Shown in pieces: positions 1-64,000 of a stretch of DNA of 64,000 nucleotides. The notes beneath the pieces are model-generated. The model made no database searches. It worked only from the letters and a program-made list of their open reading frames with translations, and was not told the origin of the DNA. Both the position numbers and the translations under genes were made by a program. Source of the stretch: Bombella sp. ESL0385 (GTDB lineage Bacteria > Pseudomonadota > Alphaproteobacteria > Acetobacterales > Acetobacteraceae); the NCBI RefSeq assembly GCF_009725755.1, contig NZ_WNIJ01000003.1, positions 1 to 64,000 on the forward strand, written 5' to 3'. Each line of letters opens with the position of its first letter. Position 1 is the stretch's first letter.

Positions 1-793
1 TCTGACCATAATCGCTCATGGAATCGATAAGCTTCTGGTTAGAACCAAGGTCAGAGGTGACGTTTGTCATCGCCTCAATAGCTTTCTGCACCTGCGAAAT
101 CATCTTCACGACGCCCTGCTTCGGATCAGACGCATAGGAGCCAGCAAAGCTTGCACCTGTTGCACTGGATGTCAGGAAGACGTTGCTTGTTGGGTCAGCA
201 CCAGCGGAGCCACCGGCTGTCAGGCCCAGAAGTTCTGTCAGGGTTGCACCCTGAGACACACCGGTTGTTGCAGCAATTAATGTGCCATAACCGCTCAGTG
301 TCTGTGTGTCACCCTGCACCCCGCTGACGAATGTCAGGCTATTGGAGGTAATGCCCAGACCATCGCTTGTACCACCAGAGAGCAGGTTGATGCCCTTTGT
401 CGTCGCGTTACGCGCGATTGTGTCGATGGATTTCATATAGCCAGTAATTTCTTTATCAAGCTGGCCAAGGGACGTAGTGCTACCAAGGTTGTTACCAACA
501 GTGGTGACGGCGTTCTGCACATCTTGCAGAACCTTGATGATGCTGTTTGCCGCAGAGTTGGTGGCGCTCACAATCTGAGAAGCGTAGCTCAGCCCATCAT
601 TCACAGCGTTCTGACCGGAAATATCACCGCCAATCTGTGCGGAAATACCAAAAGCAGCGGGGTTATCAGACGCATTAGCGACTTTTTTACCGGTGGAGAC
701 GGCGTTCTCTGTTTTAGCAAGTTCACTCTGTGTGGTGTTCAATGTCTCCAAGGCGACCATGGAGGATGTGTTTGTGTTAATGGAAAGACTCAT
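1..793 (-). CDS. flagellin (3' end cut by window edge)
   Basis: Structural subunit of the flagellar filament, exported by the flagellar type III apparatus. Reading the minus strand from the ATG at 793 gives MSLSINTNTSSMVALETLN and then a conserved flagellin D0/D1 N-terminus (SGKKV-like, NASDNPAAFGIS, and DGLSYASQIVSA), followed by a Gly/Ser/Thr-rich central part. The frame stays open to position 1, so the C-terminal D0 helix lies outside the window. An AGGGAGA ribosome binding site sits just upstream of the ATG. It is adjacent to other flagellar genes on the same strand. The family is secure; which of possibly several flagellin paralogues it is cannot be told. Confidence 0.93.
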   Translation of the reverse strand, partial: MSLSINTNTSSMVALETLNTTQSELAKTENAVSTGKKVANASDNPAAFGISAQIGGDISGQNAVNDGLSYASQIVSATNSAANSIIKVLQDVQNAVTTVGNNLGSTTSLGQLDKEITGYMKSIDTIARNATTKGINLLSGGTSDGLGITSNSLTFVSGVQGDTQTLSGYGTLIAATTGVSQGATLTELLGLTAGGSAGADPTSNVFLTSSATGASFAGSYASDPKQGVVKMISQVQKAIEAMTNVTSDLGSNQKLIDSMSDYGQ

Positions 794-826
794 GGCCTTT
801 TCTCCCTACTCATCATACGTCATGAC

Positions 827-842
827 CAACGACAAATCGTTG
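827..842. promoter_or_regulatory. short perfect palindrome in flagellin leader
   Basis: CAACGA-CAAA-TCGTTG is a perfect 6-bp inverted repeat with a 4-nt loop, 34 nt upstream of the flagellin start. It could be a regulator site or a 5' UTR hairpin affecting flagellin mRNA. No clear sigma-70, sigma-54 or sigma-28 promoter was recognised around it. Confidence 0.3.
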
Positions 843-907
843 ACAAGGCTAATAGACCACATAACCTTTACATGATTATTACACAGCTTCCCTAAAATAA
901 CTTAACC

Positions 908-1504
908 TTACCCCACTTGCACTTTTGGTTGTGCTTCACGCCCACGCATATAAGGGCGCGGGCCACGCAGGCTCCCCGGCACAGCTTGCGTAAAAGAATC
1001 GGAAAAATGCGGCACGGCCTCATTATCCCCCGCAATATCTTCCACACTTTGCACTGGCGCATTGACAGAAGCTACGGCTTGCTTTGCTTGCTCCAACACC
1101 GCCTGCTGCGCCTCCAAACGCTCTAAAAGGGCACGCGCAGCGTTAAGATGCTCTTTTAACTCTGTTTCTTGCCCTTCTACCTTCTTCAACAAAACGGCCA
1201 TCGAATCGGTCGATTCTTGTGCCATTTTGTGATGGTCCATCAGGTCTTCTTCAGCATTACGCACACGCTCTAGCAAAACAGAGAGACGCTTATCGCCCTG
1301 ATTAACCTCATGGCGCACACGCTCAAACATATGCGTCACTTGCTCTGTGGAGGAATCCAGCGTGGAGACCATCTCATTTAATGCCGTATAGGATTCACGG
1401 ATGACACCTAGCCGCCGCACGATCAAGCGGGAACTAATAATCCCCGCTATCAAAACAATCATCAAAAGGACTTCAATAACAAGCTGACTATTTTCCAGAA
1501 ACAT
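908..1504 (-). CDS. membrane-anchored coiled-coil protein of the fliM-fliL cluster (DUF6468-like)
   Basis: About 198 residues. One N-terminal membrane segment (residues ~7-25, VIEVLLMIVLIAGI) is followed by a long charged alpha-helical, probably coiled-coil region and a Pro/Arg-rich tail. The start is placed at the ATG at 1504 because AGGAGGG lies at ideal spacing before it; a longer reading from 1555 has no such support. The start overlaps the end of fliM by 17 nt, which implies translational coupling and a flagellar role. Proteins of this shape next to fliM in Rhodospirillales are annotated DUF6468; this assignment is from memory of context and architecture. Function unknown. Confidence 0.75.
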   Translation of the reverse strand: MFLENSQLVIEVLLMIVLIAGIISSRLIVRRLGVIRESYTALNEMVSTLDSSTEQVTHMFERVRHEVNQGDKRLSVLLERVRNAEEDLMDHHKMAQESTDSMAVLLKKVEGQETELKEHLNAARALLERLEAQQAVLEQAKQAVASVNAPVQSVEDIAGDNEAVPHFSDSFTQAVPGSLRGPRPYMRGREAQPKVQVG

Positions 1505-2663
1505 GATGAAGTCCCTCCTGCCCTGCCATGTGATGCTCTGCTGGGATAGCCCCAAGGGAGGCTAAAAGCTCCGGTGTTAAGTCTTCTTCTGGTGGGATAA
1601 GCCGCTGGTCAATCCGTACGGCCTGCATATTATGCAACCGGCCTAATGTGCCCTCAAAAAGAGGCGTACCGTCACATTCCATACGGACACTATGTGGCGC
1701 ATCTGCCTTACAAGGCAAATGCAACACGCTGCCCTTCTTTAACGCTAAGATTTGAGACAGCGGAAAGGAGCTTGATTCAAAAACAGTGGATACTGTCACA
1801 CTCGTTTCCATAATCTCGGAGATGAGGTGATTTTCCCAAATTGAATCACTGCCGAAGTTTTCCCCCATAAATTGCTGCGCTAATTTCTCTCGTACAGGCT
1901 CAAACGTGGCATAGGGGATAACAATCTCCATATTCCCACTTCTATCACCCATATCAATATGAAACTTTGCCGCAATCGCTGCATTAGAGGGGCGGGCAAT
2001 CACTGCAAGGCTGGAGCTAACCTCCAATCGCTCAAAAGACAAATCTACCTTACCAACTGGGGTAAATGCCTCAGAAAGGTCCGCAAGCGTAATGACTACC
2101 AATTTTTCAATCAATGCCCGCTCTAAAGCGGTATGAGGGCGGTTTTCCACCGCTTTGGCCCCACGGCCGGGGATGGCCCCCATCAAAATGTCGACAATCG
2201 CGTAGGAAAGGTCAGAATCTAAAATCACTAGACCATAATTACGCCATTGCTCTGCGCGAAATACCGAGAAAAGGGAGGATGTCGGCACGCCAGACATATA
2301 ATCCCCAAACCGTAAAGAGCGCATATCCTCCATCGTAATATCGACATTATCATTGGTAAAACCACGCAATGTCGAGGAGAGGAAGCGCACCAGCCTATCA
2401 AAGACATTCTCCAACATAGGCATGCGCTCATAGGCCACAAAACCGGCCTTTATGATGCGCTCCATGCCACTTTCCTCCCGCAAGGCAGAGTTGGAAAATG
2501 TATCGCCTAACATCGCATCAATAGCGGATTGGTCTAACGCGCGGTCCTCATCTACAGTCTCACCATCCCCAGAGCCGGTTGTTGCGGCTGATTCAGCCGC
2601 ACCCATATCAGGCTGATCGGCTGTGGGCTGGTCTGCCTGTCCCTGCTCATCTTCATCGGCCAT
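1488..2663 (-). CDS. fliM: flagellar motor switch protein FliM
   Basis: C-ring component that binds phospho-CheY and passes the signal to FliG/FliN to switch rotation. The conserved CheY-binding helix is seen as LDQSAIDAML at residues 43-52, followed by the CheC-like middle domain and a C-terminal SpoA (FliN-like) domain ending near residue 360. At 391 residues it is longer than the roughly 334-residue E. coli protein, mainly because about 40 acidic residues precede the CheY-binding helix, which is normally at the extreme N-terminus. fliL lies upstream with a 16-nt gap and the coiled-coil gene overlaps downstream, so they form one operon. Confidence 0.95.
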   Translation of the reverse strand: MADEDEQGQADQPTADQPDMGAAESAATTGSGDGETVDEDRALDQSAIDAMLGDTFSNSALREESGMERIIKAGFVAYERMPMLENVFDRLVRFLSSTLRGFTNDNVDITMEDMRSLRFGDYMSGVPTSSLFSVFRAEQWRNYGLVILDSDLSYAIVDILMGAIPGRGAKAVENRPHTALERALIEKLVVITLADLSEAFTPVGKVDLSFERLEVSSSLAVIARPSNAAIAAKFHIDMGDRSGNMEIVIPYATFEPVREKLAQQFMGENFGSDSIWENHLISEIMETSVTVSTVFESSSFPLSQILALKKGSVLHLPCKADAPHSVRMECDGTPLFEGTLGRLHNMQAVRIDQRLIPPEEDLTPELLASLGAIPAEHHMAGQEGLHHVSGK

Positions 2664-2679
2664 TAGGTCTTAATCCATC

Positions 2680-3207
2680 TTACTGGGTTAGAAGTTCTGT
2701 AATATAAACGTTGCTGACATTTACCGGGGCAAAGGCAACGCGCAATCGTCGCAATAAAGCCTCCCGTAGGCGATAAAACCCACTACCATGAAGGTCTTGG
2801 GGGCGGCTCTCATGCAAGTAAGTTTGGAAGATGTCCTCTACCTCCGGCAAACGATCCTTGAGAGACGCCTCACTCTCTGCACCTTCAAACTCAATACTCG
2901 CTGTCATTTTGACGTAAACCGTCCGCCCCGCCCCATTATCAAGATTAGCCGTGGCAGACGGTACAGAGAGTAAAATACGCGACCCTGGGGCCTCTTTTGC
3001 CCCAGCCCCGCCATGTGCTGCGGCCTTCTCCCCGCCCTTCCCAAAGGGGAGGAGATGCGCCTGCCATGCCCCAACGCCGCCACCTACGACAAGCAACGGG
3101 ATCGCTATAAGCAGGGCTAATTTCTTCTTGGATCTCCCTTTTGCCTCATCAGCAAGAGCGGCATCCTCCTCAGCCCCAGCGACAGAGGCCTCTGTCTCAT
3201 CACTCAT
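2680..3207 (-). CDS. fliL: flagellar basal body-associated protein FliL
   Basis: 175-residue inner-membrane protein that surrounds the stator and supports torque. It has a short acidic cytoplasmic N-terminus, one membrane segment at residues ~30-48 (ALLIAIPLLVVGGGVGAW), a low-complexity linker rich in Gly/Ala/Lys, and the periplasmic FliL domain with the typical ILLSVPSATANL, KMTASIEFE and LREALLRRLR stretches. It directly precedes fliM in the same direction, the common fliL-fliM order. Confidence 0.92.
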   Translation of the reverse strand: MSDETEASVAGAEEDAALADEAKGRSKKKLALLIAIPLLVVGGGVGAWQAHLLPFGKGGEKAAAHGGAGAKEAPGSRILLSVPSATANLDNGAGRTVYVKMTASIEFEGAESEASLKDRLPEVEDIFQTYLHESRPQDLHGSGFYRLREALLRRLRVAFAPVNVSNVYITELLTQ

Positions 3208-3224
3208 ACAGCCTGACCCTCTCC

Positions 3225-4076
3225 TTAACCTTGGGGAACAGGCTGCATGCTCACGCCTTCACCTGCCATAGCGGTTACGCCAAAACCAGTAGATACAGGC
3301 ATGCTAGATTCCCGCAGCTCTTGATGATGAGCCGCATCATACCCATCCTCTGCCCGCGCACCTAACGGAAGGAACGCCTCCTCATTCAGCCGATAGCCCA
3401 TGCCCCAACTGGTGATGAAAGGCTTCTGAATCCCACGGGAACGCAATTTCTGGCGAATACGGCACACCATGACATCAATCGTCTTGCTAATAGGCTTCTC
3501 CCGCCCTGCATAAAGGGTAGAAAGAATAGCAGACTTGTTCAGCAAGCTCCCCCGGCGGCGCACCATGAGGGACATAATATCATATTCCCCTTGCGTTAAA
3601 GGCAGGATTTCATCATCCACTAAAACCTCACGCATATCTTCTTTGACAGTCAGACGACCAACATTGATGATTTGACTTGTCACGCCATGATCCATCACAC
3701 GCCGGACAATGGCTTTAAGACGTGCCAAAAGCTCAACAGGCCCTACCGTAATCGGCACGCAATCATCCGCACCTGCTGCAAGCGCATCAGCGACATTATC
3801 AGCTGTTAAGTTACGCGCAATAATTAGAATAGGCAGACTAAAGCGGTTATTACGGATTGTTCTAATTAAAAGCGGGTCTGGACTTGTCTGCTGGATGACC
3901 GCCACATCAGACTGGTCATTGCGTAAAGCACTTAACACACCCTCACGGCCAGAAATCCGCAAGAAGATGCCGCCCTCCGATACTGCCTCCGAAAGGGTAG
4001 AACAGGGGCGACCATCCATATTCTTCGGACTATCACCGACACAAATCAACCGCATGGCAGTTTTCCTTTTTGTCAT
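3225..4076 (-). CDS. OmpR/CtrA-type response regulator with degenerate receiver (FtcR/Rem-like)
   Basis: About 283 residues: an N-terminal receiver-like domain, a C-terminal winged helix (LTQGEYDIMSLMVRRRGSLL ... DVMVCRIRQKLRS ... GMGYRL) resembling CtrA and the flagellar regulators FtcR/Rem, and a ~50-residue C-terminal tail. Aligned by eye with CtrA, the phospho-acceptor Asp is replaced by Gln (DVAVIQQ, Gln at residue 62), the acidic pair is reduced to CVGDSP, and the conserved Lys is missing (GADDCVPITV). It is therefore probably phosphorylation-independent. The start at 4076 is chosen for its AGGGGAG site; a TTG at 4100 is less likely. It lies immediately upstream of fliL (17 nt), so it probably controls, and is co-transcribed with, the flagellar genes. 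No histidine kinase is adjacent. Confidence 0.82.
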   Translation of the reverse strand: MTKRKTAMRLICVGDSPKNMDGRPCSTLSEAVSEGGIFLRISGREGVLSALRNDQSDVAVIQQTSPDPLLIRTIRNNRFSLPILIIARNLTADNVADALAAGADDCVPITVGPVELLARLKAIVRRVMDHGVTSQIINVGRLTVKEDMREVLVDDEILPLTQGEYDIMSLMVRRRGSLLNKSAILSTLYAGREKPISKTIDVMVCRIRQKLRSRGIQKPFITSWGMGYRLNEEAFLPLGARAEDGYDAAHHQELRESSMPVSTGFGVTAMAGEGVSMQPVPQG

Positions 4077-4218
4077 CGTTTTACACTCCCCTGCTATCAA
4101 GACTTAACGCTAACACGACATTAAAATAACCTTGTAATTTCTAATTGCAACAAGAATATTCCTTTAATTTAAGGCCATTTTTTAGATTTCCATGCTATCC
4201 CTAGGCTTTCCCTAGCCC

Positions 4219-4257
4219 TTGACGTATTTCGTAACGAGTTATGAAATAGAGCGTCAA
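4219..4257. promoter_or_regulatory. extended palindromic operator overlapping a putative mdaB promoter
   Basis: TATTTCGTAAC (4225-4235) and GTTATGAAATA (4238-4248) form an 11+11 imperfect palindrome with one mismatch. Outer arms TTGACG (4219-4224) and CGTCAA (4252-4257) extend the symmetry. TTGACG could also serve as a -35 element. The site sits 28 nt before the mdaB ATG, a position typical of a repressor site of the HxlR, MarR or TetR type. Which regulator binds is unknown. Confidence 0.55.
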
Positions 4258-4284
4258 AAGAAAGCTAACGAGGCGACTCCAATT

Positions 4285-4872
4285 ATGACCCATTGCCATC
4301 TCATCAACGGCGCAAAAGCTTTTGCCCATTCCGCAGGTCGTTTGAACCAGACATTGCAGGATTATACTGCAACATTTCTCACCTCCTCTGGCATCAGCAT
4401 CAGCCAGACAATTATTGACCATCATTATAGCATTGAGGAGGAGATAAAGGCCTTCCAAAAAGCAGATATTATCCTTTACCAATTCCCCGGTTGGTGGATG
4501 GGCACGCCATGGCCCCTTAAAAAATATATGGATGAGGTCTTCACCGAGGCTCATGGTATTTTTTACAAAAATGACGGGCGTAGTCGTCATGACCCAACCA
4601 AGCTCTACGGCTCGGGGGGACTTCTGCAAGGTAAACGCTTTATGGTCTCTACGACATGGAACGCCCCGCTTGAAGCGTTTGAGGAGCCTCATCAATTCTT
4701 CCATGGTGGTGGGATTGACGCTGTTTTATTCCCTTTCTATCGCGCTCATGCCTTCCTTGGGATGGAGCGTTTGCCAACCTTCCTTGCCACTGATGTGATG
4801 AAAAACCCCGATATTGAAGCTATCACAACGGCCTATCAGCATCATTTAGAGCGTGTTATTCTAACCTTATAA
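4285..4872 (+). CDS. mdaB: NAD(P)H:quinone oxidoreductase MdaB
   Basis: 195-residue flavodoxin-fold FAD enzyme that reduces quinones by two electrons and so limits redox cycling. It matches E. coli MdaB (193 residues) almost throughout: LINGAKAFAHSAGRLNQTL, QFPGWWMGTPWPLKKYMDEV, FYKNDGRSRHDPTKLYGSGG, STTWNAPLEAFEEPHQFFHG and FLGMERLPTFLATDV. The ATG at 4285 gives the usual N-terminus; readings further upstream would run through the operator palindrome. Only 8 nt separate its stop from the ATG of the disrupted araC reading frame, suggesting one transcription unit. Confidence 0.93.
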   Translation: MTHCHLINGAKAFAHSAGRLNQTLQDYTATFLTSSGISISQTIIDHHYSIEEEIKAFQKADIILYQFPGWWMGTPWPLKKYMDEVFTEAHGIFYKNDGRSRHDPTKLYGSGGLLQGKRFMVSTTWNAPLEAFEEPHQFFHGGGIDAVLFPFYRAHAFLGMERLPTFLATDVMKNPDIEAITTAYQHHLERVILTL

Positions 4873-4880
4873 GCTTCTTT

Positions 4881-5010
4881 ATGCCCCCGACACCCCCTTG
4901 CCCCCCTTCAAGCAGCCATCACGTGCCATTGCACAGGGTCGGTTACTCATACTGCGTTCGACTTCCTCACACTCTATCGGACCGAAACAGTAACCGACCC
5001 TGTCCTTGTT
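4881..5010 (+). other. out-of-frame 5' end of the AraC gene (C-tract frameshift)
   Basis: In the frame of the downstream AraC gene, family-like sequence continues upstream of 5011 (LQAAITCHCTGSVT, then FDFLTLYRTETVTDP), with no stop back to 4872 but also no ATG, GTG or TTG. An ATG at 4881 lies in another frame. Between them are C-runs at 4884-4888 (5 C), 4893-4897 (5 C) and 4901-4906 (6 C). Removing one C from the second or third run joins the ATG to the gene and gives about 318 residues, beginning MPPTPLAPLQAAIT if the second run is shortened, close to the normal family length. This could be an error in a homopolymer, a recent mutation, or slippage-based phase variation. Confidence 0.6.
4933..5003. 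repeat. perfect 15-bp inverted repeat, 41-nt spacer
   Basis: ACAGGGTCGGTTACT (4933-4947) is perfectly reverse-complementary to AGTAACCGACCCTGT (4989-5003). Both arms lie inside the AraC reading frame, encoding TGSVT and part of TVTDPV. A perfect match of this length at this spacing is unlikely by chance. It could form a strong hairpin, mark an invertible segment, or be a footprint of template switching. Confidence 0.8.
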
Positions 5011-5838
5011 GTGTATGAGCCGCGCATCTACATCGTTGTGCAAGGGGAGAAGGTGCTCTATCTGCATAACCGCCCTATTCTCTATGATGAGAGCCACTAT
5101 CTCATCTCTACATTGAACCTTCCCGTCTCTGGGCAAATCACACGTGCCTCTGCCTCTGCGCCCTATCTAGCCCTTTGCATCAGCTTCACCTCACTTGAAA
5201 TGCGAGAGCTATTGCATGATATCGAAGCCGCCTCCCCCTCCCAGACAGCCCTAGCATCCTCTAAATCTTCTTATGCCCCACCCTCCCCCGCAATGGGCTT
5301 GAGCAATATTACAAACGATATTCTGGATACATTGCTTAGGCTTGTTAGATTATTAGACAAGGACAAAAACGATCTTTTCTTAGCCAAACTTTACAAAAAG
5401 GACCTTCTCTATCACTTCCTACAAGGCCAACAAGGCCATGTTTTGCGTGAGATTGCTCATAATCAAAGTGACCTCTCACGCATTAATCGTGCCCTCATTC
5501 ATTTGCGTCATCATTTCCATGAGCCTTTTGAGATTCATGACCTCGTCACAATTGCAGGCATGGGGCAATCCAGCTTTTACAAACGCTTTAGCGCAGTAAC
5601 AGGGATGACGCCCGTCCAATATCGGACAAAACTTCGCCTTCAAGAAGCGCGCTGCCTTATGGTGCATGAAGATGTTGGAGCCGCTCAAGCGAGCTTTTTA
5701 GTCGGGTATGAAAGCCCCTCTCATTTTAGCCGTGATTACAAACGCACTTTTGGACGCTCCCCTCGCGCAGACCTTCATCATATCCGCACAATCGGAATAG
5801 AGACTTATAAACGCCAGCATGAAGATGTCTGGTTCTAA
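5011..5838 (+). CDS. AraC-family transcriptional regulator (YqhC-like), 5' end disrupted
   Basis: Transcription regulator with an N-terminal AraC_N-type ligand domain (YEPRIYIVVQGEKVLY) and a C-terminal pair of helix-turn-helix motifs (FEIHDLVTIAGMGQSSFYKR and VGYESPSHFSRDYKRTFGRS). The first in-frame start codon is GTG at 5011, but this begins in the middle of a conserved strand, so the annotated start is almost certainly not the native one. The gene lies between mdaB and a zinc alcohol dehydrogenase; E. coli YqhC likewise sits beside an alcohol dehydrogenase gene (yqhD) and activates it in response to aldehydes. By analogy it may sense reactive aldehydes or quinones. Confidence 0.8.
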   Translation: MYEPRIYIVVQGEKVLYLHNRPILYDESHYLISTLNLPVSGQITRASASAPYLALCISFTSLEMRELLHDIEAASPSQTALASSKSSYAPPSPAMGLSNITNDILDTLLRLVRLLDKDKNDLFLAKLYKKDLLYHFLQGQQGHVLREIAHNQSDLSRINRALIHLRHHFHEPFEIHDLVTIAGMGQSSFYKRFSAVTGMTPVQYRTKLRLQEARCLMVHEDVGAAQASFLVGYESPSHFSRDYKRTFGRSPRADLHHIRTIGIETYKRQHEDVWF

Positions 5839-5943
5839 TGCAAAGCTACCCTCCTCTCTCTTGCATTGAACATATACTTCTTTCGCCATAAGCTGCTAAA
5901 TGTTTAATGGTTCACAATATTATACCCCCCGTGATGAAGGATC

Positions 5944-7017
5944 ATGGCTATGCGTACTGTCGGTTTTGCCTGCACCTCCGCTGAGGATACACTCAACCCC
6001 TTCCATTTTGACCGCCGCAACCCTCGCCCCAACGATGTTGTGATGGAAATTCTCTATTGCGGTGTTTGTCATTCCGACCTGCATTGGGTCCGCAATGACT
6101 GGGGCCATACACCCTACCCTGCTATACCAGGCCATGAGATTATTGGCCGTGTCATCGAGACAGGCCCGGATGTAACCCGCCATAAGATTGGCGATATTGT
6201 AGCCGTCGGCTGTATGGTCGATAGTTGCCAAAATTGTGACCAATGCCGCAAAGGGGAGGAGCAATATTGCCGCGAGGGGCAAAAGCATCCCATCGGCATG
6301 AATGGCGTTTATGGCGGTATTGATGTGGTGGACAACACCCCCAATATGGGCGGTTATTCCAAACATCTTGTTGTCCGGCAGGAATTCGCCCTTAAAGTCC
6401 CCAAAGGGTTGGACATCTCCAAGGCAGCACCGCTCCTTTGTGCGGGCATCACCACATGGTCGCCCCTACGCACCTGCCAAGTAGGGCCGGGTACGCGCGT
6501 TGCTGTTATCGGCCTTGGCGGGCTAGGCCAAATGGCTGTAAAACTAGCCGTAGCACTCGGTGCGGAAGTTACTGTCATTTCCCGCAGTGATAAAAAAGAA
6601 CAAGACGCCCTCGCCATTGGCGCTGACAAGCTTTTAACATCCAGCAATGACAAGGCCATGCAGGCAGCCGTCAATAGCTTCGACCTCATTATTGATACCA
6701 TCCCTGTCGAGCATGACATCACCCCCTACCTCCCCTTATTGGATGTAGATGGGACATTCTCCATGGTGGGGCAGATTGGCCCATTACCTACCACCACCAC
6801 CCTACCGCTCGTCTATGGTCGTCGTCGTATTACTGGTTCCCTCGTTGGCGGCATCCGTGAAACGCAAGAATTGCTGAATTTCTGTGCCCGTAAAAACATC
6901 CTGCCCGACACCAAAACCGTTGCCATGCAGGATATTAATGACGTTTTTAAAGAACTCGAAAAAGGCGATACGCATTATCGCTTTGTCATTGATATGAGCA
7001 CGTTAAAGGCTGACTAA
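5944..7017 (+). CDS. zinc-dependent NAD(P) alcohol dehydrogenase (YahK/CAD-like)
   Basis: 357-residue medium-chain dehydrogenase that would interconvert aldehydes and alcohols, probably with NADPH. Catalytic zinc ligands are visible as GVCHSD (C42, H43), GHE (H64, E65) and C166 in APLLCAGITTW; structural zinc ligands are C95, C98, C101 and C109. The nucleotide-binding motif is GLGGLG at 190-195, followed by a basic VISRSDKK stretch that favours NADP(H). A GAAGGA site precedes the ATG. It ends at a strong terminator and follows the AraC gene by 105 nt, so it is the likely target of that regulator. Confidence 0.9.
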   Translation: MAMRTVGFACTSAEDTLNPFHFDRRNPRPNDVVMEILYCGVCHSDLHWVRNDWGHTPYPAIPGHEIIGRVIETGPDVTRHKIGDIVAVGCMVDSCQNCDQCRKGEEQYCREGQKHPIGMNGVYGGIDVVDNTPNMGGYSKHLVVRQEFALKVPKGLDISKAAPLLCAGITTWSPLRTCQVGPGTRVAVIGLGGLGQMAVKLAVALGAEVTVISRSDKKEQDALAIGADKLLTSSNDKAMQAAVNSFDLIIDTIPVEHDITPYLPLLDVDGTFSMVGQIGPLPTTTTLPLVYGRRRITGSLVGGIRETQELLNFCARKNILPDTKTVAMQDINDVFKELEKGDTHYRFVIDMSTLKAD

Positions 7018-7027
7018 ACGACTTCAC

Positions 7028-7069
7028 CTGCCCCGCCATATTGGTTATTGGCGGGGCAGTACCTTTTTA
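7028..7069 (+). terminator. rho-independent terminator after the alcohol dehydrogenase
   Basis: CTGCCCCGCC (7028-7037) pairs perfectly with GGCGGGGCAG (7050-7059), followed by TACCTTTTT. The T-run is on the plus strand, so it serves the dehydrogenase gene. Its end just touches the stop of the convergent uvrA-like gene. Confidence 0.85.
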
Positions 7070-9601
7070 GACGCCTTCTAAAATAGCCCGCAAGTAAGGC
7101 CCAGTGCGGCTAGCAGGGTCCTGCGCTACATCCTCTGGTGGACCAGCAGCAATAATCTGCCCGCCTTTCTCCCCACTGCCGGGGCCAATATCAATCACCC
7201 AATCACTCGCTGCCGCAACGCGCATATTATGCTCGGTCACGACCACGCTATGGCCTTGCTCCACAAGCGTTTGCAGCTGCCCTAAAAGCCGGTCTGTATC
7301 TGAGGGATGCAACCCTGTTGTGGGCTCATCCAAAATATACAGCATAGGGGCTGACCGCCGCTTTTGCAGCTCTGTCGCCAATTTGAGACGCTGCGCTTCC
7401 CCACCAGATAGTTCCGGCGCGGGCTGACCAAGGCGAAGATACCCTAACCCAGATTGCACCAATGTATCTAACCCACGGGCCAAGATCCCCTCGCCTGCAA
7501 AGAAGCTACAAGCCTCATCCACCGTCATTGCCAACACATCAGCGATGTTTTTATTCCGCAGCGTGATGGCGAGAACCTCATCCTTATACCGTGCCCCATG
7601 ACAAACCGGGCACGGGGCCTCCACACCGGGCATAAAAAGCAACCCGACCGAGACCGTCCCCAACCCCTCGCAATGCGGGCATCGCCCTTTTGCGACATTG
7701 AAGCTAAAGCTACTTTCATCCAACTTTGCCGCGCAGGCAGCATCGGTTGCAGCAAAAAGCTTGCGAATATGGTCGAAAATACCCGTATATGTCGCCAGAT
7801 TAGAGCGTGACGTCCGCCCAATGGGCTTTTGCGTTATCACAGCCAGACGCTTCACATGCTCCAACCCTGCGATAATCTGCCCTTCCGGCTGCGCCTCCAC
7901 AGCCTCACCCACTAGCGGTGCGGTCTCATCATCCTCTTGCCGCTCATCCGTTTCCTCAATCGCCTGACCTAGCGCGCGGCTGACCAAACTCACAAGGGCC
8001 TGACTCACCAAGCTCGACTTACCGGAGCCAGACACACCCGTCACGCTCACCAACACACCCAGCGGCAACTTTAACGAGAGATTCTGCATGTTCCGCCATG
8101 TAATGTTCTCTATCTGAAGCCACCGCTCTATAGGCCGCCTAGAGCCACATTCCAAAGGTGGTGGGGCAAATAGATAAGGCCGCGTACGAGAGGCCTCCAC
8201 CTGCCGTAAACCATCCGGCGGGCCGCTATAAAGCACCTGCCCCCCATGACGGCCCGCACCGGGGCCAATATCCACAAGCCAATCAGCATGACGCATCACC
8301 ACCGGGTCATGCTCCACAATAAGGAGGGAGTTCCCCGCCTTGGGCAAACAGCCTAACACATTCAAAAGCGATTCAATATCCGCAGGATGCAGCCCTGCGG
8401 CAGGCTCATCCAACACATAAGCCACACCGAACAAAGCGGAATGAACCTGCGTACCCAGCCGCAAGCGTTGATACTCACCGGGGGAGAGGCTATCCACAGC
8501 GCGGTCCGTTTGAAGGTACCCTAGTCCCAGCTCCAACAAAATCTCCAACCGCTTCATTAAAGCCGTGCCAATCTCCTCAATCACACGGCCTTGAGCATCA
8601 CTCAGTTGATTTTCTGCAAGCTGGTCCTTCAGCACATGATAAAGCTGCTCTAAAGGCAGGTGAGACAGGGCCGCAATATCTTGCCCCCCAAAGGTCACAG
8701 CAAGAGCTTCAGGCTTTAGACGCGCCCCATGACACACAGGGCAGCGCGTCGCCTGCATGAAGGATGCCGCACGGGCGCGCATTTTTGCACTTTTAGAGCC
8801 ATGGAAGCTCTGCATCACATAGCGGCGCGCACTCGCGAAAGTTCCCTGATAGGTTGCAGGCTCTCCCCGTTTGATAGCCGCTTGGCTCTCAGCATAATTC
8901 AACCCCCGATAGATAGGCTCGGTTGGGGTTTCATCTGTATAGAGTATCCACTCCCGGGTAGCTTTGGGCAAGTCTTGCCATGGTGTGTCGAGGTCTATCC
9001 CGCGCATCATAAGGATGTCCCGCAGATTCTGCCCCTGCCACGCACCGGGCCAAGCCGCTACGGCTTTTTCCCGCAGGGTTAAGGTCGGATCGGGCACCAT
9101 CTTTTCTTCCACAACATCATAGAGCCATCCCGTACCTTGGCAACGCGGGCACGCCCCCTGCGGGGTGTTAGCGGAGAAGTCGTCACTCTCCAGCATCGGC
9201 GCATCAGCGGGATAAGTACCCGCACGGGAATAGAGCATCCGCAATAGATTAGAGAGCGTTGTCACACTCCCCACAGAGGACCGGCTACTTGTCCCCGCCT
9301 GCTGCTGAAGCGCAATAACAGGCGGTAGCCCCTCGATATTACGGATTTTTGGCGGGGGTAGCTGATGGAACAAACGCCGCGCATAGGGGGCGACTGTCTC
9401 CAAATAACGCCGCTGTGCCTCGGCATACAACGTCCCAAATGCCAGAGAGGACTTCCCCGACCCAGACACGCCAGTAAACACCACTAGACAACCCCGTGGA
9501 ACCTCCAACGAGACATCCTTTAAATTATGCTCTTGCGCGCCTTCTATACGAATCATGTTTGTGAGGGCCTTTTGATGATGTGATAATGACGATCCTGCCA
9601 T
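7067..9601 (-). CDS. UvrA2-like excinuclease ATPase
   Basis: About 844 residues, a UvrA paralogue with two ABC ATPase halves. Seen: Walker A GVSGSGKSS near residues 45 and 520; four CxxC elements (CPRCQGTGW ~153, CPVCHGARLK ~288, CPHCEGLG ~640, CPVCHGARYK ~665); signatures LSPGEYQRLRLGTQ and LSGGEAQRLKLATEL; Walker B VLDEPAAGLHP and ILDEPTTGLHP. It is about 100 residues shorter than canonical UvrA, and the region after the first Walker A goes straight from LFHQLPPP to the Q-loop area, as in UvrA2 proteins that lack the UvrB-binding domain. It is therefore probably not the main repair UvrA; relatives are linked to drug or DNA-damage tolerance. GGAGG precedes the ATG at 9601; a start at 9556 (MIRIEGAQEHN) is also reasonable. 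Confidence 0.85.
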   Translation of the reverse strand: MAGSSLSHHQKALTNMIRIEGAQEHNLKDVSLEVPRGCLVVFTGVSGSGKSSLAFGTLYAEAQRRYLETVAPYARRLFHQLPPPKIRNIEGLPPVIALQQQAGTSSRSSVGSVTTLSNLLRMLYSRAGTYPADAPMLESDDFSANTPQGACPRCQGTGWLYDVVEEKMVPDPTLTLREKAVAAWPGAWQGQNLRDILMMRGIDLDTPWQDLPKATREWILYTDETPTEPIYRGLNYAESQAAIKRGEPATYQGTFASARRYVMQSFHGSKSAKMRARAASFMQATRCPVCHGARLKPEALAVTFGGQDIAALSHLPLEQLYHVLKDQLAENQLSDAQGRVIEEIGTALMKRLEILLELGLGYLQTDRAVDSLSPGEYQRLRLGTQVHSALFGVAYVLDEPAAGLHPADIESLLNVLGCLPKAGNSLLIVEHDPVVMRHADWLVDIGPGAGRHGGQVLYSGPPDGLRQVEASRTRPYLFAPPPLECGSRRPIERWLQIENITWRNMQNLSLKLPLGVLVSVTGVSGSGKSSLVSQALVSLVSRALGQAIEETDERQEDDETAPLVGEAVEAQPEGQIIAGLEHVKRLAVITQKPIGRTSRSNLATYTGIFDHIRKLFAATDAACAAKLDESSFSFNVAKGRCPHCEGLGTVSVGLLFMPGVEAPCPVCHGARYKDEVLAITLRNKNIADVLAMTVDEACSFFAGEGILARGLDTLVQSGLGYLRLGQPAPELSGGEAQRLKLATELQKRRSAPMLYILDEPTTGLHPSDTDRLLGQLQTLVEQGHSVVVTEHNMRVAAASDWVIDIGPGSGEKGGQIIAAGPPEDVAQDPASRTGPYLRAILEGV

Positions 9602-9758
9602 ATAGCCTCCCAACCCTGCGCGAACGAGGCGGGAAGACTAGCATATTCTATATCAACCTGATGCCTGTAAAATAGCACCTCTGACCTCAGGCAAATATCT
9701 TTCTATCGAACGAAATAAACTGATACAGTCAATTCTATTAAGGAGGAGGTTTTTTCAA

Positions 9759-11657
9759 ATGACTAAAAATTACGAATGGGCTGGCCCAAATGCAAATGTA
9801 GCCGAAGTCCTTAATAAATACTGCTACGGAAGCAGCAAACCTCCCTTCGCCTTAATGCTAGATGGCCCATGGGGTTGCGGTAAAACATGGCTCGTGAAAC
9901 GTCTTTTTGACAAAAAGAGGACGGACCGTGAATCGGATAGTGAGCTAAACATGATCTATGTATCCCTCTATGGGATGCAGAATGCCGAGGAAATAACACA
10001 AGCCATCTATGTCGCCATGCACCCCATACTTGGCGGCAAGATTGGAGAACTAGGAAAAACCGTTTTTAAAGGCTTGTTGAAAAGCACTTTAAAGATTGAT
10101 TTATACCATTTAGATAACAATAAAACTGACCTCTCAGTTATTCTAGGTATGTCTGGAGAGACAAAGAGCAAAGACAAAATATTCAAAAAGCGTATTCTAG
10201 TCTTCGATGATGTAGAACGAGCAAAAATGCCCGTATCCGACATATTAGCTCTCGTGCAGCCTTTGGTAGAATCACATGAAAACCGCGTTATTCTCGTTGC
10301 TAATGAAAAAGAAATTGCTATTGATGATAATGAAGAAAGAAAGCGTTATGAACGTACAAAGGAAAAGACCGTTTACCTTACATTACGGGTACAACCGGAT
10401 ATTAAAAGTGCTTGGAAAGATGTTATTGAATCTGAATTCAAAAAAGATCTCAAAAAATCTGAAGACAAAGATAATTTTGGAAAATTTCTATTAGAAAATG
10501 AAAATAATTTCATTGATTTTTTTGAAAAAACAAATGTAGAAAACATTAGAATTCTACAACTTTTCTTATCTTCTGGAAAATACTTATTTCCATCCTTTAA
10601 GGGAAAACAGGAGGATAATAACAATATAATTTTTGATATCCTCTGCCTATTATATGTACTTCTCATAGAAAAAAATATACATGGAAGAACATATGATGAT
10701 ATTGAAAAAATAGTTAGTCCCATTTCCAAAGAAGACGTAAATAATGATTCGTACTCAAAAACACGCGAAAGTAATTATTTCAACCTATTAAACGTATATA
10801 GAATGTTAAATGAATCTATATACTACCTTCTAGAAAAGGGAATCCTTAACAAGAAAGACTTTGAAGATAATCTTTCCTATTTTATTCACAATAGAACAAC
10901 CCCTATATGGAAAAGGATCTCAGCTTTTATTTATGAAAAACCCTCCGATACACATTATGATTCCCTAATTGGAAAATTTCGTTCATATCTCGAAAAAGAA
11001 ACTGCAGAAAACGATAAGGAACTGCTTCATGTTTGTGACGTTTATTTTATGCTAAAAAACATGAAGATAAACAGTTTTAATGATATAGACTCTGCTACTC
11101 TCTTAGAAAAATACACTAAAAGATATTGCGACTCGCTTTTATCAAAAGAAATCGCTTCTCTTACCCAAATTGACATCTGGAATGTAAAAGATTATTCTCC
11201 TTGGGAATTTCATAAAGAAAATATCAGCAAGATCAAAAAAATAAATGACATCTTGTCCTGTAAAAAGAAGAAATACCTTCTTAAAAAAATTAAGGACTAT
11301 TGTGAGGAAAAAATAAAAAACAATCAACCTTTTGAAATTACGAACCTTCTCTTACAAAGATATTTCCTCACAAACGATAATCCCTTCCTTCATAATATCG
11401 ATCCTGACAAATTTCTGGAATGCATAGATCAACTACCAACAGGCCCAGAACAGAATAAAATCTTCCGAGAACTCTACTTCCGCTTCCAAGAAGCTAAAAA
11501 CAAAGAATGGCAAAACGAAAAAGAATGGTTTGAAACAATCATCCAAAAACTTCGGGAAAAAGCAGATGACGCTACTACTCATCCTTTTATAAAACGCTTA
11601 ACAGAACTGCACCTCAAAACACTGGAAGAAGGTCCACAAAAATCCCTGACCAACTAA
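9759..11657 (+). CDS. KAP-type P-loop NTPase, AT-rich and probably horizontally acquired
   Basis: 632-residue protein. The N-terminal NTPase has Walker A GPWGCGKTW (G36 to W44), Walker B RILVFDDVERA (D150, D151, E153) and a sensor-like VILVANEKEI at ~177-186, the pattern of the KAP family (which includes the F-plasmid exclusion protein PifA). The remaining ~420 residues are Lys/Asn/Ile-rich, mainly helical, and not recognised; no membrane segments are evident, unlike many KAP proteins. Base composition is strikingly AT-rich compared with all neighbours. A strong AAGGAGGAGG site precedes the ATG. It is a single gene between the uvrA-like gene and tRNA-Tyr, a typical acquisition site. An antiphage or plasmid-exclusion role is inference from family and context only. 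Confidence 0.8.
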   Translation: MTKNYEWAGPNANVAEVLNKYCYGSSKPPFALMLDGPWGCGKTWLVKRLFDKKRTDRESDSELNMIYVSLYGMQNAEEITQAIYVAMHPILGGKIGELGKTVFKGLLKSTLKIDLYHLDNNKTDLSVILGMSGETKSKDKIFKKRILVFDDVERAKMPVSDILALVQPLVESHENRVILVANEKEIAIDDNEERKRYERTKEKTVYLTLRVQPDIKSAWKDVIESEFKKDLKKSEDKDNFGKFLLENENNFIDFFEKTNVENIRILQLFLSSGKYLFPSFKGKQEDNNNIIFDILCLLYVLLIEKNIHGRTYDDIEKIVSPISKEDVNNDSYSKTRESNYFNLLNVYRMLNESIYYLLEKGILNKKDFEDNLSYFIHNRTTPIWKRISAFIYEKPSDTHYDSLIGKFRSYLEKETAENDKELLHVCDVYFMLKNMKINSFNDIDSATLLEKYTKRYCDSLLSKEIASLTQIDIWNVKDYSPWEFHKENISKIKKINDILSCKKKKYLLKKIKDYCEEKIKNNQPFEITNLLLQRYFLTNDNPFLHNIDPDKFLECIDQLPTGPEQNKIFRELYFRFQEAKNKEWQNEKEWFETIIQKLREKADDATTHPFIKRLTELHLKTLEEGPQKSLTN

Positions 11658-11686
11658 AAACTACATAATTTTCCAAGAAAAACACC

Positions 11687-11772
11687 TGGTGGAGGGGGTT
11701 GGATTCGAACCAACGTAGGCGTACGCCAGCGGATTTACAGTCCGCCCCCTTTAGCCACTCGGGCACCCCTCC
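11687..11772 (-). tRNA. tRNA-Tyr (GTA)
   Basis: 86 nt including encoded CCA. The acceptor stem GGAGGGG pairs with CCCCTCC, the anticodon loop reads CTGTAAA (anticodon GTA), the T-arm contains GGTTCGAATCC, and there is the long variable arm of a class II tRNA. The 3' end faces the KAP NTPase gene, 29 nt away. Confidence 0.97.
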
Positions 11773-11847
11773 GTACTCAGGTTGGCCGTGTGATAATACG
11801 CATTTGGGGCTATGTCAATGCGTGGTTAAAGGATTATATAGGCAATT

Positions 11848-12651
11848 ATGGCTAAAAAATCATCCTCCCGCCGTGTGGCTTTGCCAGAGGCGCAAAATCT
11901 CTCCCGCAATCGCTCCCGCCGCAGCACGACCAAGCACGGGGCTCCCGCTACTGGCAAGGGTTATTGGCTCTATGGTCAACATGCTGTGGAGGCCGCGCTC
12001 CTCAACCCTGCGCGCGTTATTTACGCCCTGCTTGCCACCAAAGAGGCCGAGGCTGCCCTTCCCCAAACAGCGCATCAACCGCGCATCGTCAGCCGGGAGG
12101 AGCTAGATGCCCTCTGCGGTAAAGAGGCCGTGCATCAAGGGGTGTGCCTCAATGTCGAGCCGTTGGAAAACCCGGCTCTCGTGGATGTGATCGACCGCCC
12201 CGGCCCTATTCTTGTATTGGACCAAGTAACAGACCCGCGCAATATCGGGGCCATTCTACGCTCTGCCGCCGCTTTTGGGGCCGCTGCTCTCATCGTGCAA
12301 GACCGTCACACACCTGATGAAACCGGGACTATGGCCAAAGCGGCCTCTGGCGGATTGGATATTGTGCCCATCATTCGGGAAACGAATATCTCCCGCACGC
12401 TGCAAAGCTTACAAAAAGCGGGCTTCTGGGTCGTGGGGTTAGATGCTGGTGGGACGCGCTTAGACCGCACCCAGCTTGGTCAACGCCGTGTGGCTCTCGT
12501 TCTAGGGGCCGAGGGGGCAGGGCTACGCCGCCTAACACGAGAGACGTGTGATGAGATTGCCTCCATTTACATGTCTGGCCCGATGGAGAGCCTAAATGTC
12601 TCCAACGCTTCTGCGGTGGCCCTATACGAGCTGACCCGCCCCCTCAGCTAA
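11848..12651 (+). CDS. rlmB: 23S rRNA (guanosine-2'-O-)-methyltransferase RlmB (SpoU family)
   Basis: 267 residues. A basic Ser/Arg-rich N-terminus leads into the L30e-like substrate-binding domain (LYGQHAVEAALLNP), then the SpoU knot domain with motif 1 LDQVTDPRNIGAILRSA, motif 2 LVLGAEGAGLRRL and motif 3 MSGPMESLNVSNASAVALYE. RlmB methylates G2251 in the peptidyl-transferase P loop. The order and spacing of the motifs fit RlmB rather than TrmH. It is a single-gene unit next to tRNA-Tyr, ending at a hairpin shared with the convergent gene. Confidence 0.9.
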   Translation: MAKKSSSRRVALPEAQNLSRNRSRRSTTKHGAPATGKGYWLYGQHAVEAALLNPARVIYALLATKEAEAALPQTAHQPRIVSREELDALCGKEAVHQGVCLNVEPLENPALVDVIDRPGPILVLDQVTDPRNIGAILRSAAAFGAAALIVQDRHTPDETGTMAKAASGGLDIVPIIRETNISRTLQSLQKAGFWVVGLDAGGTRLDRTQLGQRRVALVLGAEGAGLRRLTRETCDEIASIYMSGPMESLNVSNASAVALYELTRPLS

Positions 12652-12667
12652 CAGCTGCCATATAAAA

Positions 12668-12700
12668 TGGGGTGGTGCCAGAAAACCCAGCACCACCCCA
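12668..12700 (-). terminator. terminator hairpin between rlmB and the Old Yellow Enzyme gene
   Basis: TGGGGTGGTGC (12668-12678) pairs perfectly with GCACCACCCCA (12690-12700). On the minus strand the stem is followed by TTTTATA, so it best serves the Old Yellow Enzyme gene; it may also slow transcription from rlmB. Confidence 0.75.
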
Positions 12701-12723
12701 TCATTATGCTTTATGGCCTGCTT

Positions 12724-13803
12724 TTACTTAGCAAACGGATAATCCGTATAGCCTTTCGCCCCAATCGGGCCGTACCATGTGGCCATATCATCTTGTTGAA
12801 GCGGTAAATCCTCCTTCAAGCGGCGCACGAGGTCCGGGTTAGCAATATAGGCGCGCCCAAAGCTGATAGCATCTGCCTTGCCTTCTGCCACGGCCTTCAG
12901 AGCTTCATCACGCGTATATTCCTGATTCAGCACCAGCGGACGGGTGAACACCTTGCGGATTTCTGGCGATAATTTAGGCTGCTCTGTAGCCCCGCCAAAG
13001 GTGCTGGAAGGATTAGCTTCACGCAGCTCCAGCCATGCCACACCGAGGTCATTCAACATCTTCGCTGCCGGGATAAAGACAGTTTCCGGCTTGCTATCTA
13101 TCGTGCCCTGCACCTCGCCATTCGGGGAGAGACGAACACCGACATGCTCGGCCCCAACTTCCTTAATGACAGCTTCCGTCACCTCACGCAGCAGACGCAG
13201 ACGATTCTCAACAGACCCACCATAAGCATCCGTCCGATGGTTCGTGCTATCACGCAAGAACTCATCAAGCAGATAACCATTGGCAGAGTGAATCTGCACA
13301 CCATCGAACCCGGCTTTCATCGCATTACGCGCAGCCTTGATGTAATCCTCAATGATGCCCGGAATCTCATCCAGACGTAGCGCACGGGCCTCCTCATAAG
13401 GGGCCTTGCCCTCATATGTATGGATGTGCCCCGGTGCTGTGGAAGGAGACGGTGCCACCGGCTGCTCCCCCGTTATGGAGGAATGGGCCATCCGCCCCAT
13501 ATGCCAAAGCTGGCAGACAATCTTACCGCCCTTCTCATGCACGGCATCGGTAACGGCCTTCCAGCCCTTTACCTGCGCGTCATTCCAAATGCCTGTAGCA
13601 TAGGCCCAGCCAAGCCCTTGGCGAGAAATCCCCACGGCCTCGGAGATAATCAGCCCGGCAGTCGCCCGCTGTGCGTAATATTCCGCCATGATAGGTGTCG
13701 GCACAGCATCTTTGCCCGCCCGTGCCCGGGTAAGCGGTGCCATAACAACACGATTAGCCGCCTTAATAGCCCCAAAAGAGATAGGCTCAAACAACGTTGC
13801 CAT
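12724..13803 (-). CDS. Old Yellow Enzyme family alkene reductase (NemA-like)
   Basis: 359-residue FMN enzyme that reduces activated C=C bonds (enones, maleimides) and nitro compounds with NADPH. Conserved parts: MAPLTRARA, CQLWHMGRMAH, the catalytic HSANGYLLDEFLRDSTN (His and Asn binding the substrate carbonyl), TDAYGGSVENR and SFGRAYIANPDLV. The ATG at 13803 is preceded by AAGGAGG at good spacing. It diverges from an ArsR-type regulator, the same arrangement as E. coli nemR-nemA in logic though with another regulator family. It probably detoxifies electrophiles. Confidence 0.93.
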   Translation of the reverse strand: MATLFEPISFGAIKAANRVVMAPLTRARAGKDAVPTPIMAEYYAQRATAGLIISEAVGISRQGLGWAYATGIWNDAQVKGWKAVTDAVHEKGGKIVCQLWHMGRMAHSSITGEQPVAPSPSTAPGHIHTYEGKAPYEEARALRLDEIPGIIEDYIKAARNAMKAGFDGVQIHSANGYLLDEFLRDSTNHRTDAYGGSVENRLRLLREVTEAVIKEVGAEHVGVRLSPNGEVQGTIDSKPETVFIPAAKMLNDLGVAWLELREANPSSTFGGATEQPKLSPEIRKVFTRPLVLNQEYTRDEALKAVAEGKADAISFGRAYIANPDLVRRLKEDLPLQQDDMATWYGPIGAKGYTDYPFAK

Positions 13804-13895
13804 AACGTCCTCCTTTAACAAACATGAAGAGAAACGTCCCTTCTGCCGTTGAGGCTAACACAGGCTTATTGTTCCATCAATATAGAACTACAATC

Positions 13896-13925
13896 TTGAC
13901 AAAACACCCTCCGACTCCCGATACA
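13896..13925 (+). promoter_or_regulatory. possible promoter of the ArsR-type gene
   Basis: TTGACA (13896-13901) and GATACA (13920-13925) with an 18-nt spacer lie just before the ATG at 13933. The -35 is perfect and the -10 is weak. If used, the transcript would be leaderless or nearly so. The shared 129-nt gap with the divergent reductase gene is where an autoregulatory operator would be expected. Confidence 0.4.
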
Positions 13926-13932
13926 GAGAGGC

Positions 13933-14262
13933 ATGGCCACGTTATATCATCACCCTGCCCCAGAGGAGGTTGCCCTCCTCCCGCTCCTCCGCGCTATAGC
14001 GGACCCGGTGCGTCTGGGCATTATCTATCATTTATACAATTTGGGGGAAGCAAACTGCACAACCCTCCTCCGCGGGCGTCCTAAATCCAGCATGTCGCAT
14101 CATTTTCAAGTGTTGCGCGAGGTAGGAATTTTGCACACGCGGGTAGAAGGGGTCCAACATCGCAACACATTACGCCTTACGATGTTGGAGGAACGCTTCC
14201 CCGGCTTGATGAGCAGTATTTTACGCGCTTATCCCGCTTATGAGGAAGAGACCCTAGGGTGA
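13933..14262 (+). CDS. ArsR-family winged-helix repressor
   Basis: 109 residues with the ArsR/SmtB fold: RAIADPVRLGIIYHLYNLG, a recognition-helix stretch KSSMSHHFQVLREVGIL, and the wing TRVEGVQHRNTLRL. The metal-binding ELCVCD motif is absent (the equivalent region reads GEANCTTLLRG), with one Cys (NCTTLL) that could be a redox or electrophile sensor. It is transcribed away from the Old Yellow Enzyme gene and probably controls it. Its last 9 bases overlap the end of the convergent membrane-protein gene. Confidence 0.85.
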   Translation: MATLYHHPAPEEVALLPLLRAIADPVRLGIIYHLYNLGEANCTTLLRGRPKSSMSHHFQVLREVGILHTRVEGVQHRNTLRLTMLEERFPGLMSSILRAYPAYEEETLG

Positions 14263-14664
14263 CGTAGGATGTGTCATTGTTAATTCTGCAATAATGCGTG
14301 CCTGCTCCGGGCTCCATAACACGATGCGCATATTGCCTTGCTCATCCTTTAACATCACGGCCAAGGCCCCATCAGGGCGAGCGGACATCATCGTCACCTG
14401 CTCGCCTACACGGCGCGGTAGGCTTAATAAAGCAGGACCAGAAAGGGATGAAGAAAGAGCTGGAGCCTCCTGCCTCACCACAGGGGTAGGGACATGATGA
14501 ACAATGCGGTAAATAATAATCCCCACCAAGGCGGCCGCCCCTACAATAATCATCACCCCCATGATAATCACCGCCGCCACTAACGCACGCGGCGGGCGCG
14601 GCGGGACACTCTCGCTGTTTGTTGTGGATTCGGCTAGGGTAGGCGGCATGTCTGATGTTTCCAT
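14254..14664 (-). CDS. small membrane protein beside rluD (DUF6476-like)
   Basis: About 136 residues: a Pro/Ser-rich cytoplasmic N-terminus, one membrane segment (LVAAVIIMGVMIIVGAAALV), then a periplasmic part with two beta-hairpin-like stretches (VTMMSARPDGALAVML and MRIVLWSPEQARII). Small proteins of this shape next to rluD in alphaproteobacteria are annotated DUF6476; function unknown. The start is uncertain: ATGs at 14694, 14664 and 14649 are all in frame. The first two would overlap the divergent rluD start, the last would abut it. Confidence 0.65.
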   Translation of the reverse strand: METSDMPPTLAESTTNSESVPPRPPRALVAAVIIMGVMIIVGAAALVGIIIYRIVHHVPTPVVRQEAPALSSSLSGPALLSLPRRVGEQVTMMSARPDGALAVMLKDEQGNMRIVLWSPEQARIIAELTMTHPTSP

Positions 14665-15646
14665 TCCCGATTCTCTCTCTGCTGATGCAGCCATGCTTTA
14701 CGCCTTCACGATTCAGCAAGGCCAAGCAGGACAACGAGCCGACCGTATGTTGGCCGATGCCATTGGGACATTATCCCGCTCTCGCGTTAAAACCTTAATT
14801 GAGACAGGCTACCTTACCTGCAACGGCTCCCCACGGCGAGACCCTTCCTTCACCTTACGAGAAGGAATGACGCTAGAACTCCACCTCCCCCCGCCAGAGC
14901 CTGCCCGCCCACAAGCTGAGAGCATCCCCTTGGATATTCTTTTTGAGGATAGGGACCTCATCGTCTTGGACAAACCCGCCGGGTTGGTGGTCCATCCCGC
15001 CCCCGGGAATGAAACGGGGACCCTTGTAAATGCCCTCCTCGGCCATTGCGGGCCTGATTTTGAGGGCATTGGAGGAGAGAAACGACCCGGAATCGTGCAC
15101 CGTTTAGACAAAGATACATCTGGCGTGATGGTCGTTGCGAAAACCCCCCTCGCTCATGAAGCGCTCTCCGAAGCCTTTGCTACCCGCACGATGGAGCGCG
15201 CCTATCTTGCGCTCGCATGGGGGATTCTCCCACCTGCTGGTGAGTTTGAAGGGGCTATCGGCCGCGATAAACGGGACCGCAAACGCATGGCCGTTGTTAT
15301 CCAAGGGGGAAAGCAGGCCTTAACGCGTTATAAAACAAAAGAAACATTTCATAACGCCGTCTCCCTTGTGGAGTGCCGCTTAGCAACGGGGCGTACGCAT
15401 CAAATCCGTGTGCATCTCTCTCATAATGGGCATCCTTTATTAGGCGACCCTGTTTATCTTCGTCGCATCCCCGCTGCGGCGCGCAAACTCCCCGTGACAC
15501 TGCGCGATGAAGCGTTGGACTTCCCCCGCCAAGCCCTCCATGCCGCAACACTCGGTTTTACACATCCCCGCACACGGGAAATGCTGCATTTTACCGCCCC
15601 TTTGCCGGAGGATTTTCAGGCATTAATGGGGAGCCTTAAAGCATAA
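14648..15646 (+). CDS. rluD: RluA-family 23S rRNA pseudouridine synthase (RluD-like)
   Basis: 332 residues. The N-terminal S4 RNA-binding domain (RADRMLADAIGTLSRSRVKT) is followed by the synthase domain with LDKPAGLVVHPAPG, the catalytic motif HRLDKDTSGVMVVAK (Asp near residue 154), and GRTHQIRVHLSHNGHPLLGD. RluD modifies U1911, U1915 and U1917 of helix 69. Start ATG 14648 with AGGCGG upstream; a longer reading from 14561 only runs back through the divergent gene. It lies upstream of rpoH in the same direction, the common alphaproteobacterial order. Confidence 0.9.
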   Translation: MSDVSIPDSLSADAAMLYAFTIQQGQAGQRADRMLADAIGTLSRSRVKTLIETGYLTCNGSPRRDPSFTLREGMTLELHLPPPEPARPQAESIPLDILFEDRDLIVLDKPAGLVVHPAPGNETGTLVNALLGHCGPDFEGIGGEKRPGIVHRLDKDTSGVMVVAKTPLAHEALSEAFATRTMERAYLALAWGILPPAGEFEGAIGRDKRDRKRMAVVIQGGKQALTRYKTKETFHNAVSLVECRLATGRTHQIRVHLSHNGHPLLGDPVYLRRIPAAARKLPVTLRDEALDFPRQALHAATLGFTHPRTREMLHFTAPLPEDFQALMGSLKA

Positions 15647-15723
15647 TTCATCAATATAACTTTTTCTTAAGTTTAACATTTCGATGAAAACGATTAAAAG
15701 AATAGAACCTGTAGGAGTCCTAA

Positions 15724-15768
15724 ATGCAGCGCATGCCTCCACTGCCTTATTTAGGGGTGGAGATATGA
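15724..15768 (+). CDS. putative 14-codon leader ORF upstream of rpoH
   Basis: ATG at 15724 reads MQRMPPLPYLGVEI and stops at 15766-15768. AGGAG lies six bases before the ATG, a strong ribosome binding site for so small a frame. The TGA stop overlaps the start of the next mini-ORF in an ATGA arrangement. No homology can be claimed; the support is the binding site and the coupling. Confidence 0.35.
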   Translation: MQRMPPLPYLGVEI

Positions 15769-15854
15769 ACAAGCAGGAACTAACCTCCCTAAGAGGGCGC
15801 ATCATTCCTGTGATGAAAGAACGGGTAAGGATTGCTCTTTCTTTCGCCAGCTAG
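15765..15854 (+). CDS. putative 29-codon leader ORF upstream of rpoH
   Basis: ATG at 15765 gives a 29-residue, basic, mildly amphipathic peptide (MNKQELTSLRGRIIPVMKER...) ending TAG at 15852-15854, 20 nt before the rpoH ATG. GGGGTGGAG lies just upstream, and the start overlaps the stop of the preceding mini-ORF. Translation of this pair could control access to the rpoH ribosome binding site. This is inference. Confidence 0.4.
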   Translation: MNKQELTSLRGRIIPVMKERVRIALSFAS

Positions 15855-15874
15855 GTGCAAGGAGTCGAATATAT

Positions 15875-16780
15875 ATGAAGTCTCCCACTACTCTCCCTGC
15901 CATTGGGCCGGAGACCAATTTATCCCGCTATCTTCAGGAAATCCGCCGTTTTCCTCTCCTCACATCCGAGCAAGAGTTAGATTTAGCCCGCCGCTGGCGA
16001 GATAAGCATGATAGCAGTGCTGCTCATGAGCTTGTGACCTCTCATCTGCGCCTTGTTGCAAAAATTGCCATGAGCTATCGCGGTTATGGTCTGCCCGTAA
16101 GTGAGCTTATCAGCGAGGGCAATATCGGTATGATGCAGGCTGTCCGCCGTTTTGACCCAGAGCGCGGCTTCCGCTTAGCCACTTACGCTATGTGGTGGAT
16201 TCGCGCGGCTATTCAGGAATATATCCTCCATAGCTGGTCCTTAGTGAAAATGGGGACCACAGCGGCGCAGAAAAAACTCTTCTTCAATCTCCGCCGCCTT
16301 AAAGGCCAGATGCAAGCTTATGAGGAAGGCGACCTTCAACCAGAGCAGATTGACCATATTGCTAAGACGCTCGGTGTACCAGAGCAAGATGTCATCTCCA
16401 TGAATCGCCGCCTCACCGCGCCGGATCATAGCCTTAATGCCCCACTGCGCATTGATGGCGAGCAAGAATGGCAAGACTGGCTTGTGGACCAAAATGAGAG
16501 CCAAGAAGATACGCTAGCTGAAAATGAGGATATGAATGGCCGTAAGGCCCTCCTCGCTGAAGCGATGCAAACCCTTAATGAGCGTGAGCGTCACATCCTC
16601 ACCGAACGCCGCTTGAAGGAAGACCCTTCCACTTTGGAGGAACTATCCCACCATTACGGCGTCTCACGCGAGCGTATTCGTCAAATTGAAGCTCGTGCGA
16701 TGGAGAAATTACAAAAGGCTATGGCTTCTGCCGTAAAAGCCCGCCGTAAGGAGCAAGGCTTCACGGAGGATGACGCTTAA
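15875..16780 (+). CDS. rpoH: heat-shock sigma factor RpoH (sigma-32)
   Basis: 301 residues. Region 2 (LVTSHLRLVAKIAMSYRGYG, ELISEGNIGMMQAVRRFDPE, ATYAMWWIRAAIQEYIL), the RpoH box QKKLFFNLRRLK that separates sigma-32 from other group-2 sigmas, and region 4 (LNERERHILTERRL, YGVSRERIRQIEARAMEKL) are all visible. It directs transcription of chaperone and protease genes. A GCAAGGAGT site precedes the ATG. The 228-nt leader carries two mini-ORFs, and a terminator follows. Confidence 0.96.
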   Translation: MKSPTTLPAIGPETNLSRYLQEIRRFPLLTSEQELDLARRWRDKHDSSAAHELVTSHLRLVAKIAMSYRGYGLPVSELISEGNIGMMQAVRRFDPERGFRLATYAMWWIRAAIQEYILHSWSLVKMGTTAAQKKLFFNLRRLKGQMQAYEEGDLQPEQIDHIAKTLGVPEQDVISMNRRLTAPDHSLNAPLRIDGEQEWQDWLVDQNESQEDTLAENEDMNGRKALLAEAMQTLNERERHILTERRLKEDPSTLEELSHHYGVSRERIRQIEARAMEKLQKAMASAVKARRKEQGFTEDDA

Positions 16781-16824
16781 AACGTCTCCTCTCCCCCTCT
16801 GGCCCTTTTTCATCCTTGCAAGAC

Positions 16825-16854
16825 TGCGGTTCGTTTTAACGAGCCGCATTTTTA
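16825..16854 (+). terminator. rpoH terminator
   Basis: TGCGGTTCGTT pairs with AACGAGCCGCA (one G-T pair) and is followed by TTTTTAT on the plus strand, 45 nt after the rpoH stop. Confidence 0.8.
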
Positions 16855-16868
16855 TAAATAGCATCATC

Positions 16869-16906
16869 AAAAAAGGCGGTGCCCCATAAGGACAACCGCC
16901 TTTTTT
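16869..16906 (-). terminator. pgk terminator (bidirectional form)
   Basis: AAAAAAGGCGGT ... ACCGCCTTTTTT: a 12-bp stem with A and T runs on both sides, 24 nt past the pgk stop on the minus strand. It can work in both directions. Confidence 0.75.
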
Positions 16907-16930
16907 AGAACCTCAGTTTAACCCGATGTC

Positions 16931-18124
16931 TTATTTAGCGCGTAGCACCTCAACACCCGGAAGGGTCTTACCCTCCAGCCATTCGAGGAAGGCACCGCCC
17001 GCTGTGGAGACGTAGCTCATACGGTCTGCCACACCTGCATGACGCAGAGCAGAAACCGTATCACCACCGCCTGCCACTGTAAGCAGCTTGCCTGCTTCAG
17101 TCAGCTTCGCTGCGGCCTGAGCCACTTCCACCGTTGCTTTATCAAACGGGGCAATCTCAAAGGCACCAAGCGGACCATTCCAGACCAGAGTCTTAAGGTC
17201 AGCTAAATGCTTGGAGATAAGCTCGGCTGTTTTTGGCCCGGCATCGAGGATCATGGCGTCATCAGGCACCTTATCCACCGGCACAACCTCAGAAGGCGCA
17301 CCCGCTTTGAACTCACGCGCGACAACGGCATCTACTGGCAGAACCAGCTTGCAGCCCTTCTCTTTAGCATGAGCGGCAATCTTGCGGGCTGTCTCGTGCA
17401 TGTCGGCCTCTTGGAGGGACTTGCCAACCTTCACACCCTCAGCAGCGAGGAAGGTATTAGCCATAGCCCCACCGATGAACAGCACATCCACTTTATCCAA
17501 CACGTTGCCGATGAGGTCCAGCTTCGTGGAGATTTTGGAGCCACCAATAACGGCCCCAACAGGGCGTTTTGGATTCTCCAAAGCTGCAGAAAGAGCCGTC
17601 AACTCAGCTTCCATCAAGCGGCCTGCATAAGCAGGCAGAAGATGGGCTACACCCTCTGTCGAGGCATGAGCGCGGTGAGCTGCAGAGAACGCATCATCTA
17701 CATAAATATCCCCATTAGCAGCCAATGCTTTGGAGAATGCAGGATCGTTCTTCTCTTCCTCAGCGTGGAAGCGTGTGTTCTCCAACAGGAGGACATCGCC
17801 ATCCTTTAGGGCATCAACCGCCTTTTTAGCTTCTGGCCCAACGCAGTCGGACGCAAAAGCAACCGGGCGACCTAGCAGCTCACCCAGACGCTTACCCACC
17901 GGTGCCAGCGACATCTCAGGCACGACCTTCCCTTTAGGACGGTCGAAGTGGCTGAGAAGGATGACCTTGGCCCCCTTCTCAATCAGCTCGCGGATGGTCG
18001 GCAGCACACGCTCAATACGCGTTGTATCGGTGATGGCACCTTCATGCATGGGGACATTCAGGTCAGCGCGGAGAAGTACGCGTTTACCGCGTACCTCCGC
18101 TTTATCTAGCGTGCGAAAAGCCAT
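16931..18124 (-). CDS. pgk: phosphoglycerate kinase
   Basis: 397 residues, the usual bacterial length. It carries [68 protein letters not shown] and the nucleotide-site [11 protein letters not shown]. It transfers phosphate from 1,3-bisphosphoglycerate to ADP. The ATG at 18124 lies two bases after the gap stop, so the two are co-transcribed and translationally coupled; longer N-terminal readings only run back through gap. Confidence 0.96.
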
Positions 18125-18126
18125 GA

Positions 18127-19149
18127 TCAGAGTTTCCCAAAGAGAGACGCTGTGTCGGACATACGGTTGGAGAAGCCCCACTCATTGTCATACCATGCGC
18201 AGATGCGGACCAGCTCACCGCCATCAACCAACGCTGTCTGCGTTGCATCGAAGGTGGAGGAGAAGGCAACATGGTTGAAGTCGTGGCTCACCAGCGGCTC
18301 TGTATTGTAGCCAAGGATGCCTTTCAGCCGGCCCTCAGAAGCCTCACGCACGGCCTCGTTCACTTCCTCGATGGAAGATGGCTTACGCTTCGGCACGAAG
18401 TCCAAAGAGACGAGGGAGACGTTCGGCGTTGGGACGCGAATCGCTGTACCATCCAGCTTGCCCTTCAGATGTGGCAGAACCAGCGCAACAGCGCGGGCAG
18501 CCCCTGTGGAGGTCGGGATGATGTTTACAGCTGCAGCGCGCGCACGGCGTGGGTCTTTATGCAGTGTGTCGATTGTGCGCTGGTCACCCGTGTAGGAGTG
18601 AACTGTCACCATGTAACCACGCTCGATGCCGAACTTGTCATCCAGCACAGCAGCGACTGGGGAGAGACAGTTGGTTGTGCAGGACCCGTTGGAAACGATC
18701 TGCATACCCGGCTTCAGAGCCTCGTTATTCACACCATAAACGATGGTGGCATCTGCATCCTTACCCGGAGCGGAAATCAGCACATGCTTTGCACCAGCTT
18801 TCAGCAGGGCAGAAGCTTTATCGCGTGCTGTAAAGAGGCCTGTGCACTCCATCGCCACATCAACACCCTGAAGCGGAATCTCTTCTGGGTTACGCTGAGA
18901 GGTCACCTTGATAGGCCCGATGGTCTTACCAGCATGGGTCTTGATGAGCAGGTCACCATTGACGACCTCAACCTCAGCCGGCAGGCGGCCATGGATGGTG
19001 TCATATTTCAGGAGGTGAGCGTTGGCCTCCACAGAACCGAGATCGTTAATCAGTACAGGCTCCACATCTGTGCGCCCGCTCTCGATAATCCCACGAAGAA
19101 CCAGACGCCCGATGCGCCCGAACCCATTGATTGCAATTTTAACGGCCAT
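18127..19149 (-). CDS. gap: glyceraldehyde-3-phosphate dehydrogenase
   Basis: 340 residues. Rossmann motif [14 protein letters not shown], catalytic SNGSCTTNC (C157), and [13 protein letters not shown] are present. An Asp (LIND, residue ~36) at the end of the second strand points to NAD as cofactor. GGAGG lies nine bases before the ATG at 19149. It is first in the gap-pgk operon; a 144-nt gap upstream, shared with the divergent lipoprotein gene, should hold the promoter. Confidence 0.96.
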
Positions 19150-19293
19150 TGGTCGCTTCCTCCATAATTTGGTAGCTAAAGGACGTACCATCCATAGCAC
19201 CCTTGTGGCAGAGCAACAGAGGGAAAATGAAGTTTTTAAAGCAAGCCTGCTACCCTCTTGCGTCATGCCCCGCTTCCTGCGAGTAAGTCATCT

Positions 19294-19767
19294 ATGATGG
19301 TTTTCTATACCCACCGTTCCGCTTTATGGACCCGCACCGCTCTTTTTGCGCTGCTGGCAACCCCTCTTTGGGGCTGTAATCCGATTGATCAACGCACCTT
19401 CGACCCGCAGGCGGGTAGGCCCCCGCGCGTTGCGGCCCCTGCTTTGCCAGTCGCAGCTCCCGGTAAGCCTGCCTTCCTGCAAATTATTGAAGGTACACCA
19501 GAGGAAGAATACGGCCCAGCGGTAGAAAAAGCCGCAAAGCTCGCTCTCAGCCGGAAAAGCAACATCCTCTTTACCGTCCAAGGCATAGCACCTATGCAAA
19601 AAACACCGGAAGCTGAAAGAGAAACCTTACACACTCTCACGCAGAACTTGGTCTCCCCTGTCGCTAATCACATATTGGCTGCGGGTGCGCGTCCTATCCA
19701 ATTGGATATGCGTGTGAGTACCGATCCCACCGTCCATAGCAACATGGTGCGTATTTATGTCCGCTAG
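19294..19767 (+). CDS. hypothetical lipoprotein
   Basis: About 157 residues with a signal sequence (WTRTALFALLATPLWGC) ending in a lipobox-like LWGC, so Cys28 would be the lipidated residue. The mature part starts with a Pro/Ala-rich linker, then a small alpha/beta domain (YGPAVEKAAKLALSRKSNIL, LDMRVSTDPTVHSNMVRIYV) that is not recognised. The start could be either ATG at 19294 or 19297; only a weak GAG-type binding site is present. Its end overlaps the next gene by 11 nt, so the two products are probably made together. Confidence 0.7.
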   Translation: MMVFYTHRSALWTRTALFALLATPLWGCNPIDQRTFDPQAGRPPRVAAPALPVAAPGKPAFLQIIEGTPEEEYGPAVEKAAKLALSRKSNILFTVQGIAPMQKTPEAERETLHTLTQNLVSPVANHILAAGARPIQLDMRVSTDPTVHSNMVRIYVR

Positions 19768-21301
19768 GCGTCCCCGTCTTACCTGCGCTCTCCTCCTTAA
19801 AAAAGCTGACCATACCCTACCGGGATGGCTCGCATGGCATTTGGCCTTAGGAGTCGAACATATTGCCATTATTGATGCTGGAGCCTTTGATAATGCGCGT
19901 CAGATAAGCCAAGCTTACCAAGCAGACTGGCCTATCTCGTGGCATCCTGTGGAGTTGGATGAGACTCTCCCCGCCGAGAAACGCCGCTTAGAGCTTACAC
20001 GTCATGCCCTCGCTCATCTGCGCCACATCACACAAGAGCTAGACCAGCCTGATAGTGACGATGAGAGCGATATAGCTGAAAATTGGGTCGCGATTCTTGA
20101 TGCAGACGAGTATCTTAACCCAGAGCATGAGCTAGATTCTCTCCTCCAAAAAGTTCAAGAAGATACGGCGGCGATTGCCCTTCACTGGCGTATTTATGGG
20201 ACGGCGGGACAACTTCGTCCCCCGCCTGGTCATATTGTTGCCAATTATCCGTGGCATGCCCCAGAATCATTCCACGACCATCATTTTGTCCGTTTGCTCG
20301 CCCGACTCGATCATTTGGCTAAACCCGAAGCTCTGACGAATCCGCACCTGCTTGACCTCCCCTCCGAGGCCATCATCCGGGCTGATGGGCAGCCATACCG
20401 TCCTGATGACGCTGACTTACTTGTGGCCCCGTGGCAAGGCGGTTGTATCCAACATTATATCTGTGCCCAAGCGCATGATGAGGCCGAGCTTCCCCCCGCT
20501 ATGCGCGCTCATTATGACCGTAATGAGCAGATAACCACACCAGCGCATGACAAAATTGTGCATATGCGTCAGCTTGCTAACCAGATGCGAGAGAGTGCCC
20601 TCATCTCCGGGTTGGCACGCTTGCGTGAGCTTGCAGCACAACAATTAGACGAAAAACGGGCTGAATGGTTTTTGCAAGACCATGACCTCACTTTGGAAGA
20701 CCATGTCCGCCATGATGCCTTCCATTATGACCGCGTACGCCCCTCCTTAGAGGATATGCTTGCCCTCAACCCGCAAGTCGCCGCTCCTTATAATCCTGGT
20801 CGTACGATTCTCCTCCGCACATCTGAGGGGCAGTTACTGGAATGTGACCCACCAGAACAACACCGCCCCTTTGCAGGCTTCTGGCAGGAGAGCATCCCGC
20901 ATCTCCTTACGCTTTATACGCAAGATGAAACGCCCTTTACCCTTGGGGATGCGCCTTGTCCCTTCAGCATGACTAGTTTGCGTATCAGCTTCGACCCTAA
21001 AACGCGCAGCATCCATTTGCCGCACGAAACGGGCCATGCCAGCACCCCGTTGGAAATGATTCCCGCTGCCGTGCCACCCTCCATGCTCTTTACGCCGCTT
21101 CCCCCTATGGATGAAGAAGATGGCCTCAGCGTACGCGGGTTGCTCCTTTGGGTAGCAGGCCATGCCCATACCCAGCCGCAAGACCTACAACGCGCGCTAT
21201 TGCTGTTATCACCTGATTCCGCACAGCATTTACGCACATTAGCCCCCATGCTGGAGGAGTTCTTGCCCCGCTTTACTGCACGGCCTGCTTTTCTACCATA
21301 A
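19757..21301 (+). CDS. glycosyltransferase family 2-like protein (Glyco_tranf_2_4 type)
   Basis: 514 residues. The N-terminal half fits the group of GT-A proteins with LKKADHTLPGWLAWHLALGV, a metal-binding ENWVAILDADEYLNPE and IALHWRIYGTAGQ. The C-terminal ~200 residues (beta-rich, RTILLRTSEGQLLECDP onward) are not recognised. Acceptor and donor are unknown; it may act on cell-surface glycans. No signal peptide or membrane helix is seen. The start overlaps the lipoprotein gene by 11 nt, giving translational coupling. Confidence 0.7.
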   Translation: MSARRPRLTCALLLKKADHTLPGWLAWHLALGVEHIAIIDAGAFDNARQISQAYQADWPISWHPVELDETLPAEKRRLELTRHALAHLRHITQELDQPDSDDESDIAENWVAILDADEYLNPEHELDSLLQKVQEDTAAIALHWRIYGTAGQLRPPPGHIVANYPWHAPESFHDHHFVRLLARLDHLAKPEALTNPHLLDLPSEAIIRADGQPYRPDDADLLVAPWQGGCIQHYICAQAHDEAELPPAMRAHYDRNEQITTPAHDKIVHMRQLANQMRESALISGLARLRELAAQQLDEKRAEWFLQDHDLTLEDHVRHDAFHYDRVRPSLEDMLALNPQVAAPYNPGRTILLRTSEGQLLECDPPEQHRPFAGFWQESIPHLLTLYTQDETPFTLGDAPCPFSMTSLRISFDPKTRSIHLPHETGHASTPLEMIPAAVPPSMLFTPLPPMDEEDGLSVRGLLLWVAGHAHTQPQDLQRALLLLSPDSAQHLRTLAPMLEEFLPRFTARPAFLP

Positions 21302-21307
21302 ATGCGG

Positions 21308-22348
21308 CTAAAACAGCCCTAAAAACCAACGCCCCGCTACTATAAGGCTCACCCCCAAAACCACACCAAGGGTAAGGGCGAGCATAGAAAGGCGGGGCGG
21401 CCCTTCGGTAGGACGTTGGGTAAGAGCGGCAAGGCTTGTCCGCAATGCCTCTACTTCTTCTTGATGAGCACGTTCCTCATCCTGCCTCTGGCGATGTTCC
21501 ACACTCTGATACCGGATAAACTCTGCGGCCTCTAACGGCGTTGTGAAATACTGCTCCACTAAATGCGCTAAAAGGGTCCCTCCCTCCTGTTCATCGCCTC
21601 CGCCATCGCAAGCTAGAATACGATAAGCTGGGCAGCGCGATAGGGCCTTAATACATGCGGGCTGCTCCCATGCAGAAAGATGCCCCTTTGCCATAATCAA
21701 AAATATAATCTCATGCTCTATCTGCGATAAGTTCTGTAGAGCCTCCGGCCCTTCCGCTTCGGAGACGGCGCGTAACGTCACGTTGCGCTCCGACCATAAT
21801 CCCCCAAGAGCATGCACCATATGGGCCAGCCGCTCGCTACCCACACCAAGGCCAAGCAGTAGCATCCGGGCCCCCTCCTGCGTAGGAAAGGCACGCCGAC
21901 GTGGTGGGAGACTACGCATAAGCTCCATCACCATCTCACTCTGGCGATGAGCCTCCTCCAGCGCATCACGCGTAAGGGAAAGAACATCCATTCGTAATGT
22001 GAGCTGCCCTTGTTGCGCGTGGGCGCGCAACACCCCTATGACCTGTACCGTCTCGCCCGTGCGCAAGCCTTCTTCCGCTACCAAAGCAGGGGGAATCTCC
22101 AACAAAAGAGCCGCCCCTGTATGGGCATCTAGCAACGGGGTTGCCTCCCGCCGCCGCCAACGCTCAACGGGGATCTCACCTATCACGCCCTTTACACGTA
22201 TCGGTGTACGCCACTCCTCAAACCGGCTGCATATATCCGCGCATCGCCGCTGAAAGAGCGTTAAAACCTGCTCCGGCGCAAAAAGGGGATACGCTGCCTC
22301 CCCCTCTCGCCTTGGGGGAGAAGGAATACGCCGTGAAAATACCTCCAT
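21308..22348 (-). CDS. membrane-anchored XseA-like (exonuclease VII large subunit-like) protein
   Basis: 346 residues. Residues ~40-130 resemble the N-terminal OB-fold of XseA (RFEEWRTPIRVKGVIGEIPV ... GLRTGETVQVIGVLRAHAQ); ~150-280 follow the XseA nuclease core in outline, ending in a TTPLEAAEFI stretch like the APTPTAAAE of XseA. Where XseA has GRGGGS-DL and GHETD, this protein has MAKGHLSAWEQP and CDGGGDEQEG, so the known catalytic motifs are missing. The long C-terminal helical region is replaced by a short coiled coil and a final membrane segment (LALTLGVVLGVSLIVAGRWF). GGAGGAGGGG supports the ATG. The remote similarity is by eye and needs profile comparison. Confidence 0.5.
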   Translation of the reverse strand: MEVFSRRIPSPPRREGEAAYPLFAPEQVLTLFQRRCADICSRFEEWRTPIRVKGVIGEIPVERWRRREATPLLDAHTGAALLLEIPPALVAEEGLRTGETVQVIGVLRAHAQQGQLTLRMDVLSLTRDALEEAHRQSEMVMELMRSLPPRRRAFPTQEGARMLLLGLGVGSERLAHMVHALGGLWSERNVTLRAVSEAEGPEALQNLSQIEHEIIFLIMAKGHLSAWEQPACIKALSRCPAYRILACDGGGDEQEGGTLLAHLVEQYFTTPLEAAEFIRYQSVEHRQRQDEERAHQEEVEALRTSLAALTQRPTEGPPRLSMLALTLGVVLGVSLIVAGRWFLGLF

Positions 22349-22372
22349 GACTTACCCCTCCTCCAACAATAA

Positions 22373-22394
22373 AGGCCCCAGAAAAGGGGCCTTG
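22373..22394 (-). terminator. terminator of the ArsC/Spx-family gene
   Basis: AAGGCCCC-AGAAAA-GGGGCCTT, a perfect 8-bp stem with T/A-rich flanks, lies 38 nt past the stop of the reductase gene on the minus strand and before the start of the XseA-like gene. Confidence 0.6.
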
Positions 22395-22431
22395 TAGCAT
22401 CCTAAAAAACAAAGAGCGAGACCACATTGCT

Positions 22432-22785
22432 TTAAGCGAAAAAGGCCTCATAAAGTTCTGGCTTAAACCCCACCATCATCTGCTCACCCTTCACCGTAAC
22501 AGGGCGGCGAATCAAAGTCGGATGAGCCAGCATGAGAGCCACAGCTTTCGCTTCATCCAACCCTTCTTTCTCCGCCTCATCCAAACGACGGAAGGTCAGG
22601 CTAGAGCGATTCAACAGCTTCTCCCACCCCACTGTAGCGCACCATGCCTCTAGCAAAGCCGAGGTCACACCATCCTTACGGACATCATGGTAGTGGAAGG
22701 GTATCTCTGCCTCCTCCAGCCATTTCATAGCCTTCTTAACGGTGGAGCAGGTCTTAATCCCGTAAAGGGTAATCACATCAGCCAT
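22432..22785 (-). CDS. ArsC/Spx-family reductase (YffB-like)
   Basis: 117-residue thioredoxin-fold protein: YGIKTCSTVKKAMKWLEE with a single active-site Cys (C13), FHYHDVRKDGV, NRSSLTFRRLDEAEKE and LIRRPVTV (cis-Pro loop). The length and these motifs match the YffB/ArsC-related group, whose members are glutathione-dependent reductases of unclear substrate, rather than true arsenate reductases. No ars genes are nearby. Confidence 0.88.
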   Translation of the reverse strand: MADVITLYGIKTCSTVKKAMKWLEEAEIPFHYHDVRKDGVTSALLEAWCATVGWEKLLNRSSLTFRRLDEAEKEGLDEAKAVALMLAHPTLIRRPVTVKGEQMMVGFKPELYEAFFA

Positions 22786-22836
22786 GAAGGCGGCTTTCTT
22801 GCAAAAGAACTCTAAAAGGGGGAGATGGTCTCATCA

Positions 22837-22911
<75 letters not shown>

Positions 22912-22969
22912 CTTGCGAAAACCTATGGCGGGTTACCTAGCCTGTTCGCCCTCTCCGTGCAACCCTTAA

Positions 22970-23383
22970 TTAGTCATCACGATAAATCTTTTCGTGCCGC
23001 TCATGCCGTTCTTGTGCTTCTAGCGACAATATGGCAATAGGCCGTGCCTCCAGACGTTGCAGACCGATAGGCTCGCCTGTCTCCTCACAATAACCGTAAG
23101 ACCCATCCTCAATCCGTGCCAACGCCATATCAATCTTGATGATTAACTTACGCGCACGGTCACGCGTTCTTAGCTCAAAAGCACGGTCCGTCTCCACTGT
23201 TGCGCGGTCTGTTAGATCAGCCTCGTGGATGCCCCCTTCGGAAAGACTCGCTAACGTCTCCCCCGCCTCTTTGAGAAGGTCCATCCGCCAATGCAGCAAT
23301 TTTTGCTTAAAATACGCTAATTGCCGTTCATTCATAAACTCTTCATCCTCAGAAGGACGATAGTCGGGTGAAAGCGTAATCAT
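22970..23383 (-). CDS. dksA: RNA polymerase-binding transcription factor DksA
   Basis: 137 residues. A long coiled coil (FKQKLLHWRMDLLKEAGETL ... DRARKLIIKIDMALARIEDG) is followed by YGYCEETGEPIGLQRLEARP, the alphaproteobacterial version in which only one zinc-finger Cys is kept. DksA enters the RNA polymerase secondary channel and works with ppGpp. The ATG at 23383 has GAGGAGA upstream; the longer reading from 23437 is not supported. Confidence 0.95.
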   Translation of the reverse strand: MITLSPDYRPSEDEEFMNERQLAYFKQKLLHWRMDLLKEAGETLASLSEGGIHEADLTDRATVETDRAFELRTRDRARKLIIKIDMALARIEDGSYGYCEETGEPIGLQRLEARPIAILSLEAQERHERHEKIYRDD

Positions 23384-23631
23384 GTGCAACGTCTCCTCAC
23401 AACACGCTACCTTTCCCACAGAGCTGCTACAGCGCACTAGCAGAAAGGATGTTGCCTCGGTTTATATCGCTCTCAAAAAAGCACGCAAGGTAGATTAGGA
23501 GGTTTTTTAGGAAATCTTCATTATTTTAATAATAGTTTAATAATTGATGCCCATAGCCACTTAAATAAAAACACCCTTTATGAAAGAACGCATATTCTCT
23601 ACAAAGGCAGCAAGTTCACCCTGATAACGCA

Positions 23632-24924
23632 TTAATTTTGTGCCAACGCGCGGCGGCTAACACGCACCCTCACAACACGGCGGCGTTCTGTCTCTAACAC
23701 TTCAAACAACCAGCCAGAGAACACCACCTTATCCCCCTGCGCAGGGACACGGCGTAATAGAGCCATCAAAGCCCCGCCTAATGTATGATACCGCCCATCC
23801 TCAACCATTGGGGGTAGGTCCAGCCGTGTGCATACATCATCAATCGGCATGAAACCATCAAGGATATATTCCTCTTTCCCATCCACCTCATGCCGTTTTT
23901 GAGAGGACGCATCTAAGGCCTCATCCCCAATAATCGCCTCAAAAACATCAGAGGGTGTAACGATGCCTTCAAAAGAGCCATATTCATCAAAGACAAAGAC
24001 TATACCGAGGGAAATCCCCTTCAAACGCTCAATCATCCCTTGAGCTGTAAGGCTATCTGGAATAGCGGGCGGGGTGCGCAATACAGCATCAATCGAAAGG
24101 GGCAAACCTAACAACAGTCGGTCCATCACATCCTTAGCCAGCATCACACCGACTGGATGGTCCACATTGTCCTCACAAACAACAATCCGCCCGTAAGAAG
24201 ACTGCCGCAACTTACTAACCAGCGTCTCCTCATCCGCATTACGGTCTATCCAAAACAGCTCATTGCGTGGCGTCATAATCGCACGAACGGGACGATCCGC
24301 TAAGCGAAGCAGACGCTCGATAATCTCACGCTCCTCCGTTTCCAAAATCCCCGCTTGCATTCCCTCTTGCAGGACGGCTTTAAGCTCCTCCTCCGTTACA
24401 GTGGCACGCGGGAGAGAGCCTATCCCCACAAGTTGCAGCACACAATTAGAGGTCTTACTGAGCAACCACACAACCGGGCGCGTACACCAAGATAAGGCCA
24501 AAAGCGGCGCAGAGAGATGAATGGCTATAGCCTCTGGTCGCTGCAATGCGATTTGTTTGGGCACAAGCTCCCCAAAGACCAGCATGGCAAACGTGATACA
24601 CGCCACCACAATAATGATGGATAGCTCACCAGCAAATGGTTGAAAAATAGCCCAATGCTCAATGTAATGCTGAAGTGATTCCTCAATCTGGCTGCCCCCA
24701 AATGCCCCCTCCAAGATAGAGACAAGGGTCATACCTATCTGCACAGTCGGCAAAAAGTTTTGAGGATTTTCCGCCAGCTTTAATGCACGCTCTGCCCCAG
24801 CAACTTTTGTTTGTGCAAGATGGGACAACCGGGCGCGTTTGGCAGAGATAAGAGCTAGCTCACCCGTGGCGAAAACACCATTAAGGACGATGAGCAGAAT
24901 AATTATAAGGATAGGAATCATCAT
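23632..24924 (-). CDS. CNNM-domain hemolysin-family protein with CBS pair (CorC/TlyC type)
   Basis: About 430 residues. The N-terminal DUF21/CNNM domain has four hydrophobic segments (IPILIIILLIVLNGVFATGE first; SIIIVVACITFAMLVFGELV with the conserved GELVPKQIAL). Next come a CBS pair (MTPRNELFWIDRN, RIVVCEDNVDHPVGVMLAKD, FVFDEYGSFEGIVTPSDVFE) and a CorC_HlyC domain (EEYILDGFMPIDDVCTRLDL). Family members affect Mg2+/Co2+ efflux or resistance; haemolysin is a historical name. The start at 24924 is chosen because AGGA precedes it. Confidence 0.9.
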   Translation of the reverse strand: MMIPILIIILLIVLNGVFATGELALISAKRARLSHLAQTKVAGAERALKLAENPQNFLPTVQIGMTLVSILEGAFGGSQIEESLQHYIEHWAIFQPFAGELSIIIVVACITFAMLVFGELVPKQIALQRPEAIAIHLSAPLLALSWCTRPVVWLLSKTSNCVLQLVGIGSLPRATVTEEELKAVLQEGMQAGILETEEREIIERLLRLADRPVRAIMTPRNELFWIDRNADEETLVSKLRQSSYGRIVVCEDNVDHPVGVMLAKDVMDRLLLGLPLSIDAVLRTPPAIPDSLTAQGMIERLKGISLGIVFVFDEYGSFEGIVTPSDVFEAIIGDEALDASSQKRHEVDGKEEYILDGFMPIDDVCTRLDLPPMVEDGRYHTLGGALMALLRRVPAQGDKVVFSGWLFEVLETERRRVVRVRVSRRALAQN

Positions 24925-24995
24925 AAAACTATCCTGCCCTGATAAGCCCGCCATCACAAGGTAATGACGAGAAAATCAGAGCAGGAAATATGGCC

Positions 24996-26192
24996 CTACT
25001 TTGCCGGGGCCGGGGCTGGGCTTTCACTCTGCCCGTTAATGCGTACGCGTGGACCACGAGCCGGTTTGCCGCGCTTAGCGTCCTCGCCTTCAAGCCGCTC
25101 CATCTGGCGCGCTACCTCAGCATCATACCCGTAAGAGGCAGGCCGCTGATTCGCTAACGATATCTCCGGAGCCATGGGCTTTTCCGTCTCTGGCCCTTGC
25201 AACGCTACTTTGATGAAATGCCAAGGACGCTGCACTGCATCCATCACCGCTGTGGATTCATAGCCAGAATGGACCATACAATCGGCGCATTTCTCATACG
25301 CACCGGTACCGTACTGGTCCCACGCTGTATCATCCATCAGCTCCTTGAAGGTCTTAGCGTAACCTTCACCCAACAAATAGCAAGGACGCTGCCAACCAAA
25401 GACGGTCCGCAACGGCTTACCCCATGGGGTACAATGATATGTCTCGTTGCCTGCTAAGAAGTTGAGGAACAAAGGAGACTGCGTAAACCGCCATTTATGG
25501 CCCTTACCCAAGCGGAAAATATCCCGGAAAAGGGTCTTCGTCTTTTGGCGATTAAGGAAGTGCTCTTGGTCCGGGGCACGCTCATAAGCATAGCCCGGTG
25601 CTGTCATCACACCATCAACGCCTAGGCGCATGACTTCATCAAAAAAAGCTGCAACACGCTCTGGCTTAGCACCATCAAACAAGGTGCAGTTAATAGAGAC
25701 GCGGAAGCCTTTGGATTTTGCCAATTTAATGGCCTTCACCGCACGATCATACACCCCTTCTTGGCAGACGGACGAATCATGCATCTGCTGGTCACCATCG
25801 AGATGGATGTCCCACGAGAAGAAAGGTGATGGTTTATAGTCATCGATCTTCTTCTCTAGCAAAAGGCCATTCGTGCAGAGATACACATATTTTTTACGCG
25901 CCACGAGGCCCGCAATAATCTGTGGCATCTCTTTATGTAAGAGGGGCTCTCCCCCCGCCACAGCAATCACTGGGGCACCAGCTTCAGTATCCGCATCAAG
26001 ACATTCTTGATAGCTCATACGCTGGTTAAGAATCTTCGCTGGATAATCAATCTTGCCACAGCCCGCGCAAGCCAAATTGCAGCGGAACAGCGGCTCAAGC
26101 ATCAACACAAGCGGGTAACGCTTGCGCCCTGTGAGGTGCTGCTTGAGAACGTACCGTCCAACTCGGACAGCCTGCATCAATGGTACGGCCAT
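24996..26192 (-). CDS. hpnH: adenosyl-hopene transferase HpnH (radical SAM)
   Basis: 398 residues. Radical SAM cluster motif CNLACAGC (C38, C42, C45), preceded by YPLVLMLEPLFR and followed by AVAGGEPLLHKEMPQI. HpnH joins a 5'-deoxyadenosyl group to diploptene, the first step in making C35 hopanoids. The C-terminal ~60 residues are Pro/Arg-rich and variable. It diverges from hpnM with a 351-nt promoter region between them. Confidence 0.95.
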   Translation of the reverse strand: MAVPLMQAVRVGRYVLKQHLTGRKRYPLVLMLEPLFRCNLACAGCGKIDYPAKILNQRMSYQECLDADTEAGAPVIAVAGGEPLLHKEMPQIIAGLVARKKYVYLCTNGLLLEKKIDDYKPSPFFSWDIHLDGDQQMHDSSVCQEGVYDRAVKAIKLAKSKGFRVSINCTLFDGAKPERVAAFFDEVMRLGVDGVMTAPGYAYERAPDQEHFLNRQKTKTLFRDIFRLGKGHKWRFTQSPLFLNFLAGNETYHCTPWGKPLRTVFGWQRPCYLLGEGYAKTFKELMDDTAWDQYGTGAYEKCADCMVHSGYESTAVMDAVQRPWHFIKVALQGPETEKPMAPEISLANQRPASYGYDAEVARQMERLEGEDAKRGKPARGPRVRINGQSESPAPAPAK

Positions 26193-26543
26193 TATAATCC
26201 TCTGATAATATCTTCCTGAGCTGAATCACGGTATCAGAACACCCGTGGCACATAGCCCGACAGACGCGCCAGAACGATATCTGCCGGGCCTGCATCGCTC
26301 CCTCTCGCAGAAGCAGCGCAGAAATGCAAGCTTAACGAACTAAGCCCTACACCCTCACTAGAGGATTCGGTGGAAGATTCTCTCTTTTCCTTCTTACTGT
26401 GGACTCGTTTATCCGGCGGCAATGCGCTATACTGTCTCGCTAACTGTAGCAGATTCAACACAGTTATACGAAATCCTGCAAGGCGTACCCTTGCAAACTG
26501 CCCCATCGCCTCTTGCATAAAAGGACGCATAGGAGGAAAGAGC
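26193..26543. other. hpnH-hpnM divergent intergenic region
   Basis: 351 bp without a supported gene. It must contain promoters for hpnH (minus) and the hpnM operon (plus). Short open frames on both strands have no ribosome binding sites and atypical codon use. The only clear element is the AGGAGGA site in front of hpnM. Confidence 0.6.
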
Positions 26544-27203
26544 ATGTCCATGAAACGTTGTCTTATCTCTTCCCTTGGAATGATGGCCCTCGCTATAGGG
26601 ACTGTCTCCACTCTTGGGGTTCATCCCGCACTGGCAAGCCGGAGTTCGGCATCTGCCACCCCTGTTGCTACAACGCCACAAGCCCCGATAGAAGCCTTAT
26701 ATAAGGCCTTGGATAAGTCTGAACATTCCTCTGCCAATATGAGCAAACGCAGCGCAATGATCGCGCCGTTCGTTGAGCATGCTTTTGATATGGAGTCCAT
26801 CCTCAAACGCTCCATCGGGCTACATTACGACCATCTTTCTACTGCTGAAAAAAACGACCTATTGGCAGCTTTTAAACATTTCACCGTAGCGCGTTATGTC
26901 TCTACCTTTAAGCCGGGAACAGATGCTGTCTTTACCGTTGTAAACACGATCCAGCAGGATGGACGGACCATCGTCCACACCACTATCGGCGGGAAAGATG
27001 ACCCTAATGGGACACCAACACCCATTGACTATGTCATGGCCCAAGGTCCCGACGGCTGGCGCATCACCGATATTTTGCTAGATGGTCATATCAGCCAAGT
27101 TGCTGCTCAACGGGCTGATTTTAAGACAATCTTCAACGAGAAAGGAGCAAACGGCCTAGCGCGTAGCCTCACCACCAAAGCTGACGATTTCCTCCGCGAA
27201 TAA
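26544..27203 (+). CDS. hpnM: hopanoid-associated periplasmic protein HpnM (MlaC/Ttg2-like)
   Basis: 219 residues. Signal peptide (CLISSLGMMALAIGTVSTLG ... ALAS), then the MlaC/Ttg2 fold: AFDMESILKRSIGLHYDHLS, LLAAFKHFTVARYVSTF and DGWRITDILLDGHISQVAAQ. HpnM family proteins probably carry hopanoids or lipids in the periplasm together with HpnN. The ATG at 26544 has AGGAGGA seven bases upstream. First gene of hpnM-I-J-K. Confidence 0.92.
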   Translation: MSMKRCLISSLGMMALAIGTVSTLGVHPALASRSSASATPVATTPQAPIEALYKALDKSEHSSANMSKRSAMIAPFVEHAFDMESILKRSIGLHYDHLSTAEKNDLLAAFKHFTVARYVSTFKPGTDAVFTVVNTIQQDGRTIVHTTIGGKDDPNGTPTPIDYVMAQGPDGWRITDILLDGHISQVAAQRADFKTIFNEKGANGLARSLTTKADDFLRE

Positions 27204-27211
27204 TTTGCGAT

Positions 27212-27280
27212 AGCTTTTCATCACGTCCACCTACATTATAATTTGTATCCCACTCCGCTGGGCAGACGTGATGAAAAGCT
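27212..27280. repeat. perfect 16-bp inverted repeat between hpnM and hpnI
   Basis: AGCTTTTCATCACGTC (27212-27227) and GACGTGATGAAAAGCT (27265-27280) are perfect reverse complements with a 37-nt spacer. No T-run follows on either strand, so it is not a standard terminator. It may be a transcript-stabilising or attenuating hairpin inside the operon. It resembles in layout, but not in sequence, the 15-bp repeat in the AraC gene. Confidence 0.75.
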
Positions 27281-27324
27281 TAGAAAAACGTCCTTCCCTC
27301 CATTCTCATGAGGTATCTTGATTG

Positions 27325-28515
27325 ATGGCCCCACTCTTTGCGATAGCCTCCGCCCTGAGCGGAGCTTTTTCACTAGCGGGGCATGTGCAGAATCTCATCG
27401 GGACAAGCTTACTCTCTCGTTTCTGCCAGAATGTGCGCATCCCCGGTCGGCCTGCCCCCTATCAGCGCGAGGCTTCCTCTCACAACCAAGAGGCTCTAAG
27501 CCCCAGCGTTACGCTCATGAAGCCGGTACATGGGGATGAGCCACGCCTTGAAGACGCATTAGAAAGCTTCTTCCAGCAGGATTACCCATCCTATCAAATC
27601 ATCTTCGGCCTACATAAAGAAGATGATACGGCTCTACCGGTAATTCGCCGCCTCCAGCAGCGTTATCCTCATCACGATGTAACAATCATTATTGATGATG
27701 CCTTACATGGCCCTAATCGTAAGATCAGTAACCTCATCAATATGTATCCCTCTTGCCGACATGACATTTTGATCATCTCTGATTCCGATATTCATGTCAG
27801 CCCAGATTACATCACGCATATTGTTGAAGCATTCCAACAAGAGAAGGTTCAGCTTGTAACCACACTATATGCGGGCTTACCTGCTAGCCCCAGCCTCATC
27901 CGCATGTTGGGCGCCCATAGCATTAACACCAACTTCCTCCCCGGTGTGATGATGTCCCGCCTCATGGGGCGTCAAGATTGCCTCGGGGCTACGATGGCCC
28001 TCAAACGAACGCATTTACAACAGATTGGTGGGTTTGAGGCCCTTGTCTCTCATGTCGCTGATGATGCCGTGCTAGGCCAGCTTATCCGCCGTAATGGGGG
28101 GGAGATTGCCCTTGCGCGGACTTTATGCCAGACGACTATCACCGAGACCTCCCTAAAGGACCTTTTCACCCATGAGCTACGCTGGGGACGAACGGTTCGG
28201 AGTGTGGAGCCTCTTGGATATGGGCTTTCTGTCCTACAGTTACCGCTTTTCTGGGGGGTGTTGTGTGTCCTTTTTGCACCATCGCGCCGTTTTTCATGGG
28301 GCTTGTTGATAGGAGGGATGCTCTGCCGTGGAGCCGTGACACGGCGCATTAACCACCTGACAAACTGCGCTTTACCCGGCATTTTCCCTTTCCTTATATT
28401 CCGAGACTGCCTCTCTGCTTGTGTGATGCTCGGAAGTGCCCGTGGCTCGCGTGTAACATGGCGGGGGCAGACAATGCACATCTCCCGTGGCAAAACACGT
28501 ACGAAGTCCCTATAA
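27325..28515 (+). CDS. hpnI: hopanoid biosynthesis glycosyltransferase HpnI
   Basis: 396 residues, ceramide-glucosyltransferase-like GT2. N-terminal membrane helix, SVTLMKPVHGDEPRLEDALE, ISDSDIHVSPDYITHIV (D-x-D), then the acceptor-site region CLGATMALKRTHLQQIGGFE and the QLRWGR-like HELRWGRTVRS, and C-terminal hydrophobic segments. HpnI adds N-acetylglucosamine to bacteriohopanetetrol, leading to glucosamine-type hopanoids after HpnK and HpnJ act. The start may be the TTG at 27322 or the ATG at 27325; GAGG lies just upstream. Confidence 0.93.
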   Translation: MAPLFAIASALSGAFSLAGHVQNLIGTSLLSRFCQNVRIPGRPAPYQREASSHNQEALSPSVTLMKPVHGDEPRLEDALESFFQQDYPSYQIIFGLHKEDDTALPVIRRLQQRYPHHDVTIIIDDALHGPNRKISNLINMYPSCRHDILIISDSDIHVSPDYITHIVEAFQQEKVQLVTTLYAGLPASPSLIRMLGAHSINTNFLPGVMMSRLMGRQDCLGATMALKRTHLQQIGGFEALVSHVADDAVLGQLIRRNGGEIALARTLCQTTITETSLKDLFTHELRWGRTVRSVEPLGYGLSVLQLPLFWGVLCVLFAPSRRFSWGLLIGGMLCRGAVTRRINHLTNCALPGIFPFLIFRDCLSACVMLGSARGSRVTWRGQTMHISRGKTRTKSL

Positions 28516-28599
28516 CGAACCCCAACAACGATCGTGCCCCTTAATCCTGATCAACGAAACCGGCGTTGACAGGCCCGACATTATCAGGAGTGTCCATAC

Positions 28600-30024
28600 A
28601 TGTTGAGAACATTGTTTCTACAGCCCCCATCCTTCGACGGCTTTGATGGTGGTGCTGGCTCACGTTATCAGGCGAAGCGAGAGATTCGCTCCTTCTGGTA
28701 TCCTACATGGTTGGCCCAACCTGCAGCAATGGTCCCCGGCTCTCGCTTGATTGACGCTCCACCGGCTAAAATGGGCATGGGGCCTATCCTTGAGGATGTG
28801 AAGAATCGTGATCTCGTCATCATGCACACCTCCACACCCTCCTTCCCCTCTGATGTCCGCGTGGCACAAATGCTGAAGGACGCCAACCCGAAGCTGAAGA
28901 TTGGTATGGTTGGCGCAAAAGTTGCCGTCCAGCCCGATGAGAGCCTTGCCCAAGGCAGCCCGATCGACTTCGTAGCCCGCAATGAGTTCGACTTCACCAT
29001 CAAAGAGATTGCCGAGGGGAAACCTCTCGCAGAGGTTGATGGCATCACATGGCGTAATGAAAATGGTGAGATTATCACCAATAAAGACCGTGCGATGATT
29101 GAGGATATGGATAGCCTCCCCTTCGTAACGGAGGTTTATAAGCGCGACCTACGGATTGAAGATTACTTCATCGGTTATCTCAAGCATCCTTATATCTCCA
29201 TCTATACAGGCCGTGGGTGTAAGTCCCGCTGCACCTTCTGCCTTTGGCCGCAAACTGTGGGTGGGCACCGCTACCGTACCCGCAGCCCAGAGCATGTAGC
29301 CGCTGAAATTAAGCTTGCGATGAAATACTTCCCGCAGGTGAAAGAGTTCTTCTTTGATGATGATACCTTCACCGATGACCTCCCCCGCGCAGAGGCCATC
29401 GCACGGGAGCTGGGCAAGCTGGGTGTAACATGGTCCTGCAATGCTAAAGCCAATGTCCCTTATGACACGCTAAAAGTTCTGCGTGATAACGGCTTACGCT
29501 TGCTGCTGGTAGGGTATGAGAGCGGCAATCAACAAATCCTGCATAACATCAAAAAAGGTATGCGGATTGAGACAGCGCGTGAGTTCACCAAAAACTGCCA
29601 CAAGCTGGGCATTAAGATTCACGGGACCTTCATTGTTGGTCTGCCCGGTGAAACACGCGAGACCATCCGCGAAACCATCCAATATGCTAAAGAGATTGAC
29701 CCGCACACATTACAGGTCTCTCTCGCAGCTCCTTATCCGGGGACATTCCTGCATAAGCAGGCCTCTGAGAATGGCTGGCTGAATCTTGATGAAGCTGAGC
29801 TGATTGACGAGAATGGTGTGCAGATTGCCCCGCTGCATTACCCCCATCTCTCCCATACGGAAATCTTTAAGAGCGTGGAGACCTTCTATAAGGAGTTCTA
29901 TTTCCGCCCTTCCAAGATTTTCGCTATCGTCAAGGAGATGGCAACAGACCCACAAATGCTCAAACGCCGCTTGCGTGAGGGTGTGGAGTTCTTCCAGTTC
30001 CTCCGTCAGCGTCATTCTGCCTAA
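28600..30024 (+). CDS. hpnJ: hopanoid biosynthesis radical SAM protein HpnJ
   Basis: 474 residues. An N-terminal cobalamin-binding-like domain (DLVIMHTSTPSFPSDVRVAQ) is followed by a radical SAM core with GRGCKSRCTFC (C207, C211, C214), FFFDDDTFTDDLPRAE and GTFIVGLPGETRETI. HpnJ carries out the ring rearrangement that makes the cyclitol-type head group from the glucosaminyl hopanoid. It lies 84 nt after hpnI and 12 nt before hpnK. Confidence 0.95.
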   Translation: MLRTLFLQPPSFDGFDGGAGSRYQAKREIRSFWYPTWLAQPAAMVPGSRLIDAPPAKMGMGPILEDVKNRDLVIMHTSTPSFPSDVRVAQMLKDANPKLKIGMVGAKVAVQPDESLAQGSPIDFVARNEFDFTIKEIAEGKPLAEVDGITWRNENGEIITNKDRAMIEDMDSLPFVTEVYKRDLRIEDYFIGYLKHPYISIYTGRGCKSRCTFCLWPQTVGGHRYRTRSPEHVAAEIKLAMKYFPQVKEFFFDDDTFTDDLPRAEAIARELGKLGVTWSCNAKANVPYDTLKVLRDNGLRLLLVGYESGNQQILHNIKKGMRIETAREFTKNCHKLGIKIHGTFIVGLPGETRETIRETIQYAKEIDPHTLQVSLAAPYPGTFLHKQASENGWLNLDEAELIDENGVQIAPLHYPHLSHTEIFKSVETFYKEFYFRPSKIFAIVKEMATDPQMLKRRLREGVEFFQFLRQRHSA

Positions 30025-30036
30025 GGCAAACGCCGC

Positions 30037-30873
30037 ATGAATACCTCTACACAACGCCGTGTTATTTTCTCTGCCGATGATTTCGGTATGAGTGTGGAGG
30101 TCAATGAGGCGATTGAGGAGGCCCATCGCAAAGGCCTCCTCAGCACGGCAAGCCTCATGGTTGCCGCCCCGGCTTTTGAGGACGCTCTACGCCGTGCCCA
30201 ACGTATGCCAGACCTCCGGTTGGGGTTACATCTTGTCGTTATAGAGGGCGATTCCTGCCTGCATCTGCCTGTTATTACGGATGAAAAAGGCTGGTTTGGT
30301 CGGAATCAAGTAGGGCTGGGCTTTCAATATTTCTTCTCTCCCACCACGCGCTCTGCGTTAAAGAAGGAAATCCACGCTCAATTCCAGCAATTTGCACGCA
30401 CAGGGCTGCGGTTGGACCATGCCAATGCGCATAAGCATATGCATCTCCATCCCACAATCGGGCATTTACTGCTCCAAACGGGCAAAATCTATGGGTTAAA
30501 GGCCGTTCGCACACCTATGGAACCTGCGGGCCCCTTGGGGGAAACGCCTCACCTAGGTGACCGCGCGTTGGAGCAATGGACGCGTGTCCTACGCTGGCAA
30601 ATTTGGAAAGCCGGGATGAAAACCAACGATTCCTGCTTTGGTTTGCGGTGGTCTGGCCATATGACGCCAGAGCGCATCCAACGCCTCATCCCTCAACTCC
30701 CTGCCGGGGTGAGTGAGATTTATTTCCACCCTGCCAAGAGCCAAAACGCACAAATGGCTGCCCTCATGCCCGGCTATCAGCCAGAGCAAGAGCTAGCTGC
30801 CTTAACAGACCCTGCTACGCGCGCGTTACTCGCCCCACATAACATCCAACTGACAACATGGGACGCGCTGTAA
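30037..30873 (+). CDS. hpnK: hopanoid N-acetylglucosamine deacetylase HpnK (YdjC-like)
   Basis: 278 residues. YdjC/ChbG fold: IFSADDFGMSVEVNEAIEEA with the metal-binding Asp pair, RLGLHLVVIEG, and LDHANAHKHMHLHPTI with His ligands. HpnK removes the acetyl group from the product of HpnI. Last gene of hpnM-I-J-K; 27 nt separate it from the convergent kinase gene. Confidence 0.93.
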   Translation: MNTSTQRRVIFSADDFGMSVEVNEAIEEAHRKGLLSTASLMVAAPAFEDALRRAQRMPDLRLGLHLVVIEGDSCLHLPVITDEKGWFGRNQVGLGFQYFFSPTTRSALKKEIHAQFQQFARTGLRLDHANAHKHMHLHPTIGHLLLQTGKIYGLKAVRTPMEPAGPLGETPHLGDRALEQWTRVLRWQIWKAGMKTNDSCFGLRWSGHMTPERIQRLIPQLPAGVSEIYFHPAKSQNAQMAALMPGYQPEQELAALTDPATRALLAPHNIQLTTWDAL

Positions 30874-30900
30874 ACACACCGCGCCCCCTAGTGCTACGCC

Positions 30901-31887
30901 TTAGGCTTTAAGGGCAAAATCCGCACCTGGACGACCACCAAGGCGAGCAATCACATGGCCTGCAGCCTCATTGCCTAACCGCGCAGACTCCACAAGAGAA
31001 TGATGGCGGCTATAGCCTGCGAGGAAGCCCGCTGCAAAAGCATCACCCGCACCAGTTGTATCAACCAGCTTCACCGGCTTAGTGGGGACATCGTGCCGTT
31101 CCTCACCCGCTTGGATAACAGCCCCCTTCTCCCCACGGGTCACAACACCAAGGGCAACATCATGAGAGAGGGCTTTTAAAGCATCATCAAGCGTCTCTGT
31201 CTCGTAAAGGGCGAGAATCTCAGCCTCATTGGCAAAGAGGATATCAACCGATTCTGCCACAAAATCCCGGAAAGCTGCCTGATGACGTTGGATGCAGAAA
31301 CTATCAGAGAGCGTTAAAGAGACCTTACGCCCCGCTTTATGCGCTAAACGGGCTGCCTGATAAAAAGCCTCCTGCGCTTGGGGGCGATCAAATAAATAAC
31401 CCTCAAGGTAGGTAATAGCCGACTCGGCCACGATATTCTCTAAAACATCATGGGGTGTGAACTCCACACAAGCCCCTAGATATGTAAACATCGTGCGTTG
31501 GCCATCGGGCGTAATCAACACAATGCAACGCGCTGTAGGAATAGCCTCGCCAGCCGCTAGGGGCGTGGAGGGGACATCTATACCCTGTTTGCGTAAATCC
31601 GCTGTAAAATCCTCGCCCGCTTTATCGGCTGCAACCTTACCAAGATAAGCTGTTTTTACCCCCATACGCGCAGCAACAACCACACTATTCGCTGCTGAGC
31701 CACCCCCTGCTACATGCTCGATATGGATACGCTGCTCCAACTTTGCCATGGTAGCAGCATCAATGAGCGTCATGCTCCCCGGTACAGCCCCAAACTCTGC
31801 CAACAGCTCTGGCGTGACAGTTGCCAGCACATCCACGATGGCATTGCCAATGCATAAAAGGTCATATTTCGGAGGGGTAGCGGACAT
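30901..31887 (-). CDS. PfkB-family sugar/nucleoside kinase (adenosine kinase-like)
   Basis: 328 residues. GGSAANSVVVAARMGVKTAY (N-terminal PfkB signature region), LLAAG-type sugar site, NEAEILALYE, VVTRGEKGAVI and the catalytic DTTGAGDAFAAGFLAGY with the anion hole and catalytic Asp. Overall similarity is to alphaproteobacterial adenosine kinases. Substrate cannot be fixed from sequence; a hexose or inosine-type nucleoside is also possible. Single-gene unit, divergent from bactofilin. Confidence 0.85.
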   Translation of the reverse strand: MSATPPKYDLLCIGNAIVDVLATVTPELLAEFGAVPGSMTLIDAATMAKLEQRIHIEHVAGGGSAANSVVVAARMGVKTAYLGKVAADKAGEDFTADLRKQGIDVPSTPLAAGEAIPTARCIVLITPDGQRTMFTYLGACVEFTPHDVLENIVAESAITYLEGYLFDRPQAQEAFYQAARLAHKAGRKVSLTLSDSFCIQRHQAAFRDFVAESVDILFANEAEILALYETETLDDALKALSHDVALGVVTRGEKGAVIQAGEERHDVPTKPVKLVDTTGAGDAFAAGFLAGYSRHHSLVESARLGNEAAGHVIARLGGRPGADFALKA

Positions 31888-32137
31888 GATAGGTCACTTT
31901 CTTTTATAGTCTGACATTAAATATTCCCTACCATAACCTTCAGACCTTGTAGAGCCATCTCTCTTTATCCTCTCGTGATAAGGAAAAGATGCACTTACCT
32001 GCATGGATTACCTAGCCAAGGGCACGACTTCCCTCTATTTTAGGGATACGCCTGATGACAGGGCAGAGTTCGGCATGGCTCCCCTTAGGAGATGTGCCGT
32101 TATTGCGTGCTACTCTATCGCCTGATTAAAGGAAATC

Positions 32138-32638
32138 ATGTCTCTACCTACTCCCCCCTCCCCTATGCCGGGTCCCGCTCCCCGCCAGCGGATAACCCCC
32201 AACCGCAATAATCACCAAGAAAAAACACGCACAGTTGACAATGCGCGGACTCTCATCGTCCATAACAGCATTACCATCCGCGGCTCGATTGAGAATATTG
32301 AACGTCTCATTGTCGAAGGAACAGTTGCTGTAGAACATTTAACGGTGAAAGAACTTATCATCGCCCCTGACGGGCACTTTCATGGTTCAGCAGAAGCGGG
32401 AACGGCTGAAGTTGCTGGCACACTAGAAGGTGACCTCACTGTCCGCAATATGCTTACTATCCGCACTAGTGGGCGGCTACTCGGCAATGCAGAATGTCGC
32501 CGCTTGCAGGTCGATGAAGGCGGCCAAGTCACAGGGAAGTTGGGCATGATTACCTCAGCCCTCCCCGGCAATAAAGACCATAACGTGTCCCACCATCATG
32601 AGAGCGAAAAACATAGCACCGAGTCTCATCACGCCTAA
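32138..32638 (+). CDS. bactofilin (polymer-forming cytoskeletal protein)
   Basis: 166 residues. A disordered Pro-rich N-terminus, a central right-handed beta-helix (ENIERLIVEGTVAVEHLTVK, FHGSAEAGTAEVAGTLEGDL, IRTSGRLLGNAECRRLQVDE) and a His-rich disordered tail. Bactofilins self-assemble without nucleotides and place cell-wall or polar proteins. It ends at a strong terminator. The unusual feature is the His/Ser-rich tail. Confidence 0.92.
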   Translation: MSLPTPPSPMPGPAPRQRITPNRNNHQEKTRTVDNARTLIVHNSITIRGSIENIERLIVEGTVAVEHLTVKELIIAPDGHFHGSAEAGTAEVAGTLEGDLTVRNMLTIRTSGRLLGNAECRRLQVDEGGQVTGKLGMITSALPGNKDHNVSHHHESEKHSTESHHA

Positions 32639-32675
32639 GCCCGGCTCTATCTGTTACGCTATGGCCTCAGCTTAC

Positions 32676-32716
32676 AAAAAAGCTGCCAGCTTCCTTAAAG
32701 GACTGGCAGCTTTTTT
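32676..32716. terminator. bidirectional terminator, bactofilin/gcrA
   Basis: AAAAAAGCTGCCAG (32676-32689) pairs perfectly with CTGGCAGCTTTTTT (32703-32716). With A and T runs on both sides it serves both the bactofilin gene and the convergent gcrA gene. Confidence 0.9.
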
Positions 32717-32736
32717 GTACCGCTTATATGGCCATT

Positions 32737-33402
32737 TTAATGGCGGCGGTCTCGAATCTTTACATAAGCTATGGCCGCATGCTCAGCACAATAAGGCTTG
32801 CCCGCAAGAGGGGTAGCCCCACAAAAATGAAACTCCGGCGTACCGGGGTCCCCATGGGGCCATTGGCATGTTGGCCCTTGTCGTGTGGAGCGATCCATCA
32901 CCTCCCGTACCCGGCGCGGCGGCGCAACCTTACGCGGCGCAGCCACAACGGCAGGGCGGCTCGCCTCCTCTACATCCTTTAATGCTGGCTCATCAACCGC
33001 AACTGTCTTTTGAGGGGTAGGCGGTACCGCCGGCACCTCCTGCGGCTTTGAGGCAAGCTTCTTCGGCTTTTCTACCTTCGCCTTCTCCTCCACAGGGGGC
33101 GTAGCGAACAGCTCCTCCGTCACAGCGGATGCCTTTTTCTGCTTCGCTGTGGCAGCTGGGGCCTCTCCCTCAGCAGTTTTTTTAGCACGACTAGCACGCG
33201 GGCGCGCAGGCTTGGCCCCGCCCTCCGTAGCGGTTTTATTACGGATGGGGGACGGGCGCGAGGGTAAGTTAAGACGATGAGCCTTACCAACAACCGCATT
33301 TTTTGTAATAGAAAGCTGACGGCCAATCTCCGCTGTGGAGAGACCTTGCTCCCACAATTCTTTAAGACGAGCAATCAGCTCATCTGTCCATTCCATAGCC
33401 AT
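32737..33402 (-). CDS. gcrA: GcrA-family cell cycle regulator
   Basis: 221 residues. N-terminal helix-turn-helix EWTDELIARLKELWEQGLST ... ITKNAVVGKAHRLNL, a long Lys/Ala/Pro-rich linker, and the conserved C-terminal CQWPHGDPGTPEFHFCGA ... GKPYCAEH, a Cys/His cluster that in GcrA contacts sigma-70. GcrA activates promoters with methylated GANTC sites. The ATG at 33402 has a GGAGAGAG region upstream; 33396 is an alternative. Confidence 0.93.
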   Translation of the reverse strand: MAMEWTDELIARLKELWEQGLSTAEIGRQLSITKNAVVGKAHRLNLPSRPSPIRNKTATEGGAKPARPRASRAKKTAEGEAPAATAKQKKASAVTEELFATPPVEEKAKVEKPKKLASKPQEVPAVPPTPQKTVAVDEPALKDVEEASRPAVVAAPRKVAPPRRVREVMDRSTRQGPTCQWPHGDPGTPEFHFCGATPLAGKPYCAEHAAIAYVKIRDRRH

Positions 33403-33486
33403 TGCTGCTCTCTCCACTCCTGCCCGTAGCGTTGTTACGGGGCTCTTATGCTACGCTTTTATCAGGAAAATAAGGTTAGCTCAAAA

Positions 33487-34701
33487 CTAACCTTTCTGCC
33501 CCATATTCATAGGGGCATGAGCCCCCCGCTCAATAATCCGCAACTGCCCTTTTTCCACACATAAAACGGTCTCACCACGCAAAAGAGCTTGCGCCTCCCG
33601 GCCGAATAAACGCGCCCGCCACCCTGTCAGGACAGGTAAGTCCTGCTCTCCTTGGACCAGACGCTCCAGCTCCTCAGCAGAGGCAATAAGCCGTGAGGCC
33701 ACCTTGCCTTCCTCACTCCGCACAGTAAGAAGCACCTTCAATAAGGCTAATACTCCTGCCGGAGCGCGCGGGCCATCGCCTTTGCGGCGAGAGGGAAGCT
33801 CTGGCCGAGCTTCCTCTGGACATTGCTCACCTTGCTGCACTGCTGCCAATAAAGCCCGCCCTAACGGCCCTTCTGCAAACTCCGCCGTCACCCCGCGAAT
33901 CCGAATCAGCTGGGCTATAGTATGCGGATGGACTGCGGCAATCTCCAACAAGCTTTCATCACGAATAATGCGCTGACGCGGGACATCCTCTTGCTGTGCT
34001 GCCCCTTCGCGCCATGCGACAATCTCCCGCAAAATCGCAAGAACTTTGCGGTTATGCGTCCGTGGCTTTAGCTTCTTCCATAATTTTTGCACATCAGGCC
34101 GGAACACACGCTCATCTGCCAAAGCAGATAATTCATCCTTAACCCATGCAAGCCGCCCTTGCTCCTCTAACTGATGGAGGAGCATCTCATAAATCACCCG
34201 CAGATGCGTTACATCAGCACTTGCATACGCAATTTGCGCTTTTGAGAGCGGACGCGCCGCCCAATCACTAAAACGATGCGATTTATCAATCGACTGCCCC
34301 GTAAGGGAGACTACGAGGTTATCATACCCCACTTGCTCCCCAAAACCTGCAACCATAGCCGCTACTTGTGTATCAAACACATTAACGGGCAACCGCCCAA
34401 ATAAATGCAGGAAAATCTCTAAATCTTGCCGTGCTGCGTGGAAAACTTTCACACAATCTGGCTCAGCCAACAAAGCCGCCAAAGGGGAGAGGTCTATCCC
34501 CGGTACGCATGTATCAATCAAGGCAACATCATCTACCCCGCCAAGCTGTACCAAGCAGAGACGTGGCCAATAGGTCCTCTCCCTAACAAACTCCGTATCT
34601 ATCGTAACAAAAGGCTCATGCTGCAATTTAGCGCATATAGAGGCCACCCCGGCAGAGGTGGTTATCATAACAGGGGCCGGGAACACTCGCTTTTTAGACA
34701 T
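33487..34701 (-). CDS. rnd: ribonuclease D
   Basis: 404 residues. DEDD exonuclease domain: FVTIDTEFVRERTYWPRLCL (D, E), VFHAARQDLEIFLHLF (D) and IAYASADVTHLRVIYEML (Y, D), followed by HRDC domains (LREIVAWREGAAQQEDVPRQ, LLEIAAVHPHTIAQLIRIRG). It trims 3' ends of tRNA and other small RNAs. The ATG at 34701 has GAGGGGG close upstream. Confidence 0.93.
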   Translation of the reverse strand: MSKKRVFPAPVMITTSAGVASICAKLQHEPFVTIDTEFVRERTYWPRLCLVQLGGVDDVALIDTCVPGIDLSPLAALLAEPDCVKVFHAARQDLEIFLHLFGRLPVNVFDTQVAAMVAGFGEQVGYDNLVVSLTGQSIDKSHRFSDWAARPLSKAQIAYASADVTHLRVIYEMLLHQLEEQGRLAWVKDELSALADERVFRPDVQKLWKKLKPRTHNRKVLAILREIVAWREGAAQQEDVPRQRIIRDESLLEIAAVHPHTIAQLIRIRGVTAEFAEGPLGRALLAAVQQGEQCPEEARPELPSRRKGDGPRAPAGVLALLKVLLTVRSEEGKVASRLIASAEELERLVQGEQDLPVLTGWRARLFGREAQALLRGETVLCVEKGQLRIIERGAHAPMNMGQKG

Positions 34702-34760
34702 ACCCCCTCTTACACCCTCCTACAAAAGCTGACCATCTCTCTGCCGCACGATAACACCAT

Positions 34761-34810
34761 AAAAAAGCTCGGCAATGCAGGAAGACCCCCTCCCTGTTAC
34801 CGAGCTTTCA
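34761..34810 (-). terminator. trxA terminator
   Basis: On the minus strand AAAGCTCGGTAACAGG pairs, with two mismatches, with a matching arm and ends in TTTTTT, 35 nt past the trxA stop and before rnd. Confidence 0.75.
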
Positions 34811-34844
34811 TCTCTACCTTAGTGCGCAAAGCGCATCAGGCTGA

Positions 34845-35174
34845 TTAACCGATATGAGAGTCCAACCATACTTTAAGCTGGCTCTTCGGCAATGCCCCCA
34901 TCTGCTGCGCAACGGGCTTACCCTCCTTAAAGAGAATTAAGGTCGGGATGCTCCGCACACCAAAGGTTGTTGGTGTCTCTGGGTTAGCATCAATATCCAA
35001 CTTCGCAACGGTGACACGGCCTTTATAATCCTTGCCGACTTCCTCTAACGCTGGGGCAATCATCCGGCATGGGCCGCACCATTCTGCCCAAAAATCCACC
35101 AGAACATAGCCTTCTGCCTTCAGCACATCATTCTCAAAGGCTTGATCCGTCACTGCAATCGTATGTTCACTCAT
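34845..35174 (-). CDS. trxA: thioredoxin
   Basis: 109 residues. FWAEWCGPCRMIAPALEEVG with the WCGPC active site, the buried Asp (VDFWA) and cis-Pro loop (GVRSIPTLILF). Cytoplasmic disulfide reductase. The ATG at 35174 has a GGGGAG site upstream; a longer reading is unsupported. It lies downstream of addA across a 248-nt gap. Confidence 0.97.
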   Translation of the reverse strand: MSEHTIAVTDQAFENDVLKAEGYVLVDFWAEWCGPCRMIAPALEEVGKDYKGRVTVAKLDIDANPETPTTFGVRSIPTLILFKEGKPVAQQMGALPKSQLKVWLDSHIG

Positions 35175-35422
35175 CGTACACTCCCCCTCGGACTCTCTAT
35201 AAACTCTCACATCCTGTTGTCCCTGCCATAGTTCAGAGACGCTGACCACTGGGCTACTCAACAAAGCAGCTTTGCTCTTGAGCCACTTGAACGCTCTTTT
35301 ACCCAGAAATGTGAACTCACCTAGTACGCTTATCCATGCCGTTGATGCTGCTCCTTGGGAAATCGGTATTGTTGGTCTGAATTATATGTAAATCCTATAA
35401 ATCATTGCCCTTAGCCAACTCT

Positions 35423-38400
35423 CTACCTTACGGACTGCAACGCTTCCTCCAATAAGGCGGGAGGTAACTCTGTTGCCAACGGGCCATCGACCCATACAAG
35501 GAAGCACCGTGCCTCATGCCCCGGATAAAGCCCTTGCATAACACGCCGGTAACTCGCCATCTGCGCCCGATACGCCGCCGGAATACGCCCCGGTTGGGAA
35601 GGAACATGACCCGTTTTATAGTCGCACAGCCACACCGTTTGTCCATCAAAACAAAAGCGATCGACCTGACCCAACACAACGCGGCCTGTGCCATCTCCCG
35701 CACGGCCCAACGTCCCTGATATGCCTTGCTCGGCTCGGCTTCCCGGCCCAAAAAGCGGGGCTAATAAAGGCATCTCCACAATAGAGACCACTTGCTTTGC
35801 AAGCTGTATAATCTCCACCTCATCCACACCCGGCATCGTATGCCGCAACCATGATTCTGCTTTCTCCTGCCGCTCTAACGCCGCAATATCGGGGAGGAAT
35901 TGCAACAGGCGATGGACCAGCACACCCCGCTCCATCGCATCTTGCCGCCGTTTAACAGGCTGTGGAATCACCAACCCCTCACGCATAATCTCCAAAGGTG
36001 AACGCGCTGCTGGTAATGGACCATAAGCCGCACTATCAGGCCGACTCGGTGCGAGCGGGCGGGCCAACGCATCCTCATGCGGGGCGGGCTGTATCTGCCA
36101 ATCAGGGGCATGGCCCATCCACTCCGGCAAAATAGGGGGAGCCACTGGATGAGGCTCTGCTACTTTAGACGAGACCGCAGCCTCGACAGGTCTTTCCAGC
36201 ACGATCTTCTCACCCTCCCATCCTCCCTCAAAGGGTGAAGCAACCGGCTGATAGGAAGCCAAACGCTCGATTGTCTGACTTTGAAGTGCACGCAAGCCCT
36301 GATAGCAATAGTCATACCATGTGGGGATTTTAGGGGCTTGCTTCGGCTCCCACCCACAAATGAGCAACGCATCACTCGCCCGTGTTAGAGCCACATAGAG
36401 CAAGCGGTTACTCTCCTCCCTCTGGCGTTCCTGCTCTTGCGCGCTGTAAAATGTTGTTTGCTCTGAATGCATTTTCGTCTGCGGGACCCATAACGGCCCC
36501 TCTACATCATCTCCCTCTAGCCCAGCCCATAATAAAGGATCAGCTTTGCCGGGGCCGTGCGTTGTATGCGGTAGAATAACAAGCCGCGCTTGCAACCCTT
36601 TAGAGCGATGAGCCGTCATTAACCGTACAGCATCAATCACCGTCTCAGCTTCACGCTGGCTCTCCACCGTACTGGCACGCAACCATTGCAAAAACCCTTG
36701 CAAGGATGGGGGATGTTGCGTCTCATAGGTTAAAGCTGCTGTAAGAAGCTCATCAATCGGCTCTGCAGCTTCAGGCCCAAGGCGAGAGAGGAAGCGTGTG
36801 CGCCCGCCTTGTATGCCAAGGGCCTGCACGAGAATCTCATAGGGCGTGTCATAATCTACGCGCTTATAAAGGCCCTGCAAGCACATCCAAGCTGCATGCC
36901 AGTCTGGCCGTTCCTCATGGCGTTGATTTAACACACTCCAAAGCGGAACCTGCTTGAGAGCCTGTTTTTTGCCATCCCATGTCGCCAAATCCATGAGCGA
37001 TTCATCACTTAGCCCCCCAAAAGGAGAGGTCAGCACGCTCGCGAGGCTTAAATCATCCTGCGGCAAAAGCAACGCATCACAAAGCGTCATAAGGTCCTGC
37101 ACGGCTGCTTGCTCCACCAGCCCAGCCCGAATGAAGCTTGCCACAGGGAGGCCGCGCGTCTTTAAAGCCCGGATGAGCATCCGCAAGAAAGGCGAGCGTT
37201 TCGGCACGAGAATCATCACATCCCCGGCTTTTAGCGGGGCTGCGCCGGGCTGTAAGGGTTGGCCTATCTGCTGTTGGATATAATGCGCTAACGCATCAGC
37301 AAGACGTTGGGGGGCACTGCGCTGCTCCTCATTTTTATGAGGGGCCCGCCATGGGTTATTCTCTGCTGGTTCTATTATGTCCAACTGTGACGCTATTTGA
37401 GCATCAGCAGGGACAAGCGGCCATAACTCCACACGCCCCCCACCGCCAGAACGTGCCGATTGATGAATAAGCGGGGCTCTATCCCCTGCCTCCCGCAAAC
37501 CATCAATCGCCTGCCGCGCCCCTTCTTGTTCCCCCGTAAAGACGGCATCAACCATTGCCAAAACCGGCGGCAGAGAGCGGAATGAGACATTCAACTCTGG
37601 CTCCCGCCATAAAAGCCCGGCCTCTTGCACACGATGTGCAAAAATCTGCCGCCATTTATGAAATTGCTCTGGCTCCGCCCCTTGGAAGCTATAAATCGAC
37701 TGCTTAAAATCCCCCACCGCAAAGACTGTCCTAGGCCGTGGCGTATCCTCCCGCCCCCCGATGCCGGAGAAGAAATCGGCCGTCAAAGCCCCGGCAATCT
37801 CCCATTGCAGGGCGGAGTTATCTTGCACCTCATCTAACAAAAGATGGTCAATCCCCCCATCTAATTTATAGAGGACCCACGCCGCCCCCGGCTCCTGCAA
37901 GACATCCCGCGTCCGAGCGATGAGGTCATTATAATCCACAACGCCGCGATTCTTCTTATCATCCTCAAAGCGCATCATCACAGGCATAGCGAGGGCGAGA
38001 AAAGCGGTATTTACCTCCAATAAACGCTGAGCGCGTATAGAATCCTCTAGCCCTTCTTGACGTTCGGCTTCATCTATGAGGCGTTCTGCTAAATCCGGTG
38101 CTGCCTCGCGGGCCTTTGCCCCTAGATGGCGGCTTAAATCGCGTTTCTCACCCTTATCAGTAAAAAGCAGCTTTTTAAGAACTGTTCTATCCCTCTGAGC
38201 TGCGGGCTTACCCAACCAGCTTAAAATCTCCTCAAATTGGGCACGTTTTGTCTCTGCCAATGCCGGTAAGGCTTTTTGAATATCCGCCCGCCATGCTGCC
38301 TCATCTTTAAGGCTACAAGCCTCTTTAAGCACGTCATCCGTACCGTGGCTTCCACACGCTAAAAGCCTTTGATAAGCCTGCTTAACGCGCTCTGGCTCAT

Positions 38401-39067
38401 GCTGCCATATTTTCAAAAGCGGTTGGAGAAGGCCAGATTGCGCATTGCACTGCCCTAAAAGCCCCATCAATTTATCAAAGCCTGTCAGCCCTGCCAGCAC
38501 CTGCACCGGGTCTTGGTGGCGTGCGAGGCTCTCCTCCAACGCATGGCGGAGAGCAAGCTTTGTATCAGCCTCCTCGATGAGCGAAAAATGAGGGTCTAAT
38601 GCCGCCTCAAGCGGGAAACGCCGTAATAAAGATTGGCAAAAAGCATGGATGGTCTCAATCTGCAATCCGCCCGGCGCGTCCAGAACTTTTAGAAAAAGCC
38701 CACGCGCACAATCCCGCGTTTCTGCTAGATTAGGGACATCTAACGCCGTAAGGGCTTCCCCTAATGCCTCATCAGAAAGGGAGACCCACCGCCCAAGATG
38801 CTGCTGCAAACGATGCGCCATCTCAGCCGCAGCAGCCTTAGTGTAAGTTAAGCATAAAATACGCGAAGGGGCCGAGCCTTCGATCAATATAAGCTGCCCA
38901 TCCTCACCGGGATAGGCGATGGGCAACATAAGCCGCAACAGCCGGTCAATCAGCAACTTCGTCTTACCCGACCCTGCAGAAGCCGACACAAAGGCCGAGG
39001 CCATAGGGTCTGATGCTAATCTCTGAGCCTCATTGGCCTGTTTAAGAGCCTCTTGATGCGCGCTCAT
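35423..39067 (-). CDS. addA: double-strand break repair helicase-nuclease AddA
   Basis: 1214 residues. UvrD-type helicase with Walker A SASAGSGKTKLLIDRLLRL near the N-terminus, the Walker B LLLDEVQDNSALQW, AVGDFKQSIYSFQGAEPEQF and VALTRASDALLICG. The C-terminal PD-(D/E)XK nuclease shows GQVDRFCFDGQTVWLCDYKT. With AddB it resects double-strand ends for RecA-dependent repair. Its start overlaps the end of addB by 4 nt (ATGA). Confidence 0.95.
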   Translation of the reverse strand: MSAHQEALKQANEAQRLASDPMASAFVSASAGSGKTKLLIDRLLRLMLPIAYPGEDGQLILIEGSAPSRILCLTYTKAAAAEMAHRLQQHLGRWVSLSDEALGEALTALDVPNLAETRDCARGLFLKVLDAPGGLQIETIHAFCQSLLRRFPLEAALDPHFSLIEEADTKLALRHALEESLARHQDPVQVLAGLTGFDKLMGLLGQCNAQSGLLQPLLKIWQHEPERVKQAYQRLLACGSHGTDDVLKEACSLKDEAAWRADIQKALPALAETKRAQFEEILSWLGKPAAQRDRTVLKKLLFTDKGEKRDLSRHLGAKAREAAPDLAERLIDEAERQEGLEDSIRAQRLLEVNTAFLALAMPVMMRFEDDKKNRGVVDYNDLIARTRDVLQEPGAAWVLYKLDGGIDHLLLDEVQDNSALQWEIAGALTADFFSGIGGREDTPRPRTVFAVGDFKQSIYSFQGAEPEQFHKWRQIFAHRVQEAGLLWREPELNVSFRSLPPVLAMVDAVFTGEQEGARQAIDGLREAGDRAPLIHQSARSGGGGRVELWPLVPADAQIASQLDIIEPAENNPWRAPHKNEEQRSAPQRLADALAHYIQQQIGQPLQPGAAPLKAGDVMILVPKRSPFLRMLIRALKTRGLPVASFIRAGLVEQAAVQDLMTLCDALLLPQDDLSLASVLTSPFGGLSDESLMDLATWDGKKQALKQVPLWSVLNQRHEERPDWHAAWMCLQGLYKRVDYDTPYEILVQALGIQGGRTRFLSRLGPEAAEPIDELLTAALTYETQHPPSLQGFLQWLRASTVESQREAETVIDAVRLMTAHRSKGLQARLVILPHTTHGPGKADPLLWAGLEGDDVEGPLWVPQTKMHSEQTTFYSAQEQERQREESNRLLYVALTRASDALLICGWEPKQAPKIPTWYDYCYQGLRALQSQTIERLASYQPVASPFEGGWEGEKIVLERPVEAAVSSKVAEPHPVAPPILPEWMGHAPDWQIQPAPHEDALARPLAPSRPDSAAYGPLPAARSPLEIMREGLVIPQPVKRRQDAMERGVLVHRLLQFLPDIAALERQEKAESWLRHTMPGVDEVEIIQLAKQVVSIVEMPLLAPLFGPGSRAEQGISGTLGRAGDGTGRVVLGQVDRFCFDGQTVWLCDYKTGHVPSQPGRIPAAYRAQMASYRRVMQGLYPGHEARCFLVWVDGPLATELPPALLEEALQSVR

Positions 39068-42000
39068 GCTTCATCCCCTCCCGCAAGACGCCATTCCGCT
39101 ACACGAGCTAGCTGCGTATAATCGCTATAACGTGCCTCCCGCCCCGCCCATGGCTGGGAGCGATAAGGCCGGTTAGGCTCATCATAATCTGCCAATAGCT
39201 GGCGTAATTGCTCCAAAGCAGGACCTATAAGCTCCCCCAACGTCGCCTTTGCTTTGGCAGAGGGTATGCGCACCTCCTCACCCGGTGTCTCTCCCCCGCT
39301 TAACCGCCAATAACGCAACGCCTCAACCTCCATGGCGGGTAAGCCCTCAAAGGCCCCTTTGGCTAAAAGCGCAGCTTCCAGCACTAATTGAGATGACCAC
39401 CCCGCAACAACATCCTTTTGGGAAGGAAGCTGACCTGTTTTATAGTCAAAAAGACGCCCTTGCGGCTCTTGTCCCGGCTCTGCCAGCACGTCAATCCGGT
39501 CGGCTCGCCCTGTGATGTAAAACGCCCCGCCCGGTAAATCCCGCATGACGTAATCCAACGCAATTTCCGTTTGCGAGGTGCAATTCACCCGCCCGGCATT
39601 CCGCCAACTTTCTCGCTCTAACACCCAATCGGCAATGCGATGCAGGCGGGGCCGCCACCAACTTGCAAGAGCAGGATGGACTTGTGCCTCATCCAACGCG
39701 TCATCAAAATAACGATGCAAATGCTCTGAAGCCTGATCGGGCCACGTTGTGGGATAACGTGCCATCATGCGCTCTAACGCACCATGAACAACCTTCCCAT
39801 AATCAACATGCTCTGCTCCTTCCTCCAGCGGGGCAAGGGCTTTTAAGCCAAGGACATACCGTGCATAAATTGCATACGGGTCCAGCTTTAACGTATCAAT
39901 CCGCGTAATGCTCAAACGGCGTGGGCGCAAAGCCAAGGGCGGCTTTGGCTCTGGCGGGGCAACGGGGCGTGCCTCCCCCACAGGCATATCCAACATCGCT
40001 TGCCATGCTAGGGCGGGATGCTCTTGTAAAGCGTGGCCTTGCCCCTCCAAAAAAGCAGAAAGACGCATCACCCACCGCGCAGGGACCGTGGGCGCACCAT
40101 CGCGCCGCTGAGCGTAAGAGAGAACAACATGCGCCGAGGCAAGAGCGGCCATAACAAAATCATGCGCTTGGGCTCCGATCTTCCGCTCTGGTGAGGGCAG
40201 CCCCACACGCTGGCGCATCGGGCGGCTCATCCACGGGCCGGAATCAGCAACGGGAGGCCAAACACCCTCATTCAACCCACCCAGAATTACGGTATCAAAC
40301 GCTAAAAGCCTGGCTTCCAACACCCCATAGATAGCAATACGCGGATGAGCGAGCTCCACACCATCTTGATAGCCCCGCAAGCCCGTCAAACTCTTACCAG
40401 CCATGCTCGTGGTCAAGAACCCATCTAACGCGCTGAGGGGTTGAGGAGGAATGTCCCCTGTATGGCTCATCAATTCCACAAAATGCCGGGAGAGCGTACC
40501 GCCATCCTCCCCACGCCACAAGCGAGAGCCGGGGCGCGCTTGGTCGGGGCCGTCTCCTTCCTCCTCCGTAACGGCGAGGGCTTCCGCTGTTTGGAGCAAA
40601 GCTGTCAGCATCTCCGGCACGCGTGCTGTAGCCTCTAATGCCCGCATCGGGGCAAAAGCGGCCTCTAAGGCTGCCAAGAAGCTCTCTAATGTTTCAGGCT
40701 GGTCTGGCGCATCAGCTTGATGCCCATAATCCACCCTTTGGGACTCCTCCATCCTCTCCAAAGCCTGACGCAAGCCCTCCAAACCCGGCTGCGGAGCAGG
40801 GCCACGCAAAAGCCGCCGCTCTAAAAGGCGGGCACTCGCCCGGGCACGTCCGGGGCTCATCCCTAGAGCCGTCAATGGATGTTTGAGGACAGAGAGCAAC
40901 GCCACCGGGCTGAATTGCCGTGTCACCGCCTGAGCAATAAGGCGCATAAACACAGCACTAGGCGTGCGGGATAAAGGCTCGCCCGCACTATCATCAGCAT
41001 GAATCCCCAAACGGAGCAGAGCCGCCCTCACACGGTCTGCCAAAGCACGATCTGGCGTGACTAATGCGCCAGAACGACCCGGCTTACCCGCCACATCCCG
41101 CAAGATAAGCGCAATCGCCTGTGCCTCCTCTTGGGATTCCGCAGCAGGTAGAATGGACAAACCTTCATAACACGCTGCTATATCGGCCAAAGGCTGGCCC
41201 CAAGAGGCAATTCCCGCTTCTGGCACCATCACACATTGGAAGAGCCGCTCCCGCGCAGGCCGCTGCACACGCCCCCATTGAGCGATACTGCTCCGCTCTA
41301 TCCCCATTTGCTCCAACACATCTCGGAACAAAGCTTGCGGATGTGTGGGAGGGAGATGCTCCCACAAAGCATCCTCCATCTGGCAATCCACCCCTTGGAA
41401 GACCACCATCCCACGCGGTAAGGCAGCCACCGTGCCTAACATCGCCGCTACGCCTGCCGAGCCATCCACAAACCCTACAGCCCAAAGCGGATAATCTGGC
41501 GGCATCGTTGCCCAACACCGCGCTTGCGCCTCAAGCAACGCGACCTGGCGAGCCATGATATTGCTCCGCTCCTCCTCTTTGAGGATGGCAGGCCATGCTT
41601 CCGTTACAATTTTGAGGAACTCTAACGTCTTTTGCCAATGCCCAGCAAAATCATCCGCAACGGCATTCGGGAGAGCCTCATATAAATCCACCCCGCTGCG
41701 CTCAGCATCATCCATTAGATCTGCTAAAGCTTGAGCTAATGGCCATACACGATCAATCGTCCCACCCTCACGACCAGAGACCGTAGTGAAAAAAGGAGCC
41801 GCTAAAATCAAACGCGCAAGAATGGCTAAGCGAAAAACAGGCCCTACAGCGGGGGGGAGGGCCTCATCCAACGCCATGGGGAAAAGCGTTTGCTGCTCCA
41901 CATCGCTCAAAGAAACAATAGCCGGTAAAAGAGCAGGGCGGCCATCTAGCACACGCAAAAACGCTTCCATAAGGGCGCGTGCCACACGGCGACCGGGTAC

Positions 42001-42144
42001 AAGGATGGTTCCGCTATGCCCCCCACGCCGCATCTCATCCCCTGCTTCCTCCCCATTACGGGCTAGCCATTGATGAACCACTTCATCCAAAAACGCACAA
42101 GAGGCGGGGATTGTCGCGCTATTCATAGGGGTATGAGAGGCCAT
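39064..42144 (-). CDS. addB: double-strand break repair protein AddB
   Basis: 1026 residues. An inactivated UvrD-like fold with GTILVPGRRVARALMEAFLR at the N-terminus (no Walker A Lys motif, as in alphaproteobacterial AddB) and a C-terminal RecB-type nuclease: LSITRIDTLKLDPYAIYARY, DYGKVVHGALERM, GRADRIDVLAEPG and RLFDYKTGQLPSQ. The first base of its ATG is the last base of the tsaE stop, so tsaE-addB-addA is a coupled operon, as in many Rhodospirillales. Confidence 0.95.
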   Translation of the reverse strand: MASHTPMNSATIPASCAFLDEVVHQWLARNGEEAGDEMRRGGHSGTILVPGRRVARALMEAFLRVLDGRPALLPAIVSLSDVEQQTLFPMALDEALPPAVGPVFRLAILARLILAAPFFTTVSGREGGTIDRVWPLAQALADLMDDAERSGVDLYEALPNAVADDFAGHWQKTLEFLKIVTEAWPAILKEEERSNIMARQVALLEAQARCWATMPPDYPLWAVGFVDGSAGVAAMLGTVAALPRGMVVFQGVDCQMEDALWEHLPPTHPQALFRDVLEQMGIERSSIAQWGRVQRPARERLFQCVMVPEAGIASWGQPLADIAACYEGLSILPAAESQEEAQAIALILRDVAGKPGRSGALVTPDRALADRVRAALLRLGIHADDSAGEPLSRTPSAVFMRLIAQAVTRQFSPVALLSVLKHPLTALGMSPGRARASARLLERRLLRGPAPQPGLEGLRQALERMEESQRVDYGHQADAPDQPETLESFLAALEAAFAPMRALEATARVPEMLTALLQTAEALAVTEEEGDGPDQARPGSRLWRGEDGGTLSRHFVELMSHTGDIPPQPLSALDGFLTTSMAGKSLTGLRGYQDGVELAHPRIAIYGVLEARLLAFDTVILGGLNEGVWPPVADSGPWMSRPMRQRVGLPSPERKIGAQAHDFVMAALASAHVVLSYAQRRDGAPTVPARWVMRLSAFLEGQGHALQEHPALAWQAMLDMPVGEARPVAPPEPKPPLALRPRRLSITRIDTLKLDPYAIYARYVLGLKALAPLEEGAEHVDYGKVVHGALERMMARYPTTWPDQASEHLHRYFDDALDEAQVHPALASWWRPRLHRIADWVLERESWRNAGRVNCTSQTEIALDYVMRDLPGGAFYITGRADRIDVLAEPGQEPQGRLFDYKTGQLPSQKDVVAGWSSQLVLEAALLAKGAFEGLPAMEVEALRYWRLSGGETPGEEVRIPSAKAKATLGELIGPALEQLRQLLADYDEPNRPYRSQPWAGREARYSDYTQLARVAEWRLAGGDEA

Positions 42145-42614
42145 CAGCTTTGGTTTCCCTCATACATCATCGCAAGCGTATCTAAGCGTTCTTCTGGCCA
42201 ACCATGAAAAGCTATATGCCGCTCTTGCTCTGTTGCGCCCGGTGTAAAGGTGAGATGAAATGCCCCCTCTGGCAGCAATTCCGCCGCGCGGTCTGGCCAT
42301 TCCACCAGCATAATACCTTCACAAGCATCATCCCACGACAACTCATAAAGCTCATCGGGGCTGGAGAGCCGCCATAAATCATAATGAAACACCAACCCCA
42401 ATGTTGTGTTATAGGGCTGTACTAACGCAAAAGTCGGGCTGGGAACCTCCAACGCTTCATCATCAGCAAGGGCGCGAATCAGGGCACGGGCAAAGCTGCT
42501 TTTGCCTGCCCCCATCTCCCCATGCAGGGCCAGACAATCCCCCCGTTGCAACAAACCCGCCACATGCCGGGCAAAAACCGCCGTTTGCTCTGGGGAGGAA
42601 AGACGCACATCCAT
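42144..42614 (-). CDS. tsaE: tRNA t6A biosynthesis ATPase TsaE
   Basis: 156 residues. Walker A GEMGAGKSSFARALI, SPTFALVQPY, HYDLWRLSSPDELYELSWDD and LVEWPDRAAELLP are all typical. TsaE drives the TsaB-TsaD complex that makes t6A37 in ANN-decoding tRNAs. The ATG at 42614 with GAGGGTGG upstream is preferred to the GTG at 42626. It is first in the operon with addB and addA. Confidence 0.93.
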   Translation of the reverse strand: MDVRLSSPEQTAVFARHVAGLLQRGDCLALHGEMGAGKSSFARALIRALADDEALEVPSPTFALVQPYNTTLGLVFHYDLWRLSSPDELYELSWDDACEGIMLVEWPDRAAELLPEGAFHLTFTPGATEQERHIAFHGWPEERLDTLAMMYEGNQS

Positions 42615-42757
42615 CAGCAAAACCACCCTCTACCGCTCTTTATGCCCTATTCTTTAACTTTATGGGCTTATAACATAGCACAATGATACCCTGTAAATGA
42701 CGCGCAAAAGGCATCACCCCCTACTCCCCGCGGCAAAAAATGCTTATGGAGACGATT

Positions 42758-43786
42758 ATGACACATTCATCTGCCACCCACACAACCGACATCGCCATTA
42801 TTGGCGCAGGCCCCGCAGCTCTTTTTGCCGCTTTTGAATGCCGCATGTTGCGCCTCGACTGCATCTTAACTGATGTTCTTGATTGTGTAGGGGGGCAATG
42901 CGCGGCCCTGTACCCTGAAAAGCCGATTTACGACATCCCCGCTCATCCTTCCATCACGGGGGGGGATTTAATCGCTGCGTTGGAGGAGCAAATCGCCCCC
43001 TTTAACGTCCCGCGCCTCCTTGGCAGCCGCATCAGCCAGCTAGAGGGGGAGGCTGGGGCCTTTACCCTGCGTAATGAGCGCGGCGATGTCATCCACGCGA
43101 AAGCCATCATCATCGCCGCTGGGGCTGGGGCCTTCGGCCCGAACCGCCCTCCCCTAGAGGGGCTAGATGTTTATGAACGCAGCGGTAGCGTGCAATATTA
43201 TGTAAAAAAACGTGCCGCTTTTGAGGGTAAACGCATTGTCGTAGCAGGTGGTGGTGATTCCGCCTTGGATTGGGCATTATCCCTCTCCGACATTGCCGAG
43301 ACGCTCTATCTCGTCCACCGGCGGGACCGCTTCCGTGGGGCCCCGGAGACACTGGCCCAAATCGAAGCCAAAATTGAAGCTGGTGCGATTGAGAAAATCG
43401 TCCCCTATCAACTTCATGGCCTACGCGGGACTGATGGGCAGCTCAGCCATGTTGAGGTCATTGCACTAGATGAGACCGTCCGCGCCTTAGAAGCTGATGT
43501 GCTACTGCCTTTTTATGGTCTTTCAACCGACCTTGGCCCTGTGGCCTCATGGGGGTTGGAGACGCAGCGCAGCACGATTGCGGTAGAGCCTGCCACCATG
43601 CAAACCAACTTAGAGGGCATCTTCGCCATTGGTGATGTGGCGCATTATCCCGGCAAAATGAAGCTCATTCTCCAAGGCTTTTCCGAAGGGGCCGTAGCAG
43701 CCCATGCCGCACACCATGTCGCTCGGCCCGATAAAGCCTTACGTTTTGAACATTCCACTAGCCGGGGCCAGCCGGGTAAGGTCTGA
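42758..43786 (+). CDS. ferredoxin/flavodoxin-NADP+ reductase (YumC-like, thioredoxin reductase fold)
   Basis: 342 residues. FAD-binding IIGAGPAALFAAFECRML, then CVGGQCAALYPEKPIYDIPA, the position where thioredoxin reductase would be followed by a CxxC; that motif is absent. NADPH-binding VVAGGGDSALDWALSL and the C-terminal AIGDVAHYPGKMKLI fit the YumC-type enzymes that reduce ferredoxin or flavodoxin with NADPH. GGAG precedes the ATG at 42758. Confidence 0.88.
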   Translation: MTHSSATHTTDIAIIGAGPAALFAAFECRMLRLDCILTDVLDCVGGQCAALYPEKPIYDIPAHPSITGGDLIAALEEQIAPFNVPRLLGSRISQLEGEAGAFTLRNERGDVIHAKAIIIAAGAGAFGPNRPPLEGLDVYERSGSVQYYVKKRAAFEGKRIVVAGGGDSALDWALSLSDIAETLYLVHRRDRFRGAPETLAQIEAKIEAGAIEKIVPYQLHGLRGTDGQLSHVEVIALDETVRALEADVLLPFYGLSTDLGPVASWGLETQRSTIAVEPATMQTNLEGIFAIGDVAHYPGKMKLILQGFSEGAVAAHAAHHVARPDKALRFEHSTSRGQPGKV

Positions 43787-43802
43787 CCCCTCCCCGCTGC
43801 CC

Positions 43803-44096
43803 TCAGGCAATCTCTTTTAGAAAAACAACCTTAGAGGCCCCACCTTCCACGAGGGTCTCGATAGCCTTGTTGAACACACGGCCATGCTCGGTCCCCATAT
43901 GGGCCTTAAAGGCGGCCTCATCGCGGTAGCTTTCCTCAACATGAAAGAGGTCCGGCTCAGCCTCTAACGTATAGACCACAAAGCGCACACAGCCCGGCTC
44001 GGCACGAACATTCTCGGCCAAAGCGGTAAGCAGACTAGCCACCTTTTCCCGATGGCCGGGTAGAGCCTTCATCGTGGCATAAAGGTTTTTCGCCAT
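43803..44096 (-). CDS. antibiotic biosynthesis monooxygenase (ABM/YgiN-like) domain protein
   Basis: 97 residues. A dimeric ferredoxin-like fold: LYATMKALPGHREKVASLL, EPGCVRFVVYTLEAEPDLFH and EESYRDEAAFKAHMGTEHGR with the conserved His. Members include YgiN quinol monooxygenase and LsrG; the substrate cannot be predicted. The ATG at 44096 has AGGAG upstream. It is downstream of typA on the same strand. Confidence 0.88.
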   Translation of the reverse strand: MAKNLYATMKALPGHREKVASLLTALAENVRAEPGCVRFVVYTLEAEPDLFHVEESYRDEAAFKAHMGTEHGRVFNKAIETLVEGGASKVVFLKEIA

Positions 44097-44120
44097 GACG
44101 CATTCATCTCCTATCATATG

Positions 44121-44151
44121 AAGAAAAGGCCGAGACAATAATGCCCCGGCC
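44121..44151 (-). terminator. typA terminator
   Basis: GGCCG and CGGCC arms separated by a 14-nt loop, followed on the minus strand by TTTTCTT, 38 nt after the typA stop. The stem is short. Confidence 0.55.
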
Positions 44152-44188
44152 TCCCCTTTGTTACACGCTCTCACAAATGGGCGAAAGC

Positions 44189-46009
44189 TTAGCCCTTCGC
44201 ACCGCGTGCCGCACGCTTACGCTCGTGCGGGTCCAGATACCGCTTACGCAGACGAATCGCAGAAGGTGTGACCTCCACCAGCTCATCATCCTCAATGTAA
44301 GCAATGGCCTGCTCAAGGCTCATCTTACGCGGAGGAACCAGCACAACGGCGTCATCCTTGCCAGAGGCCCGCATGTTCGTAAGCTTCTTCTCACGCACGG
44401 CATTCACCTCTAGGTCATTCTCACGGGAATGTTCACCCAGAATCATGCCAACGTAAATCTTCTCACCCGCATCCACAAAAAGTGTCCCACGGTCCTGAAG
44501 CGAGAACAACGCATATGGAGTCGTTGCACCATCTTCAGCAGAGATGAGGGAGCCATTACGGCGGCCTTCAATCGCACCAGCGTGAGGCTGATAGGAATGG
44601 AAAAGACGGTTCATCAACCCAGAGCCACGTGTATCGGTGAGGAACTCACCATGATAGCCAATCAACCCACGCGATGGGATCATGAAGGTAAGACGAACTT
44701 TATCCCCACCGGATTGACGCATATCCTGCATCACACCCTTACGCAGAGACATCTTCTCCACCACAACGCCGGAATAAGGCTCGTCCACATCGATGACGAC
44801 CTCCTCAAACGGCTCCTCCTGCTCGCCTGTCTCCGGATTCTCACGGAACAACACGCGAGGCCGACCAATGGTCAGCTCAAAGCCTTCACGGCGCATATTC
44901 TCAATCAATACGCCAAGCTGAAGCTCACCACGGCCTGCGACCTCAAAAGCCTCACTCTCTGGGCTTTCTGTCACCTTAATAGCCACATTACCTTCCGTCT
45001 CCTTAAAGAGGCGGTCACGAATCTGGCGAGAGGTCACCTTCTTGCCCTCACGCCCCCCGAGCGGACCATCATTAATACGGAAGGTCATAGAGAGAGTCGG
45101 CGGGTCAATCGGTGTGGAGGGCAGCGGCTCCTCAACAGAAGGCTCGGCCAATGTATCAGGAATCGTAGCTTCAGAGAGGCCAGCAATCGCAACAATATCG
45201 CCCGCCTCAGCTTCCTCAACAGGCACACGCTCCAACCCACGGAAGGAGAGAAGCTTGGTGATGCGGCCTGTCTCGACCACACTTCCATCAGCCCGCAGCG
45301 CACGGATGGGCATGTTCACCTTCGCCCGCCCCTGCTCAATACGGCCTGTCAGGATACGGCCAAGGAAGTTATCGCTCTCCAAAATTGTGGAGACCATCGC
45401 GAAGGGCTTATCTTTATCCAGCCCGGGGCTGGGTACATGCTCTAAGATAAGGTCAAACAAGGCATGAAGATTCTCACGCGCGCCCTCTAGCTCCCGGTCT
45501 GCCCAGCCTTGGCGGCCAGACGCATAGAGCATCGGGAAGTCGAGCTGCTCATCATTCGCGCCCAATGCTGCAAAGAGGTCAAACACCTCATCATGCACCT
45601 CATCAGGGCGGGCATCGCCACGGTCCACCTTATTAACAACAACCATCGGGCGCAAACCACGGGCCAAAGCCTTACCCAACACAAACTTTGTTTGCGGCAA
45701 GGCCCCCTCGGCAGCGTCCACCAAAATCACAGCACCATCAACCATGCTCAGGATGCGCTCCACCTCGCCGCCAAAGTCGGCGTGGCCGGGTGTGTCGATG
45801 ATGTTAATGCGGGTATTCTTCCATACAACGGACGTACATTTGGCGAGGATAGTAATACCACGCTCACGCTCTAGGTCGTTGCTATCCATCGCCCGCTCGG
45901 TGACGGCTTGATTCTCGCGGAATGTGCCCGATTGCTGGAGAAGCTGATCCACCAGCGTTGTCTTCCCATGATCGACATGGGCAATAATGGCGATGTTACG
46001 GATGTCCAT
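44189..46009 (-). CDS. typA: translational GTPase TypA/BipA
   Basis: 606 residues. G1 AHVDHGKTTLVDQLL, G2 region RERGITILAKCTSV, G3 DTPGHADFG, G4 VVNKVDRGDARPDE, G5 YASGRQGWA, followed by EF-G-like domains III and V and the BipA-specific C-terminus (RGLIGYHGEFLTDTRGSGLM). It works on 50S assembly and stress or low-temperature translation. The ATG at 46009 begins the normal N-terminus MDIRNIAI; the binding site is weak. Confidence 0.96.
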   Translation of the reverse strand: MDIRNIAIIAHVDHGKTTLVDQLLQQSGTFRENQAVTERAMDSNDLERERGITILAKCTSVVWKNTRINIIDTPGHADFGGEVERILSMVDGAVILVDAAEGALPQTKFVLGKALARGLRPMVVVNKVDRGDARPDEVHDEVFDLFAALGANDEQLDFPMLYASGRQGWADRELEGARENLHALFDLILEHVPSPGLDKDKPFAMVSTILESDNFLGRILTGRIEQGRAKVNMPIRALRADGSVVETGRITKLLSFRGLERVPVEEAEAGDIVAIAGLSEATIPDTLAEPSVEEPLPSTPIDPPTLSMTFRINDGPLGGREGKKVTSRQIRDRLFKETEGNVAIKVTESPESEAFEVAGRGELQLGVLIENMRREGFELTIGRPRVLFRENPETGEQEEPFEEVVIDVDEPYSGVVVEKMSLRKGVMQDMRQSGGDKVRLTFMIPSRGLIGYHGEFLTDTRGSGLMNRLFHSYQPHAGAIEGRRNGSLISAEDGATTPYALFSLQDRGTLFVDAGEKIYVGMILGEHSRENDLEVNAVREKKLTNMRASGKDDAVVLVPPRKMSLEQAIAYIEDDELVEVTPSAIRLRKRYLDPHERKRAARGAKG

Positions 46010-46151
46010 AGACGATCTTTCAGGAAATAACAGAGTAAAACAGAATGATGCCCTTACTGCACCGAAACTGATTTTTTTGCAAATCCGAACCGTGTATGAG
46101 ACGAGCATAAACATAGATTTTATGCCATAACCCCAGATAAAGGAGGCCCTT

Positions 46152-46634
46152 ATGAGCCATCCCCCACGCCCAACGGCCCCCGGCACAGATGCCCTAAGCC
46201 AGCTCGGCCGCCAAACTATCCAACCGGAGTCGCCTGATAAAGCGGAGCTAGAGCGCGTCCCCGCCCCTCATAAGGGGCGGCGTTATGTTGTCCGTTTTAC
46301 CGCACCAGAGTTCACCTCCCTCTGCCCGGTGACAGGCCAGCCAGATTTTGCCCATATCGTCATCGACTATATCCCACGCGATTGGATTGTAGAGAGCAAA
46401 TCCCTCAAGCTCTATCTTACCAGCTTCCGCAATCATGGAGCCTTTCATGAGGATTGCTCCGTTACAATCGCCACACGCCTTGTAGAATTGCTAGACCCAG
46501 AATGGCTCCGCATCGGGGCTTATTGGTACCCGCGCGGGGGTATGCCGATTGATGTTTTCTGGCAAACAGGCCCTGCCCCTACAGAGGTTTGGATTCCCCC
46601 TCAAGATGTGCCCGGTTATCGGGGGCGTGGCTAA
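46152..46634 (+). CDS. queF: NADPH-dependent 7-cyano-7-deazaguanine reductase QueF
   Basis: 160 residues, the short unimodular type. Catalytic Cys in [16 protein letters not shown], and [20 protein letters not shown] with HED. It reduces preQ0 to preQ1 in queuosine synthesis. AAAGGAGG precedes the ATG. No other queuosine gene is nearby, and I could not see a preQ1 riboswitch in the 142-nt upstream gap. Confidence 0.94.
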
Positions 46635-46646
46635 GCCGCTCTCCCC

Positions 46647-47957
46647 TTAAAAACCGAGTGTAACATCACCGCCAATCAAAATACGATTCTGATGCCGGAA
46701 ATCCGCAAAGGGCCGCGTGTTGTTTAAAGAGCGGTCAAAGCGGATTTCTGGCCGAATTTGCAGCAATTTTACATGATGGCCAAGCTGCGGCCGCCATACC
46801 GCATTGAGGGAAAAATCCCCATAAGTGGTCGCTGGTGCGCTATAAGTCCGCGCCGGTAAACCCAATAGGGCGCGCCCATAAGAGCCATCCTCTGGATATT
46901 GCACGATGAATTGCCCTGTCGAATCCCGATAGACTTCCGCGCGCGCGTTAAAGGTTAGGCTAGAAGTCGCCGCATAAGCCCCCCAGAGGACGCCGCTCCA
47001 TGTATTGGCCTCCAACCCTTCATCATGGACCTGTGTGGCCTCGGCTGTGAGGCTCCATTTAGGAGTAATCTGCCATGTCGCATTCAGGTCATTCCAGTAA
47101 CGTTGCGCTTCATGCGCACGATGAGTCCCCAACTGGCGGCGCGCATCCTCCGGCCCGACACGCAGCAGATAGGTTACCGATACCGCTCCCCCGGCAAGCT
47201 GGCTGGCATTAAACCCCACATAGCCAGCAGGACGCCCATTATTATTCCCACGGCCAAAGGATTTTTGATTCCCCGCATCTACACCAAACAACACCGCATA
47301 ATGTGAGTTAAGATGCCATTGCCCATAAAACCCAACATGCTCAAACGGGTTAGAATATTGCGCGGTATAGGTCATCGTATAAAACGCACGCCCTGCCGGG
47401 TTTAGCACCTCTACCCCCATAGGGGAGGCGAGAATACCCGCCTGGACATCCAGCCCTTCCTTCGTCAACCACGGCATATGCAGAGCAATATTGGCTTGAA
47501 TGGGCGTGATTTGATAGCGATCATGCTTCAGCCAACGATCAGAAATCCCCGTGATGACATAAGCCCGCGCATCCGAGCCATAGAGCATCTGAATATTCGC
47601 CCCTAACCCGTAGCCTCCGCCAATAGGATCAACCGGTTTGGTGATGGTCAACGCCACCTGATTCAGCAACCCTGTATCGCTATGTGATTGCAAAAGCTGA
47701 CCAAAGTTCATCCCGTTATGAGGGTGCCCACTATTGGCCATAGCCCCCGCCTCTAGCTGAAGGCCGACATCAATATCGGAGAACCAAGTCTTCGTCTCCG
47801 TTTTCGCTGCAACAGGCTGCCCCGTAGCTGAAGCAGACACAATAGGAGCCGAGGAGAGCGTCCCTCCCTGCTCTGGGGGAGCAGCAAAAGCAGCCTGCCC
47901 CTCATAACCAGCCGTACCACATAGCCCCATCACCAGAAGATACCGCCAGTTCCACAT
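46647..47957 (-). CDS. outer-membrane beta-barrel porin (BBP2-like)
   Basis: 436 residues. Signal peptide (YLLVMGLCGTAGYEGQAAFA), a short linker, then alternating amphipathic strands rich in aromatic residues, ending in a C-terminal VTLGF with the terminal Phe required for barrel insertion. Motifs such as LNQVALTITKPVDP and MTYTAQYSNPFEHVGFYGQW fit the putative porin family BBP2. Substrate unknown. It ends 12 nt from the convergent queF and is downstream of an OprB gene by 76 nt, so the two may be co-transcribed. Confidence 0.8.
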   Translation of the reverse strand: MWNWRYLLVMGLCGTAGYEGQAAFAAPPEQGGTLSSAPIVSASATGQPVAAKTETKTWFSDIDVGLQLEAGAMANSGHPHNGMNFGQLLQSHSDTGLLNQVALTITKPVDPIGGGYGLGANIQMLYGSDARAYVITGISDRWLKHDRYQITPIQANIALHMPWLTKEGLDVQAGILASPMGVEVLNPAGRAFYTMTYTAQYSNPFEHVGFYGQWHLNSHYAVLFGVDAGNQKSFGRGNNNGRPAGYVGFNASQLAGGAVSVTYLLRVGPEDARRQLGTHRAHEAQRYWNDLNATWQITPKWSLTAEATQVHDEGLEANTWSGVLWGAYAATSSLTFNARAEVYRDSTGQFIVQYPEDGSYGRALLGLPARTYSAPATTYGDFSLNAVWRPQLGHHVKLLQIRPEIRFDRSLNNTRPFADFRHQNRILIGGDVTLGF

Positions 47958-48033
47958 GAAACGTCTCGCTTATTGTTTCGCTTGCGTAAGTATATCCTTT
48001 TCCGCAAAAACAAAACAACCGCAAAATAGGCCG

Positions 48034-49632
48034 TTAAAAGGCAATGGCCGTCTCAAGATCGATCAACATCGCATCTTTATAGCGTTTAATGGCCCCGGGG
48101 TTCCAAAGATATTGCAAGCCGGGGCGCAAAAGCAGCCAACGAGCAGGCCGATAGCCGTAATTCAGCTCAATCGCTTCCTCAGAGTGAGGCGCGTACAGTC
48201 CCGCCCCACGGCCAGAGCGTTGGAGATGTTGAATCCAATGCGTCACTTTAGGATTCGCCCACAGGACCTTCATCCCCAGGCTGATTGTATCATCTGGGCG
48301 GCTTGCGAATGTCCCCTTCCGCGTAATACCGGCCGTCATATAATAGGGCGCAATAGCCGTGCGCGGGTCCCCCCAAGTAAAGGAGCCAAAAAACGCCGTC
48401 CCACGATGCGGGTCTGCCTCATCGCGCTGTAACATCCGGTCAAATTGAAACCACCCACCAAAACGACCACGCACCTTAGTAAGCGGGGCTCCCTCCGCAG
48501 CTGAAGGGGGAATCCCGTAAGTGCCCATCTGACCGTATACATTCTTCACCTCAGAAGTATCCCAATAACCGCCCACCTTCACATTGGTTTGCAGCGGGCC
48601 GCTATAATCATCCTCTCCCCCTTGGTGCCAGCCTAACTGAAAGGGCAGAAACGTCCCTGTCGCCCCGTGTAGATTCATCTTCCAACCATTACGCACGCCA
48701 GAGATGGTTGGGTCCACGCTATACACCCCAAATTGCACCAGATAATGATCATTCCCCGCAGGGAAAAACTTTACCCATGCCCCCGGATGCGCCGTAGGGT
48801 AAAACCCATAACCTGAGTTCATCGCGATGGATTGGGGCATCCCGCAAATGCCGTTATTTTGAAATTGGCAATATAAGTTCGCCCCCCAATAGGTGGAGGA
48901 TTGCTCGAAGTCATTCTCGGTATTAATTTCACCAATTTCAGTCTGGACGTAGTGATTCCAGTGCATTTCCCAGCTTAACCGCCCTAAGCGCATAGTCTCA
49001 CCTGCGCCATAAATCTCCATCGGGCTGTTAATCACAGGCAAGGTATTCCCCAACCCTGCCCCCTGCCGCGCAAGAGTCAGGAAATGCAACACACCGGCAT
49101 TGAACTCTAACCCCGCTAACTTCTTTAGGTCAAAATCAATCGATAGAGCTTCCTCATCGGCGTAACGTGCTGCGCGGGACTTCCCACCAAACGGATTGCC
49201 CGCAGAATCAGAAAAATACCGCCCGCTAACGCTCACACCATGGTCAGACAACCATGTACGCGCACCCCACGGATCCCCAAAAAAACCATCCTGATTGATA
49301 AAGTCGTGCCAACTATTGGGTAGTAGCCCTTTTTGTCGCGCCGTTGGTGCTGGCTCCTCCACTGCCCCGCGTGAAAATGCATCACCGGGAATAGGTAATG
49401 GCATAGAGCCAAAAGCTTTTTCTTCATCCTGCGTTACATGCTCATGAGGGCTAGGCTTCAATAATACCGCCCGCACCTCCGCCTCAGCCGCTGCCGTGTT
49501 TGTGGCTATATCCGCCCCGTTATGAGGTGAATCATCCGGGGCAGTGGTGTGCGCTAAAGCCCCATGGCAGCTCAGCAGCACACAAATGGCCCCCGCCATT
49601 GCTGCATTAGCTTTTTGCCATATTCCACACAT
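48034..49632 (-). CDS. carbohydrate-selective porin OprB
   Basis: 532 residues. Signal peptide (AAMAGAICVLLSCHGALA), an acidic linker, then OprB features: TWLSDHGVSVSGRYFSDSAG, EMHWNHYVQTEIGEINTEND, and the C-terminal IELNYGYRPARWLLLRPGLQ ending in Phe. OprB porins admit glucose and other sugars and are abundant in acetic acid bacteria that oxidise sugars in the periplasm. The ATG at 49632 has AAAGG upstream; a GTG at 49638 is the alternative. Confidence 0.9.
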   Translation of the reverse strand: MCGIWQKANAAMAGAICVLLSCHGALAHTTAPDDSPHNGADIATNTAAAEAEVRAVLLKPSPHEHVTQDEEKAFGSMPLPIPGDAFSRGAVEEPAPTARQKGLLPNSWHDFINQDGFFGDPWGARTWLSDHGVSVSGRYFSDSAGNPFGGKSRAARYADEEALSIDFDLKKLAGLEFNAGVLHFLTLARQGAGLGNTLPVINSPMEIYGAGETMRLGRLSWEMHWNHYVQTEIGEINTENDFEQSSTYWGANLYCQFQNNGICGMPQSIAMNSGYGFYPTAHPGAWVKFFPAGNDHYLVQFGVYSVDPTISGVRNGWKMNLHGATGTFLPFQLGWHQGGEDDYSGPLQTNVKVGGYWDTSEVKNVYGQMGTYGIPPSAAEGAPLTKVRGRFGGWFQFDRMLQRDEADPHRGTAFFGSFTWGDPRTAIAPYYMTAGITRKGTFASRPDDTISLGMKVLWANPKVTHWIQHLQRSGRGAGLYAPHSEEAIELNYGYRPARWLLLRPGLQYLWNPGAIKRYKDAMLIDLETAIAF

Positions 49633-49849
49633 ACACACGCCTTTATAGCCATTACGCGGATAAAACCGGGGCCTTCATAAAAAGAAGACCCCCACATACA
49701 ACCCCTCTATGCCAGCAAACCCTAAAACGCAGCAGCATGAAGGAAGGATACACTTCGTCCCCCTTTATATAAATTTTATCGTTCAATTCCAGTGGTGAAA
49801 TCTATTTATAAAGTAAGATACCGTCATAATCGGCGCATCCACCCTCTCC

Positions 49850-51388
49850 TTAAAGCCAATGAGCGCGCTCTAACCGGCGCAAAACAGGTAGCAACATCAC
49901 TAATACGCAACATAGCCCCACGCAGCCTAAAAAGAGGGTTCTAAACAACGCGCCATAACCGGCCATACCGCCGCTGCCATCAGCGGGTAAACTTGCTAAA
50001 TCTGCTACAAGACTACCAAGATACATCCCCACCCCCCAGAGGAGGAACAGCCCGCCCATTAATAGCGCGCTCACCCGCGCCGGGGCATAACGTGCAACAA
50101 TGGCAAGGCCTAGGCCAATCGTCAGCAACTCCCCAAGGGACATCGTGCCATAACCCGCCACCATAACCCATGGTGAAACAGGCCCTGTGCTCTGTGATGT
50201 CGCCACCCACCAAATAAGAAACGCCACCCCCACTAAAACATAACCACAGATAATCTTTACCGCTGGGGACGCGTCACGCCCTTTCATCGCACTCCGCCGG
50301 TAGAGCCACGCCAAAAACGGGCTAAAAAGCATAACGGAAATCGGGTTGAGGGCCTGAAACTGCCCCGCAGACATCGTAAAGAGCCGGTATGGCCCTAGCT
50401 GATACACACCAGAGACATCCCGCATCGCAAAAAGCGTTAGCGAAGTTTGCATTTGCTGATAAAAAATCTGGTAGGCCATCGTCTGAGTGGACAAGATATA
50501 AGTCAGCAACAAACCCGGCCGCTCTGTCTGCTCTGCTCGGAGATATAGCCACACCCATAAAAGGACCAAACCAAACCCAGCGATGATGATGCATAAGCGC
50601 ACTAATGCCGCACTATGCAACACCCATGTGCAAAACCCCCACACCACAATAAGCGCAAGCAACACGCCTGCACTCACCATCCCTTTGGATAACGGGCTTA
50701 CCAACCGTTCCACCAACGGCATGGAGGGCGGCTCCCCCACAGACTGAGAGGTCACAGATTCTGCACTACGTTGGGCGAGGAAGCGGCGCATATACCCGCC
50801 CTCTAAGGCGTAATAGCCCAGCCCAATCAACAACCCTACAACGCAAGCAAGAAACGCCACCGCCGCCCCGTAACGCTGCTGAAGCCACGGTGTCAGCAAC
50901 ATTGAAACGGTCGAGCCGACATTAATGGCCATATAATAAAGCGTAAAAGCAGCATCCAAGGCCGTGCCATCCCCCGCATAAATCCGCCGGACCAACGTCC
51001 CGGCATTGGGCTTAAACAAACCATTGGAGAGGGCAATTAATGTAAGGGCAGGCAAAAATACCATCTGATGCCCTAAGGAGAGGGCCAACAAACCATAGCC
51101 TATTGTTAAGCCAAAAGCCCCTAAAAGCATGGTCCGCCGTGTGCCTAAGCACTGGTCCCCCAGCAGCCCTCCCAAAACGGGAAGACTATACATAAGGAAG
51201 CCTAACCCCCCTTGCATGAGATTGACGTCATGATCACGCATATGAAGTTGCGCGACCATAAAGATCGTCAATACGGCCTGCATACCGTAATAGCCAAACC
51301 GCTCCCATAGCTCTATAGCCATGACAACAACAAAAGCCCGCCGCCGCGCGGAGAGGAATGTCACATCTAAGCGCGGAAGGTCAGACAT
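49850..51388 (-). CDS. POT-family proton-dependent di/tripeptide transporter
   Basis: 512 residues with about 14 hydrophobic segments. The PTR2 signature ELWERFGYYGMQAVLTIFM (ExxERFxYY) contains the proton-coupling residues, and FTLYYMAINVGSTVSMLL is the second family signature. It imports small peptides. It lies after the small membrane protein and DnaJ-like genes in the same direction; 217 nt separate it from the oprB start, with no gene there. Confidence 0.93.
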   Translation of the reverse strand: MSDLPRLDVTFLSARRRAFVVVMAIELWERFGYYGMQAVLTIFMVAQLHMRDHDVNLMQGGLGFLMYSLPVLGGLLGDQCLGTRRTMLLGAFGLTIGYGLLALSLGHQMVFLPALTLIALSNGLFKPNAGTLVRRIYAGDGTALDAAFTLYYMAINVGSTVSMLLTPWLQQRYGAAVAFLACVVGLLIGLGYYALEGGYMRRFLAQRSAESVTSQSVGEPPSMPLVERLVSPLSKGMVSAGVLLALIVVWGFCTWVLHSAALVRLCIIIAGFGLVLLWVWLYLRAEQTERPGLLLTYILSTQTMAYQIFYQQMQTSLTLFAMRDVSGVYQLGPYRLFTMSAGQFQALNPISVMLFSPFLAWLYRRSAMKGRDASPAVKIICGYVLVGVAFLIWWVATSQSTGPVSPWVMVAGYGTMSLGELLTIGLGLAIVARYAPARVSALLMGGLFLLWGVGMYLGSLVADLASLPADGSGGMAGYGALFRTLFLGCVGLCCVLVMLLPVLRRLERAHWL

Positions 51389-51445
51389 AAGGCCATGTTA
51401 CTCCATTACGAGGGAGAAACTACTATTCATCCCTTTACGCAAAAA

Positions 51446-51592
51446 TCAACCACCAGCGAGGTGAAACCCATCCACCAGCGCAACCCCTGCCAGACCTAGC
51501 AGGCACAGCCCCACCACAAAAACCACCGCAACCAAAAGGCCAAGCAGGTTCGATTGCCGAACACGTTGCCAAAAAGACATGCCCCACAACAT
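51446..51592 (-). CDS. putative 48-residue single-span membrane protein
   Basis: ATG at 51592 (or 51580, MSFWQRV) gives a short basic N-terminus and one strong membrane helix (LLGLLVAVVFVVGLCLLGLA), ending TGA at 51446. It begins 7 nt after the stop of the DnaJ-like gene, with AAAGGATAAG inside that gene's end as a possible binding site. Hydrophobic composition and position support a real gene; no family is recognised. Confidence 0.5.
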   Translation of the reverse strand: MLWGMSFWQRVRQSNLLGLLVAVVFVVGLCLLGLAGVALVDGFHLAGG

Positions 51593-51598
51593 GGCCAC

Positions 51599-52546
51599 TT
51601 ATCCTTTATTTGCTTCCGTCTCGGCTTCTTGCGCCTCTTTCTCCTCAGCTTCTCGCCGTATAAGGGCTTCAAGCTCTGGGGAGATTGTCCCAAGAACAAT
51701 GCGTAAGCTCACCAGCAAATTACCAGCCGGATGGGTCTTAGTCTCAGCGATGCCACGCCCGCTTAACCTAAGGATTGTCCCGCTATCGGAATGTGGCTTT
51801 ACCTTCAACGCCACGGTCCCGGCAGGGGTCCGCACATGAATCTTCCCCCCCAATATAGCGGTTGCTAAGTCAATATCCTGCACAACGCGGAGGTCCCGCC
51901 CCTCACGTTTATAATAGGGGTCCTCTGCGACATGGACCTTTAACAACACATCCCCCGCAGGGCCGGGGCGGCCATCCATACCGGGTTGCCCCGGCTCACC
52001 TTTGCCTTTTAAACGCAGAGTCTTACCGTCCTCAATCCCGGCGGGGATGCCAACTGAGACCTCACGCCCTCCGCCAAGACTTACCTCCCGGCGCGTCCCT
52101 AAGGCACATTCCTCCATACTAATCCGCAACTCGCCATGGAGGTCCTCACCACGGCGCGGCCGTGCAGAGCGGAAGCCACCCCCACCAAAGGCACCGCCAA
52201 AAATATCGCCTAAATCTTCCGCGGTGAAACTCCCCCCTTGGAAGCCCCCACCAAAACCACCAAAGCCACCACCGGGGCCAGCACCTGCCCCACCAAAACC
52301 ACCCCCAAAAGGACCACGCGGCTGGCCGTCCGCATCAATCTCGCCACGGTCAAACTGTCCGCGCTTTTCCTCATCCCCTAGGACTTCGTAAGCTTTACCA
52401 ATTTCCTTAAACCGTTCTTCCGCCTTAATATCACCGGGGTTACGGTCAGGGTGATATTGCTTAACTAAACGGCGATACGCACTCCGAATCTCTTTATCGG
52501 TGGCGGTATTGCTTACGCCAAGAACCTTGTAAGGGTCGGTTGCCAT
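51599..52546 (-). CDS. DnaJ-like co-chaperone (CbpA type, no zinc finger)
   Basis: 315 residues. J-domain with HPD (KQYHPDRNPGD, residues ~28-38), a long Gly/Phe-rich linker (residues ~75-130), and two C-terminal client-binding subdomains (VSVGIPAGIEDGKTLRLKGK, GDVLLKVHVAEDPYYKREGR). The CxxCxGxG zinc repeats of DnaJ are missing, so this is a class II J-protein. Partner is DnaK. The ATG shares a base with the stop of an upstream 52-codon gene (TAATG). Confidence 0.92.
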   Translation of the reverse strand: MATDPYKVLGVSNTATDKEIRSAYRRLVKQYHPDRNPGDIKAEERFKEIGKAYEVLGDEEKRGQFDRGEIDADGQPRGPFGGGFGGAGAGPGGGFGGFGGGFQGGSFTAEDLGDIFGGAFGGGGFRSARPRRGEDLHGELRISMEECALGTRREVSLGGGREVSVGIPAGIEDGKTLRLKGKGEPGQPGMDGRPGPAGDVLLKVHVAEDPYYKREGRDLRVVQDIDLATAILGGKIHVRTPAGTVALKVKPHSDSGTILRLSGRGIAETKTHPAGNLLVSLRIVLGTISPELEALIRREAEEKEAQEAETEANKG

Positions 52547-52704
52547 TATTGCCCTGTCGCCTCCAGATTCGTATCATCCAACAAATCAATCAACACCGCC
52601 AAAACGCGGTCCCGCCCATAACCTGCCGTCTCGGCCTCTTTAATGAGGCATTGCAAACGAGGACGCAAAAAATCAGCTGCTGATTCTGTCGATGCTTCAA
52701 CCAT
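52546..52704 (-). CDS. 52-residue protein translationally coupled to the DnaJ-like gene
   Basis: ATG at 52704, preceded by GAGAGAGG, reads MVEASTESAADFLRPRL, then a helical stretch (CLIKEAETAGYGRDRVLAVL) and ends TAA at 52546-52548. The TAATG junction with the J-protein start implies coupled translation. Codon use (GCG, CGC, CTG, GGG) fits the host. No family recognised; soluble, probably two helices. It may modulate the J-protein. Confidence 0.65.
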   Translation of the reverse strand: MVEASTESAADFLRPRLQCLIKEAETAGYGRDRVLAVLIDLLDDTNLEATGQ

Positions 52705-52795
52705 ATAAACCTCTCTCTCTTAAAAGAAGTGGGGTGTTTGTCAGATAAGGTCAATAGAGGATACAAACATTACCTATGCGTTTCCTTCCCCCATT

Positions 52796-53746
52796 ATGGC
52801 TTGCTTTATGACCACCCCACCCCGCCGCCTCATTATTACAGGGAGCGACCACCGCTATTTCCCGCTCCTCCAAGAGCTTGTGGCCTCCTTACGGCGTTTC
52901 CCTCATCTCGCAACGATAGAGATTGCCTGCATTGACGGCGGGCTAAAGCGAACGCAAATCCACTGGCTTAAACAACAGCATATCCTCCACCGCGCCCCGC
53001 GTCACTTTCCTCATGTCTCCCCGCGCGCCCTCCGCAAACGGCCTCATCTCGCCATTGAACTCTCTAAAATGGCACTTGACCAGCTTTTCCCTGATTATGA
53101 CACGCTATTATGGCTAGATGCCGATAGTTGGGTGCAGGATTGCTCCGCTATTGACCTCCTCCTCCGCGCTGCAGAGCAAAAGGGGCAACCCCTCGCCATC
53201 ATCCCGGAGCTTTTCCTCCATAAGCCGTTATTTCGGCTCCGCTGGCTTGCTTTTTCACTCACGCAGCTGCGCTCCATTCTTTATAAAAATGCCCGTATAG
53301 CGCGCCTGCCCCGCCATTTATGCCGCGCCATTGGGGTACGCCCCACCCTCAATGGCGGGGTCTTTGCCCTCTCCCGCACTGCACCGCACTGGCCGCGCTT
53401 ACGCTATTGGCAAGAACGTGTCTTACGCTATGGGAAGATATTTAGCTCCAGCCAACTCGCTTTTGCCTTAACCAGCTATCATGATAACTACCCCATCGCC
53501 TTTATGCCTACAGGGTGTAACTATCTCGGGCCATGGATGCTTCACCCGCAAACAAGTCAGCTCTGCGAGGTTACCTTCCCTCATAACCCGGTGGGGATTG
53601 TTCATCTCGCAGGATATGATGCCATGCGGCTAGACCCCAAGGTAACATTGACCATCCCAGACCTAAACGGCACCTCTCACGCCCTCAATCTACGCTTCCC
53701 CTTCATACAGATTCAGCAAGAGCAAAGCGGGAATCTTAACGCGTAA
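52796..53746 (+). CDS. putative GT-A glycosyltransferase
   Basis: 316 residues. RRLIITGSDHRYFPLLQELV at the N-terminus, metal-binding LLWLDADSWVQD (D-x-D), and TLNGGVFALSR with the QLAFALTSY region, a pattern seen in GT8-like glycosyltransferases acting on surface polysaccharides. No membrane segment. Start is uncertain: ATGs at 52796 and 52808, neither with a good binding site. The last 11 nt overlap the convergent efflux gene. Specificity unknown. Confidence 0.65.
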   Translation: MACFMTTPPRRLIITGSDHRYFPLLQELVASLRRFPHLATIEIACIDGGLKRTQIHWLKQQHILHRAPRHFPHVSPRALRKRPHLAIELSKMALDQLFPDYDTLLWLDADSWVQDCSAIDLLLRAAEQKGQPLAIIPELFLHKPLFRLRWLAFSLTQLRSILYKNARIARLPRHLCRAIGVRPTLNGGVFALSRTAPHWPRLRYWQERVLRYGKIFSSSQLAFALTSYHDNYPIAFMPTGCNYLGPWMLHPQTSQLCEVTFPHNPVGIVHLAGYDAMRLDPKVTLTIPDLNGTSHALNLRFPFIQIQQEQSGNLNA

Positions 53747-55244
53747 AGGCCCGTAGGAACATATTCTGCCCATTATGTTCCTCCACCTTCAAGGTGGTAC
53801 CTGCAAGTTCACGCCCCTGCCAACCGGCCCCGAAAGCTACATAGAGCGAGATAGCATCATCCATGCGCTTCCCCGTTGCCGCTACAGCGGCTGTCCGGCG
53901 GGATAAAAAAGCTTGTTGGGAGTTAAGAACATCCAAATAACCTGTCAGCCCCGCCCCATAAAGCTTACGCGCGCGTGATAACGCTAATGCAGCTTGCGTG
54001 GCGGATTCGCGCTCTTGGCGGACAAGCTCATTATCCTGCTCCCAATCGTCCAAACTATCTTCCACCTCGCGGAAAGCATTTAAAACAGTCTGCCGATATT
54101 GTAAGCGGCTTGCCTCAGCCTCGCTCCGCGCTTGGGCGATTTGCGCGCTATATTTCCCCCCATGCAGGACGGGTAAAGAAGCCATCATCATGACATTCCA
54201 GCTCATCCCACCAATCTGAAAGGCCTGATAGGCCGCAGAGGCATTGGGGTTAAACGTCAGCGGAATGCTGAAGTTAGGATACAGATTAGAAATTGTAATC
54301 CCAATACGGGACACACTGGCAGCATAACGCCGCTCTGCGGAGCGAATATCAGGCCGATTGGTCAGCACGGTGGACGGCAACATCGCCGGGAAAGGCGGCA
54401 ATGTCGGGATAGGCTGCCGTTCCTCTAGGTCTGGCTGCTCTTTACCGGGCATTTCCCCCATCAGCACATTAATAGAATGAATCAACTGCTCCTGCCGCGC
54501 ATGGAGGGGGGGGAGACGCGCTAATTCGGCATGTTCTTCTGTTCGGGATTGCGCAATAGCCAGCGAGTTGCTCACCCCATTCGCATAAAGACGCTCCACC
54601 ATATGCGTACTATCACGCGCCGTGCGGATGGATTGCTCTGTCACGGTGATTTGCGTCTGAACGGTGCGTAGCTCGATATAATCTGTCACAAGCTGGCTAA
54701 GGAGAGAGAGCAAAAGGCCGCGGCGTTCCTCGATGCTGACTTCAACTAATCTTTTACGCTCTTGCACCTGCCGAGCGATATGACCAAAAATATCAATCTC
54801 CCAACTCGCACGCGCGCCATAGGTCAGAACAGAGGCATTAGGGTGGTTGTTAGGGTTACCCGGACGTAATGGCCAGTTATCAACATTAATAGAGTAGCGA
54901 TTATCACCCCCACCCGCATTAGCATCAAGCTGTGGATACCAATTCGCCTGCGCTTGGCGGCGAATGGATTGCTCCGCCAAAATATGTTGAGTGGCAATTT
55001 GGAGGTCGTAATTACCTTTAAGTGTTTCTTCCACCAAGCGATTTAACACCGGGTCCCGGAACTGTGCCCACCAATCCCGCAAATTTGCCTCTGTCTCGGC
55101 GATTTCCTCTTTTGTGGCAGGGTGAGGCTGGCTAGAGAAATGGTCCGGTACCTTCATTTTCTCCGGTTTATATTCCGGCCCTACCATGCAAGAGGTCAGA
55201 AAAAGACAGCTACTTACAAGGAGGGGGAGAAAACGCGGTTTCAT
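53736..55244 (-). CDS. TolC-like outer-membrane efflux lipoprotein (NodT family)
   Basis: 502 residues. Lipoprotein signal with FLTSC (Cys19) and the family start MVGPEYKPEK, followed by two repeats of long helices and short barrel strands (NRLVEETLKGNYDLQIATQH, NRPDIRSAERRYAASVSRIG, RQTVLNAFREVEDSLDDWEQ). It forms the outer-membrane channel of a tripartite pump. The start lies just before the stop of the HlyD-type gene (1-nt gap after the TGA), so the two are coupled. Confidence 0.92.
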   Translation of the reverse strand: MKPRFLPLLVSSCLFLTSCMVGPEYKPEKMKVPDHFSSQPHPATKEEIAETEANLRDWWAQFRDPVLNRLVEETLKGNYDLQIATQHILAEQSIRRQAQANWYPQLDANAGGGDNRYSINVDNWPLRPGNPNNHPNASVLTYGARASWEIDIFGHIARQVQERKRLVEVSIEERRGLLLSLLSQLVTDYIELRTVQTQITVTEQSIRTARDSTHMVERLYANGVSNSLAIAQSRTEEHAELARLPPLHARQEQLIHSINVLMGEMPGKEQPDLEERQPIPTLPPFPAMLPSTVLTNRPDIRSAERRYAASVSRIGITISNLYPNFSIPLTFNPNASAAYQAFQIGGMSWNVMMMASLPVLHGGKYSAQIAQARSEAEASRLQYRQTVLNAFREVEDSLDDWEQDNELVRQERESATQAALALSRARKLYGAGLTGYLDVLNSQQAFLSRRTAAVAATGKRMDDAISLYVAFGAGWQGRELAGTTLKVEEHNGQNMFLRAFTR

Positions 55245-55245
55245 C

Positions 55246-56157
55246 TCAAAGGTGATCCTGCAACCATGTTGTAAGTAAACCCCGTCCACCGGCCTTCTCT
55301 TTCCCCACCGCAACGGTGGCCGTCATACCAGCCGAGAGAATAACCTCGGGGGGAACTTCATCAAGTTCAATACGCACAGGGATGCGCTGAGCAAGTCGCA
55401 CCCATGTAAAGATTGGGTTCACATCCGGTAGGCCAAGCTTATCAGACACGCCATTTGTATCGTTAATACCACGACCAATACTAACAACATGCCCCTTGAG
55501 GATATGGCGGTACCCCATAAGCTTAATCCGCGCGACATCCCCTACATGCACGCCGTGCATCTTTGTTTCTTCAAAATAGCCGTAAACCCAATAGCTATGA
55601 GCATCAATCACGGCCATACGCGGCTGGCCCGCAGTGACATAATCCCCGACCCGTAAATTAAGATTCGTCACATAGCCATCAACAGCTGCATAAACAGTGG
55701 AACGTTGGAGATTCAGCAAAGCGGTATCGAGAGCGGATTGCGCCTCCTCTACGCGGGCACGGCGCACTTCCATCTCGGAGTTAAAAACGTCCTGCTCCTC
55801 TCGCGAGACCACGCCACCGAGTCCCATACGGCGATGAGCGTTCATCATGCTCAATTTATAATCTTCTGTAAGGCCAGCAAGACGAGAGCGTGCTTCGTCA
55901 ATTCTTAGCCGAAACCGTAATGGGTCGATGGTAAAAAGCGGATCACCACGATGGACAAACTGGTTATCCACAACGGGGACAGACACAACCGTGCCTGAAA
56001 CCTCTGGCGTAGCTGTAACAACATACACACGCACACGCCCATCGCGCGTCCACGGGTCAAGGACGTAAAGGTCCCATACCACATAACCAAGCCCAACAGC
56101 CGCCGCGATGACAATCAAGGTCAAAATTGGGCGTATAAGACGCCGAAACCAGTTCAT
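55246..56157 (-). CDS. HlyD/EmrA-family membrane fusion protein (AaeA-like)
   Basis: 303 residues. N-terminal membrane anchor (ILTLIVIAAAVGLGYVVWDL), DPWTRDGRVRVYVVTATPEV typical of AaeA-type proteins, biotinyl-lipoyl half-motifs (VPVVDNQFVHRGDPLFTID and VDGYVTNLNLRVGDYVTAG) around a helical hairpin, then a beta-barrel domain. In AaeAB systems it bridges a FUSC permease and an outer channel, pumping aromatic carboxylic acids. No permease gene is next to it here. Confidence 0.92.
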   Translation of the reverse strand: MNWFRRLIRPILTLIVIAAAVGLGYVVWDLYVLDPWTRDGRVRVYVVTATPEVSGTVVSVPVVDNQFVHRGDPLFTIDPLRFRLRIDEARSRLAGLTEDYKLSMMNAHRRMGLGGVVSREEQDVFNSEMEVRRARVEEAQSALDTALLNLQRSTVYAAVDGYVTNLNLRVGDYVTAGQPRMAVIDAHSYWVYGYFEETKMHGVHVGDVARIKLMGYRHILKGHVVSIGRGINDTNGVSDKLGLPDVNPIFTWVRLAQRIPVRIELDEVPPEVILSAGMTATVAVGKEKAGGRGLLTTWLQDHL

Positions 56158-56172
56158 ACTCCCCTCTCCACT

Positions 56173-56370
56173 TCACACATAAAGAACAAGCAGACAGAGA
56201 ACACAGACATAAAGCCCGATCTCAAATAGAGCGACATGCCAGAACCAGCCTAACGCTCCCAAACGCCACAATATATACCGTAGCACTAATGTGACAAACA
56301 CAGCAGCGACAGCATAGACAGAAATGGGGGAGACAAACACACCGCACAAGCTTACTTCCGAAAGCATCAT
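56173..56370 (-). CDS. DUF1656 (AaeX-like) small membrane protein
   Basis: 65 residues with two hydrophobic segments; EVSLCGVFVSPISVYAVAAV, then LGALGWFWHVALFEIGLYVC, the DUF1656 pattern (E-x-x-GVFVxP and WHxALF). AaeX-like proteins always accompany AaeA/AaeB pumps; role unknown. GGGGAT precedes the double ATG; 56367 is an alternative start. First gene of the efflux operon. Confidence 0.9.
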   Translation of the reverse strand: MMLSEVSLCGVFVSPISVYAVAAVFVTLVLRYILWRLGALGWFWHVALFEIGLYVCVLCLLVLYV

Positions 56371-56449
56371 ATCCCCTTACCTCCCCTCATAAGGGCCTTA
56401 TTGGGTGATATTATGGGTGCTGTACTCACGTTACTCCCCACTAGGCCAT

Positions 56450-56463
56450 TCTCTTTAAAGAGA
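56450..56463. promoter_or_regulatory. 14-bp perfect palindrome upstream of efflux operon
   Basis: TCTCTTTAAAGAGA, 80 nt upstream of the DUF1656 start. It could be an operator for the pump; no regulator gene is adjacent. The central TTTAAA makes chance occurrence easier than for a GC-rich palindrome. Confidence 0.35.
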
Positions 56464-56541
56464 GCTAGCCTTCTGCATAGAGGTGCGGCCTTAATTAAAA
56501 AGCCGCTTCCTTCCTCTCATAAAAATGAAAGACCCGTAAAA

Positions 56542-56985
56542 TCACTTTTTCCGGCGCGTGAACATAGAGCGTGCAAACCGCCACGCTTGCCCCCCTACAA
56601 ACCGACCTACCGGCCCGCCCGCTACACCTAGCAGAGCTGTAAGAGCAAATGTTTGTTTAAGCTCATTCCATTTCTCCTCCCGCTCCTTGCGCGCCCGTGC
56701 TTCTGCAAGGCCCGGGCGACCAGCACGCAGCCCCAACAACAAGAAGATAAAGAAGAAGACAAGGTCCACACCCAAGACACATACAGCAGATAGCAACGCA
56801 CTAAGATGGCAAAGCTGCGAAAACAAAGCCCATAAAACAGCGTGAAAGGTAATCGCTGCAAAAGTGAGAAACACAATCGCGACAATAAGGAACCCAACCC
56901 GTAAGCCGTGCCGCTTTGCACATTCTTGAAAAATCTTGCTTTGAGCAGAAAAAATCGCCTGCCCAATTTCCAGTAAATCGCTCAT
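56542..56985 (-). CDS. two-span membrane protein, holin/YqjE-like
   Basis: 147 residues from the ATG at 56985. An amphipathic N-terminus, two adjacent membrane segments (LRVGFLIVAIVFLTFAAITF and AVCVLGVDLVFFFIFLLLGL), then a charged helix and a basic tail (FARSMFTRRKK). The layout resembles the Actinobacterial phage-holin/YqjE-like superfamily; such chromosomal genes are not necessarily phage. Function unknown. The start choice is weakly supported. Confidence 0.6.
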   Translation of the reverse strand: MSDLLEIGQAIFSAQSKIFQECAKRHGLRVGFLIVAIVFLTFAAITFHAVLWALFSQLCHLSALLSAVCVLGVDLVFFFIFLLLGLRAGRPGLAEARARKEREEKWNELKQTFALTALLGVAGGPVGRFVGGQAWRFARSMFTRRKK

Positions 56986-57293
56986 AATGTGACTGCTGCC
57001 CCCTCTTTTAATCCAAACACGCCATAACCGGATAACCGAGATGAGTCTATCCACGGCCCGCATAGGGTAGAGTACGACTATAGCACCGCATTGGGGAAAA
57101 GAACAATCTCCCCCATAAGGCGCGATGTCGCGTCATAAATAGCGTTTAATTCTAAGGCAGAAAGAAGGCAAAAAAATGACAGTAGCAATTTTAACCTTTT
57201 GCTTTTAATCATATTGCAAGACTTTTTCGTTAAAAAGCCTTAACACCGTCCCATCGAGCCTAAGCTCAGCTGTAACATTTTGTTCTTCGATAT
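56986..57293. other. intergenic region
   Basis: 308 bp between divergent genes. It contains a small palindrome CGCGATGTCGCG (57121-57132) and an AT-rich stretch (57170-57240) that probably holds the promoter of the PotD-like gene. No coding frame or RNA is recognised. Confidence 0.5.
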
Positions 57294-58316
57294 ATGGTCT
57301 TCACAATCATCATGCGTGTCATGTTCTCTTCTCAATTATGGTGCTTCTTTGCATCTTTTCTAAAACCCACGCCGTTATGGCGGCGCACGACCACCATTGC
57401 TTATATCTTCACTATAGCTCTATTCTCCCCCTCCTCTTGGGCTGCTTCCTCTTTACCAAGCGCAGCACCGTCTTATTGGGCTATACCAGAGCAAAGCCTT
57501 ACAGCCATTATTACGCAGAAAACTGAGCAGACCCTTCCTTACTTCCTAGAGCGTGACAGTTATGCCCTAGATGATATTAAAAAGCTCACGCTCTCCTATC
57601 CCCAAAGAATGCAGGCTATCCTCCTTGATAGTACAACATCGGCCATCATTTGCGCACGCGGTTGGGCACAGCCACTCCAAGCGACAGGACAGTGTGGGCA
57701 GCCTGCTGGGTATTTCCGCGATGTTATTTTCTGGGACCCTTCACGCTTAACTACCCCACCCCATTGGGCTGACCTTTGGGATGTGGCGCGCTATCCTGGT
57801 CAACGCATCTTCTTCCAAGGGCCACGTCCACTTTTAGAGATTGCCCTACTCGCTGATAGCGTACCTCCCTCCCACCTCTACCAAGTTCTTGCCACCCCTC
57901 AAGGGGCAGACCGCGCCTTCCATAAACTAGACCAGCTACGCCCTTACATCATATGGTGGCGTTCAACCTCGCAAGCTCATCATATCCTTGCCCAACATTC
58001 TGTCCTCATGGGCGTGGCCCCTTGTACAATCGTCCTCTCCAGCCAATCTCAACATGGGACCGCACCCCCTTATCGTGTCCAGATGAAAACAATCCTCTAT
58101 AGCCCTGCTATGTGGGATATTCCCATCACTTTACCTTACCAAAAAAGCAATGAAACAAAGCAGAAACTCCTCACCGACCCCCCTCGTACAGCCGAGCTTC
58201 CTGCCTCCTTACCGCCCGAATCACTTGAAATTAGTGATAGTTTCTGGGCATCACATGCACTCTTCTTAGGTGAGCGTTTTAATAGATGGCTCGCCCATTC
58301 TCCTCCCATCCCCTAA
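57294..58316 (+). CDS. periplasmic polyamine-binding protein-like (PotD/YdcS-like), orphan
   Basis: 340 residues. It has an N-terminus with twin Arg and a hydrophobic core ([20 protein letters not shown], cleavage near WAA), then a shortened periplasmic binding fold with clear PotD-type segments: [60 protein letters not shown]. No ATPase or permease gene is near, so it may serve a distant transporter or have become a receptor or enzyme-like protein. The start is uncertain; no good binding site is seen. Confidence 0.75.
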
Positions 58317-58333
58317 CCTACATAGTATTGCTC

Positions 58334-58831
58334 ATGACTAACCATCCCCCTTTCTGGAAAACAACGTCCCTTATGGATATGACACCAGAACAATGGGAAT
58401 CCCTCTGTGATGGCTGTGGTCGTTGCTGCCTCAATAAACTACGCGATGATGATACTGATGAGATTATCTGGACCGATGTCTCATGCCGCTTACTCGATAC
58501 AACCACATGCCGTTGCACAGATTATCACCGCCGGCATAAGCGCGTTCCTGACTGTATCTCCCTCACCCCCGCTTTATTGGATGAGATAGATTGGCTCCCC
58601 CCAAGCTGCGCCTATCGCCTCCTCCATGATGGGTATGATCTGCCAGACTGGCATCCCCTCCGCAGCGGGACGAGCGAGACGGTCATCAAAGCGGGAGCCT
58701 CCGCAAGTGGTCGCTGCCTGAATGAGAAACAGGCCGGATTATTAGAAGACCATATCGCCGACTGGCCCGGTGCGTGGCCCGAACATGCTCCACCCTGCCT
58801 AGCACGCCATAACCGCCATACACGCTCATAA
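58334..58831 (+). CDS. YcgN-family cysteine cluster protein (UPF0260)
   Basis: 165 residues. [16 protein letters not shown] and [14 protein letters not shown] with the CxxCxxCC cluster typical of the family, probably binding zinc or an Fe-S cluster, then [28 protein letters not shown]. Function unknown. Start ATG 58334 is preferred because it matches the usual family N-terminus (PPFWKTTSL). It is followed closely (3 nt) by the metallopeptidase gene. Confidence 0.9.
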
Positions 58832-58834
58832 TCC

Positions 58835-59506
58835 ATGTTATTGCCGCCACTCCTTTGGCGTCATTCTGCGCGGGCGCGCCGCATTATTTTGCGCTTAGAC
58901 CTCCGCAAACGTGCCATCGTCATCACCTTACCCCCCGGTGTGAATCGCCAACAGGGGATGCAATTTCTCCAAAGCCAATCACAATGGCTTGCCCAAGCGA
59001 TGGAGAGCCTCCCCCGCACTGCCATAGAGCAAGGATATATCTGGCTAGAAGGCAGCATCATCCCTCTCCTCCCCACCATTACGATGGATGGCCGTACACG
59101 CCTAACAGAGCAGGGCCTCCATATTGGCCATCCATCTGATGAACATCCTCGTTATGTACGCTCTTTTCTTAAACGCCGCGCGGAGGCTCTTTTCCCATCC
59201 CTTCTCCAACATCATAGCCAGCGGATGAAGACACGCCCAACAAAGCTCAGCTTACGCGATGTTAAAAGCCGATGGGGAAGCTGCACACAACAAGGCCGCA
59301 TCATGCTTAGCTGGCGGCTTATCATGGCCCCGCCGGATATTTATAATTATGTGATTGTGCATGAATTAGCCCACCTCACCCATTTTAATCATGGGCCAGA
59401 TTTCTGGGCCTTAGTGGATGCTTACACCCCGCACGGACAAATTGGACGTAAAAAAGCAGAAAAATGGCTTTCACAGAATGGTGCTAATCTTTTAGCTATG
59501 ATATAG
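58835..59506 (+). CDS. YgjP-like zinc metallopeptidase (DUF45/SprT-like)
   Basis: 223 residues. The zinc site HELAHLTHFNHGPDFW (HExxH...H) and the preceding KSRWGSCTQQGRIMLSWRLI are diagnostic of the YgjP/DUF45 family. Cytoplasmic, possibly a protease linked to DNA or stress, but no member's substrate is firmly known. It starts 3 nt after the YcgN-like gene. Confidence 0.9.
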   Translation: MLLPPLLWRHSARARRIILRLDLRKRAIVITLPPGVNRQQGMQFLQSQSQWLAQAMESLPRTAIEQGYIWLEGSIIPLLPTITMDGRTRLTEQGLHIGHPSDEHPRYVRSFLKRRAEALFPSLLQHHSQRMKTRPTKLSLRDVKSRWGSCTQQGRIMLSWRLIMAPPDIYNYVIVHELAHLTHFNHGPDFWALVDAYTPHGQIGRKKAEKWLSQNGANLLAMI

Positions 59507-59519
59507 GGGACCATCCAGA

Positions 59520-59606
59520 GCGCGCTTGGCGGAATGGTAGACGCACGAGACTTAAAATCTCGAGTTCGCTTAGAACGTGCGGGTTCAAGTCCCGCAGCGC
59601 GCACCA
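59520..59606 (+). tRNA. tRNA-Leu (TAA)
   Basis: 87 nt including encoded CCA. Acceptor GCGCGCT pairs with AGCGCGC, anticodon loop CTTAAAA (TAA), long variable arm, T-arm GGGTTCAAGTCCC. A hairpin follows at once. Confidence 0.97.
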
Positions 59607-59625
59607 GGGGGCTGTATAGCCCCCT
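59606..59625 (+). terminator. hairpin after tRNA-Leu
   Basis: AGGGGGCT-GTAT-AGCCCCCT, an 8-bp perfect stem directly after the CCA end. There is almost no T-run, so it may act in tRNA 3' processing or weak termination. Confidence 0.55.
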
Positions 59626-59684
59626 TAACGCCCTCCCCGTTATCAGGCCTACGGCTAGAGAAAGTGTGAGGATTAGGATTTACC

Positions 59685-60440
59685 ATGGTGCTTGCACGCA
59701 TCCGTCGCTTTTTTGGCCGTGTTACTGTTTCCGAAGCACGTAGCGACTATTCTCCTGAGTTAGTCCGCATATATCGTAAAGCATGCAAAGGCCATGTGTT
59801 AGAGCAAGTCCTCCTCGGCAAAGCCTTGCTCAATAGCCGGTATGTTGCGCGCGATGAAGGACGAGCCCGTGAATGGTTTATGGTTGCAGCTTCGGCCAAT
59901 TATGGACCTGCCCATAATATGCTTGGCCGTTGCTCTCAATTTGGGTGGGGCTGCCCCTTAGACCTCACCGAAGCCGTACGCCATTACGAGAGAGCTGCCC
60001 AAACTGGGGATTTATGGGGGATTTATAATCTCGGCATTTGCCATATGCGCGGCTTAGGGGTGGAGGCAGACCGCAAAGCCGCCTTCATCTTCTTCCGCCG
60101 TGCAGCTCTGCGCGGTCATGCTAAATCTATGAACCTCCTTGCCCGCTTTATTGAGGAAGGATGGGAGACACCGCCAAACCCCGCCGCCGCGCTAGATTGG
60201 TATCGCCTCTCTGCCGAAGGGGGCGATTATCGTGGCCAACATAATTACGCCACAGCCCTCCTCAGCATGGGCCAGCCAGAAGCGGCATTACATTATTGGC
60301 GACTAGCGGTAAAAGACGCCACGCCTGACATTCTCCAAGCCATGCACCGGGATTTAAGCGAGCCTGACGCGCCTCAAGACCCAGAACTCATGGCGACCCT
60401 GCAACGCAGGCTAAAAGAGGCTCTAGCCAAAAAGAGCTAG
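59685..60440 (+). CDS. Sel1-like repeat protein
   Basis: 251 residues. About five Sel1/TPR-like helix pairs (ARDEGRAREWFMVAASANYG, DLTEAVRHYERAAQTGDLWG, EADRKAAFIFFRRAALRGHA, PAAALDWYRLSAEGGDYRGQ). Such solenoids act as protein-protein scaffolds. No signal peptide or membrane helix. A GTGAGGATTAGGA region precedes the ATG. Its 3' end contains the terminator of the convergent ilvE gene. Confidence 0.9.
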   Translation: MVLARIRRFFGRVTVSEARSDYSPELVRIYRKACKGHVLEQVLLGKALLNSRYVARDEGRAREWFMVAASANYGPAHNMLGRCSQFGWGCPLDLTEAVRHYERAAQTGDLWGIYNLGICHMRGLGVEADRKAAFIFFRRAALRGHAKSMNLLARFIEEGWETPPNPAAALDWYRLSAEGGDYRGQHNYATALLSMGQPEAALHYWRLAVKDATPDILQAMHRDLSEPDAPQDPELMATLQRRLKEALAKKS

Positions 60441-60446
60441 AGCCTC
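60417..60446 (-). terminator. ilvE terminator inside the end of the Sel1 gene
   Basis: GAGGCTCTAGC (60417-60427) pairs perfectly with GCTAGAGCCTC (60436-60446). On the minus strand it is followed by TTTTAG. It lies 8 nt past the ilvE stop and includes the last codons of the Sel1 gene. Confidence 0.8.
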
Positions 60447-60453
60447 AAATAGA

Positions 60454-61539
60454 TTAAAGGGCGACCGGATGGACCCAACCGAATGGGTCAGCCTCCTCAC
60501 CACGTTGCAAGCCGCAGAGAGCGTTGCGCAACTTCATCGTAACAGGCCCAGCCGTCTTGCCATCCCCAAAGGCAACAGACCCCGCTTTACGGCGGAACTC
60601 TCCAATCGGGGAGATAACGGCAGCCGTGCCACATGCAAAGGCTTCGGTAATGTCCCCTGTGGCCGCAGCCTTAAAGACATCCTCAATCGCCAAAGGCTCC
60701 TCCACCATCGTAAGGCCCATATGACGGCCCAGCTTGAGGATACTATCGCGTGTAATCCCGCGCAGAATCGTGCCCCCTAATGGCGGGGTCACCACGCTGC
60801 CATCTTTCCGCACGAACATAACATTCATGCCGCCCATTTCATCAATAAAGCGGCGTTCCTTCGCATCAAGGAACAGCACTTGGCTACAGCCATTATCGCT
60901 TGCCTCTTGCTGAGGGAGCAAGCTAGAGGCGTAATTACCACCACATTTTGCCTCTCCCGTACCCCCTATAGCGGCGCGTGTATAATGCTCCGATACCCAA
61001 ACAGGGATGCTCCCATTCCCGCTAAAATAGCCCCCCACTGGGCTTGCCAGCACGATGAAGAGATATTCATTAGCCCGCTTTACGCCAAGGAAAACCTCAT
61101 TAGAAATCATAAAGGGGCGGAGATAGAGGCTCTTTTCTGCCTCCGCGGGAACCCAATCCCGATCCACTTTCAACAAAGCCTTAATAGCCCCGAGGAAAAG
61201 CTCCTCAGGCAATTCCGCCATAGAAAGACGGCGTGCCGAGGCTACAAAACGTGCTGCATTGGCCTCCGGGCGGAATAAGCTTACCGCACCATCTTTACCA
61301 CGATAGGCTTTTAGCCCCTCAAAAATCTCTTGCCCATAATGCAGCACGGTAGAGGCCGGGTCGATTTGCAGCGGCTGACGGGGAATAATTTTGGCATCAT
61401 ACCACCCTTGCCCGTCTTTATAGCGAATAACCGCCATATGGTCGGTAAATACACGCCCGAACTTGGGGTCGGCCATTAAAGCGGCCCGTTGCTCAGCTGA
61501 TGTCGGTGTTGTTGTTTGCTCAACCGTAAACTCTACCAT
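60454..61539 (-). CDS. ilvE: branched-chain amino acid aminotransferase
   Basis: 361 residues, class IV PLP aminotransferase of the longer type. FRPEANAARFVASARRLSM, SLYLRPFMISNEVFLGVKRA, KCGGNYASSLLPQQEA (containing the PLP Lys) and FACGTAAVISPIGEFR are visible. It makes or degrades Leu, Ile and Val. AGGAGAGG precedes the ATG at 61539. Single-gene unit. Confidence 0.95.
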   Translation of the reverse strand: MVEFTVEQTTTPTSAEQRAALMADPKFGRVFTDHMAVIRYKDGQGWYDAKIIPRQPLQIDPASTVLHYGQEIFEGLKAYRGKDGAVSLFRPEANAARFVASARRLSMAELPEELFLGAIKALLKVDRDWVPAEAEKSLYLRPFMISNEVFLGVKRANEYLFIVLASPVGGYFSGNGSIPVWVSEHYTRAAIGGTGEAKCGGNYASSLLPQQEASDNGCSQVLFLDAKERRFIDEMGGMNVMFVRKDGSVVTPPLGGTILRGITRDSILKLGRHMGLTMVEEPLAIEDVFKAAATGDITEAFACGTAAVISPIGEFRRKAGSVAFGDGKTAGPVTMKLRNALCGLQRGEEADPFGWVHPVAL

Positions 61540-61673
61540 GGAACCTCTCCTAATCTTCCCAGCGCGACTCAAAACCAACGTTTAAAATAGGATATAAGAC
61601 ATACTATGTCTTTTAAAGATATTTTCTTGAAACTTTATATCTCAAAACAGCCTGACGAAAAAAGCCTCATTAT

Positions 61674-61706
61674 AAAAAAACCCCCACCTGCAAGAGGTGA
61701 GGGTTT
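61674..61706 (-). terminator. rplM-rpsI operon terminator
   Basis: AAACCCTCACCT-CTTGC-AGGTGGGGG on the minus strand (one mismatch) followed by seven T, 39 nt after the rpsI stop. Confidence 0.85.
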
Positions 61707-61744
61707 CTTCTCTGGCCCAAGCCAGCCTCCACGTAAGAAGGAAA

Positions 61745-62233
61745 TTAACGCTTGGAGAACTGGAAGGAACGGCGAGCCTTGGCCTTACCGTATTTCTTAC
61801 GCTCGACAACACGGCTATCGCGCGTCAGAAAGCCAGCCATCTTCAGCACGCCACGCAACTCTGGCTCATAATGAGTCAAAGCACGGGAAATACCATGACG
61901 AACAGCCCCAGCCTGCCCAGACAGACCACCACCGCTCACAGTGCAATAAACATCAAACTGATTATCACGATCCGTCAGCAAGAAAGGCTGATTGATGAGC
62001 ATGCGCAGCACGGGGCGGGCAAAATATGTTGCCACCGGGCGACCATTAACAACAATCTCACCCTTACCAGGCTTAATCCATACGCGGGCAACGGCATCCT
62101 TACGGCGGCCTGTCGCGTAAGACCGGCCTTGCTTATCGCGCTTAACTTCATAAACGGGGGCTGCATTAGCAACAGCAGGGGCCGCATTGGCGAGGTCCTG
62201 CAATGTGCCGGTACGCTCTTGAGTTTCTGACAT
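61745..62233 (-). CDS. rpsI: 30S ribosomal protein S9
   Basis: 162 residues. [39 protein letters not shown] and the basic tail [17 protein letters not shown] that reaches the P-site tRNA. The N-terminal ~30 residues ([19 protein letters not shown]...) are an extension common in alphaproteobacteria. It follows rplM with 11 nt between them. Confidence 0.97.
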
Positions 62234-62244
62234 AGTGACAGGCC

Positions 62245-62718
62245 TTACGACTGACGTTTCAGGATATTCTTACGATTCAGGGATGCAACATCCAGCACCT
62301 CTGGCTTCTGCCCATCATGCGGATGCTCTGTACCCGCATAAACATAGAGATGCTTCATCTGTGCGCGCTGAAGCGGGCCACGAGAAATCATCCGTTCGAC
62401 AGCTTTCTCTACGACTTGACCGGGGTTTTTCCCTTCAAGACGCTGAGTGATGCTGCGCTCTTTAATCCCACCGGGATGACCGGTATGATAGTGAAAGAGC
62501 TTCTGGCCGACCTTGTTGCCTGTCAGAGCAATCTTCTCTGCATTAATAACGACAACCGCATCCCCGCAATCAACATGCGGTGTGTATTGCGGCTTATGCT
62601 TACCACGCAGGCGGTTAGCAATGATGGTGGCGAGACGACCCAAGACCAGCCCTTCGGCATCGATCAGGATCCATTTTCTCGTCACCTCCGCGGGTTTCAG
62701 CGAAAGTGTAGTCTTCAT
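62245..62718 (-). CDS. rplM: 50S ribosomal protein L13
   Basis: 157 residues. [50 protein letters not shown] and [20 protein letters not shown]. First gene of the usual rplM-rpsI pair. The GTCATGAAG start has an AGGAAATGA binding site upstream. Confidence 0.97.
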
Positions 62719-63063
62719 GACGTATCATTTCCTGTTTGAGGCACCACACCATAATAGTGCCAGAAAAAGGACCGCCCCAGCACGGCTCTCCCCTATAAAT
62801 GAAGGCACCAGATGCAAAGAACAGTTCTAAGATGGGTGCCTTATCGCGAGCAGCAGCGAAAAGGTCAAGCTTTTTCTTTTCCATCCCCATGCGAGAGACG
62901 GGCAGAAAATAGCCGTTTTTTAGTGTATGGTATTATATTACCGCAAAATAATGACCCTCTTTTACCCTTTTTCTCGCTCTCCTACCTGCCCCCCGCTTGC
63001 CCATAAGCCTACCAATGCTATTGTACGGCCTGTTAATGGCGTGCCCGGATAAGGTTTTTCTGC
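62719..63063. other. intergenic region upstream of rplM
   Basis: 345 bp between the divergent rplM and the last gene. It is AT-rich around 62920-62960, with TATAAT on the minus strand (62932-62937) that could be an rplM -10, but no good -35 is seen. Open frames in it lack binding sites. No L13 autoregulatory structure was identified by eye. Confidence 0.5.
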
Positions 63064-64000
63064 ATGAAACGGTTATGGCTCTCCCTATGTCTGGCCTCCC
63101 TTGTCATTATTATGGGAGGATTCGGCATCTATCGCGAGGCCGGCGTACGCCTTTCCCATGCGTTAGAGCGTTTTCGTACCGCTCTGCCCGCAGAGGCCAG
63201 CTTTCATTACCGTAAGGTTCGCCCAGCCCTCCTATTGGGAGGAATCACCCTTTATGACGTATCCTTCCATTATAAAGATACAACCTTCCAAGCGCAGCGG
63301 GTCCGTTTTGGCTATCCTAAACTTCTCTCCAACGGGACATTAAGCCTCTCTAGCCTCCGCTTAGAAACCCCAAGCTATACAAACCACACCCATCACATCA
63401 CAGTCACACAAGCTAACTTCCATCATCTGCTCATCCCCTCCTCCGCCGAGACATTGCATGAAGGCCATGATGAAGCCGATAGTATGCACTCCCTCGTGGC
63501 GATTATGTCCTTCGAGCCAGAAGATATTACTTCCTTACGCTTTGAGCATATGGAACTTACGCATTTGCAAGTAAGTAGCCTCCCCCCCACAACGCCACAA
63601 ACCCCCACACCTCCACGCCCCTTCACGATACAAGCCCTCTCAGCAGAGGATTTTATTGTAGAGGGTTATGGTAAGGGGGTCCGCGTCCATACATTAATGG
63701 ATAATGTTACGCTGGATGTCCGCTTCCCTAGCGAGCCAAATGGCGCAATTCCCGCTATTCTGCGGCAAATCCTCCTCCCCTCACAAGGCTTATCAGCACC
63801 GCAAGCAAAAGCTCCGCTTGCTGCTCATCTTGCTCTCCAACATTTGGAAGCACGGCAAGGCTATATTCAATGGCTGAAACATCCCACCCATCACGATAGC
63901 GACCCTGCAGAGGTTTTTTGGCAAGACCCTGCTGCCCCTCTATGGGAAAAACCGGGTAAAATTGAAGTTGCAGGGCTGTCGCTCATCGTTAATCAAGCTG
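63064..64000 (+). CDS. large membrane-anchored protein, AsmA-like architecture (3' end beyond window)
   Basis: ATG at 63064 opens a frame that runs off the right edge; at least 312 residues. N-terminal membrane helix (LWLSLCLASLVIIMGGFGIY), then periplasmic beta-rich sequence with the alternation seen in AsmA-like proteins (RPALLLGGITLYDVSF, QAQRVRFGYPKLLSNGTLSL, LRFEHMELTHLQVSSLPP). A Pro/Thr-rich stretch lies near residue 180. AsmA-like proteins help lipid transport between membranes, but this is a guess from architecture; the family is not recognised with certainty. Confidence 0.6.
   Translation, partial: MKRLWLSLCLASLVIIMGGFGIYREAGVRLSHALERFRTALPAEASFHYRKVRPALLLGGITLYDVSFHYKDTTFQAQRVRFGYPKLLSNGTLSLSSLRLETPSYTNHTHHITVTQANFHHLLIPSSAETLHEGHDEADSMHSLVAIMSFEPEDITSLRFEHMELTHLQVSSLPPTTPQTPTPPRPFTIQALSAEDFIVEGYGKGVRVHTLMDNVTLDVRFPSEPNGAIPAILRQILLPSQGLSAPQAKAPLAAHLALQHLEARQGYIQWLKHPTHHDSDPAEVFWQDPAAPLWEKPGKIEVAGLSLIVNQA

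Follow-up and report, generated by a model that had tools for sequence, protein, structure and literature searches.

A solitary KAP-family NTPase gene of the candidate phage defence family PDC-S49 in a cargo slot beside tRNA-Tyr in Bombella

The stretch of DNA analysed here, which we refer to as the window, comprises 64,000 nucleotides from Bombella sp. ESL0385 (contig NZ_WNIJ01000003.1, positions 1 to 64,000). It contains a gene for a KAP-family P-loop NTPase of 632 amino acids at positions 9759..11657 on the forward strand, which starts with ATG and has its own ribosome binding site, as the first-pass annotation had stated: the Shine-Dalgarno-like AAGGAGGAGG (9740..9749, forward strand) was read in the sequence nine bases 5' of the start codon. 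The slot that holds the gene is bordered on the left by a uvrA2-like gene (7070..9613, reverse strand), orthologues of which were found in 10 of the 11 genomes of the genus with 88% to 100% identity, and on the right by the gene for tRNA-Tyr(GTA) (11687..11772, reverse strand), also found in relatives, and an RNA methyltransferase gene (11848..12651, forward strand) with orthologues in all 11 genus genomes (91% to 100% identity; the genome of the window is included in both counts). We refer to the methyltransferase gene as trmH, a name that we gave it from reading its sequence. The 3' end of tRNA-Tyr faces the KAP gene and lies 29 bases past its stop codon, in agreement with the position first described. 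The KAP gene is the sole ORF of more than 120 amino acids in the 2.2-kb slot, and scans for promoters and terminators gave sites no commoner than in shuffled sequences.

The base composition of the gene was unlike that of its neighbours, as previously noted, with a GC content of 0.34 for the ORF compared to mostly 0.51 to 0.57 in the flanking 1-kb windows. Within the ORF, the GC content was 45% to 47% in the first 100 codons and 25% to 31% in codons 201 to 550. The AT-richness is not merely a matter of amino acid composition, since the GC3 values were also low, ranging from 0.20 to 0.54 in the KAP gene, compared with 0.58 for uvrA2 and 0.62 for trmH.

Profile searches confirmed that the protein is a P-loop NTPase. 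The Pfam profile KAP_NTPase (PF07693) matched residues 12 to 267 with 63.4 bits, above the curated cut-off of 20 (E 2.7e-17), and phrog_4740 in PHROGs matched residues 11 to 606 (E 5.1e-49), while nothing was found in NCBIfam at E values up to 1. Furthermore, the protein matched all three PADLOC models for PDC-S49, a single-gene phage defence candidate in PADLOC-DB, with residues 9 to 624 aligned to positions 4 to 611 of 624 in a full-length match (E 6.7e-88). Because this match spans residues 9 to 624, the C-terminal part of about 420 residues, initially described as unrecognised, is a portion of the catalogued candidate family PDC-S49, and the protein as a whole corresponds to that candidate rather than to an undescribed factor. 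It resembled PDC-S49 in length, in the NTPase core and in being encoded by a solitary gene, in keeping with the single-gene definition of PDC-S49, and no tested feature set it apart. PifA of plasmid F, which excludes phage T7, is a KAP-family protein, and kinship with PifA had been suggested; however, the PifA profile was not among the PADLOC matches listed for the window protein at E values up to 1, nor were the Avs profiles, and a weak match to the PifA model was seen in 1 of the 36 proteins aligned below.

A PADLOC match by itself is weak and unspecific evidence, because, at E values up to 1e-20, seven PADLOC models (mad3, MzaA, mad8, RTasHel, and three for GajB) had one hit each among 49 other proteins in the window that we searched as a control. 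The match here both covers the entire protein and is consistent with the genomic context. It was also noted that the PDC-S49 model matched none of 14 control genomes at an E value of 1e-30 and one of them, Caulobacter vibrioides, at 1e-20. The PDC families originate from a "guilt-by-embedding" survey, and most of them are unvalidated (PMC12988326).

To describe sequence conservation, we used an alignment of 36 proteins, which included those of 32 of the 60 viral loci presented below and in which every protein matched each of the three PDC-S49 models at E values up to 0.001. The invariant and nearly invariant positions were concentrated in the Walker A motif GPWGCGKTW (residues 36 to 44; 9864..9890, with G36, G39, G41, and K42 invariant), the Walker B motif FDDVER (residues 149 to 154; 10203..10220, with D150, D151, and E153 invariant), a family-conserved KEK motif (residues 201 to 203; 10359..10367, with E202 and K203 invariant and K201 present in at least 90% of the proteins), and R264, all coordinates referring to the forward strand. 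An insert of low confidence (residues 91 to 144; 10029..10190, forward strand) occupies the interval between the Walker motifs, with pLDDT values below 50 at residues 94 to 100, 105 to 107, and 109 to 139. The C-terminal half (residues 286 to 632; 10614..11654, forward strand) is hypervariable, with low identity between the alleles of the genus and few conserved positions in the alignment, namely E304, Y332, W384, R575, and E587. When modelled separately, it was predicted to consist of helices only (pLDDT 80.2).

The AlphaFold2 model of the whole protein, built from 36 sequences, had a pLDDT of 78.9 and a pTM of 0.66, with most of residues 94 to 139 uncertain. Foldseek identified no PDB chain at an E value of 0.001 for the whole model; the best hit was of DnaA type (1.1e-3), and Avs5 and NLRP chains were among the weak rows. 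A VIA-align comparison of residues about 4 to 348 gave Z-scores of 14.5 for ORC (rmsd 5.5, 254 aligned residues), 13.9 for TnsC, 12.8 for MuB, and 11.9 for RdrA of RADAR. In the model, the NTPase core thus resembles AAA+ ATPases that assemble into rings or filaments, either on nucleic acid or in defence. The best hit in a viral structure library was an AAA-domain protein (E 1.0e-3), followed by clamp loaders, and a sequence search of solved relatives gave at best an ORC4 chain that matched profile positions 24 to 64 only (E 0.012) for the whole profile and an E value of 0.18 for the C-terminal half. A C-terminal enzyme domain was considered and rejected, as none was seen when this half was modelled alone (best Foldseek E value 0.38). 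The best VIA-align hits for this half were helical-repeat proteins (Z 8.2 at most), a range that is common for helical proteins, and we claim no fold relative.

KAP NTPases typically, although not obligatorily, have transmembrane segments inserted in the NTPase domain. In accordance with the first-pass annotation, a hydropathy scan of the window protein revealed no transmembrane segment in the KAP insert or elsewhere. The five most hydrophobic 19-residue windows start at residues 285 to 291, outside the KAP insert, and reached a borderline maximum of 1.69. The most hydrophobic helix, predicted at residues 290 to 308, belongs to the helical half, and the most hydrophobic place varied among the relatives.

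The variable presence of the gene in relatives, as had been expected, was evident from a comparison of the interval between uvrA2 and trmH in the genus, the members of which include genomes with record titles naming Bombella saccharophila and Parasaccharibacter apium. We take these species to be bee-associated, which agrees with an abstract on Bombella apis. The KAP gene was matched in 5 of the 100 genomes searched (including that of the window), all 5 of them within the genus, and the remaining 6 of the 11 genus genomes had no KAP match anywhere at an E value of 0.001. Ten of the 11 genomes were comparable at the slot, G007 being left out since the contig ends beside trmH and identity to the best uvrA2 match is just 42%. 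In all 10, tRNA-Tyr was located between uvrA2 and trmH, the distance between these border genes ranged from 1.3 to 7.8 kb, and no slot was empty.

The KAP gene was located in the slot in 5 of the 10 genomes, the window genome (G000), G005, G006, G010, and G003, the last with a broken reading frame. The frame of the G003 allele (G003:C5:120155-122006) is broken by frame changes, one of which lies near runs of A, and either decay or an error in the draft sequence is possible. In G001 and G009, the slot contained type I restriction-modification genes, identified by profile matches to HsdM, HsdS, and HsdR in G001 and judged to be alike in G009 by length and sequence similarity. An ORF of 358 amino acids (L035:2705-3778) ahead of these genes in G001, with a counterpart in G009, had no Pfam or PADLOC match at an E value of 0.01 and is perhaps part of the restriction-modification locus. 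The slot of G004 contained genes for an HD protein and a nucleotidyltransferase, a pair matching PDC-M70A (E 1e-61), and that of G002 a gene for an HNH protein that matched type IV restriction enzymes (mREase_IV-like) over residues 184 to 276 only (E 4e-22). No Pfam or PADLOC match was obtained for the three ORFs scanned in the G008 slot (L039), where about 4 kb contains small ORFs, and some of these appear to encode secreted proteins. Presence in all relatives amid ordinary gene content, which the first-pass annotation had named as contrary evidence, was thus not observed; rather, 4 of the 5 slots without the KAP gene hold known or candidate defence genes. We conclude that the interval between uvrA2 and tRNA-Tyr is a cargo slot in Bombella and Parasaccharibacter, and in Bombella it has the appearance of a compact defence hotspot.

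The first-pass annotation had taken the position beside the tRNA to fit acquisition by transfer. A tRNA-integrated genomic island was, however, unsupported: a search of the interval for exact 14-base direct repeats of the tRNA end was negative in all 10 genomes, and no integrase was seen among the listed slot ORFs when these were read by eye. The simplest reading is therefore that the cargo of the slot has been exchanged by recombination in the shared flanks. We found no recent donor of the KAP gene; full-length identity to relatives outside the genus did not exceed about 25%, and a peptide-pattern scan of genome contigs retrieved just three members of the genus.

The flanking proteins of the window genome were 98% to 99% identical to those in G006 and G010, whereas the KAP proteins were only 38% to 39% identical, which indicates that the KAP allele has either been replaced or has diverged very rapidly. 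The divergence was unevenly distributed, with residues 1 to 212 of the window protein being 75% and 58% identical to the G005 and G006 alleles, respectively, as compared to 25% to 26% for residues 213 to 540. The KAP genes of G006 and G010 differed by 10 nonsynonymous and 3 synonymous changes (dN/dS 0.87), with corresponding dN/dS values of 0.11 for uvrA2 and 0.09 for trmH in the flanks. For pairs of E. coli-type alleles, dN/dS was mostly 0.11 to 0.51, with one C-terminal value of 1.19 from 11 changes, and these alleles are under purifying rather than positive selection. The case for positive selection was weak and was set aside, given that the 13 substitutions between G006 and G010 are too few and that the values for the E. 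coli-type pairs were mostly 0.11 to 0.51.

A homologue, with an E value of 3.7e-156 to PDC-S49, was identified in 45 of 5,426 E. coli genomes; among the matches listed, it was chromosomal throughout, and the alleles (20 of 45) were 90% to 100% identical in DNA sequence. We queried E. coli with a locus extending from the end of gpA through the KAP, portal, and terminase genes, and counted a place if at least 80% of the query was covered. In 44 genomes, one place covered at least 80% of the query and included genes named P-loop NTPase, portal, and replication endonuclease, while the 45th, FORC_081, had the KAP gene, the portal gene, and an HNH gene together at a place that covered 62% of the query. 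Judging by their numbers and names, these 45 genomes are the same as those with the homologue. In the five of the 45 loci for which the flanks were read, the KAP gene was situated between the replication endonuclease and portal genes of P2-like prophages. The gpA-gpQ interval of such prophages is an anti-phage hotspot and the home of old and tin, and the section of the article on this hotspot names no KAP gene (PMC9122126).

The second gene at the E. coli loci varied and encoded a hypothetical protein, ParA plus SIR2, RES, AIPR, DprA, DUF4145, or HNH. Downstream of the KAP gene in several of the E. coli P2-like prophages was a gene for a 223-amino-acid protein (L068:11468-12139) with no Pfam or PADLOC match at an E value of 0.01. 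We also noted a second gene annotated as a KAP family NTPase (L068:1-1081, reverse strand) near the repressor gene of the same prophage.

Relatives were encoded at 60 loci on viral contigs, in 56 cases by ORFs of 542 to 678 amino acids. Using marker proteins from the viral and E. coli loci, we assigned 8 loci to the gpA-gpQ interval and 8 to gpV-gpS, the last two labels being our own reading, while 13 adjoined a P2-type integrase gene (checked with Pfam for L113), 1 was near a portal gene, and 30 were unclassified; near-duplicate contigs are included in these counts. A TIR-domain gene (L112:7883-8758) was located 3' of an integrase-adjacent KAP gene on one viral contig. A scan with the Gloeocapsopsis protein retrieved no viral relative. 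Only 1 of 50,697 phage records matched, with 45% covered, and of the 66 matches among 72,556 plasmids, 1 covered 80%. At an E value of 1e-30, PDC-S49 was matched in 11 of the 398 genomes from the phylum (including that of the window), and in two of these the gene was near relaxase genes, in one case together with a gene for an Mrr-type nuclease.

From these results, we consider it probable, at roughly 0.7, that the window gene is an exchangeable single-gene phage defence of the soluble KAP type, belonging to the candidate family PDC-S49 and carried as cargo between uvrA2 and tRNA-Tyr. This reading builds on what was established by computation: family membership, alternative defence cargo in the slot, phage accessory positions, a conserved core, and a hypervariable helical half. 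The defence role as such, as proposed from the start, is supported by inference from the slot cargo, the family, and the P2 hotspot, and we regard it as quite likely. The evidence from the hotspot and the candidate family amounts to guilt by association, because the cargo of the P2 slot extends to partition genes and a toxin (PMC9122126). Counting against defence are the lone partial match among phage records, the purifying selection, the unrecognised content of the G008 slot, the broken copy in G003, and the dispensability of QatA, a KAP protein that can be dispensed with against some phages within qatABCD (PMC13279940).

The association with P2-like prophages also allows for another explanation, which is that the gene once served a phage in superinfection exclusion or lysogenic conversion, was later stranded in the chromosome, and confers protection solely against phages closely related to that former one. 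The match of phrog_4740 over residues 11 to 606, the occurrence of 30 of the 60 viral loci in P2-type accessory positions, and the shared place with a P2-type portal gene in all 45 E. coli copies all agree with such an origin. However, when the slot ORFs were read by eye, no phage gene was noticed in the window genome or the other four KAP genomes, and the slot alternates with type I restriction-modification genes and the PDC-M70A pair, whereas the P2 and P4 hotspots, in the text of the hotspot section, are without large systems such as type I restriction-modification (PMC9122126). We therefore find a stranded prophage gene unlikely.

A different setting was observed in another family, f74, in which 4 of 74 genomes contained the gene, including one where only a fragment was present at the end of a contig. 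In three f74 genomes, the PDC-S49 gene (L058:8575-10356, forward strand; L059:4699-6483, reverse strand; L060:1532-3286, reverse strand) was located between genes for a solute-binding protein and an ABC-transporter permease and ATPase, which we take to be modABC-like from our own reading; all three loci were read by eye, and the domains were checked for L058. At L058, a molybdopterin oxidoreductase gene was nearby and the PDC-S49 gene overlapped the upstream gene by 4 bp. Such a location is unusual for a defence gene and counts against a pure defence reading; it speaks for a host KAP ATPase, for example related to transport or stress, without anti-phage function. Yet the arrangement is rare, the gene being present in so few of the f74 genomes at all, and in the genus of the window the gene occurs in 5 of 11 genomes while other defence systems occupy the same slot, which makes a host ATPase very unlikely. 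We also noted divergent KAP relatives with a longer NTPase region in another genus of the family, g40 (L063:7646-10033 and L064:8144-10548), the second copy being interrupted.

A RES-domain or SIR2-like gene is located 3' of some E. coli copies, which would accord with a selfish or toxin-like element that is maintained through its linkage, for instance as the toxin or the antitoxin of a pair, and affords defence only incidentally. The second gene in E. coli is not constant, however, and the window slot holds no other ORF of more than 120 amino acids; this reading is the least probable and by a wide measure improbable.

If the gene is an exchangeable single-gene defence, the KAP core would hydrolyse ATP and assemble into an oligomer similar to those of ORC, TnsC, or RdrA, and we think that ATP-dependent oligomerisation is somewhat more probable than its absence. 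The hypervariable helical half may recognise a protein or nucleic acid made by the phage. Its variability between close relatives is what would be expected in an arms race, so this half may serve as the recognition surface; a sensor role, one of the two functions originally suggested for it, is consistent with the hypervariability, and we put it at even odds. Recognition would switch the oligomer, and the infection would then be stopped either directly, with the oligomer remodelling or blocking phage nucleic acid, or through a shutdown of the cell. As neither an effector domain nor a partner was seen in Bombella, the oligomer itself may block phage nucleic acid or act on a host target, and direct action on phage nucleic acid is a doubtful choice between the two. 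More speculatively, and rather less probably still, the PDC-S49 proteins in general may be soluble, effector-less immune receptors that combine a helical sensor with a ring or filament of the ORC/TnsC type as effector, the sensor being diversified by replacement of alleles within the slot.

Among known systems, Tmn shares with the window protein a KAP-family NTPase used in phage defence but has two transmembrane domains (PMC11846954), whereas none were seen in the window protein. QatA is a DNA-binding protein with an apparent 7- or 8-meric assembly (PMC13279940); however, qatABCD is an operon that also includes qatB, qatC, and qatD, whereas the window gene stands alone between the uvrA2-like gene and tRNA-Tyr. 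As in the window protein, the ATPase core of RdrA of RADAR and of the STAND/NLR-type receptors (Avs) precedes a helical half. The likeness is limited to the NTPase core, and the window protein is without an N-terminal effector domain, the KAP match starting at residue 12, and without a partner.

Searches of the literature on KAP proteins and defence turned up Tmn and QatA and nothing that we recognised as concerning the PDC-S49 family, and neither the name PDC-S49 nor the five E. coli homologue protein accessions were found in the literature searched. A narrow search did not find the Bombella slot described in print, and a paper on CRISPR in Bombella (PMC12282179) contained none of PADLOC, DefenseFinder, restriction, KAP, island, and tRNA as whole words. 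The window protein accordingly adds a member to a candidate family that was already known, and the hotspot that holds its gene is one that we did not find described. A bee-associated alphaproteobacterium and P2-like prophages provide independent evidence that a widespread KAP candidate family is anti-phage cargo. Natural material for tests is available in the E. coli alleles, which are at least 90% identical in DNA among the matches listed, and in the Bombella relatives with near-identical flanks and strongly diverged KAP proteins. The slot between uvrA2 and tRNA-Tyr may also be mined for more systems, such as the HD and nucleotidyltransferase pair in G004 (L037:2813-4998), where an AT-rich HD-domain gene overlaps the nucleotidyltransferase gene in what is a second candidate system, consisting of two genes.
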